Shown: positions 1 to 64,000 of the stretch, in pieces
How positions within the stretch are numbered: position 1 is the first letter of the stretch
Layout of the letters: each line of letters opens with the position of its first letter
Assembly (NCBI RefSeq): GCF_000524195.1
Contig: NW_020170399.1
Coordinates: 342,195 to 406,194, forward strand
Direction: 5' to 3'
From: Echinococcus granulosus
Lineage: Eukaryota; Platyhelminthes; Cestoda; Cyclophyllidea; Taeniidae
DNA length: 64,000 nt
Program-made: the position numbers and the translations under genes
The notes under the pieces: generated by a model
Told to the model about the DNA's origin: nothing
The model's database searches: none
What the model saw: only the letters and a program-made list of their open reading frames with translations

Positions 1-507
1 TCTTTTTGCCTTATTTCAGCGCCTCGCGCACAAACGGGATCGTTCACGCATTGGACGCATTTGTGGTACTTTTCCGCTGAAAACAGAGCTCTGATTACTG
101 CCCCCATTTACTATTTCTACTCTTTGTATAAAAGCTAAACCCGTTTCCCTTGGCTGTAGCTGTTTTATAGCCCACGACATCAATGAAGTGTATCAACTCT
201 TGTACACCTTCCTACGACAGTACTTGTGTGGGCGGTGCGCTGAATTTTAGCTCGCTTTGCTGGAGGGTTTATATTTTAAAGAATTTTGAACTCTAAACGT
301 GGCTTGTCCCACATTGACCTAAAGCTGGATGTATTATTGCTGGGACCGTTCTAGCAGTGTTAAAGCAGGAAACGAAAAATCCTAAAAGTACTCCACACTG
401 ACAGGTGCATGATCTCACCAGACGAATGAGTAGACATTATAACAATCACAGTTTCACCGAAAGAAATATTCACTTCCTACTGTCTGTACAGATTCTAAGC
501 CTGAAGG
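1..507. other. 3' flank of the COX18-like gene, nothing else seen
   Basis: This stretch lies downstream of the COX18-like stop codon, which is read on the minus strand. I see no exon, RNA gene or canonical AATAAA signal in either orientation. It presumably holds the 3' UTR of the COX18-like gene and intergenic sequence. Confidence 0.4.
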
Positions 508-1899
508 TTAGTCTCGGTTACTGATTCGCCGAAGGATGCGGTAGTGAGACTTGGCGACCCGCCAGAGAGCCAAGTAGGGGCGCTTGGCGTCTACGGGAGT
601 TTTCGTGATGCCTAACAGGCCTCGGACCCGATTGCTGAGACAAAAAAGGTTTAGCACCAATTGGTGCGACGCCGACGTGCACCAGAAAATTACGAGAGCC
701 TTGAGAATAATATACCGCGATCAGTGAATGGAATAATGGGTTGGTATAGGCGCGTCAAAAGATGTAAACTTACAGACGGCGCGAAAAAAGAAAAGAAGGA
801 GATCAAAAGGGTGCCTAGATGACCCACTCTATGAGCAAATTTCAACTGCCAGGGCAGGCAAGTGGGCATCACAGTTGTGGCACAATCCTGAGCGGCGAGT
901 TTGGGGTCGAGAGTCATTGTAGTAGTCGCTGTTTGTCCGTAGACACGTCTTATATGACTGATTTCAACGTTAAGTCCCGTTGCAAGGGTTGTCGCTGCGA
1001 TGAGGCATAAAGATGTAGTTGGTGAGGTCAGTCCTTCCGATACAAATTCGGGGATCATCGGAGGCCAATCTGTCAGAAAATGCAATATATCCTTACCACT
1101 AGCCTGTGACTGAATACGTGCATAGTCAATACGAGGCCAGATTGGGCGGGTTATTTTCAAGTAAGAAACCAAAAATTTTCGATGGCTTACACAGAAAAGG
1201 GGTGATCTGATGTCCACAAGCGTTTCTTAACCCAAAAGTTACTGTCATCCAAACGGGTAACTGAATCATCCCGAAAAGAGCAGACTTCAAGGGGTGACAT
1301 CTCAATTTCTGACAATATTGAGTAAAAGTCCGTTGAAACTTAATGAAAAATAAGACAGGTTAGTCATTGCTCTTAAGAATGTTTGGGACTCACATATTCT
1401 TTAATGGCTTCGTAGTAAAGAGGATTTCAACAATCATTTGTATTGATCAAGAATGGAAAGACAATAAAATCAACGGGGAAATAATGGTCATTATTAAACC
1501 CAGGATACCAATGCAAATTACCAGCGACCGCTGCAACCTGGCATCAATTTTTCCATCCTTCTGACGGATGGAATGGGCAGGATTCGACGTTTCCAGTGCG
1601 CTTTGGTGGTAGGCAGATATGACGAGAGCATGATTTCTTTCAGTGAAGGCATAAAGAGGACTGGCCAAGGCCGAACGGAGAATCACAGTTGAGACTATGA
1701 TAGTCTTAGCATAAGAAGAAAAATGGCCAAAGTCATGACACATGCGCAAACCCTCGGCGACTGCTACCATGTGTGGTTGGAGGGGATTAAAGAATTCAGA
1801 GATAAAGTAAACAGCCGGACTGGACCATGAACGTGTCAACAGGAGGTTGCAGGGTTGGCGACAAAGAATGGTACGAAATATATTCACTCCGATGGACAT
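508..1899 (-). CDS. COX18: COX18-like mitochondrial inner-membrane insertase (Oxa1/YidC family)
   Basis: COX18 inserts subunit 2 of cytochrome c oxidase into the mitochondrial inner membrane. The exons on the minus strand are 1899-1522, 1308-1191, 1069-774 and 699-508, with phases that fit, giving 327 residues against about 333 in human COX18. The first residues (MSIGVNIFRTILCRQ) are basic and hydrophobic with no acids, like a mitochondrial presequence. Family signatures are the first membrane segment with STVILRSALASPL, the block CHPLKSALFGMIQLPVW before the second segment, the segment TTSLCLIAATTLATGLNVE, and the last segment APS-ALVIFW. The C-terminus is basic, as expected for ribosome contact. 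The matrix loop between the first and second segments is shorter than in human COX18. The gene starts 0.9 kb from the claudin-like gene, head to head. OXA1L is the alternative paralogue, but the CHP...QLPVW block fits COX18 better. Confidence 0.85.
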
Positions 1900-2820
1900 C
1901 GATGAACAGAAATGACGGTTTCAGAATATAAGCAGGCAAAAAACGACAGTGCAAGGAACGCAAGATTTTTAAACTTGCTAATAGAAAAGGCGCTTAGTAT
2001 ATCGTTAACTTGAGCGAAGACCGTAGGAAAGTAGTAAGAGGTACTGGTTACGTTTTGCTGCAGGCAGAAGAGAATGTAGACACCCCAATTCCAAAAGAGT
2101 AATCGAGCATGGTTTCCGATATCGGGTTGAAAAGGCAAGGCTAATTTGCCAACCAAATAATCGCGAAACTACACAAAGCAGCATTGTGAATAGTTTTAAG
2201 TCGTCACAATATTTCCCACTGACAACAGCAATATGAATCCCTGACTAATTTTGTTAATAAATCAGTGAAGCAAATATGACTTTACCAGCATAACCAATTT
2301 GATATCGTTTTATGCCGTTTAAACCATGAAGTATTCGATAAAAATAAGAGACATTTCAAAGCGTCATAATGCATGGACTATATTTTAGCATACTTATTTA
2401 CATCAGTTTTGGTTTAATGCATTACTTCACAAAAATTAAGTGTCATACAAGTTACCAATTCACACAATTAAAACTTTTTCACTAAACCTAGGGCTCTACC
2501 CCTAATTTACACAAGTCCACGTCGAATATATTAAGCGTTTTTAGAACAACAAGCTAAAAAGGTCTATAAGACTGTTAAATGCTTTTCATGGGATTTCCTC
2601 AAAGGAAAAATGAAAAATGCATGCAAGATGTTCAGTCCCTTATTTGAAACAAAATATTTACCCTCTAGAGTGCTTAGTTGAATTTCTTCTTTGTTAATGA
2701 AAGTGGTTTATTGGAGAATTGCTGCATGTTTACTCATAAATGCGAATCTTAAGGTCACGTATTTAACGTACCACTTTGCTTACATTTGTTACAGCGCCCT
2801 TTTGATATTCTTCAGCCAAC
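1900..2820. other. Intergenic region between head-to-head COX18-like and claudin-like genes
   Basis: The region is AT-rich from about 2160 on. It must contain the start regions of both flanking genes, but I see no clear TATA box in a useful position. A pyrimidine-rich AG acceptor (gatattcttcag) ends at 2815, five bases before the claudin-like ATG. A 90-codon open frame on the minus strand (2156-1884) overlaps the COX18 start and looks like chance. Confidence 0.4.
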
Positions 2821-5274
2821 ATGAGTGAAAAGGGAAGGCTGACAAGAATGTATATGCCGTTTTATGCGGCATGTGGCTTTACGGCTACTGGATTCATTCT
2901 TTTCCTTTTCTCCTTCTCAAGCCCATACTGGCTTGAATCATACGATTATGTACATAGTTCATTCTTACATTTGGGGATTTGGTCTGCATGTTTTAACAAA
3001 TTTATCCTTCCTGAAGTAATGTCATGCATTATTAAAGCATAAACTATAAAGGACTTTCATGCGAATGAACTTACTGGATGTTACTGGATGTATGACCGTT
3101 TCTTTTTCCAAATAGGTATATGGGAGTGGCTGAATCCGTATTGGCTCGTTGCCATCCAGACACTGGTTATTGTGGCTTTTATTGCTGAGTTAATCTCAAT
3201 ACTGGTTCTTATTCTTTATTTTTTGTTATATGGCCAGCCAGCAGCCGAATCTACGATTGTTTGTGGCCTACAGGTAGTAACGTTTTCCTGTGCTTTTCCT
3301 ATCCACTCTGTTGACTTAACATTTAAGAAGCAGTCATTTTAAGTACTACCTTCTAGGGTTTTTAGAGCGCATTATAATTTTGCATTTTGTCTCTCACTAT
3401 TTTACTTGTGGTGTAAAATCCCGTATATTTTAGCCTAAGGTACCGATGCTTTTTTACCTTCTAATTTTAGGTTACTTCCTCGCTCTTAATCTCTTTATAA
3501 ACTAAGTCACATTTTACATGCATTAAAACATTTTTACCTAATCTAACATAGATATTTATTGGAGTGTTGCTATCGATATCTCTGGTTGTCTTCGGTGTAA
3601 ATTCGCAGAACCGGCAATGGATGCAACGACCAGACCACATGTTTCTCTCGTGGTCTTTTGGATTTTTAATTTTAGCCACCATTGCTTCATTTATTTCCGC
3701 AGCGTTTTTGTGTTGCGTGAGCTATACGGACAGAGCTGCCCAGGTAAAGTATGATATTAACGGAACTTTTGCACACTGGTGGTTAACAAGTTTGGTATTT
3801 TGACTTATTGCAGGTGTTTATCTGCTTACTCAACACTGATTATACTATTCTTCTTCCCAATATTAACTAATCACGTGCTTTTCTTAAATTCTAATTATGG
3901 GGAGATGAGACTTGTCATCTATGTCCACAAATCTTGCCACAACTGTACTGACGTGTCGATAATAATAGCTGAGTTTATTTATTTAAATCGGATTTAATAA
4001 TTCAGAAATGAGCCTTACAGAGCAACTCCGACCCGATTCGAAATTAATGATATTTTTTGGATTCGGCAAACTGTAGTGACAGATCTGGTGTTGTCACAGT
4101 TGCAATCACAAGTCCTTCTAATTGCTTTAGAGGGAAGTGGAACACTACGAAGCGGTTGAAGGCCAGTTTGGGGCGCGATCTGTAGCCGCTGGCACCTACT
4201 TGACCGGACGACAGCCCTCTACGCTATTCACTCGCAGCGTCTATGGCAATCAGCCTCGCATGGGCGGTGGTGTTGTTGTTAGCGTTCCAGCTCCTGGTGA
4301 TGCACCGACCCAGGTAATTGACGTCCTCAGTGAAAGTAGCCTGCACTTATTAGTTTGTAGATTTGAAAACGGCTTCGTAGTTTCCGAACAGTTTAATTTG
4401 TTTTCTTAAGCAGTACAAATGTATGATCAATGAGATTTTTAGTTGTTTGGACGAATCAGGAGTTTTCTGTTGGAAACCTAAGCCTTCAGTTCGCTTTTTA
4501 TGGGGTAAAGAGCTATTTCAACATCGAAATCCGAGTATATCTCTGGTTATTTAATAAAGAAAAGGATGGATATTTTGGCAGAAATGCAGGTACCTGTGTG
4601 GTTTGAGATCGCCTGCCTAAATGTTCACGTCTTTTTTTTGTTATATTTCAGCTAATTATCTCTCCTCCTAGATCAAGAAAAATCATTAGTAAAATCCAGT
4701 TTATATTTTCGTATGCCGTTTGGAAGTGCTGTTAGTATGTGGGTTAGAACAGGTTTTTTTGATATCTGATAAACTAATGCAACAGATTGGACGGATTGGT
4801 CGAAGAACATTTTACACAACCATAAACCACTCTTTCAGAGATCGTCGAAGTCTTCTTACATCTGCAATTTTAATCAATGTTGAGTCATGCGCACACCTAG
4901 CCACCAAAGCACAATTTTTGTAATTCCTACATAAAACCTCAACCAAATCACTGTAGTTTCATAATAATAATAATAAATGTCGCTATTTTAAAATTGAAGA
5001 GAAGGATTCGACCCAATGCGTTAATTCTTCCCCCTAGACTGTTGAAATTGGAACCGCAAACTTTTACTCGGGCAGTGGACCTACGGGCAGCCAGTTAAGT
5101 CCTCTCAGGGAAGATCCCTTGACAGATGACAGGACTCTTGGGGATCAAGGCAGTGGAACGTACGCCTCAAGTGAAAACACTGGCACGCACCAGCAGCTAG
5201 GTCGGGGACAGTATTCGAACAACGATACACCTACGCATTCACTGCTCTATGGTTATCACAGAGGTCAAGTCTAG
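2821..5274 (+). CDS. Claudin-like (PMP22/EMP/claudin family) four-span membrane protein
   Basis: The exons are 2821-3015, 3052-3273, 3552-3743, 4131-4313 and 5038-5274, all phase 0, giving 342 residues. The first intron is only 36 bp (gtaatg...ataaag). Four hydrophobic segments are visible at about residues 13-35, 88-115, 140-160 and 180-202. The first extracellular loop carries the family pattern W-GIW-C-C (SPYW, then GIWSAC, then GCYW), the signature of claudins and PMP22-like proteins. After the fourth segment comes a cytoplasmic tail of roughly 140 residues rich in Gly, Thr and Ser. That is long for a claudin, and it does not end in a clear PDZ ligand. The start ATG is five bases after an AG acceptor. 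The likely role is in septate or tight junctions, or as an ion-channel accessory; the family is clear but the exact function is inferred. Confidence 0.85.
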
Positions 5275-5671
5275 AAGCATTTGCAAACTTATTTCCCAGA
5301 AATTGCCTGTTTCTTCCTTATGAAGATTTGTAAGAAAATGATTACCCATTCATATCGCTTTGCAACACCAAAGACTACAACCACTTATAAGAACAGGAAA
5401 TTGAAATCTATTTGGTGTAATGGGATCTATGCACCACTACGCAAACTGTTCTATCGTTTTACCTGGGTAACGTTTTATTTCGGGTGGTACAACACTGTAC
5501 CATTAATACCTAAACAGATTTTGGGAATGCCATGCAGCAACAGACAAAAATCATTGTTTGCAATCCTTCGGGGGTCCATATTCTGACATATTTAATAAGC
5601 ATGCAAGATGACGATTCCAGGTAGATTGGATGAAATGGGAATTTACTTAGTCAACAATGTTCTTGGAGTAC

Positions 5672-5677
5672 AATAAA
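5672..5677 (+). terminator. Poly(A) signal of the claudin-like gene
   Basis: AATAAA lies 398 bases after the claudin-like stop and just before the convergent FKBP stop at 5714, so the two transcripts probably overlap at their 3' ends. Confidence 0.5.
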
Positions 5678-5713
5678 GACTAGGCAATATGAATTGTTAT
5701 ACAAAGTTCAGAG

Positions 5714-6454
5714 TTAGAATTCATCATTTACTGACTTGATAATATGTGAGAGTTCAATGTCAAAGACCAGATCGGCGTTTTCTGGGACATCTGGGGGCCT
5801 TCCACCAGCACCATAGCCCATCGAACTGGGGACAAAAATCCGACGTTTTTCCTGTAGGCACATTCTAAAAAAATGCAGATTATACACAGCTGCAATGTGG
5901 TCAACTTGATTTTCGAAGTTAATGCAGAAATGACGAGAATGAATTTTTCAAAGATAAGTCTTAGCAGCCAAAAGACATTACGGGCTACTTCAAAAAGATG
6001 GGCTTGAGAATCCATGCGTGACAAGGCATTGCTATTTTACCATACATTTAAAACAAGCAAAAGCAGCTGAAAACATATAGTCTCAAGCAAGCACTAAAAT
6101 TTGACGCTTAATTCCGACTACTTATTTGGAGATCTAAACGCCACAGACGTAGTTACAAAATTCTAACCCTAGTATGCCCTTGTTCCAGCCTGGAATAATC
6201 GCGTCAGTTCCAACTTTAAAAGAGAATGGAGGTTCTCCAACATTCGAAGCGAAAGTCCTGTTGTCCTTTAATAGCCTACCGGAGAAGGTAACAGACACCT
6301 CATCGCGTTTTTCAACGAAAAGATGACATTCGCTTTCCGAAGCAGAGCGGATGATACCTATGCTCAAGTCGGTAAGCTTCCTCGATTGATTAAGGCCGCT
6401 CACAGATATTACATAAAGTAGAAGTCTAACAATGTTGAAGACAGTACGGTACAT
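5714..6454 (-). CDS. Secretory-pathway FKBP-type peptidyl-prolyl cis-trans isomerase (FKBP2-like)
   Basis: The two exons are 6454-6168 and 5864-5714, joined in phase 2, giving 145 residues (human FKBP2 has 142). Residues 1-20 form a signal peptide. One FKBP domain follows, with KRDEVSVTFSGRLLKD, FSFKVGTDAIIPGW at about 77-90, and GYGAGGRPPDVPENADLVFD at about 112-131. By FKBP12 numbering, pocket residues F36, F46, I56, W59, Y82 and F99 are kept, but Y26 is Phe (F57 here) and D37 is Ala (A69 here). Both changes should weaken catalysis or drug binding. The protein ends in NDEF, a possible variant of a KDEL-type ER retrieval signal. Its role is presumably proline isomerisation during folding in the ER. 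The gene is convergent with the claudin-like gene. Confidence 0.9.
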
Positions 6455-6954
6455 TCAAGAAATGACCAACCAAACGTCAAGATTATGAGCAAGACTTAAG
6501 CATTCGACCTTCATAAAACCTATTAAAAGAATATTATATTTAGTTGGAATATTAATAACTTACATCTTTTAGCAAACCGTAAAATTTTTTAAAAAATTTA
6601 AAAGAAGTGCTTAGGTAAGGATGGGTTATTACTTTATTTTAAAACAGATCTCTGGTGAGGTTGAACCTGATGAAAAAGCAGTTAGGCCGTGATTGGCGTT
6701 AGAGATACATATAAGATTTGTTTTACACTTTAGAGATCGGAGTTTTCCCTAACGTCAATATTTGTCAAAAACCAGGGGCTGCAATTGTATCATTGCCAAA
6801 GAGAAGGGCTAAAGGCGATTGGAATGGCTTGAAGATCTTGTCAGCCAGAAAAAAATACATAAGTGAAAACTTCAGTTATATGATAAGTAAACATTCCAAG
6901 TATTTTACAGTCCCTCGTCCTTTTAAACTCTGTTTTCCTTATTCTCCTGATCAA

Positions 6955-7460
6955 TTTTTCTAGTCGGCCATTACAGCGTATTCGGCACTCTGATGGATAA
7001 CACTCATCACACAGAAGCGCCACATAAGCGTGCGAGTAAGAAGACATCAAACTGTTGCGTCAATGATCCCTCTTGGCAGCCCTGCTGGATTTAAGGTTTT
7101 GTTCTGCTTAGGAACTGGATTCAAAGAGGAAACTGCTAGCCATCTCGTATGCTTATCGCTAAAAGCACTGCCATTTAATGACGGATGGGGTTTAAAATAG
7201 TTTTTTGAAGCAGAATATGGGGTCTCTTCCTCCCTTCGACTGTTTTTACTTCAACGATGTACAGCCACATCTATCTATCTGGGTTCCACTTAGCTAGTAG
7301 AGAGGTGGAGGTGGTATCAAGCATTCACTTAATTGATACCCTAATTTAGGTACCTCAGACAGATCCGTTAAGAAAGTTGCAGGATTGTTTGCAACTAGCG
7401 CTGCTTCATTTGTTAGTAATATTCCAGCAGAATACAGAAATGGTGTATTAGCCGAAGGTA
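6955..7460 (-). repeat. Interspersed repeat family A, copy 1
   Basis: This copy aligns over about 500 bases with the one at 15210-15850 in the same orientation. Shared blocks include agtcggccat at one end, cagccacatct near 7265 and 15570, tggtatc-cttcacttaattga-like sequence near 7313, and gcttcatttgttagtaat near 7403. Copies differ at roughly a quarter of positions by eye, so the family is old. No open frame is shared. Confidence 0.6.
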
Positions 7461-8919
7461 GATGTCATTTTAACCCTTCTGAGAGGGGTCTTCGGAGATT
7501 CTTCCATGCCTGACATCTGCATTCGTCTGTTACGTAATTGCTTAGAGTTCAGTGCTAAAAAAACAGGGTAGATAAACTTTAAAACCAAGCTCGTATGAAG
7601 TTGCTGCCATTGTAGCACACCAAATCTACCCTGAAGTGGGAGCAGGTCATGGGAATGTGGTGGAAGGTATACTTTCGACGTACAGAAGATTTGGTCTATC
7701 GTCATGGCCCGAAGACCACGACGCCAGGGAGAATTACAGTAGCGAATCCTTAAGTCCCCGCTAACCGAAGCGCCGATTCAAAAGGAAGATCGGTGTTATG
7801 CATATTTAATACAAACCGATTACTTTTCGGGTCTTTTTGTGGAGCCTATGTCGTACGACCCTAACAACATTATTATTATTTTACGTGAGTACAAACATCT
7901 TGAATGTGTAATTCACCCATCGAGAAGGGCCACACTTTTCCATATAAACACTTAGGTGTCTGCCACGTAAAGAATGGCACATCATGACGTCCTACTTAAA
8001 GTTATGTAGGGGAATCCCCAAATGTTTGCCCCCATTATTAGCTGCATAATGTCAATAGTATCTCTTCATCTTGTTGATGAAATTTACCTCCGTAGAGAAC
8101 GATGTCGGCCTCAGGATATAAATTTTTTACTTTCACAGACGCAAATGTTAGCCTCGGAGACCTTTGTATTACTTCGTAGTCTTTCCAAAAGCCGTAACAA
8201 GCCAAAGTACTGCGAAGGGTATGTATTGTCAGCGTGCAGGCGGGCTGGAAGACTTCTAGCTTGGCCAGAAGTCCACGCTGCTGGGTAGACGCACGATCCT
8301 CGCAAAATCATCTGCCGGTGCAGTTAAACAAAGTGCAACGTGGCAACAACTTTGGGCATTGAATTTTATTGCTGTACCGCAATCTAGCGCCTTTTACGTA
8401 TAGATTTGGAACACGGAACTTGGAGCTTGGTGCTCTTCGATCCACTCTCTTTCAAAAAGCTGTCACGTAAAATGATCCCCCTGTGCCTACACTTTGTCCT
8501 CGCTAGAATTGGTGTTTTTCTGTCAAATTTTTTACAGGTACAATTAACGTGACCCCTACCATCCATAAAGCTAGTTAAGGATCCGACTGCTACGCAATGC
8601 TATATTATTTTATAAAAATGAATCGCCTGATATCCTCGAGAAGGACAGGATTTTGCTACAAGCATACAGAAAAGCCGGTAGACTGTTGAATGTAGTGCGA
8701 TGAACAGAGCCACCAAGATGGTGGCAGAAAAAATGTAGGTATTGAAAAGTTACGTGCATAATGAAACATGTATTGTTCCGTTGCTGAAATACCCCAATCC
8801 AAACCAGTGGTAGGTTCTGTAGGCATCACTGAGTGTGTTCAGTGACCGCATATGCCGATACCTGCGATTCAATTGTCAGTGGTAGGTAAACATGTAAGGA
8901 ATTAATCCCAAAATTGCTG

Positions 8920-9010
8920 ATTATTTGTTGAAATCTGCGTTTCGGCAATGCGGGTACTTCCGCTCGCTGGCTTGGCCTCTGGCCCATGCTGATAGCGGCA
9001 GCCCCCCTGC
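8920..9010 (+). repeat. Interspersed repeat family A, fragment of the 3' part
   Basis: The block with gtacttccgctcgctggc followed by ttggcctctggcc resembles the 3' part of the repeat at 26955-27010 (atacttccacctggcggcat, then ggcctatgggcc). It lies just upstream of a fuller copy at 9100. The same fragment-plus-copy order is seen at 26930-27960, which suggests a tandem or composite unit. Confidence 0.45.
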
Positions 9011-9099
9011 ACACCAGCAGTACACCTTTCTCTATGACTTCTTCCGTCGTCAGGGAAGGCTTAGGTTTCTACTTCGATGTCAGCTGAAAGCGGACCTGA

Positions 9100-9850
9100 T
9101 AATAGAGGATGGAAGAGGAGCATATGCTGTGGGTGGGAGAATCTAAATCAACCTCTGATTGAAATGTTGAAAATCACATCTACCCTCTGCAAATACACCA
9201 ATTCCGCGTTCCCCAGAAACGCTGTCAACAAGTGGATCGACACTAACCATGGCCGTAAACCATCTTGAATAGTTGGTTAAGGAGCTGTCTACGGTACCTG
9301 TGCAGAGATGTCAATTACGTGAACATGCAATAATACTGGGTAGATACAGCTGGATGGCAATGAAGTGGGAACAAAGTGGCAAGGACGAAGAGCCACATCC
9401 ATGAAAATACTTTAAAGCCCGCCCGTCATTAAATGACCCTACTTTTAGGTCGGTGCTCATGAAAATAGCGAGGGACATACGAGATAGCCAGCACACCCCC
9501 CTCTTCCACCAACACAATTTCCATACGGGTCAAAACTCCAGATCCAGTGGAATCGTCGAGAAGGACCAGTCGGGTTGTAATCAAATATCGCCTCAGTTTC
9601 ACGCAATTTCAATGCCTGTCGCGCCTGGTTTGTGGGTGTTTTCTCTCATAGCACCGACTACTTTGCAATGGCCGACAAGAGAGGGTGACCATAGGGAGAG
9701 CCGGGGACCACATTCAAAGGAGGCGAGGGGAGTTCTATAACACTTTAGGTGTTTGTTTAACTCTTCATTTTCTTTTCGCGGGCACTTAAGGCTCTGACAT
9801 TGTAATTCCGTTCGACGACATGGCCTCCTAGCCATGCATACCAAAATACA
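9100..9850 (+). repeat. Interspersed repeat family A, copy 2
   Basis: This copy begins near ggatggaagag, carries acggtacctgtgcagagatg at 9292, agcaccgactactttgcaat at 9650, and ends near acatggcctcctagccatgc at 9820. The same blocks in the same order occur at 27180-27960 and, inverted, at 15850-15210. No transposase or reverse-transcriptase frame is visible, so it is probably non-autonomous. Confidence 0.65.
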
Positions 9851-11283
9851 CGTCTTTGGGCGTTTGTGAATTGGTGAAGTCGAAAGCTAGAATTACGACC
9901 TTCTCACATGTTGAAAAATGTGGTTTGAATTAATTTTTTGGACATTTTATTTTTACTCAATATATTATGCAAGACCTTTCCAATGTAGCATCACTAAAAC
10001 GCTGACATCTTCCTCCAAATTTTCTTCTTCATGATTACTAAATTATTTCTTCTTGCTTTGCATCCTTGACTAATTTTCCACCGTGTCGTTCTCAAGGGCT
10101 TAAGGCTTACTCCACAATCCTTCGTCTCGTGACCGTGCGAACCCTCAATTATCAACTTCCTCAAGAGGTAGTCTCGCCCATCGACGGGGCGACGAATTAG
10201 TAAGGTCAAACCTGAATGCCTGAACACCACAGACGATTTGAAATGGCGCTCTTAAAGCAGCATTCTTTTCTAGTGTTTATCACAGCAATCAATCCCCCTC
10301 ATAAAATCAGTGTTAGACTTAAGGTAACTATCTTCTCTCTTAGTATGACACCTTATTTTCATCTCCCAACTAAAAAGCAACGCTAAATCAGGCTTAATAA
10401 TACCTGTGTCATAGAAATTACGTCTCCATGGTATGTAGACGAAATGCAACAATCTAAAATTCCATAAGACTAATCACAATCCACAAAAATTTGACCTTGC
10501 CTCACTTGGGCTGTTTAAGAGCAGTCCCCTGTTCTCGAATCCACATCCATATAATTGTGCATTGGGGACCCTGGTTTTACCCCTAGTACATCCACGGAAC
10601 ACCGGAGAGGCTTTCTGATCACTTCCAGTAGCCATAGTCAATCTTCAGCTGGAGGTGCTGTATGAGTACGTCATTCCAGGTGGCCCTTGTGCAGCGCCTA
10701 GACTCCGTGCCTGAGTTGCCGTGCGTGTCAATTCACGCATCTCCCTCACTTCCATCTGCCATGGTCCGGGCCACGTGCATGTGCATGGTCGGGATAGCAA
10801 CCAGCCCTCCCTTCAGTGGCGCCTGAGGAGTGCGGGCGTTACCAGGACCCCGAAGGTTGCAATCTCTCAGGTCCGAAATCCCTTCCGCCTGCGTATGTGA
10901 CTCAGCTCCCTTCCCTTAGCTGTGAGTTGGTCGAGACAGCGCCTCTCCACTCTCTCGGGTCCGTGACTTTCACCAATCAGCGACGATTCATTTCTAGAGA
11001 CCAAAGACCGACTCACGTTTTCTCAGATTCAACTGTGTGCTCCGTCAGAAACACTCCCTCAGGGTGGAATACCAACTTCAGCATAACACAACCGTTGTAA
11101 ACAAAAACAAGCATGTCTTAAACTTGAACCCAAAAACTCCGCATTAGGTTTCTCTCACAATAGCATCCTCCCCTAACGCCCCACCTAAAGGTGACAATCA
11201 ACAACACAAATAGACTGCGAATCTGATCGGATAAAAACACATTTCAAAGACATATACACAAAAGGCGAACCACAGCAGGTGGT

Positions 11284-14278
11284 TCAAGATAACGTATTTC
11301 TGAGAAACTGAACGATGGAATCGTCAAATTCGCCTTTAACCTGAGTTTGGGAGATCGGCTGATAGTCTTGGCTCATCTCTCTCCTCTCCTCCTCCTCCTC
11401 TTCCACAAATTTTACTGCCTGAAATTGGGAAGAGGATGACCAATCATTTGACTATTTCAAGGCAACTGAAAGCCAAAAAAAAAAGACTCAAACTCACAGG
11501 TTCTAACACGGGTGGATCAGTCGGGATTGAGGTCCGCCGACTTCCATCAGATTTCCCGCCACCATGATCGTCAGCACCATAATCCTTATGGTCGTCGTTA
11601 CTATCATGCTTTAGGGAATTTATCTGTACGAGGATCTGCGACGAGTTGGACGGCAGTGAAGCAAGTGGTTGCGAAGTCGGTTGTTGCGGTATGCAGCTCA
11701 CAGACGAGGATGGCGCATTCTCCGAATAGTACATATGCAGTATGTCGTTCGCGGGTGGGGGATGGAAGATGATCATGCGGATTAGGGCTTCGTTCGGCAG
11801 ATTTGCCACACTTCGTGCATTGAGGCATTTGCGCATGTGCTTTGCCACATCCCACTTCCACTTGGACCGGTAGTTGCAGAAGCAGCATCCAAACATCTTG
11901 TGACTTGAGTGATTCACTACATGAGCTTTCACCTCACTTTGCCATCGACCGACGTAAGGACAGATGTGACACGGCACCGGCGCCTCTTCCGACCGTTTTC
12001 GGTCGCTACTAGCAGCTATGGGGTCAGCTCTAGGTTCCGTTGAGCCGATGAGAACACTTCCAACAGCTCGCAACAGACTGCAGGTGCTTGACGAGACCGC
12101 ATCAGTTGTTTGTACACTAGGCGGCTCCGCTTTGAGTGCATCCAGAGCGGATTGGATGAGGAGAGTAATGATCACGCGATCACGAAGAGGAGCAACCACA
12201 TCCACCTCGGTCACTCGTTCCAAGGTAGCCTCGTTATCTCTCGGTCGGGCCATAGATAAGTCGAGCGGTTCCGACTGCTCGATTGAAGAGATGGGAATGT
12301 CGCTTCGTCGCCTCTTTATCAGCATCGCGGAGGGCGATTCTTGGGGCAGTCGGCGGAGCGAGGTACGCATCCTGTGCACCGGCGGAGATGGCCGAGGCAC
12401 AGATGCAGAGGCACTTTTGGTGAGTCTAGAGTCGTTCTGTGAGTCGCTCTCGTTCGCCAACTTCATCCCCGTGCTACCGTCACTCGCGGTGTGCTTGTCT
12501 TTCCAGTGTTTGTTGAGGGACTTTTTGTGCTTGTATACGGCACAGCAAAGACGGCATGCGAACGTTACCAAACCGTCGCTGCTCTTGCGCTTTAAAATGA
12601 CAAGGAAATTTAAGTATTATGGCAATGAGGAAGGAAATAAAACTCCCGTTCTATTATTTACACTATGCGGAGATAGGAGAGCCACACTTTTTTCCACAAC
12701 AATCAGTAGCTTTATTGGTAATTGAGACCATCAGGAATTTCTCTTCCTCATCCCACATCGCTATTTGCAGGGCTTCGATCCGATTCGTGGTTTTGCCACA
12801 TTAGGGTGGCACACTCACGAAGCTCTCGGATCAACAGTAGCATTAACGCAAAGCAGTTAAAGACATAATCATTGTAGACAGGTCCTGCCGGTAAAACGCC
12901 GATGTCTTAAACTGATATTCACCTCTCAATCACTAAAAATTAAACTAAAATTCAATCCCTGCAAATTTAGCGCTGATCCACAAAAGGAAAGTGAATAGAA
13001 ATGGACGGACAAGGAGGGACCAAAGCAAGCGGGGAGGTGGAAGGGCACCACGAAAAATCGTACATGCGGGCGCTGCGTTGCCATCTGCTCACCACCAGCA
13101 CAGCCACCACGATTCATAAAATTTGTTAACCATGAGGACGCCTTTGAGCAGGCAAATCCGACCCTCTGTGCTGCCTTCCCCGCCATCCCCCGCCCCTGGT
13201 CTCGGACCAATGCGCGATGCCGTCATGTAGGTCAACCTGTCCGGCCAACAACCCACTAACGCCGGTGTAGGTGAACTCACCGTCCGACACAAATCTCTAT
13301 TTGCTGTGTGCAGGGCACGACTGTCCACGACACTTTGAAAACAAAAACTTGATTTTAGGCAGAAGAGTTAACGCCCCCCCCCCCTCTCCCGCCTCCAGGG
13401 CCAAATGAGAGACGGGCTAATGAGGAAACAAGTTGTGACCCGTTCACTTCCGATCAAGAGAGCAGACCGGGGCTGCGTGGGCACAGGTTTGTACATGAAA
13501 GCAGCAGTACGGTGTGGGGCCAAAGTGGACAGAGGATTATAGCGATCGCCGCTGGGCCAGAAGCACAGCCTTCAATGCAGCACATTGCCAGGGTAATGGA
13601 AGTTGGAATGCGGCACCTAGATTGCCAACCAGTTTTACGATTTCTGATAGCTAATGTACTGGAGAAAGAACACTGAAATTTGTTTAAAGATGGTGTGTTT
13701 AGAAAAAACCTCCTTTTTTACTTCTTGTAAAATAGGGAATTTTCCCAGAAGTTGGAAACTTTATCCTCTGAGGGAAATTTGCCAACTGTTACTCTAATTT
13801 ACAGAACATAAAATCAAAATTACCTAAAATTTGTTGAATACAAACGTTTACTCCACCACAGCTGCTCTTCAATAGACATACTTCTGCTAAGGTTAAAAGA
13901 GATTTCACTAACTTGAAGAAACTTCTAAAAAATGCATAAATTAAAATAATGGTGCATTCAAACCTCTTGGTACTTCCAAGGCTCGACTGGACGTCTCAAT
14001 TGGTATTGTAATTGGATGGTATAATTCGAGGCCGCGGGTTGGATTTGTTGTAAGCGTTTTGTGATTGGCTTGAAGGGAGTGGAAGTTGGCTGATTAGGCC
14101 ATCCGCCAGGAGGAATATTCTCCTTGCCAACATCTGACAGAGGCTGCGGCGCCTTCATGTCCCTAGGGGAGCACAGCTCGTCGCTTATTTGGGTTATCTC
14201 ACGGATCTGCAGCGGCACGGCACCTTCTTCCACTACGGCACTTTGATCCGCCCCAGACGGAAAGCGCACCTCAGACAT
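11284..14278 (-). CDS. C2H2/C2HC zinc-finger protein with an N-terminal KEN motif
   Basis: Exons 14278-13964, 12589-11498 and 11418-11284 join in phase 0 to give 513 residues. Exon 1 starts at ATG (MSEVRFPSG) and carries GKENIPP near residue 52, a KEN-box-like degron motif. Exon 2 has one finger near its start (CRLC, 12 residues, H-x4-H) and two adjacent fingers about two thirds of the way along: CHIC...H-x3-H and CCFC...H-x3-C (a C2HC type with WKWDVAKH). The last exon encodes an acidic run (six Glu) and ends QFLRNTLS. The protein is probably a nuclear DNA-binding regulator. I do not recognise an orthologue. The last exon is supported by a strong acceptor and by continuity of phase. Joining exon 1 across a 1.4-kb intron is the least certain step, because exon 1 alone could also end at a stop two codons past the donor. 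Confidence 0.68.
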
Positions 14279-14327
14279 GACGCAGGGAACTGACGCTGGC
14301 GCTTACGCAGATGGATTTTCGATGGGC

Positions 14328-14525
14328 GTGTGTGTGTGTGTGTGTGCCTCTGTGCGTTTTGGACGCTCCGCCAATGACGCTGAAAGCGCCGTGCGTGTTT
14401 ACGTGCGGACGTGTGTGTGCATGCACGCATCCTGATAGCTGGCTCCAGGTTGAGCAGCTGCCTGAGCGCTACTTTGTTGCGGACGTGCGTATGTGTGTGT
14501 GCACGCACATGCACGCACGCATGCA
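14328..14525. repeat. GT/CA-type simple-repeat zone
   Basis: A (GT)n run at 14330-14345 is followed by several shorter alternating purine-pyrimidine stretches up to 14525 (gtgtgtgtgcatgcacgc and similar). They sit just upstream of the zinc-finger gene start, which reads leftward from 14278. Such tracts can form Z-DNA. The open frames seen across it on both strands are low-complexity artefacts. Confidence 0.7.
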
Positions 14526-14569
14526 CTCGCGCGACTGCTGCGCTGGTGTTATCGATTTTTCGGTTGACG

Positions 14570-14720
14570 CGTCTGCCTCTGCAAAGCGCGGGGGAAGCCG
14601 GAGCGGGGGCGGGACGGAGAGGAAGGCGGGATGCGTCATCCTCCGGGAGCCGCGGCCAATGCTACTCTGAGTGCGTGCTTGCGGCGCCCCGCGCGTCCAG
14701 CTCGAATAAAATGCTCTTTG
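14570..14720 (-). promoter_or_regulatory. GC-rich putative promoter of the zinc-finger gene
   Basis: This stretch is much richer in G, C and CpG than the flanks and contains a GC box (gggggcggga, 14605-14614). It lies 0.3 kb upstream of the zinc-finger start codon. No TATA box is apparent. The assignment as a promoter is inferred from position and composition only. Confidence 0.35.
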
Positions 14721-15209
14721 TCGAGGCAATCAGTAATGGTAGCATATGTCCGCATTTTTGGCAGTCAGTCTGGTAATTTTACTTTGTGAATTTGAGGCAA
14801 AAAAGTGAAAAGGAAGGAAAATTTGCCGCAGATCAATTATTATTGCTTATAAGTGTTACCAAGGAAACATTTAAGGAGTTTTTATTACGGCTTTACAACT
14901 TTGTTGGAACCTAATTCAACTTTTCGCCATGAATGCAGTGATTTCACCTCCAAAAGTTGACAATGAGATTTTGAGATGTAAAAAATCCGGAACGCGTTTG
15001 CTGTATCCTTATCCCACTGGATTTGTTCTTCCCAAGTACACAGTTCCCTTTTCATATAGACGCTGTGAAAAGTCTCTTTTAATGTCAAGGCTGCAGCTCC
15101 CCGATTCCTTCCCTGAAGCTGGAAGGGGCCATGCACTAGGACAGAAAGTGGATTGCCGACGCGACGAAGAGCTGGGAGCTGCTGACAGAAAGATACTAGC
15201 CAACCTTTA

Positions 15210-15850
15210 AGAGTCCTCGGCGCTCCCTTCGGTTAACCTCCCGAGTCGGCCATCATAACGTAGTCGGTGCTGTAAAAAAAATGTCGACGAACCAAGCGCG
15301 CCAGTCATCGAATTTGCCTTCAACTGAGAAAACATCCAACCGCAATTGGCAATTCCATCGGATCTGGGGTTTTGTCCTGGTTAAAGGGGGTATTAGGGGC
15401 TGGGACAATACACAGGTCATCACTTTTTTCCATTGCCTGTCGTAAGAACACTGGCCTAAGAGTAGGGGAATCTAATGACGAACGGGGTTTCAAATATTTG
15501 CGTGGGGTAAGGTCTAGCGCCTGTTCCTCCTTGCCATTCTGTCCTCACTTCGGCGCTGCCCAGCCACATCTTACGGGGTTCTATTCAGCTGGCAGAGAGA
15601 TGAAGGTGGTATCGCGTGTTCACTTAGTTGACATCTTTATGCAGGTGCCGTAGACAACTTCTTAACGGCCTTGTCCAGGTGGTTACGGTTAGAGTCGCTT
15701 TAATTGTTAACAGTGCTCCTACAGAACACGGGACCGAGGTAGTTACCGAGGTTAGACGTTATTATTAACCCTTATGTTAGGGGTCCACACAGCTTCTTCC
15801 ATCCGCACCGTATCCCCATCTTCCGTCAAGGTAGGTTTGGCAATTAGTAA
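15210..15850 (-). repeat. Interspersed repeat family A, copy 3 (inverted)
   Basis: The reverse complement matches copy 2 block by block: accccagatccgatggaatt against actccagatccagtggaatc, and agcaccgactacgttatgat against agcaccgactactttgcaat. It also matches copy 1 directly. It appears close to full length. Confidence 0.65.
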
Positions 15851-16099
15851 TAGAAACTAGGGTAGATGGTCTTTAGGACCGCGTTGGCTTTCCAACACCA
15901 CCAATGTAGCGTCGCGAGCCTTTCCTGAAGATAAAAGAATTAGTAATTGGGGAGTAGAATATGTATTACTGACGTAGAGAGGGGTGGGGTGGGCGGACCC
16001 CTGAAACTCGCGTAGCAGGAATTCCACCCGGACCAATTTAGTAAAGTTTGCCTTTCTTAATCCACTTCAGAACCTTGATATGCTGGCTTTTGTAGTAAT

Positions 16100-16524
16100 T
16101 CACTTCTGCAAATGTTTTGCAGTGGTTGCGTGACAGACCTCATGAACGTGTGCAAGACGGGACTGGCAAATTACATTGGGTATTGGAACCACCTGCACCG
16201 GAGTTCCGATTTGCGTCTGCGATAACACAACAGACCGCCCCTCCCCTTCTCCACTACGGGATGAAGATAATGCGCTGCCAGGACAAATACATTCGATACC
16301 TGATATACAGGTTCTGTCCTTCAGGACCACGCTGCCACAGTTTGAGTATTTATTGCAACACAATGGTGAAAAGCTGGGAGGGTTTCCTTTAACAACTTGA
16401 ATGTGATCATATAACTGTGTGGTGACATCAGTGGCGTTCTGCCAGAACATGAATTCGGAAGCACCATATTATGAATGCAACCCACTAAAACCAGTAAAAC
16501 ATCACAGACCCTTAAGCTTTCCAT
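16100..16524 (-). CDS. Candidate small secreted Cys-rich protein (uncertain)
   Basis: An ATG at 16524 opens a signal-peptide-like sequence (MESLRVCDVLLVLVGCIHNM). In another frame, 16438-16100 encodes about 112 residues with an NAT glycosylation site and nine cysteines spaced like a small extracellular domain (CCNKYSNCG, RTCISGIECICPG, VICQSRLAHVHEVC). A GT...AG segment of only 26 bp (16464-16439) would join them in frame, but that is shorter than any intron I would trust. A GTGAAT donor overlaps the stop, so the coding region could continue leftward; no next exon was found. It may be a real gene, a decayed one or chance. Confidence 0.25.
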
Positions 16525-18297
16525 TCAATTGAAATAAGCGAGTCAAGATCGGGACCACTCGACTGCACTTTTCAGCCATTGAAGGGCAGGACTTGGTTTG
16601 ATAACCCTGCAGATGTGGTGTCTAGGCTCCAGTTTGTGTTTGAATTAAATTCTCTCGGGGCGGTGAATGCAGGAGTTGCTTGCTTTCTCACTCGTCAGTA
16701 CTTCCAGCGCTGCCAATTCCGACTAACTTCACTCCACTTGAAGCAGTCAGGTCACAATAAACGAAACTCCCTTCTAATCTACTTAGAGAGACTACCCAGT
16801 TTCCACCAAAAGATTCCCTCTGTGTACCGTTACCTTAGTAACACACAGATGCAATACAAATAACCTGAAACTATTACAACATCTCAACAATTAACTCATT
16901 CCAAGCCAACGAAACTTTAGTACAAATCGCAGAGGACTGTCAACCTCTCATTGCAGGAAGTTGTGGTCATGAAGCCACTTTTAAGGCGTTTGACACAGCG
17001 GTTGTCTTTTTTGGAGAAGATATCACAGTCCCACTTCCTAAAGGGATTGCAAATGATTGCGAGAAAGGCTCACCAACCAACCCATAGGTGACAGGATCAC
17101 CATCATTGAAAAACGCGGAGCCCACTACCCGCGTGAGGAGGTAGATAGGCTCATCGACGAGTGATTTTAGGGCATTCTAATGAGTGGGTAAATTCAACAA
17201 CATGATGCCTCACATACGTTTTCAGCTTCGTTTTTCAAGTAGACCATCTTCGTGTTCAGTGAATTGCAAAGTGCCGCGCCCTCCGCATAGGTCAGTTTGG
17301 TGTAGCTCTTAAAGTAGCAGAGGTCGACGCACTTGACCTCTAAACAACGTGATGGAGACAAGCGGAGTGAGTGCTCGACTTACCACCTACACCAGTGTGC
17401 AACGTCGATGGGGTTGTGAAGGCCTTCCACACGGAGGAGCACTGTCCCAACCCCAGGGTTGGCGGAACGGTGTTCAAGTAGATCAGTAGTATAATCAATT
17501 TCATAATGTCAGGTGGCATATGTCAAACATCTGCCAAGACGTTTGTCAGTTTCAAATTCAAACCCTCTAATTGATCAAAATCGACTGCGTGAAAGATGAC
17601 AGCGGACATTCTGTTTGTCAATGACCGAGGTTCTTGCTGACCCGATGTCATTTTAATTGACAGGTACATTTCATTTTTTGTCTTAATCTTATAAACATCA
17701 ATTTGATTAATACTACCCATGTCTGAAACAATTGCTACGCGTGGAGACTACCACCGTTAGATGATTCGTCCGAAATATGAACCGTACACAGAATTTTCCT
17801 GTTTAAACTTTTAGAATGAGGCAAACTTTATCGTGGACCTCGTGCCCCTCCCTGAAGATTCTATGAGACGTGTGAATCTGGGTAGGCCTCAAGCACAAAC
17901 ATACAAAATAGCTGTTAGTCAAGAGAAATGATGTAAACGGAATGCCATGTCATACAACCCAAGTGGTGATCGCCATCCATGGAGAGCTCCCGCATTTAGG
18001 CGTACAACAAAACAAGTATCGTACAGTGACACTATATAGTAACATAGATCCAAACGTAAGCTCCTGAGGAAAACTAGCAACTCCTCGTCTGTTTCCAACA
18101 AAAAGGGAAATAAACGAAGTTTTGTGCTGCCATCTATGCACTCATTCAAACGCAATTTATTTATTAGGTAAAGTTTTTTTCCACCACTCGTCGCACCTTC
18201 GTGATTCTTCATGAATGACCGCGCGCCTAGCAGAAGCTTTCCGGGTTATTTCACTCGGGACGAGAGCACCGTCAAAGCAGGCAGCTTAAGTGAACAA
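16525..18297. other. Intergenic, nothing recognised
   Basis: Open frames in this stretch are short and unrelated to families I know. No repeat family A sequence was found here. The left part of the wider gap (14720-15200) likewise shows only short, unconvincing frames. Confidence 0.4.
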
Positions 18298-18303
18298 TTT
18301 ATT
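18298..18303 (-). terminator. Poly(A) signal of the NOP56-like gene
   Basis: The minus strand reads AATAAA here, about 165 bases after the NOP56-like stop codon. Confidence 0.5.
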
Positions 18304-18468
18304 TTACTTATTATCAATAGTAGAACAGTGAAATCCAATGGGCTTTTAAGGTCGCACATCCGTGAGGCCCAAAACGACACCAAAAAATAATGCACCATCA
18401 GACAAAATGAGGAATAAGTTATCATCCCAATTAACCTTATTTACAAACCAGATTGAAGTGGAGTTTCT

Positions 18469-20939
18469 TCAAGACTCTATGGATAGAGTCGAATGCGTGG
18501 AGGATCGAAGGACACGCATGGTGGTCGGTTTCGGTGTTATCCGTTTTCTTGCAGAATTCGTCTTCGATGTCACCTTGGCGCGTTTCGTAGGTGTCGCTGC
18601 TGGCGTCGTGTTGTCTGCGCCTCGTTTCAGCGGCATTATGGTCACCTCATTTTTGGGGGTGTCATCACTAATCTCCCCACCCTTTTCCTCATCCGATTGA
18701 TCGCCTTGAGTGGCATCTACGGGCGCCTTTCCTCCATCCAATTCGGGATTTTGAACAGGAGCACCATTAACGGTCATTTTGCGTCTAAGCCAAGCCTTCC
18801 GCTTCGCCTTCCGGTACCTTTTTCGGCTTGCTCGTTGTTTCTACATAAATAAAATAACTTTAACAAGAGTAGCACTAAATTCTTTTGTAAGATTTGTCCA
18901 ACGCACAACAAATGCCCTCGTTATATTGAACATTTTCGTGCTCGGTTTCATGAAGGTGGTGGGCATTTAATACACTCTAGTTTAATTGGGTTAAATACCG
19001 CTTACAAGTGACATACTGTGCAGACTGGATAACATTGATTTTGAATTAACAAACCCACCTCCAGCTCCTGCATAGTCCTCTCCAGATGCACACCGTTCGC
19101 CTCCGCCCACACACGCAGTTGTCGCTTAGTCTCCTGGCCTAGGGCAACACCATATTTACCAGAGTCCAAATTTTGCGAAGCGACAGCGCTTTTCGACTCG
19201 ACTGTAGTAGTGTCAACAAAGGGATTCATTCTACGGTAACAGTCAGCTCTCGCGGCCAAAGTCGACTTGGCCGCGAGCAAACGAGCAACTCGACGCCGAA
19301 CCACCATATCGCGCAGCCGACCGCCACTCATCTCAACAATGCTTTTAGTTAAGGAGGATATTGCTGGATCACTCTTCCTCTCCTCTTCGTTTTTTTTCTC
19401 GGATTTCTCTTCGGCATTAACATTACCCTCTGCTGAGGCCTGAGTTAGTGTGCGTCCCAGAAGACCGGCGGCAGTGGCGACCACGGCACCGCTTCGCCTG
19501 TATCCAAAGAGGAGTTAAGATTTAGTTCGCAGCCATTTGCCGTCTATTTCGACCATAATAAATCCCGTAAGTAAAACGTCAATTAACAGAACCTACTGGA
19601 AGAGAGACTTCGAGGCACCCAAAGAGTTGATTCGAGAACTGGGCATTTTGGCAAGTCTGTCGAGATTGACTGCATGTGAAAGGAGTCGAGCAGCAACAAT
19701 CGCGGGCGAAACACGATCACTGACCTTTCGAACCCGCTCCAAGGACGCGCTATCCCCTATTTCGGGTAGTGCTTGGTCCATTAATGCGGTTAAATTCGGT
19801 ACCAGTGCCCGAACGCGGTGCTCCAGCATTTCATAGCAGTGCGTCCTGGACTACAAGAATGAATTAATTCACAGCTGGCATTAGATTTAAGGAGTGATAG
19901 CATCACTGTTACATACCTCGAGTAATTTGAGAAAAAAATGCCCATACTGTTGCAACGTCTTGACATCATCAGGAGACATATCCTGACCAGTAGAAGTTTT
20001 CGCAAGTTCAATGACGGTTTCAGCCAATTTCTGATTACCACCCAACCACCCTATTAGCTGTTCCTTCTGCCGAACCAGCTGATCTCTCAGAGGAGCACGT
20101 GTGACAATAGAAGCAAGTGCAAAGTCATCCATTCCGGGCAATCCGCCGCCGCGACACACTTCCGGGAAGTGGAGACCATAAGAGACGCGTAAATGTTTCA
20201 TCGATTTGGCAAGACTTGCGTCCATACTATCAAGAAGGTCAAGAGATCGCACCACTCCTGTGTCGGCGAGATGTTGGATAAGATCCAACTGCAGTCGAGC
20301 ACGTGATAGAGCCACGACTAATTGAGCACGCTTTTCGGCCATTCGTGCGGGGACGGTCTCTTGCTCAGATGTAGTAGGTTTTTTAGCCGCGGAAATGGAT
20401 GCTCCTGGCTGCACAATTAGAGAACGCAAAAGCCGGGAGGAGTTGGCTCGAATAACCCGCAACAACTCGCGGATGGAAGCGTCCCAAATACACTCGAAGC
20501 CAATATCGAGCTGCCTACAAGAGGAGATGGGTAATGCATAGTAATATGAATAGTCAGTGAAAGAAGTTTGTTAACTGCAGCTTACAAAATGCCTTCACCT
20601 AGTGCCTGATCAGCAACGCCAAGAACAGCATCTTTGACTGGCAGATTTTGCCTCAGAAAGCCAGATAAAAGAGGCGAAACTCGGCCTTCACTGATATTTT
20701 GCACATTTTCCATGGCTTCTGGAAGGGAGTTGAAGGGGACAAATGCAATTGGCTTCAAGAATGAATTAACATGTGCGGTGAAGGTCTTGGTAATTTCGTC
20801 AAACTCTCTCACCAGAAAGAGACTATAGCCAGATACATTTTCGAAAAGAACGTAATGTTGGATGGTCTGAAAGAGAAACAAAAATGAGGTAAGTTCATAA
20901 CAAGGGAAAAAACGAGTCAGCCCAACAACTTACAGCCAT
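18469..20939 (-). CDS. NOP56: NOP56-like box C/D snoRNP core protein, strongly diverged
   Basis: NOP56 binds box C/D guide RNAs with fibrillarin, NOP58 and the 15.5K protein and is needed for rRNA 2'-O-methylation. Exons are 20939-20934 (two codons), 20866-20586, 20514-19917, 19850-19597, 19497-19059 and 18840-18469, all in phase, giving 649 residues (about 594 in human). The N-terminus (HYVLFENVSGYSLFLVREFDEI), AFVPFNS...ENVQNISEG, QLDIGFE, SLDLLDSMD...YGLHFPE and DMSPDDV follow NOP56 in order. The Nop domain is recognisable (SHAVNLDRLAKMPSS, GASKSLFQ) but departs from the near-invariant HAGSLTNLAKYPAS and GAEKALFRAL. After it, GGRLRDMVVRRRVARLLAAKSTLAARADC replaces the usual GRISRYLANKCSIASRIDC after an acidic-basic insertion of about 40 residues. 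The C-terminal tail is Lys-rich. NOP58 fits less well at the N-terminus. It could be a diverged paralogue rather than the only NOP56. Confidence 0.86.
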
Positions 20940-21598
20940 CCGATGACACGACCGCCCCCTACTCACACGCCTCTTGTTCACCTAACGCGCTTATTAAGGT
21001 TGTTGAAATAAAGCAGTGCAGTTTTAGAAATTAAACAAGCAGTAAGACCTTTTTGAGCGTATTATGATTTTAATTGCCCTAAAAAATTTAGGCGCTTGCA
21101 ACCAGTAAATAAGTTTTGCAATTTGATGGCTGCATTACAAGCTTTTGTTTTATTATAACCGAATTACCATGGTTCTTACGTTTATAAAAAAATAATTATT
21201 ACATTAAGATTTAAAGGCAAAGATGGCTTTAGATTTAGCAAAGTTTTTTGATCAAATACTAGCTGAGATAAAAGGCGTATTTTTAACCTGAAAATTTCAT
21301 AAATCAAATTCGATTTAAATAATATGATCTTTGCTGCAGTGAAGGGTAATTCGATTTATTTTGAATCCTTCAACAGTTACATTAGTGGTATAATAATTGT
21401 TGCAAAATGAAAATGCTCACATTCTGTTTTGTTGCAATGTGCATAAATTACATAGAATCATAAATTATTCAATTAATCAAAATAAACCATGTGACCTAAC
21501 TAATGACTAGGGCGGTTGTTTATAACCTTTACTTCAGGAGCGGCAACGTTAACAGATCTTTGACGATCGCCGAAACCAGCCCTGTGGTTATCGCGCCT
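20940..21598. other. Shared 5' region of the NOP56-like and C11orf54-like genes
   Basis: The two start codons are 660 bases apart, head to head, so this AT-rich stretch presumably serves both promoters. A pyrimidine-rich AG acceptor (ataacctttacttcag) ends at 21537, 61 bases before the C11orf54-like ATG. It could be the end of a 5'-UTR intron or a trans-splice site. I see no clear TATA box at a fitting distance. Confidence 0.4.
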
Positions 21599-24500
21599 AT
21601 GGAGTCGTTTAGTGCTTCAAATCATAATGCTTATGATGTACAGGAGGAGGAATTAGCAGAAGGTACTTGGGTTTCGTAACGATTGGCATTTATTCCCGTA
21701 GTTCTACGTGAGGGACTGAAAGATTGCTTTAGATCCGTTAAGGTTAATGTTGTCCCTTGTCCGGATCTTACAGCGTCCCCCTTTGGGCTTTTGCGTCCAG
21801 GTTATTACCATTCAGGTTTTAATTGGAAGTCCTTAGGTCTTGCCGGTAAAAGTGTTGTATGCGACGTGGGCAGCATGACCTACCTTCTTCCTGTTGCAAA
21901 CACATCTAAGGTACTGTGCTTCTGTTGTTTTCTTTTCCATATTCTAGAGATACTCGTTTGGTCAAGTTATTGAATCGTCGGGAGTCTGTGGAGGTCAGCT
22001 GCTTGGCGCCGGTGGCGGCCCTTTTTTCACCCACGGCAAAAGTTGCGAGGTGTGTAGTGGCCGCCTAGATTGTTGTCATTGATGTCATTATATCTTGTGC
22101 TTCTGTAAAAGTTTGCCTAATATTGCTCTACAAAAGCTTGGTCTTTGGCAGTGCAACGTTTTTTTCTGGTTTATGGGACACTTTTTTTTCTTATCGTTTC
22201 TTCAGATGGCTGCAAGTCTTCAATTCGCGAATGGCAAAATTGCATCTAATTCCACTCTCCACGGTGTTTATGATGAGCAGGTAGGTGTCTACCACAAATA
22301 ATGTAAAGAATCTCAAATAGTTGTATTTACAAATCGTAATAAGAACCTTTGTCACCTAATCTGTGTTTCGGAAGTCTGTCGTTATGTCAATTTAGTCGTA
22401 ATATTACATGTTTCCGCAATGTTTGCTCGTTATGATTTTCATTGCTTAGCATACTAGTGTTATGTGGCTCCATTTCTAAAAACTGTTTACTTGCTTTAAA
22501 ATACTCGAAATATGATCCGTTCTTCTTAAAAACCGTTGAGTCTTGGATACTAGTGTGCATGAAGTTTTCCCTTGAGTCGCTTTTACTGCAGTGCATTACC
22601 GTAAGATATCAGGAAATGTTTTTTTGTATTCGAGGGACTTCTAATAAAATCGCATTGTAGGTACACCAATATGTGGGGAAATGTCCATTTTATCCGCCTC
22701 AACTATGGGGGCTCATCATGTGCGTGGCCTGTTTGGCATGACCTGACCCCTCTACTTTGCCTCCGTCTTATTCTTTGCACTTTAATCAACCAAATTGCTC
22801 TTGTTGGTTCAATATATATCAAAACTCCATTTGCTGTAGGCAGGCAGTGAAGGCTCAACCTTCTATTTCTTTCAGACCGGAACCCCCCAGGTAATCAACG
22901 CCACTGACAACAACTTTGGTCTCGTGGGTCAACTCCTCTCATCCGAGGGTCTACCTGGATCGGTAATAGCTCGTACACGCATCATTCCCTCTCCGGACCC
23001 CCTACCTCTCACTTTCTCCCTCCGATTTTTGGTACCAGGTGGTCGAAGTTGATGTGGCGGGCAGACTGAAGGAGGGTTCTGTCTACGTATTCTTGCGAGA
23101 GGTGCTCACAGCTGCCTACGGGAAGCTAGACAAGCCGGTTGCTCTTGGTGGAGTTTTTGTGCTCACCGACAGTAAAGCTCGTTTCCATGTTCTTGTGAGT
23201 ATGCACTGGCTGCATCATATGAAGATATCACCGTCGATGATTTTGTCGAGGCAGTCTTTATTAAAGTTTTCTGCCTGTTCTATGAATGCAAATTTCCTAC
23301 ATGGTATTCCAACCATTACCTTAACTTGAACTTGATCCATATCCTTTTCTGTATACTTTGCTTTTGAGTTTCATGTCGAAAGAAGATGGATAGTCATTAG
23401 TGTGAACTGAATAGTTTTCCTCTAGTTTCACGATTGAAGAGGGTTAGAACTTCAGCAACGCTCTTCACAGATGAGTGGAAGATTGGAAATGGGCGTTGCC
23501 GAAGAGATTTGGAGCATTATCCGGCATTGACACTTAGCAGTGATGGCTTTGTTCGATGGTCTATTCTGTCAACTTCAAACTAATGCCCCTCTGGGAATTT
23601 TTGGAGCCACAGTCGATTCCTTCAGACAGTCATATTACAATGCTTATTCCACGAGTCACTTAATCTCTATTTTATAGAATGTACATGCGTCAGTGACGGT
23701 CCTCTTGTTAGTCAATAATGGCTTTCATACGGTTTTCTGGATCGGCTTAATTTTAGGCACGTTTTTCCGTTTTTCATTCTTCATCCATGTACAGCTTTTC
23801 GAAAGATACGCCTTTCATGTCTGATTTTTATTTACGTTTATAAATGCACACTGAACCACCTCGAATCGAGGCATACGTTCAGATCTTAGAGAGACGCTAT
23901 AGTGTCGATGAATGATTCAGTAAGGCTTTTGTTTATCCCATTTAGTGTCACCTGAAATGACCAGATGTCATCAGATAATTAAAGTTTTCATCTAAGTCTG
24001 GAAATTCCCACACCAAACCACACTTAGGATTGTATTTTGAATAATCCCTCCTTTTGTCTTTGCGGCAAGTAAATTGGGGATGCATTGCAAAAGTCTGCCT
24101 TCGTAAAGTCATTGTATGTGGGCGGACACTTACGAGCCCTCTCTCTTATTAATCAGCAGCCGAATTTTCCCCCTTACCCCGTCGACACGCCGGCGAGGAG
24201 GGCAGAGTTCATCAAGATTTTTGAAATGGATCCCCCCGTCTTGGGTATGGGAACTCTCGTATCCCACGATCCCGTAAGTCATCCTTCTTAAATTATTACG
24301 CAGTGAGGCCACAAACTGCTTAGTGTTCAAGTATGCCTTCATATCTGCTCCCTATGTACAGGTTTCTACCGCATCTTTGGAAATAATGTGTTGATTTAAT
24401 TGACAAACATACTTACTACAGTCTTTTTCCCTAGAAAATGCTAAGTTTATACTTTCTAAGGCATAAATACGTTGCAAGCCGCATTGTTATTAATGTAAAG

Positions 24501-24821
24501 AACAAAATGATGGATATAATCTTGCTTTTGGGTAGCAAAAGGTCAAGGGAACCTAAGGCCCACGCTCAGTTTAGAAGAGCGATTTCCAGACAGTTTGGGT
24601 AGGAATTGCTTTTGCACTGTACGTACCACTACATTTATTTTGTTGCGCATTCATTTCAGTACGGAATCGATCTGAAATTGGAGCACTTCCATTGCTACAA
24701 CGAGGCGAAAACTTTGGCTGGTCACTTTTATTGGGATACGGATCCAGAAAAGGCACACTATCGCTTATACTTGACAGTGGCCAAGAGTTTGCTACGCATT
24801 GACCCCAAGGAAAAGGCGTAA
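21599..24821 (+). CDS. C11orf54-like zinc-dependent ester hydrolase (DUF1907)
   Basis: Human C11orf54 is a zinc-containing ester hydrolase of unsettled physiological substrate. Exons are 21599-21662, 21702-21910, 21948-22049, 22206-22280, 22876-22962, 23039-23194, 24157-24273 and 24660-24821, giving 323 residues (315 in human). The alignment runs end to end: EGLKDCF...VNVVPCPDLTASPF, CDVGSMTYLLPVAN, GGQLLGAGGGPFFTHG, LLSSEGLPGSVVEV, ALGGVFVLTDSKARFHV and FEMDPPVLGMGTLVSHDP. The metal-binding region LKLEHFHCYNEA...AGHFYWDTDP keeps His279, His281 and His292. The spacing to the third His is one residue longer than in human. Exon 5 could instead begin at 22840, adding 12 codons in frame. The protein is likely soluble, in cytoplasm or nucleus. 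Confidence 0.94.
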
Positions 24822-26929
24822 TCGCTGAACTAATCACACCTTACTCCAGGAATCGTTGGAACATTTTTGGGATAATGTTTGCTTTGAACCCATGCTTCTC
24901 AACCCTAGCGCTTTCATGTAGTCAGTTGATTGATGCGAATTTGATTGCAAGACGTGGAGGCAAAATCAGTTTGAATGGAATTGGTCAAGTCATTAAAGTT
25001 AAAATGATCAAAATTGACTGTCTGGGGGAGAGGGGCAGGAGAAAGGTGACGCGCGACGGTTGTGTGAACTTGAAAGCTGCCAGTACGTCTCAAGTTGAAG
25101 AGGACTGTTGTCCGCGAACGGGAAATGGTGCATCGTTGACACTTTTGGAGATGCCTTGTAGCACTTTTTAAAGATTTTGGTACAATTCAACAGCCTAGAC
25201 CTTTCAGATTCATAACGAATTTGTATCAATAAAACTGGTACGTTACAAAAAGTTATCATGCATATGCCTAGAGCCTGTATTCATGCTGATGCCCGGTTTT
25301 TCACAAATATATATGTCTGTGCGGAAGTGAAAGTGGTCAACGCTAGTTTATTAATCTTGCTAGTCTATGAAGAAGCATGGTGGGGTAGTTTGATGCTCCG
25401 CTTTGGAGCACTTGACTGTGTAGGCTTTTCAGTATCCTCCGGATTTTTCTCGGGTACCCTCGACTGGCTCTGAGTGCAGTAATCTCTTGATTATTCTCGA
25501 GGTTAGGTTCCAGAACCCACTGCGTGGTCGCAGCAATTGTGCATGATCGGTTTGAGTCACCCAGAGGATGCTTTGTTCTGGAATTTGATTTCTGAATATG
25601 ATTCAGATCATGCTCATGCAAGAGGTAATGGGTCATGACATTGATCTTAGAAGTTAGCAGGAGTTTCGCGAATCCCAAAAAGGGAATGCAGGGGAGTATT
25701 ACTGTAAACAGATGCCAGTTGTAATGGTTTTAGTCCTCAGGAGGTGATCATTTCTCTCTGCGGTATTGTAGGTAGAGTTTGTTTGATTTACAAATTTATT
25801 CTGGGAGTAAAGTAGCTCCTTAGAAATGCTAGGGGGAAGTTAACCACTGGCATGTTACTGGGGTTGCCTGTGGCACCGTAAATACCATCTTTATTTCCGA
25901 GTTCCGAAATTTTCCATTAACTCTCATTTCTCGGCCACTCTATAAGGTTTTACAGCGCCCCAGGTGAGTCCTATGATTGGTCAATAGCATTGGTTGGTAG
26001 GTAAGTGTGCTAGTATCTGCAGTGAGGCCTAATCCATTCAAAATACAATGAATAAGGGGATGGGAACAACCCAGAAATCAGCGTATCAACTGGCGGATGC
26101 GTATATCAGGGTGTGGTGGTACACACCTTGTCGGCATTAAGGACTTCATCTTTCCGAGGTATTGTTACTTGACTATCCCTGATATTTATAGCGTTCGTAC
26201 TCCCAAATGGCCGTCAGTGCATAACACATGCCTGTTCGTTTAACATTCGAGTACAAAAGATGCCTCTCACTACGAATGATTTGGCAGCCAAATTGCTTCA
26301 GAGTAATGAAGAACGTAGTGGTGGTCTTTCAAGTCCGCTGTTTGTCATCAGTTGCCGCATGACGGAGGGCGCTCACTCGCTTAGCCTCCAAGACTGCCTC
26401 GGTGGACGTAGATGTAAAGGATTTGCCCCATCACACATGCTACACATTATGTAGCAATGGCGGAGCTAGAGGCTCTTCCTAAATATGATTTACTTGTCTA
26501 TGCGCACACGCGCACGCACGAGGACCGGTGGGGTAGGAGTGAGCCTTTACTGGGACCCAACATTCTATTTAAACCGTTTCCAGGCAGTACTATTCTACAA
26601 CCGCATGTCGCGCCTTCTGCAAATACTGAACAAGGCATTCTGTGAGAAGTGACTGAAGAAGTGGAAACAAGCTATTCTCCATTTGATAAACAGGCAACCC
26701 ACAATTGTACGCATTAGACCCGACTCACTTTCTATAAATTAGGGGATAAAATAAAGGTAATGTAGCACCGTTAGAACGACGCACATATGTGTCCCGTAAC
26801 GGCACAAAACGGTGGGGCTTTTAGAGTCCGTACAAGGTACAATGAATTATTTGGAAGGATTATGCCGAAAATCTGGAGGATATTTCGGTCTCCTGCAGGA
26901 AGACCATGCCTGTGTAACAATTTGAATGA
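24822..26929. other. 3' flank of the C11orf54-like gene and intergenic sequence, no gene seen
   Basis: After the poly(A) signal at 25228 the stretch shows only short open frames without known domains or splice context. Sequence around 25370-25600 and 26000-26110 could be decayed mobile-element sequence, but I could not tie it to another copy in the window. Confidence 0.4.
25228..25233 (+). terminator. Poly(A) signal of the C11orf54-like gene
   Basis: AATAAA lies about 400 bases after the stop at 24821 and is the first canonical signal downstream. Confidence 0.45.
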
Positions 26930-27060
26930 TTGTAACTCTTCGTTTTTTGCGGACGATTAAGGCTCCGCCCTTATACTTCCACCTGGCGGCATGGCCTATG
27001 GGCCGTACCAGTAGACGCTCAGCTCTCCTGTACTTTGGCAATACATATTCTGCCCTTGTA
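26930..27060 (+). repeat. Interspersed repeat family A, 3' fragment
   Basis: The block aactcttcgttttttgcgga followed by ttaaggctccgccct and acttccacctggcggcatgg matches the 3' end of the copies at 9100-9850 and 27180-27960. It stands immediately upstream of the latter. Confidence 0.55.
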
Positions 27061-27179
27061 AACTAGGAAAGACTGGAGGGTTAACATTGGTCGCAACGGA
27101 AAGCAAACACGATCCTAAAAGACAGTTGCTCCGATTGCTTTTACTGAATTCTAAGCCTTAACGTGATGGGAGAAGGGGA

Positions 27180-27960
27180 TGGGCCACGGATGGAAGAATA
27201 TGTGACGATTCCTAAAATGGTTGAAGGTGACACCTACCTTCGGCAAATGCCCCCACCTTGTGTTCCGCAAGAATTTTAGTAACAACTGAAACCATACCAG
27301 CTGTGATCCATCTGGAAAAGTTGGTTATTAAACCATCCACGGTACCTACATGCCGATGCTAATTAGGCGAAAATGCAATACCTCCTCCACCCCTCTACTA
27401 GCTGGATGGAACTTGCAATTGGTTGGGCAGCACTGAAGTGATGATCAAGTGGTAAGAAGGAACAAATGCGGAACCCTAACTCCATGGAATTATGTTAAGC
27501 TTTTGTCATTTGTTATATGACTGTTTTAAGCCTGTGTTCCTATGACTAGCGATAAAAACCCGTGATGGCTAGCACAATTCTTTATCCCCAAGTCCAATTC
27601 TCATACGAAATGCAACTTCGGCTACCGTAGAATTGCCAAGAGGGGTCAGTGATTCTGTGGTCAAATATTTTATCAGATACGTGGCTATTCGATGGTTGAC
27701 GCTGCTGGTTCGTGAGTGTTTTTTCCTATAGTCCCAACTACTTTGTAATGGCAAAAACACGAGGCTGCTTAAGGGGAGTGTCAGAGACGACACTCAAGAG
27801 AGTGTGGCTACGTAATACTTAAATTATTAGCTTAACTCTTCGTTATGGTGTCGCCGATAATCAAGGCTCCATCCTTGTACTTTTGCTAAGCTGCATAGAC
27901 TCCAGGCTATGCCAGAATTTCCTAGGTCCTCCTGCACATCGACAATATATGCTCTGACAG
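27180..27960 (+). repeat. Interspersed repeat family A, copy 4
   Basis: The copy starts near ggatggaagaat, has acggtacctacatgccgatg at 27349, gttgggcagcactgaagtga at 27421, gtcccaactactttgtaatg at 27730, and ends near tgccagaatttcc at 27920. It is co-linear with copy 2 and inverted relative to copies 1 and 3. Confidence 0.65.
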
Positions 27961-28894
27961 AGTACTATGACTCCTATCGTTTTTAAAAAGGGTCTGTGGG
28001 CCTGCATTTGTGCCTCCCTAGACCTTTTTTGCTTAATAATATCTTTGTTTCTTCATCGCTATAAATTACCATGAATTCAGATGAGGTCTAGTGGCTATAA
28101 TAAAATGAAAATTTTCATCTTGTGTTTGAGAAATGTATAATATTTATTAGACCATAGTGACCAATTTTATGATTTACTCAGCTTTTAAGAATGACACCCA
28201 AATCAGTTAGTAACAACTTGCAAAATGACCTCAAACCTAACAAAAACTTGCTCGTTAACTTTTTATTCGCCTATTTATTTCCTCCTTACTGGTTACTGGG
28301 AAAAATTCGTAAACCGAGTTGCAGCGAAAATGGAACTTGCCTTACTAAAATGGCGTATGGTACTTTTTGAACATTTTATACCTTATTTGTTACGATTTTC
28401 CATAGGTATTCTAGCCTCGGTGTTTAGGGGAACTATCGCATATCACTCCGACCTTCATCCTCGTACGAAATAAGCGCTCCTCCCAAGTTGGTACATGATC
28501 ATACGTTGGTGGGTCGACTTATATTCTAAGTAGGTTGTGCGGGCCTAATAATGACACACTTTATCACAATTTATTTTCTTGTCTGGATGCCTTCGTTATA
28601 AATAATAAAGTAGTTCTACCAACCTTTCCGAGACATTCCATTGGTTGATTTTTTCCCACCTTAATCACTCCACAAATTTATGCGGAAAGGGATAAGGTAC
28701 GAGGTCATTATGTTGTCGTTACTTTGGATAATTTTTTAAAAGCATATCTACTATGATTTTGCTTGCAACATGAAGGTACTCAAAACCCGAACAGCTTTTT
28801 TCCAAATGACTGGTGATTTCACAGCTGTTCCCTTTTCCCGCACTTAAGCCTTGCATAATACCTTTTGTTTTCAAAATACACCTTAAATCGGCAG
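27961..28894. other. 5' flank of the LATS gene
   Basis: AT-rich, with no exon recognised. It ends in the acceptor (ccttaaatcggcag) that abuts the LATS ATG. An upstream 5'-UTR or coding exon of LATS may lie here or further left, but none could be identified. Confidence 0.35.
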
Positions 28895-40034
<11,140 letters not shown>

Positions 40035-41532
40035 ATTTGCGATTGCTGCTAATCCCTTCCCAACTCTCTGTACAGACCAAATCCGGCCCGATAAGCTATT
40101 CGCGCCTCAATAGTGACTTGACTTTCACCTCCTGTTATGCGCATCCACATACGATCAGGAAGGCACATGCAAGCGCTCATCTGTACAGCCTGCCAAATCT
40201 ACAGTTGCAAGTAGATTTACAGCGCCGCTTTTCATAACTTCAAATGTGTGTGCGTTTGTGTCAATAAAATAACTTTCCCATTTTATTGCTAGGAATGATT
40301 ACAGGCCCCGCTCCAAAGCCATTTGTTGTACCTCTGTAGTTTTCAAAATACAAGCCCTCTGTCTCAACAACAACAACGAATACAGTTAAACATTCATAAT
40401 TACCCAAATCCACTTCTTCAATTAATACTAAAACGTCATTTTCATGATCAAAGGGAGATATCCACTACAACCCATTCGAAATCTTTAATGGGAATCGCAT
40501 TAGGGGAGACAAGGGAGGCTGCGTGAGATCTAGGAGTCCAGGAACGAATTCGAAATTAACTGGCAAAACCCTAATGAAATTTAACGGGCCGAGTTAATTG
40601 AAGTTACCAACTTAGACGTAAATCCCTTCTGTCCGCCCGCCTGTACGGTTTTGGGGGAAAAAATAGTTATGAATGTCATGAAACATCTTTGTATTTTTCG
40701 GCCGATGGAGCACAGTGGAGAGGTGGCTGACGCCAGTTGTCGTCGACCATTTGCGGTAGGGGAGGACCTCTGACTCCTTCGGGAAAATAATTCCAAATAT
40801 GGAATTTCGTTGAATGAAGGAAACGCATAGTAAGACGGGAAGATGACTACAATTGTCTGTTCAATGGTTAACGTATCGAAACCATGCAAGACTGGAAATA
40901 CGAAGGTCCTGAAGGGAGAACAAATCTTGTGGAGCAGCTGTGGCTCCTGAGATGTCTGCCAAGTGAATCTGGAATCCCAAGCACTTCTGTGATGAATAGA
41001 GCCATGTGGTCAACTAAGCACGCTAATCTCTGGATGAGGCACTTTTACGTTCCCTCTCATTAGAAGTCATGTTAAACAAACGAATAGGGTGTCACATAAA
41101 CCGGAAGGCGCAACTGCTTTCTGAACTTACAGATTTCAAAGTACAACTTCATTTAGTAGCTGTCATTCCGTAAATTCAGTCAAATGCAGAGGAGAAACAC
41201 TCGCCGCCGAGACATGACTGTGTGAGCCAAGTCCTTGGGATCCATGGACCGGTCAGAATCTATCCCCCACTAGCTCAGGCAATTCAAACGACCTGCTGAC
41301 TCCTTTGCCCAACTTCACCAAATATTTCACAAAAGGAAGACCACGCATGACAAAAAACTTTGCTTGATACCATGTGATGAGTTTGAGTGAAACCTAGTAC
41401 CAAGTAGTCTGAAAGTTGCCTATCCACTAGTTTTATAGCAATCAACCAGCTACGTGAAAATTGTATGTCTTTTGCACAGATTGTACTAATTCCAGGGGTC
41501 TCCACTAGGTATTGTCTTTTGAAGGACACTCG
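40035..41532. other. Convergent 3' flanks of LATS and ERCC8
   Basis: It holds the LATS poly(A) signal at 40263. The remainder has only short open frames, none convincing. No canonical signal was recognised close to the ERCC8 stop on the minus strand. Confidence 0.4.
40263..40268 (+). terminator. Poly(A) signal of the LATS gene
   Basis: AATAAA lies 228 bases after the LATS stop, followed by a GT-rich then T-rich stretch as expected for cleavage. Confidence 0.6.
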
Positions 41533-44500
41533 TCACTCATCTACTGAATTTTTGTCAGCAGATGTAGTACGGAAGAGTGGCCAAGTGTGGAGGTTATTGT
41601 CAATTCCCGCCGTGTAAAGTTCCAGACGTTTTCGATTCCAAGCACAGGCCGTCATCTGTAAAATGAAAGAAGTCAAGCTTCGTGAGGTATTAGAATTTGC
41701 AGCTGTTTGACCAATGCTGTCACTGTCAGCTCTCCCCATCTAAAAAGCCATCTAAGGGAGTAGATCGTACGAAAAATAAATAATAAGAGCAATTAGTAAT
41801 GGAGTGCCGTGCTAAACAAAACTAGGAGTGTTTGAAAAGGTGAAAGGATTGGGAAAAAAAATCAAAAAGCGCTAAGTTGGAAACCGGTATCAGAAAAGGA
41901 CACGCTCGAGCCCTCCTTCCTTCCCCCAACCTACACATAAAAGTACACAAACCCCAATGACAACCCGAAGTTAAAAGCCATGAAACGGTTAATCAGCCGA
42001 ATATTCGTCGGTATATCGACATAGGTCGAAGATTTGTAGATTTCTCCGCTTTAATGAATCGATTCATTACACAAAAATGAATTGGTGAAGCAAACAAATG
42101 ATACAAAAATAAGGAAAATGAATGATGAATGAGGCCCAGAGTATTCAAAAGTTTAAGCGCCCGAAACCTCCAGCATATCCACTCAGTCAAACACTGACCC
42201 TATGCAATTAGAGAAGGGGCGGATGCATAGCACATAGCATTCTAGAACAGAACGTAATCAGTAGTATGAGAAACAATCTCTACGCTGGCCGCTGCTAGCG
42301 TCCCAATTTACAAATACAGTTATTCCAAAGCACTATAAAGTCCCCAAAGGTGAAGCAGGTGCTACAGTACCCTGGAGAAATGCCGTTTAATAGTCCATTG
42401 AGAGAGCACACTAGAGTCGTGATGATATGAACGCCTGTCGACAGAAGTGACAAGGAGAGTCTGATCGGTCGGCACGAAAACGAGCGCGCCCTCTGCACCC
42501 CAGGCATGGAAACGGGGGCCGATATCACCGTCGGTCACCGCGAGACGAACGCACCGCGGTGAGCTAATGTCGCTGCAGTGAAGATCGCTGACGCCGGCGC
42601 CAGCACCAATGCTGACAGCGCGATCTAGGGCGGCAGTGGCGACGCGTGGCTGTGCGGCAGCGCTCGAGCAGGGCGCCCCTCCATCCACCTCGAGGCCCCA
42701 CACACGTAGACATGAGCCACCCCGAGCTCCCGTGCCGCCCCACGAGTAGAGGTGAAGGCCATCGGGACTATTTGCCATGCCCTTCACTCCACCGTTGTGC
42801 GCTACAGCTAAATAAACATGTTTTGGGCATTTATTTCATTTGAATGCGATTATATTTGATGTACTTAATATCAAAGCTGCAATAAACCGCAGTCCCCAGG
42901 ATTTAGCGCTACCAGTTTCAATTCGTGTCGAAGGTGAGGCCAAAGTTAGACTGGAAAAAAAAAGTGAAATGAAAGAAAATGTTGCCGTATGAGAAAGGCA
43001 AAAAATTGTGCTGTTGCGGTCACTACCCCACCGAGGCACCTTGGTGAAAAACACGCTAAACGGAAATTCGGTGTTCAGGCTGCTTTTTCTGCCCTCAGCC
43101 TAAGACGGTGGAAATACTGTATGCAAATTGGACAATCGCTCACCGTCGTGCAAATATAGCGGCTCTTTATCCCTGTATTTATTGTTCAACGTAGCAACAG
43201 GCTTCAGTGGTACACGGATATCCCAAAAGATGATTCTCCCATCCTCACTAAAATCAACAAAAAAGACTGATGAGCGGGTGAGGAAGCACTTATTAACACC
43301 TCCTTTTTGTTCACTTTTATGTACTTAATTAAAGAAATGCGCGATGAAAGGCTGGTAGTAGAAATGTTATTACTAAGCTTATCTAGGGGTAGACTTCGCA
43401 ACAAAGCGGCCTGAATGTCAAAGCGATCAGCAGAAGATAGTGAGGGCAGTTGGTCAAGTGACGTGTGGAGCCCCCCAGAAAAAAAAGAGGTAAATGGCAG
43501 ACCCTGCGGTGAAGAGGATGAAGGAGTTGCGAGCCGACCAGAGGACCTGGGTGATGAGGGGGGCGGTGTGGGCGCCCAAGAGGCTGAGGCACGGTGCGCC
43601 GACGAGGGGATCAATGCAAACAAGGTGGCGATCGTAGCACCGCCGTAGCGACACTGCAATGAGATTGTGCTCCCTCGCGCACGGCGATAGCGCCGCCCAC
43701 GTCATCGACTCCGGTGTGGCGATTACCTCCACGCACTGCCACAACCATGGATCAGTAAGGTGGAACATGATGAATTTCGCATGCCAATAAGTGATATAAT
43801 CTATTTCTGATATAATTGCTAATGTACGCAAATCATTCATCTCTAAAGGCATTCATAGTACACATTAGAGGAGTGCACAATAATGTCCTTTATCCAAGCC
43901 TTCGTTCAAGTTAGTGGATACAGCCTACTACGATGCTAATTTAATCTGATTCAAGAGTCGATTCCACATCTTAAAGCAAGGTAACTCAGCAGACAAGAAT
44001 GGGTGGTGTAGACACAAGAACATGTTCATAAGCTTTAAAGATAGCAAAGAACTATGGAATTGCGATTTGCTTGGGTGTTTGAGTTATGTCGAGGCTGATA
44101 TTTGTTGAACATTGTCAATCCGTTTTGAAAAGTGCAGAATATCAAAAAGGGGGAGGAAGAGGAGAAAGTAAAGTCCCCTTTTCGTACTAAAACAGCTATA
44201 ATGATAATTTATTCTACGGAATAGTTCAAAAAGATCAAGTCTCAGGCACTCAAACATCCAATGCTATTCAATTGCTATCCAATGACTCGAATTAAGAATT
44301 AGAGTATGTCAAGCATAAATAAACACATTCGATCCTTCTACCTTCCATGGGAAAAATTCTGCATCCAAATATACGAAACCATACACGAGTTTGATCAGCG
44401 AATCACCCAGCCTGACTCAGACGCGGCGACAAGCTCACCTCAGCCGTATTAGTGTCCCAAACCTTGAGTGTGTTATCAACGGAGACACTGAAGAAGCAGC

Positions 44501-45292
44501 CCGTGTCCACGTGGTTCCACTGGAGGCACACGGACTGACTCAGCCTACCATCTCCAGTGCCAGAGGGATTGTGCTGTGAGGAGAGGAGGGTGGGCGGCAC
44601 AGAGGTGAGGTGAGCGAGGACGGGAAACACCAACGAAGGACTGCCGCTGTTAGTCTCGGTGGGGGCCTGTGTGTCGTAAAGCAGCAGGCTGCCATCACAG
44701 TTAGCCGAAAGAAGGCTATTGAAATGGGAAGAAAAATCCGTTGTGAGATTCACAGAAGCAATGACAGACGCCACTCCGCCTGATATTTACTCCTTCCATT
44801 AATTACGACCCATTAATTTTGCTGAAAACGCCACTGTTTTCTTCCTGAGAATCATTAAATTACGATAGCTTTGAAGTACGCACCTGAGCCAAGTGGCGCA
44901 ACCTATCACATAATGGAGCACCCGGCTTCTTAGTAGATGGGATGTGATCCCCACAAGTTCGAGTTCAAGGGATTCTCTAGGCCAATAAATGACACTAACT
45001 TGAGTGCAAAGTGGCCCCAAAATGTGGGACTCAAATGACGCCCCTAACACCACCAATAACTTGAACAACAGCAGGCAACACCAGTAATTCAACAAATGTT
45101 CCTCAATCCAACCTGATGAAACACGTACTAGCGCGACTCGATTGTGTCTAACGCGATATCTGCCGTCGGTCCACGATAATTTTCCTCGAACTTGATTGAG
45201 TAGTCAACATCAAAATGACTGAGATCGAGGCGGTGCTCCAAGTACTCTTGAAAGGCCAGAGAACGCGGCTTAAGTCCGTACTCGAAATCCAA
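41533..45292 (-). CDS. ERCC8: ERCC8/CSA-like WD40 protein, without its own AUG
   Basis: CSA is the WD40 substrate receptor of a DDB1-CUL4 ubiquitin ligase in transcription-coupled DNA repair. Minus-strand exons are 45292-45129, 44715-44439, 43735-43374, 42807-42371 and 41655-41533. Matches to human CSA in order include TADIALDTIESRY (human GINTLDIEPVEGRY), LLSANCDGSLLLYDT, VDTGCFFSVSVDNTLKVWDTN, VAHNGGVKGMANSPDGLHLYS and ACAWNRKRLELYTAG. Exon 1 opens TTG-GAT-TTC directly after a strong acce3ptor and has no ATG in frame; the first in-frame ATG is at about codon 158 (PESMTW). Exon 3 read straight through meets a stop. Frame returns if 52 bp (gtcact...attcag) are an intron, giving about 436 codons, or if one base of a nearby T8 or G6 run is extra. 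Human CSA has 396 residues. The gene follows VPS51 closely on the same strand. Confidence 0.87.
44885..44980 (+). repeat. tRNA-derived SINE-like element in ERCC8 intron 1
   Basis: An A-box-like block (tgagccaagtggcgcaacc) is followed by tggagcacccggcttcttag, resembling a tRNA anticodon arm, and by a B-box-like agttcgagttc at 44956-44966. The order and spacing are those of a tRNA-related polymerase III promoter with extra bases. It does not fold as a full tRNA, so a decayed SINE is more likely than a tRNA gene. Confidence 0.4.
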
Positions 45293-45311
45293 CTGGGATA
45301 GGAAAATTGTT
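45293..45311 (-). promoter_or_regulatory. Putative spliced-leader acceptor site of ERCC8
   Basis: On the minus strand, acaattttcctatcccag runs straight into the first CSA codon TTG. It lies 150-167 bases after the VPS51 stop on the same strand. No upstream cis-spliced exon with an ATG in the right phase was found. The only ATG-donor candidate in the spacer (atgacttgccat...aagcg/gtgagg) joins in the wrong frame. Confidence 0.55.
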
Positions 45312-45459
45312 ATAGTCTCCTCACCGCTTCTCAGGCAGTAAAAAATGGCAAGTCATTTGAAGCAATAGAGTTTAATTTGAAAAAAAAGAAGGAAATCAAC
45401 AGGTCACAGCAAAATACAAAACACACAAGACGAAAGAAGGTACAAGAGAGTGGGGGATA

Positions 45460-48400
45460 TCACTTGGAGGAAGTATTGCCCCCTCGGGAGGTGTCACAGA
45501 TAGCGTCAACGATCTGAAGATTCGAAAGGAAGGAAATTACAGCACCTTGTGACAAAAATTGACTAAAAGGACGAACAAAGGCTCACGCTATCGTCCATCA
45601 ATTGTGGCTCTACGCAGCGTTGCATGACACTGTACATCACGTCATCGAGCACATTCTGCACTTCCCTAAAAGCCCCGCCAAAAAAACATTTAAACTCGCC
45701 GTTCGAAAACTAGCCCTACATATGAGATTATTTGTTTACGAACGTTTCGGAAAAGGAACATCTGGGAACCTACCTCTCATCACTGACGAATCGCCAGAGG
45801 TGGATGTGCAAGTAGTGGCAGTCGACTTGAATTTGCTGGAGGCCGAATTTCCCGAATGTCCGCGTTCTTGCGCACTCACTGAAGGCCTGATAATTCAACC
45901 GATAAGGAGATCAAAGGACATCAAGCAATAATAATAAGCATAGGTTGTCAGCCACGAAAAAGGGAGATTTTGTGAGTTGACAAGTGACACAAATTCGATA
46001 TCTTCCATTCAAAAAGCTATTTTTGGGCCCGTCACCTAATTTTGACTTCTTTCACTCCTGTATAAGTAAAGTCAAATCACACCATCTCCCACAGCTAAGC
46101 AAATCACTTTCGCTATTGAGGCTAAACCTAGTTCCCTAGAGTTCTTTGAAACAGCAGTAAGACCTTTACAGTGGACTGACTCACTTTAAGACCAATCTTG
46201 ACCACTCCAAAGAGGATGGACTCGCGTGTCGGTTTGACAGGAGCAAACACGTTCACACGTTGATGAAAGAGACGTCGAAGTTGACTAGCCAACGCTGGAT
46301 CATACGCCGGCGAGGTAATAGCGCCGTGCTGCTGTGAGGAGCCCAAGGCGCCAGCAGCAGTAGTGGGAAGCGCAGCCAGACCTCCCACCGTCTGTCCACG
46401 AAGATGAGACATCGAGGAGCGCCAGGAGTACCGACCCTCCACCGATCCACGTCCACCCTCCTTTCCTACCCGACCACGTCCGGTCGTCGAAGGTGGAAGC
46501 AACTGACTCACCTTTTACGCAAGTAAGTTGATTTTCACCAGAATAACGTAAAAAGATGGTGAGAGTGGAGACGGACACGCACCTGGAAGTCGATGTTAGC
46601 GAGATCTTCGAGGATGCGTCGAATCACGGAGCGGACGGTACGCGGTTCGAGACAACGCAGCCAATCGCGGGCCTCGACGGACTTACGCATCATGTGTGCA
46701 AGCTGAGCACCCTCGAACTTGGCGAAGGTGGTCAGGAGACGCGTGGCCGTGGTGCGAAACTCCTCTGCCAGTGGACCCGGCGGAGTTAGAGGTTGCTGCC
46801 GAGTCGCCAGCATCTGTTGAATGGCCTGCTGGTGTGACTGAACTGAGGCCGAGGCTACAATGCGAAGCAATGGGAGAGGGAGTTAGCTAAAAGGTCCATT
46901 TCCAATGGTTGTAATCTATTCTCTGCAAAGTCGACAGTAGTGATGACACTTCCATGGCCCTAGAAACTCGCTCATGGAGAATCGTACTTGGTTTTCAAAA
47001 AATGGCATTAGGATCACAAGGGATTCTAGGCATGACTTTAACGTAAGGAAATAGATTTCCTCTTACAGGTAAATCTTACACCCACATATGTCTCAGGTGA
47101 ATATAATCACGGTAGTTTCTTCACACAGTTTACAACTATGTGCCCATTAAGGAGTTTGAGTCATCAGAAGTTTTTAATCAGAAAGATGACAAGGAAGTGT
47201 GAAATAATGGGAGAGTACTAAAAAAAGTATACGACGTAGAATCAAAATGCGTGGTATTGGCTTACATTTTGGGAGACCAATGAGAAGAAAGTCATCGGCC
47301 ATGCTTAGCAAATGACCGATGGTACCGGAATTGGCCCAGTCGAGACAAAGTTTTCCCATCAGTAAAATTATGCTTCCTGGAATACTGGAGGGCGTACACT
47401 GCATAAAAAATACCATAAAATATCAAGTATAAACATTCAGATGTAAGAGTGGAATAAGGCGCTTGATTTGGCAGTAGCCGTTTACTCGGTTTCACTGATT
47501 CAAGCGGTAATTTAAGTTCTAATGGTGTTAAACTATCGGGTGATACAGTAATTGTGCACACCACACCTTTGAAAGCTCCTTGCAAAATTGGATGAGGAAA
47601 CGGAGGTAGGCAGTGACAATATCCTCTCGGATGTAGTCCAAACAGAAGGTAGCGCGGAAAAGTTGGAGATGAGCAAAGGTATTATCGCTTGATAAGAAGG
47701 GCTGAGTGAAGAGGAATTTTAACGAAGTAAATTAACTCAATCGAGAGAATAAGAGAACTGTCAAACTGTAACGCAAATCTACCTCCAACTCCTCGAGGCA
47801 GTCACGAAGGTTAGTCGCCAAAATTCGGCTCATTTCATTGTAGATCTCTGTGAGCGTCTTCCTGTCACCCTCATTTTCACTAGAATTAATAAATTAAATG
47901 GTGAACAGGGTGAGGCTGTGAGTCAAATATCTGAATATTCAATTCATCAATACACGTCTAAAACCAACAAGGGTAAATGGGGCAATAAGGCAAGAAAAGC
48001 GAGAATTATTAGTAACATTCGATGAAAGAAATCCACCAACCATCGCTTTCGTAGTAATAGCTGAGTCCCCCTGTCTGCACCAGAATGAGGCACTTATTAC
48101 CGGAGGGATGTCAGATTACTTAGCTTACATTAAAGACAGCACATCATCCGGTTCATTTGATAAGAAACTTTCTTAGAGCCAACTCATGAACAACGAACTC
48201 AATCATACCTCAAAGGTAATGGGCGAAACTATCCAGATATCCAATTATTAAACAAACCACTGAAATCTACCTCTTGGCCCTTGCATTACCACCCCCTCAT
48301 AATACCACCAGAGGTTTATCTGCCTCTAGCATTCAACATATAATAAGAGTTCTCGAATAAATACTTGTTCGTTGGTTTGGAGCAGACATTCGTGACGAGG

Positions 48401-51333
48401 TAATGCCTGATGTCAGTCAGGCAGTCGGCAGTCTGCAGCTTAAGACAGGCAAACTGTTTCTCACGACAACACCTCGCGGCCACAGCCAATACCATGTTCA
48501 GGGAGGCCTCATCGAGACTTCGCTTGAAGTTGTTGGCCGCTTGGGAGGAAGACTCGTTCGGTGGCACGACAACTTCCAGAACGCTACGTCCGAAACCCAC
48601 TAGTCGCGCATAGAGGCGCTCCAGAGCTCGCACCAGCAGACTTATCTCAGTGGACTGAACCTTAACAAGTTAAATATGGATAAATAATGCAGGAAGGCCT
48701 CGGCTTTTGCTCTTACAACTAGGAATGCAGTTGATTACTAGCATATTCATAAATTCCTTTCAGTATAAGCTCATCGGCTTATAAGACTTACGGAGCAAAA
48801 TTATAAATAGGAATTTAAGCGAGTAGAACAACTGGAATAAGACCATGTCCTATTAAAACATACCAGTTAGTGAATGGAACGTACAGTATTTCAACTTAGA
48901 AACTAAACATCGAACTCACTCCGTCTTGCATCTTCTTGTCAATCAGGGCAATGAACTTCTGGGTCAAACTTTGGAGAAACTCAAAAAGAGGAGTCTCGAG
49001 GTTATCTTCTGAATGACTATCCCTGGAGGAGGGAGGAAAAGGAGGAGATAAGACTTTCGCTCTGTCACTGTCAAGGTTCTGTATCGCAAGGCGGCAGCTT
49101 AGTCTTGCTAGACCAAACGCACATTGAGGGTAGGACACGAAATCAGGCGGCGAAACAATTCAAGTAGGAAACAGCGTTTATTCCAGTAATTAAAAAAAGG
49201 AAAACCGGAAACTTTTAATTGAGCGAGTCGACATGAGTTTCGCTCAGTAAAAGACAATTGTGCTTCAAACAACAGGAGCAAAGGAAAAAGGAAGGGGAAC
49301 AAAATTGCCAAAAAGAGTACCAATTACTATTACTAATTTACAACTCTTTTGAACGACTGTGCATTCAACCAACCCTACTCGTGGATGAGGACAAACCTCG
49401 ATGACAGAGTTGCGTTGCTAAGAAAGCGGCTTGAATAGGCAAAGACGTAGGATAGTGCCCCTTCGGAAATCGTATCCGCCGCTGCATTTGCAAAATTCAA
49501 AAGGTCCTACAGAGGGGAATAAAGAAACTTGAAATCAAACCATTTTGGTTAATGCATACGTACAAGGAAAATGAGGTAATCGTTAAATTCAACATGGTTA
49601 CGGGAACCTCAATGGAATGCGTCTTGGGCAAATTGGAGGAGTGATAACGCGATAATGTGCACTATGTGAGAATGATTTCCTCAGCTTGAACTCGGGAAGG
49701 GAGCCTCACCTACGGTATTACACATGCTCAAACCCCACCCTTTCTGCCATCCCTAGTATGCATAAAGAACTTTTCTCAGATGTGAATCAAATAAGCTATT
49801 TGACACTGTTGATGAGGCTAGACTAATTCATCTCATTTGATTCATGCCATAAATTTCATCACCAAGTGTGCAACGTTGTAGCGGAAACCAGTACTTGTCT
49901 CAACTTATGGCCATCCCAGAGTTACCACATACTCCCTTACACACCAAGTTTTATTCCTGAGAACACGCGATACGAGCATGCGAGAGTCCCCAGTTTTTGT
50001 AGTGGGACCAATAAATTAGTTATAAACCTAATAACAACTGCTATCCATCCTAAGGAGCCGACACGTCAGAAAATATAAGACAAAAAAGCATGATGAGAGG
50101 TGTGAACGCCTTACAGGCACAGACGACTCTACACTTTCCACATCTTGCGGGGAATCCAATTTCTCAAACAGCGAGTCGATGCAGTGTGAAGCTCTGCGAC
50201 AAAGGAAGCATAGAAGTCTAATATTAATTGCTTACACTTGAATAAACTTTTTTGACAATTCTGACATGGGCTGTCCGAGTTGCATCAGAACCTCAATTGA
50301 CGTGGTTAAAGTCTGCGAATCCTCCTGAATTGAAGAAAAATTGTTCTATACAAGTAACTTTCCACTATTCAAAACAAAAAAAATAAAATTTTAACTGGTC
50401 ATATGTACCGATATACCAAAACAGCGCTATCGCCTGAAGCATTCATGCGTAGATCAAGGCATAGAATTTGCATATCTATTCGTAAATAATATATACCGTA
50501 TGCGAGGGTCTATTTTGACATATACCTTTATCAATAGGAGTGGAGTTAAAAGAAGGTATGCATTAGAATTGAGCTAAAAACTCTTTTACCGCCGAAAGTA
50601 GACGAGACTCCACCTCTTTGACAACTTCACTGATCAGCTCTGTGCATTCCTTATCTATGCCTTTAAAAGATGGAATGTTGCGATGTTTCTCGAAAAATCC
50701 ACTCGCTTTAATATAGGCGTCTACCGCTTTGGTCCAATCCTCCTTTTTCATGAACTCTCTAATCTTTGACGGCAGTGAAGACAAGTACCCTAGCTAAACG
50801 GGGATATGGTAAAGAAAAGGAAATATCTTTACTGACCCTCCGCAAATTTTCAGCTGTTGTTACCAGTTTCCTGATGGCTGTGCTTGACTCACGAATTTCT
50901 TGGTCGATCTCACTAGAATAAAGTTGTATCTCAACCATGCTCTCAGCAAGGGAGTTCATTTCATCTTCAATGAATTTAAAGTTAGACTTCATCTAATAAG
51001 GAGTTAGCTGCTCAGGAAAAAGGTAGCACAATTTACCATTTTGATTGTGTGTGTGGCATTTATGAACTTGTTATAATTATCGTAAACAAGCGTCTGCATT
51101 TCGGAGTCAAGAGAACGAATTTGTTCAGATATTTCTGTCTCTTTAGCCAACAAATCGTTCAGATCACATTTTTGGAGGAGATCATTTAGGTACTCCCTTG
51201 GATCGAAGCCCACAGAATCAATGTTCTTTGGATCGGGAAGAATTTCAGTTACTTCATCAGCCTTAGATTTCGGACCGTAGAACTCAAAAAGGCGTTTCTT
51301 TCGCTGCAATCGATCTTCTGAGTCTACTTGCAT
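45460..51333 (-). CDS. VPS51: VPS51, subunit of the GARP and EARP tethering complexes
   Basis: VPS51 tethers endosome-derived carriers at the trans-Golgi (GARP) and acts in endocytic recycling (EARP). Sixteen minus-strand exons join in phase: 51333-51037, 50992-50837, 50793-50590, 50324-50236, 50193-50115, 49506-49397, 49022-48920, 48654-48365, 47879-47783, 47701-47567, 47398-47266, 46854-46583, 46511-46185, 45886-45774, 45665-45587 and 45513-45460; 845 residues (782 in human). The N-terminal Vps51 domain has GFDPREYL, IRSLDSEMQTLVYDNYNKFI and FKFIEDEMNSLAESM, a helical coiled-coil region. Near the C-terminus lie MRKSVEARDWLRCLEPRTVR and TFGKFGLQQIQVDCHYLH, and the end IVDAICD matches human VVEVICERG. 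The first two introns are 44 and 43 bp. The ATG directly follows ttttag. The 3' neighbour ERCC8 may be co-transcribed. Confidence 0.95.
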
Positions 51334-51945
51334 CTAAAACAACGATGTTTCAAAATAGCCCCAAACATTTAAGTGGGCACAAGTCGTGTTGCAACAGTAG
51401 TAACCTAAGGCCGACCCCTAAAAACAAAGTCGGGCACGTATTGATCTAGTAAAAGGATGCAGATATAAGGTAAATAAGGGTAACAATCAAGGTCCACCTT
51501 CAAGAAACAAGAAAACAGACGAATAATGTGCGCGGCCCACCTACTTGCAAGGTCCTCCGACAAATTCCTAACTTTGTCGGACAGTGGTTAGTTCCTGGGC
51601 TGGTTAAAGGTGTGAAGCTAGGTGGAATGATGTGATTAATCAGTAAAAAACATTTAAGCAATTTTCGACTTTTTCTACATTTAAAACCTACTACACGTTG
51701 CAAATTTATTGAGCAGGTGCTTGGTTCTTGTAGCATTTGTCTATCAACGTTACATTTGCCACAAAACATCATAAATAATGTTCTGCATGCACTTTTCAAG
51801 AGGTATATAATTTTTTTTGACACAATCTTTCATTTTCGTACCACTTAAGAATTTGTTAAATAAGCGAATATGTGTTCACAATTACCGAAGTACTACTGGG
51901 CAGAAGAAGCGCGCGTCACGTAAAGGTCGTGTTCGTAAATTGCGG
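51334..51945. other. Shared 5' region of VPS51 and the ZDHHC6-like gene
   Basis: The two start codons face away from each other, 612 bases apart. On the minus strand gttttag abuts the VPS51 ATG. On the plus strand an open stretch upstream of the ZDHHC6-like ATG (from about 51900, basic KKRASRKGRVRKLR) is in frame after a possible acceptor (ctactgggcag), so that protein could start further upstream. No TATA box was recognised. Confidence 0.4.
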
Positions 51946-54077
51946 ATGTGGGGTATAACGATGCCGACAGATCCTCTACTTCTTAATGATTCCGTATGTA
52001 GAAGTTTTTCCTCGAGGTGTCGGCGTCTGTTCCACTCAGGCCCCATATTCGGGATGGGTCTCGTGATTTTCCTTACTCTCGCTAGTTTATCTGTCGTCAT
52101 ATCCACTTTTTTACCGTTTCGGAAGATTTTCGCCACAGCTAACGCCTTTTTCTGTGTGTTTTTATCATTCTACATTTTAAGAAGTTATGCCTTGGCTGCT
52201 TGGTTAGGTCCCGGCTTCGTAAAATTTGGATGGCAACCGGTTAGTTTATATTCAATGGACTTTTCACTTCCTTTAGCTATTTCCTAAAATAACTGCCTTC
52301 TGTTTTAGATCGATCCTAGAGATAAAGCGTTTCTACAGTTCTGTACTGTCTGTGATGGATACAAACCGCCCCGATCGCATCATTGTCATACCTGTGGGAG
52401 ATGTGTTCTCAAAATGGATCATCATTGCCCTTGGATCAATGGCTGTGTTGGCCATCTAAATCACGGTTATTTTCTTCACTTCGTTCTTTCTGCACCCATT
52501 GGATGCTTGTACTGTTGCAGCCTGTGCTCGTATCGCATATACTTTGTTCTTACACGGGTATGTTCTGCCTATTCTGTCGTCTGTACTTGATAATAGGTTA
52601 ATCAACATTTTCTCGTTTATCCTTCTTTTTAGTCGTACGCTTTGTATAGATTTGGCTATGATTACCGAATATTGTTCAACTTCTACGAAATTGCTATTTT
52701 GCTAATTGCTCTTGGTCTGGCATTCGGGGTTATCTTGGCTGTTGGTGGACTTGGTTATTGCCAGATGAAGGGCATCTTACGCAATAGAACTGTGATTGAA
52801 GATTGGATAATGACGAAGGTATGCTTGTACTGTATATTGTTTCGTAAATTTGACGTGGCGTAACACTATATAAAATTTAATCTTTAGGCGTCTGATCGGC
52901 GAGGTAGTGAATCAAATCCTAAGCCAATGGTCTACCCCTATGATCTGGGATGGAAGCGGAATCTGCTACAGGTTTCTGTGTTCACCTTATAGAATGTTGC
53001 CTCCTTTCATTTCAACCTCATCCGTTTCTATTTTTAATCTATTTATGCTATTTTATTCACCCTGCTTAGTAAGCAGCGAATATTTTGAGGCTTCTCTTTT
53101 CTGCTCACTTTTCAAGGTGCTAAGTTGGAGGGGGAACCCGGTAGGCGACGGGTATATGTGGCCTTTGAAGCCAGGATGCGGAACCTACGATCTTACTGTG
53201 AGTTTGTTCAATCAATCATTGAGATGCGCTGGCCAACTTTGGCGCAACTAGACGTTACTACGTAAAACTGTTGGCCTTACTTCTGTTAAAACGATGTGTG
53301 TGGTTAATTGAATGTTTGTATTATGGTTTGGTTACACGATTCAATATGTATTTGTTGGGTTACAGTTCCATCTACGCTCCATCGCCTTTCCTTATTTATT
53401 TGCGGGCACCTTCTAATTTAATGCTTTTTTGGTTTTGGGGCAGATAGAGCAACTAAAACAGAAGAACCTAAAGAGCAAGACAGCCATTCCTTTCCGAATT
53501 GAGCGCGCCTACTCAGGTAGTATGCTGGCTGTATCGTACGGCTGGCGCACCTGCTGCTGCCCGCCATGCAGTGGGGAGAATCTCATGGCCGTCGCTGTCG
53601 GGCACACCGTCCTCGTCACTCGAGCACATAAGTGAGTCTTCTTTCTCTCCCTCCTGACTCCTTGGAATACTCCACTCTATGCTCATTTCTTCGCTTCAGG
53701 GGGTGGTACTATGGTCAACTAGTTTCTGCAACAGAGGAGGGCGATGGCCATTCCGCTAAGAGTAAGTGTGTCCCCTCTCTCCTTCGCATTCCTGCCCCTA
53801 TACCTTTTGCACCTGAGATTCTTCGCCAAATTCAACCACTACAGGCAAATTAGAGCCCTTTCTAAACATTTAATACTAAGGCTGTAGCGTTTATTTAATC
53901 GTTTTTATAAAATTACCTTCCCTCGAATGACAATCGTATTTAGCTCGCTCGTGCTACTTATTATTTGTTAGTAGCATTTAAAATTTTTAAATTTTAGCTC
54001 CCATTAAAGGGTGGTTCCCCAAAGCCTGTGTATCGGTCGCGGCGAACCGCAATAGAGGAAAAGCAAAACAAAGTTGA
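51946..54077 (+). CDS. ZDHHC6: ZDHHC6-like ER palmitoyltransferase with SH3-like C-terminal domain
   Basis: ZDHHC6 attaches palmitate to cysteines of ER proteins such as calnexin. Exons are 51946-52239, 52309-52557, 52633-52818, 52888-52971, 53117-53197, 53444-53631, 53700-53761 and 53998-54077: 407 residues (413 in human). The Cys-rich domain [21 protein letters not shown] leads to the catalytic DHHC at 135-138 ([11 protein letters not shown]). Four membrane segments flank it, two on each side. [31 protein letters not shown] and TIEQLKQKN follow human ZDHHC6 closely. The SH3-like domain ends KGWFPKACV. The human C-terminal KKNR retrieval signal is not kept (here GKAKQS). The start is either ATG at 51946 or at 51961. 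The gene shares its 5' region with VPS51. Confidence 0.94.
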
Positions 54078-54621
54078 GGGTTGAACGCACAACCATTGTG
54101 AACCATTGCCTTTCAAATGACTTCTCCTTGTCGATATAGGTACCAAAACTCTATGTTCTTGTCTTTGTACGCATCTTTACATTTTTGATGAAATACAATT
54201 TTATCTGGTGGCGGGTGTTTTTCCATCTCTATGATAAGTGAATAAAGTCACTTGGCTCTTTACGTACAATGATTGCAAAAAACTGGAATGATTTGGGAAT
54301 AATTACATCTCCGTTGTTTCGACGTTGGTATTGTTAACATTACTAACCAGTATTAACGCAGAAACCTTATTGCGTTATTTTTTAAGACTAAAACCTCCTT
54401 ACAACCATCAAACCTGAAGTCTACTAGGATATTTCACACCTAAGAGTGACATATCGTCCTGATGGAGTGGTTAGCGCATTCGCATGGAAGTCTTGAAGAT
54501 ATTGGGTTGGCTTAAAAGCTACAACTTGTCCAGAACAATAGACATCAGTCTGCTTGCAGACCCCGTGCCTCTGCGAGGTGGACATGCGCTCGCACTCCAT
54601 TGGGCATTGGCTCTACTCAGC
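54078..54621. other. 3' flank of the ZDHHC6-like gene
   Basis: AATAAA at 54241 is the probable ZDHHC6-like poly(A) signal. Beyond it no exon was found. A short A-box-like string (tggagtggttagcgca, near 54463) has no matching B box. Confidence 0.4.
54241..54246 (+). terminator. Poly(A) signal of the ZDHHC6-like gene
   Basis: AATAAA lies 164 bases after the stop at 54077. Confidence 0.5.
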
Positions 54622-54680
54622 CACGTGAGTCACAGCCAATCAGAGGGCGAACAAAACACTCGTTGGGCTATTTAAAAAGC
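54622..54680 (+). promoter_or_regulatory. TATA/CCAAT core promoter of the cadherin gene
   Basis: In order there are an E-box (cacgtg, 54622-54627) overlapping an AP-1-like tgagtca (54626-54632), a CCAAT box in agccaatcag (54636-54640), and a TATA-like tatttaaaaag (54669-54679). The ATG is at 54713, so a start site about 25-30 bases after the TATA box would leave a 5' UTR of only 10-20 bases. It is the only clear TATA promoter in the window. Confidence 0.6.
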
Positions 54681-54712
54681 CGATCGCCCTCGACTTCGTC
54701 AACTCTGTGTCA

Positions 54713-57700
54713 ATGCTTCTGTCACTCATCATTCTCACGGTTTGCACATTTGCATTCTGCAATGCAGCCTCCACCTCGGCAAAATCGGTGCACTATGTGG
54801 TGCAAGAGGAGTGTGGACCCGGGACGTACATCGGGAACCCCATTCGTGATGCCAATATCCAAAGTGAGAATAAGCAACCCCTCTTCATCAAACTCATGTA
54901 CAGTAAAAAGGGGGATTTTGCATTAAACGAGACTACAGGGGATCTTCGCACAACTAGGCATCTGGATCGGGAAGCTCTCTGTGGTCGTGGCGTGCACCCA
55001 CGGAGGAAGCTCAACCCACTGCCTCTGCAACGCGCAGACAGCATCAAAACCCCTAAGGAAATTAAATACGCCAAAGTGGTCATTTCTACCGCTGCGTCAT
55101 CGCAGAAGTGTCAAGTAGAGTTGAGCATGGTGGTGCACAGTGGGGACAACCTCTTAGAGACTTGGATAAACGTCCACATTGTCGTGCAAGACTTGAATGA
55201 CAACTGGCCCTACTTTGAGGAAGGTTCTTGGAATCTTACATTGAGTGAACTTACCTCTGTTGGTGCCACGTTCCAGCTTCCACAAGCTGTCGATTTGGAT
55301 GAACCAGAACGTTCCGTCCTGCGCTACGGTTTGGTCGATGAGAGCTTTCCCTCCTGTCGGAATCACTTTTCCATCACGTGTCAGTCTGAAATAGTTTCCT
55401 GTGACCTTCGCCTTGTTCTTGAGAAACCTGTGGACTTTGAAGTGTGCCAGCACCACCATCTGATCCTTTTTGCAGAAGACTCAGGCTCTACTGAAGCCAT
55501 TCTGCCTATTTGCGTAAATATTAAGAACGAAAACGAGCACCAACCACGGTTTATTCAATCCAGCACCCATTTAAGCATCCCTCGAGATAGCCAGCCTAGA
55601 ATTCCCCTAACCAAATTTCACGCAGTGGACAAAGACGCTGGGAAGGACGGTGAAATTACTTTCCTAACAAATTCAACCTACTTCGAGGTGACTGATGGAA
55701 AGTTACTGCTTACGAGAAGTCTGCTTCACTACCCGGAGAAGAAAATGAAAGTTTTTGTGACTGCTACTGATGCCGGGAATCCACCGCGTCAGTCAACCTT
55801 AGAGGTGGCTGTTGAAATAACCGGTGAGGAGGCAGAATTACAACCTGGCAAGATTTTCATCAAACCACTTGGAGGAGAGGCAATCAGTGGCTCCGACGCA
55901 CCCATCCTGCTTCCCAATTCTGCGGAGAAGGACACGCTAGTTGCACTGATTTGGACAGAAGGTGGCACTTCCAAGGTTTCATGCTCTATGCATCCTGCTC
56001 TTTCACATTTTGCCCTCGAAAACGCCGGTCTCCTTATGGGTAAACCCACGTTTACATTGAAGGTTAACAAGTCATACAATTTCTCACAGAAATTTGACAT
56101 TATACGGAGCCGTGTCGAGGCCCAGGATGTTCGTGTCACTTGTGGCAGCAGTCAATTAAGTCTTCATATTCGTCTAGCGCCTCCGCCGGGACAGCAATTC
56201 CGATTCCCTCAGAAGGAAGTTCACCTCTCTATCGAAGAATCCTCCAGCCCAATTATTGGTTTCTACACTCTCAGACCCCTGAATGGAGTTGGTGAGATTT
56301 ATTTTAAAAAGGACTGCAACTCTCCTGAATGCGCACGTATGCATGTAAATTCAAGAACGGGAGTCTTATCCATTCCTCACGGGATTGATCGTGAGGTCAC
56401 TCCAGAATTGCGTTGTCGTTTCTCCGCCTCCGATAGTGATCACCCCGCTAATCGGATTCGCGTTGATATTGTAATAACCGTGAAGGATATTAACGACTGT
56501 GCACCGTCATTATCCCAATTGTACTACTCTTTACCAGAATTTGATGGCTTGATGCAAACCCCCATCCTGCCCACTTGGATACCTCTCCTCAAACTTGATG
56601 CTCTTGATTTCGATGAAGGATTAAATGGATCAGTTCATTTTGAGCTAAGAAGTGTAAAAACTTTCAGTAACGGCTCCAGCAACGATCGTATTCCCAAATT
56701 TCGTTTATCAACTGAGTCTGGTGAGGTCTCCATCAAGGGGAAAGATTATCCTCTTTTAGACAGGGAGGAGATTTCAGAAATAGTGCTATTTGTTTACCTT
56801 TATGACTTGGGCAGTCCCTTTCGACTCTCCGCCACGTATGAGGTCAAGCTTACCCTGGAGGACGTCAACGACAACGCTCCAATATTCTTTGATTCAGAGA
56901 GCGAAGCGCTCCTCCGAAATATGCCCTGGTATCGCTCAACAGATCCTGTGCCTGGATTTTGGACTCAAATTCGCATCTACGATCCCGATCAAGGTGAAAA
57001 TGGAACTACCGTTCTGTCAGTGCTTGAAAAGCCGCCTGTGGATTCCACAGACCCCAACTTGCGTCCACATCAGGTGACCCTCTTCAAGGACGGGCGATTA
57101 TGGGTGGCAGAAGGGTTGGTAAAAGGTGTAGCCTTGCAGGTAGTCTATCTTCGTGCAGTTGACATGGGCTCCCGCCGTCAGCTCCACAGCGAAGCCAAAC
57201 TCGTAGTCGATCCCGAGAGCGATCAGCATGGTCGTAATCAATTAAAGCGCCCGATGTTTGTGCGTAGCAATAGCTACAGCGCAGGACAATTTATGCAAAA
57301 GTTAGTGCGTCTCAAAGACACCTTCACGTCCGCCCCAGTTGCTATGAGTAAGGCTCACGTCATCCTCCTCATTGTCGGTGTCAGTCTGATCTGTTGCATT
57401 CTGGCCAGCACCTGCGTTGCTTGTGTGGTACTGCGAAAGTAAGCAACCGTCGCTGCTGGCACTCGCCCTCATCCGACCCATCTCTTTACACCAACGATAT
57501 CTGTATTTTTCCACATGTATATTGTATTTTATGGACAAATTCATTCCATACTTGGAGGCAAGCGATTAAGTATTTCAGGCATCGTGACCCAGCACAGTTG
57601 GTGTCGGATGTCAGCAGTCTTTTAGGTTAGGCTATAAGCGTTTCAAAAATCTTAAACTTTGTAGAGTTTTTAAATTGATGATCACAATCACGAGCTTCGC

Positions 57701-57911
57701 AGGTGTCGTAAAAAAGTGGATTCCATCTATGGTTACTATGAGGTGTCGCACGATGATTAGTTCGACTTATGATTAATCTTTTTTGCAAGTTGTATCATTG
57801 TTGTCCATTTTTGCGCCTTGTCGTAGCGTCCATGAACTGCCTGCTGGGGAAAGATGTTTATGCGGTTTCACGAGCAGTTGCGATGGTTGGTGCTGGAGGA
57901 GGCACTCATTG
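54713..57911 (+). CDS. Cadherin (protocadherin-like) with a one-exon ectodomain; 3' end open
   Basis: This is a calcium-dependent adhesion protein of the plasma membrane. The main exon 54713-57438 encodes 908 residues: a signal peptide (MLLSLIILTVCTFAFCNA), about six or seven cadherin repeats, and a membrane segment at about 880-906 (ILLIVGVSLICCILAS). Calcium-binding linkers are DLNDNWP (about 162), ENEHQP (272, degenerate), DINDCAP (595) and DVNDNAP (719). DRE motifs are HLDREA, GIDREV and LLDREE. The linkers expected near 380 and 480 are not recognisable, so the middle repeats are diverged. The exon ends at a donor (cgaaa/gtaagc) just after the membrane segment. Likely tail exons are 57579-57625 (HRDPAQLVSDVSSLLG) and, less surely, 57827-57911. 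The rest of the tail was not found. The one-exon ectodomain recalls vertebrate protocadherins. The span given ends at the last exon proposed. Confidence 0.88.
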
Positions 57912-60900
57912 GTAAGAGATTCATTCGATTTTACCACTAGTAGTGAGTCCTCATTGGGTCCGCTCCGGTAGATGAAAAAAGAATTCCTTTTGTCATGAGT
58001 TTTTGGCTCCAACAGAGGAGACCGGACCTCACTTCAGTTGCCTATTCACTGGGATGTGTTGGATTGCTCACCTAATTTGTACTGAGAAACTTTACTTAAA
58101 GTTGGGATGACAGAAACTCTTCTACTTTGAGGGTATCTTCTGCCCAAAATTGAAAGGTATGGTGTGTTCGGTACGAAACTCCCTTGCTCGATGTAGTGAA
58201 TAGGTTCTTCCAACTTTTCACACGATCTTCTTCCAAATAATAGGTACTCTTCTAATACTTGTGAATGTAAAACCCCGCTTTCCCGTTGTATTGAATGATA
58301 GACAGAAACTTTTCCAAACTACGGTTAAGTCCTTTAACCCTTTGACGGTAAAGTACATCCACAATCAAAAGGATTTGGCTAGACAATCCTTCCTAAATAC
58401 AATCCCAACTAGCTTACACTCAGAAAATTCATTAGCAGTTCACCTTAAAAAAACAGCTGAAGCTTAATTATGCGGATAGTTTGGAGTAAGAGAGCTATTT
58501 AACAGTTGGAAATTGTCTATAAAACGCCATGGAGCATATGACGTCTGTTTCGCTTACCAAAAGCTCATTTTTCGGACCCTCTTTTTAAGACCTTCCTTGA
58601 TTAAGTTTGACTAAACGAATTAACATCTTCACTTGAAGAGATGCGATAACCGTAATCTGTAAAATGGGACCGAAAACTTTGCTATATCTTGCTACCTCCA
58701 AAAATGGATCTGGGTGTTTTCGGTGGCTGGTGGATGCGAAGTTAACGCCTAAATGGTGGATTCTTACAAGAAGACTATCTCAGTAACCAGAATGTTGCAT
58801 CCATTATTAGCGCCATCCAGTACCAGATTAAGCGATTTAGACCTTTCTGGAGGGACCGATTTACAAAATATGCTTTAGGCAGATTTCCCGCCCGCTTTCC
58901 TTTCATCTTATGTTTATGAGATGCACACTTTGCTTGAATACCGTGGTTAATGATAGGTCGTCATTAATGCCGAATGAAACAGCTCACCTCACAGACCAAA
59001 CCGTCCTGAGGTCACTCATCATCGAGGTGTGACCTGAATTTGCGTACAGCCTTTTCGACCTTTCGACATGAGCGATAGTCAGATTAACAAGTAACTTCAT
59101 ATTTAATAACCTCAAATGAAGACCTTGCAGCGGTGTTAAACGTCTTTCCATAATAGTTTATTATCTTATGAAGATGCGCATCAACAGCCTGCTTCACCCA
59201 GAGCCGCTTCAATGGATGGTAAGTTAAAGTTTCCCTTAAAACCGACGCCATCGTAACAGGAGAGTTCAATACCACAACCCTTTTCCGCCGGATATGCAAC
59301 GAGGTGATCAAGAGGAGAGGAAAAGGTGAAGGCTGCTGGACATTGTAAAAATCTTGTTTGCGGCGTGGGAGAGAGCTGCCTGTCGCCCTGGGGGCTGAGA
59401 CACTAGACCTACACCCCATCCAGTGACCGCAGTTGGGCATGTGCGCAGTTGCGATGAATAACGCGATTTCAGGGGCCATAAAACCACCTTTTCAACGCAC
59501 CCATTGTTTTATCAGCGCAACTGCGCCACTTTGGGAATGGAAGTTGAGATACCACTTTAAGTTTAATTGGTGGATTGCAATTTTTTTCCAGAATCTGCAT
59601 TGAGGAGTTGGGGAAAAGCAGCGGTAGCGAGTGATGTTAATTTAAAACAAACACCTGGATCTGGATCTGAAGGGTCGCCATGGCTTGCTGCTTTCAGATG
59701 GCATATTCAACAAAACAGCAAATGCGACACAGTTTGAGAGATAAATATTACTCCACAGTGTTTCGGCCGCAATTTTGAAAGAATACCTAATCACATCTAT
59801 AATACAAGTAATATAGCATAACTTATAATTTATAAAACAAAATAGGAATGAGGGAACTCGTAACTGGAAGGACTCGATGCAAGGGCCCCTTCGACATTCA
59901 AAGCTGGACCATTTTCGAGAACCTAATTTATTCCTTTAAATATCTCAGTTTAGAGAGACTACCTGAAAAGGTTAATTTATTTTCATTTATTATTTGCTGG
60001 CGCTGCTGAAGTTGCGTTATGAATTCGTTCCAATGCTCGGCACAGTAGGTCCTGCTGTCATACCATCCAAAGTTTGCAAGTGTTCCTATGGCTCTGTTGG
60101 ATAGAAAAACTCTTCAATCAGACCATCACCCTTGTGCTAAATGGCCTACTTATTTTGATCTGCAAATCAGCACTTTTCATGGAATAAATGGCCACTTTGC
60201 GACGTCTGTCAGATATGCCGTCGGGACGTAATAGCCTCACTTCCCAAGTGACAAGTTTTAAATGCCATGTAGCACGGAATGGTGTCTAAAACGCACTTTT
60301 AAGGATATTTAATAGAGTAAGGTAGGTTTTTAATACAGCACGAAACGGATGTTCTTTTGATATACCATCCTGATAAGGTTTACTGGAAATTTATGGACTT
60401 TAGCACTTTTCCGAATGCGACTCTTCCAGTTGATTGACGCTTCACGAAGCCTCGTTAAATTCCAACGCCCTGAAGCCTTACTGAGTTGTTGCAGTCAACA
60501 ACCAAAGTAGCAAATTTAAAATGCCCCTGGTTAAGAATATAGCAATCGGTGATATACGTAGATTAGGAGTTTTAGATCCAGAAGGAATTAAGGAAGTTGA
60601 TCCAAGAAGTTGGAGACCTCCAACAAAGGCCGGTATGTCGAAGAACACGGGAAGACTGGGATTTAGTTCTGTCATTTATTGCGAAAGAGATACATAACCT
60701 AGGCCTAAAATGTGTTGCATAGGTACTCCACAAAATGCTTATTTAATGGTTTGACGAATCGTATGATCGGAGGCGATCTCCGGCCGTCCCGACGGACTGC
60801 TTCTTTGGAGGCTGCTCTCACACGACTTCTGCTACTATGCACGGAAAAAAATGGTTGGAACTTCCCAAATTTAAATTGGTATGGAACTAAGAACTGCCTG

Positions 60901-63900
60901 ATTCTAACATTATCATATTCCACTCATTCGCATCTCTGTTTGACCGTCCACCTTCTGTTTAAAGTGAAGGTCAACTAATCAGGTGCCACCGAGACTGTCA
61001 TCCAACCCTCCCTCTACAGCGCCACTTACAGTGAGCTGGCAGTTTTAGTTATATGGTTAATGAGTTTGCATTTAAGTGTCAGTGGCGCTATGAATCACAA
61101 ACTGTTTACATCTGACAGGGCTTGTTAAAAGGAGACGTGATTTCCCTTCACCTTAGGCGTCGATTGTAGCCATGGCAACGAATAATGGCATAAGGACTAA
61201 TGAGTTGTGGGAGCGCTTGATTTCTGATTTTGCATTAAATTAAAAACACTTCTTGTCTTTTCAGGGAACAGGAAGTGATGGCGCGGCAATTTGCTCAACT
61301 TCTGCATCATTACAACTGGCTCAGGTGCTTCCACAAGCATTCAAAAAACAAAACCGTGTCAGACACTGGGCGCTCCGGACAAATCTCACTCTTGAGCAAT
61401 TTCTATTTGCTGCTATAAAAGTAGGGCATAGAAATGCACCTGATTCTGGCTAAAATCTCGAATCACGCAAAACACTGACCATTGTTGGTGGTTATCGCAC
61501 CATTTATGATGGGCGGATGCAATAAATTCCCCTTTTTCAATTATAAAATGTGACATTTGGGATGTACATTATTAGACTGTTTGAACACTGCCTCAGCAGC
61601 TTTACATGACACAAGAATTACCGAAAATTAAGTGATTTTTTTGGAGATATTTACCATATTGACTTTTAGCGAATACTACTTAATTCACTCGCAGGGGTAT
61701 TTCAATAGCTAATTTCGTTCATCAAAATCACCAACTTAAATGAATCTTTTGTGGCAGGGAAAAAAATCACTGTTTACTACACTTACAACAAATAAGTAAA
61801 ATAGGGGTGTTAAGTTCATATGATACAAGCGGTTTTAGGAATTTGATTACAAGTATTCACTGTTTTATCTGCCGCGGAGGCGAAGCTAATTATACCCCTT
61901 AAGGAGAGGCTGAAGGTTAAATTCTAGCCTTCGACTCATCAGCTAATTACCTCGGTCTATTATGCAGAGGCCAGCCCTATTGTTACGCCCATATCTACAT
62001 TATGCCTCTTTATCCACGTCGTCGTGTAAGGGAGTCGTGGATGCCTTCTAACCGTCATTAATAATTTGAATGATAAACGGGGCTTTGGCTCTGGTGGTGG
62101 GCAAATAACCCCAAAGTAGTGAAAGAAACGGTGCATTATTTCTTAACGTTAACTTACAAAAATGAAGACGCCGTGATCGTTGCATTTTTGCATATAAGGT
62201 GTGGATTTTTAGAATAACTGACTACACTTTTCGGTAAGCTGCCACAATGTCTGCAAATTGACGCCAGATAGCGCCAAAATAATTATTCTTGAAGTGTATC
62301 AGCATGAAGAAGAGGAGTCAAGAGGTGGCCTAGTTAATGGCGATTATGCCTTAACTGTTTTTGCCTTCCATGGTGTGTGCGCATTCTATTTTGTGGAAAA
62401 GGCGGTTACTAATTTTGGCTTGTCTTTTGATGGCTACTAATATCTCTATTACAAAGAGGTGCCCTGCCGCGCTTCAGTCAAGTGTAAGTTCAGAAAGCTC
62501 ATTCCATTCATAATTTGGACAGCTTGATTTATCAGAAAAATAGTTTTAATTTGTCATGAGAGATCCATCACTCTCCCTGTGACATGCTGACCTCTAAAAC
62601 ACAAAGATATTTATCACAGGGTAAACCTTTAAGGCATAAGTTCTGGTTCTTAAACAGTTCACTCTTGAGCTGTGCCATAAGTAGGTCTGATAATGACATG
62701 ATGGAAGGCGTTCGCAAAGCTAGTAAATATGTAGTGACCCTGGGCTAAGACCACGTCATCCCGATAAAATTGACTTCTGGCAGTTGGGCTTCAGAGGTAC
62801 ACCTCCTCATTCAGTATTTTCACCAGGCCAGTCATGACACCAATAGCGGCGAAATAAGTGATTCGCATTAACTCAGTAAACTAAAAAGGGCCGTTTAAGA
62901 TTTTATTATCTCACCTTTGTTGTTCGGGTTCCTTTGCTATCAAAGAGGTCAGATAGGTTATTGTTAAGATAGTTAAACCATGCTACTAGTTACTGGGACC
63001 CATTTTAAGTCGTTATCTCACTTTTTGAGATATGATAAAGAAAACGAATAAAGGAAACTATGTAATTTGTCAAAGTACTCTGCTTTTAAAGGCGAAGCCA
63101 CAAAAAAAAATGTAAGATCGCGTCTCCTTTAGCACTTCAGGGTGGCAACGATAGCACGATGAATTTACTCGAAGAAAGCAGCTTCTGGCGAGAACACCTT
63201 TTAAGATGTTTGACATGTAATTATACACTCTGTATATTTTCAGTTTGCATTTTTCGGAAGCCACATCGGTTATACGTTCGACACATCAGAATTTGGAGGC
63301 TTGATTTGGCGGTCTAATAGGAGACCTAACACAATTTGTTTAAATTGGCAATTCCCCGTCCATTTTTGAAATCCATCCTAGATTTCTAGCTTTCAAGCCG
63401 AAGAACTGGTTGGTAACTATAATTAAGTCGCGGGTTACCACTTGCCACTTCGTAATCCGAATCTTCTTTTTAATAAATGAAAAAGAGGTAAGACGATTAT
63501 TTCCCTCATCCTTGAAAGGCCGCAGTAACCATAGCAGCGAATAACGATGCATAAATTGACGAGTGCGCTGCACACCTAACCTGTAATCTCGCGGGAACAC
63601 TTCGCGCCTTCCTTGTGATGAGGCAGTCTTGGACCGGCAATTTGCGTAATTTTCCCCTTAGGCATTTTGAGGGTCTCCTCGAAATTGGCACATTAAAATA
63701 TGTTTGGCCTATTCAGAGCCAAGCTGCAAAAATTGCAGCCGCTTAATCTTTTCTGTACAGTCCAGTTGATTAGATTTGGAAACAGTTTAGGTCTCACTCG
63801 TAGAAGCATTTCCAACTCTACCTCCCGAAAATGATTAATACAAATGTAGCCATTATTGAATGGTCTAGTGCTCGCATGAAAGGCTGAAAAAAACTCGACA

Positions 63901-64000
63901 GTATTATGTTTCCTCCCCATAGATTGCTGAGTTTGTGCAGAACATAAACTGTGTTATCATGATATCGCAATCTCGGTTGTGAATCTAATGTCCAGGGCGT
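57912..64000. other. Downstream of the cadherin gene, no further gene recognised
   Basis: This 6-kb stretch may include remaining cadherin tail exons and 3' UTR. Its open frames (for example 58261-58467, and 59479-59084 on the minus strand) are short, with no known domain or splice support. No family A repeat, tRNA gene or simple repeat stood out. Decayed mobile elements may be present but I could not define any. Confidence 0.35.

Follow-up and report, generated by a model that had tools for sequence, protein, structure and literature searches.

A flatworm spliced-leader AUG is said to serve as an initiator methionine, in work attributed to Cheng et al. (2006, J Biol Chem). With few exceptions, flatworm leaders have a terminal AUG, with GU next (PMC12582326, section 7), and a spliced leader (SL) RNA ending in AUG has been reported for Echinococcus granulosus and other flatworms (PMC3510090, PMC12582326). 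For E. granulosus, section 15 of PMC3510090 counts 187 EST clusters that bear the leader and predicts 143 of them to be full length from the leader ATG; four of the eight clusters in Table 2 of that paper would need the leader AUG to have a conserved N terminus (section 15). An earlier note on the present DNA held that the AUG of flatworm leaders such as that of Schistosoma is able to initiate. Flatworm genes also occur in candidate operons, for which PMC12582326 requires a shared strand and a distance of at most 300 bp; that study, of 24 flatworm species, gives a median of 448.5 per cestode genome and describes cis-splicing at operon-resolving acceptors as very rare (section 19).

We analysed a window of E. 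granulosus DNA (the whole stretch of 64,000 nt; positions below are counted from its first base) in which ERCC8/CSA lies on the minus strand directly behind VPS51. We consider it probable (roughly 0.82) that the two genes form an operon resolved by SL trans-splicing and that the leader AUG is the ERCC8 start. This reading has its direct basis in the gene order, the spacing, the missing AUG and the phase in this genome, together with the absence of a Met in related gene models. The locus resembles the E. granulosus leader-AUG genes of PMC3510090, from the same species, in its predicted AUG-ending leader and in-phase join and in a conserved N terminus without an AUG of its own, but differs in that ERCC8 is not named there and that the ERCC8 trans-splice is deduced from DNA. 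It likewise resembles the flatworm operons as PMC12582326 presents them, with two same-strand genes less than 300 bp apart that are fused in several annotations; the difference is that neither gene appears in the main text of that paper, in which (supplementary tables apart) ERCC8, VPS51, ‘excision repair’, ‘vacuolar protein sorting’ and Cockayne have no occurrences. Because leader AUGs have already been reported as initiators in E. granulosus (PMC3510090), ERCC8 would be a further, conserved case of something that flatworms are documented to do, and not a new mechanism. In a literature search that lay outside most subscription journals, we found no paper pairing ERCC8 with Echinococcus or naming it as a leader-AUG case.

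Table 1. Features of the VPS51–ERCC8 locus, in window coordinates.
Feature	Position	Strand	Remarks
VPS51 gene, first cistron	45460..51333	minus	ATG at 51333
VPS51 exon end MDDS, then GTGAGC	45587..45598	minus	phase-0 compatible with 45292; possible cis-spliced VPS51–ERCC8 fusion route; join MDDS-LDFEYG present in the Hydatigera model
VPS51 stop codon TGA, after ...ICDTSRGGNTSSK	45460..45462	minus	M. corti and H. diminuta have separate VPS51 models with a similar C terminus
Spacer from the VPS51 stop to ERCC8 exon 1, 167 nt	45293..45459	minus	one ATTAAA at 45376; one out-of-frame ATG at 45356
Alternative AG, exon start 45329	45330..45331	minus	tract 13/17; a leader there would read MKR-stop
Candidate spliced-leader acceptor TAACAATTTTCCTATCCCAG	45293..45312	minus	12/17 pyrimidines ahead of the final three bases; in phase 0 with ERCC8
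ERCC8 5′ sequence, expected join point for a leader at 45292		minus	TTGGATTTCGAG
ERCC8/CSA exon 1	45129..45292	minus	164 nt; first codons TTG GAT TTC; without in-frame ATG; identical to P0006
ERCC8 exon 2	44439..44715	minus	
ERCC8 exon 3	43503..43735	minus	carries the first in-frame Met (residue 158)
ERCC8 exon 4	43144..43247	minus	
ERCC8 exon 5	42371..42807	minus	
ERCC8 exon 6	41534..41655	minus	

ERCC8/CSA is a WD40 substrate receptor in transcription-coupled repair. The six joined exons of the tapeworm gene give 445 codons, and this model is supported by a public E. granulosus protein of 1330 residues, P0006 (the representative of a 90%-identity cluster of six sequences), whose ERCC8 portion is identical at all 445 residues. 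Human ERCC8 was the best PDB match (E = 1.6e-26, with the first 405 residues as the query), and Pfam WD40 scored 50.3 bits (cut-off 27); the tapeworm gene differs in that an AUG before the conserved N terminus is absent from this genome and from four related models that span the site. Exon 1 starts directly after TTCCTATCCCAG and ends in CGCTA, followed by the donor GTACGT. The earlier note had claimed that this exon opens with TTG-GAT-TTC right after a pyrimidine-rich AG, that no in-frame ATG occurs until about codon 158 and that the only nearby upstream ATG with a donor joins in the wrong frame, and the observation is confirmed: the tract has 12 pyrimidines in 17 bases, the earliest in-frame Met of the 445 codons is residue 158, and the ATG at 45356, which is out of frame, is the only one in the 228 nt from 45520 to 45293 (minus strand). 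No in-frame ATG was found in the minus-strand, 167-nt spacer between VPS51 and ERCC8. A Met-less run of 157 codons is, by itself, not very rare, and the weight of the case lies with phase, gene order and conservation. The expected Met-Leu-Asp-Phe had also been likened to the human Met-Leu-Gly-Phe; the exact phase stood, as the acceptor is in phase 0, but the sequence likeness proved weak (9.1 bits for the N-terminal stretch alone). In the PDB alignment, residue 40 pairs with residue 43 of human ERCC8, so that the N termini would be of near-equal length, across a stretch that aligns weakly. The distance of a conserved anchor from the Met among flatworms is better evidence than likeness to the human N terminus.

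Immediately upstream, and in the same orientation, lies VPS51 (Pfam VPS51_Exo84_N, E = 1.1e-21), a neighbour that was absent from the earlier note. By the 300-bp operon threshold, ERCC8 counts as the downstream member of a candidate operon, since it shares the strand of VPS51 and lies 167 nt from the VPS51 stop. The pairing is kept elsewhere, with the two genes joined in six fused public models (one of them from E. granulosus) and present in M. corti as separate models that are each listed with a 22,349-base contig. Among the five AGs of the spacer, the one before 45292 is the only one that has a pyrimidine tract and would also place a leader AUG in the ERCC8 phase. The tract at the AG before 45329 is as good as that at 45292, yet its frame is dead; a leader joined at the AG before 45326 (pyrimidines, 11/17) would read MR-stop; and two further AGs, before 45319 and before 45316, are in phase, though with pyrimidines numbering only 7/17 and 5/17. 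The ERCC8 acceptor, TCCCAG, is one base off the published UUNYAG motif.

On the operon reading, VPS51 and ERCC8 would be transcribed together from the minus strand as a two-gene unit, and the pre-mRNA would be cut and polyadenylated downstream of VPS51. We infer that a spliced leader is trans-spliced onto the AG immediately before 45292, and that its 3′-terminal AUG, joined in phase 0 to TTG GAT TTC, would initiate an ERCC8 of 446 residues that begins Met-Leu-Asp-Phe. If no leader were added, the earliest in-frame AUG would be that of residue 158, within the WD40 propeller, and trans-splicing of ERCC8 would in this sense be obligate.

A pattern search allowing up to three mismatches did not find the leader sequence in the E. 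granulosus assembly (103.6 Mb, 272 contigs); a newer long-read assembly of the species, unlike an older one, contains 93 leader loci, as given in PMC12582326 (section 8). A 16-base part of the leader, with at most one mismatch, occurred at six places in the assembly (three for the reversed control), two of which had GT next and none of which had an Sm-like motif behind it. A COX6B-like gene at another locus (L016) was considered as a same-genome positive control for a leader-only start and was rejected, given that by eye it has its own ATG; the E. granulosus genome thus gives no positive control for the signature. Another locus (L015; G000:C212:89568-89747, minus strand) encodes a short Cys-bearing protein (Pfam COX6B, E = 8.6e-11), which we take to be COA6-like. 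Its open frame starts with ACG GAG AAG directly after CTTTAG and is without a Met, so that this may be another gene dependent on a leader AUG.

Public models of the junction were compared using the tapeworm and fluke ERCC8 and VPS51 sequences obtained from three length-restricted protein searches (up to about 8,000 candidates each). Six of these models are VPS51–ERCC8 fusions (E. granulosus, Taenia crassiceps, T. solium, Hydatigera taeniaeformis, Anoplocephala perfoliata and Rodentolepis nana), as would be expected if the pair encoded one true fusion protein, with cis-splicing that drops the VPS51 stop or last exon and no need for a separate ERCC8 start. The donor after 45587 would offer such a route, in a phase compatible with 45292, and the Hydatigera model uses that join (MDDS-LDFEYG). 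The junctions, however, are all different. The E. granulosus model reads straight through the acceptor (SSK-SGEETITIFLSQ-LDFEYG); those of T. crassiceps, T. solium and Rodentolepis read SSKG-YIFISLSQ-LDFEYG, MEDS-RSDEEAISIFLSQ-LDFEYG and ...GVA-LPSERG, respectively; and the Anoplocephala model lacks the beginning of ERCC8 exon 1, picking up at FDEANRGP. No junction is common to the six, and a VPS51 stop intervenes in the E. granulosus genome. Separate VPS51 models stop at the equivalent place in H. diminuta and M. corti (SGSNLSK and TGSNLSK; E. granulosus GGNTSSK is alike), the M. corti ERCC8 being modelled on its own, and section 10 of PMC12582326 describes such chimeras as mis-annotated operon genes. 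A true fusion protein is therefore distinctly unlikely, and from their sequences the six fusions look like annotation artefacts, although a minor fused transcript may be made through the donor after 45587. The tapeworm ERCC8/VPS51 models P0001, P0003, P0005 and P0006–P0010 are fused, late-starting or without part of exon 1, and probably need correction. The operon reading suggests errors, open to correction, in several public annotations (the VPS51–ERCC8 fusions, and ERCC8 taken from residue 158).

An in-frame AUG might instead come from within VPS51, if that gene housed a cryptic 5′ exon that had a separate promoter and was cis-spliced to 45292. Within 500 nt upstream, three donors (match score of at least 5) could link an ATG in phase with ERCC8; two of these have their start within a VPS51 intron, and the other is the GTGAGC donor after MDDS. 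Shuffled sequence gives as many, however (mean of 2.8 across 200 single-base shuffles), and within 1000 nt four were observed against 6.4 after shuffling. None of the three lies inside the 167-nt spacer, and such an exon would lengthen the N terminus past most other flatworm models, which makes this route very unlikely. Initiation at a non-AUG codon, such as the CTG at 45334 or the TTG itself, could draw on a 20-codon open stretch upstream, in frame and with an in-frame CTG, 10 of 13 residues of which match T. solium; but this requires a 5′ end left untrimmed at the acceptor, whereas flatworm leaders give an AUG at the exact place, and we regard it as most improbable.

The leader-derived start gains from comparison with related tapeworms. 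In the five models that span the site (E. granulosus included), the homologous Leu is preceded by Q in E. granulosus, T. crassiceps and T. solium, by S in Hydatigera and by A in R. nana, and the next Met comes 156–159 residues further along. The Q of E. granulosus is the CAG of the acceptor itself, and the sequence LSQ suggests that the Q in both Taenia likewise comes from an acceptor CAG; the model of Hydatigera, and perhaps that of Rodentolepis, splices at the Leu and shows only an annotation without a Met there, not the preceding triplet. The Anoplocephala model, without the first part of exon 1, says nothing on the Met, and no H. diminuta ERCC8 was among the sequences returned by the protein searches. 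The H. microstoma model P0003 begins at the Met homologous to residue 158, a late start such as an annotation would give on meeting no earlier AUG. The same model could indicate that ERCC8 is decaying and that only a short form from Met158 is made, but the protein of exon 1 is conserved (identities of 46/54 in T. solium, 45/54 in T. crassiceps, 40/54 in Hydatigera and 28/54 in Rodentolepis), and we find decay barely credible.

Outgroup models carry a Met, with N termini of MLQWKCEHGL in M. corti, MREFWKCECNL in Spirometra, MDEFWKCECNL in S. solidus (P0041) and MHDFWRCECNL in D. latus, and all five fluke ERCC8 models start with Met. A Met start is near-universal in gene models, so the evidence is the place of the Met and not its presence. 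The first Met lies 25–31 residues from a conserved DV[DN][YH] anchor in eight of ten other flatworm models; the distance is 73 residues in Sparganum (29 from the second Met) and 55 in Paragonimus (30 from the second Met), and with a leader Met it would be 28 in E. granulosus. The ten leave out P0005 (a second S. solidus model, without the N terminus), P0047 (a fragment) and P0052 (barnacle), as well as P0050, P0051, P0053 and P0054 (unnamed or non-flatworm). The models agree with a conserved missing ATG, for which the earlier note had proposed a comparison, with no Met before the Leu in the taeniid models and Rodentolepis and an outgroup Met at a similar place. Together with the phase 0 join, the lack of an own AUG and the 167-nt gap, the related and outgroup models support the leader-AUG interpretation that the note had put forward.

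Mesocestoides presumably branches outside the taeniid–hymenolepidid group. An AUG of its own, apparently kept in Mesocestoides and the diphyllobothriids, would have been lost from ERCC8 toward the taeniids and hymenolepidids; judged from the models, it was probably ancestral and lost in the taeniid–hymenolepidid line, which would put the loss among the cyclophyllidean tapeworms. The M. corti Met-Leu-Gln-Trp can be aligned with Leu-Asp-Phe plus a preceding Met, in an alignment that is our own reading and needs a two-residue gap, placed differently by aligners; the Met of P0041 could be leader-derived, if P0041 is a transcript assembly. We give even odds to a fuller scenario in which the ancestral tapeworm ERCC8 had an own AUG that was redundant behind VPS51 and next to a leader acceptor and was lost in the taeniid–hymenolepidid ancestor, but not in Mesocestoides, leaving a one-way dependency; a core DNA-repair gene would then need a trans-spliced RNA for its start codon, and an exit from the operon would not be easy. 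The locus would then offer a comparative case, with related tapeworms with and without their own AUG side by side and a loss that can be placed on the tree.

Several other features of the window were seen. Convergent with ERCC8, positions 38980-39348 (plus strand) encode the tail of a protein kinase domain (Pfam Pkinase, E = 7.2e-12), which presumably resembles the LATS/NDR kinases. At about 38060-38170 there is a run of approximately 100 N (the whole window holds 100 N), perhaps an assembly gap. The longest open frame in the window, of 937 codons, lies at 54629-57442 (plus strand) and is cadherin-like by eye.
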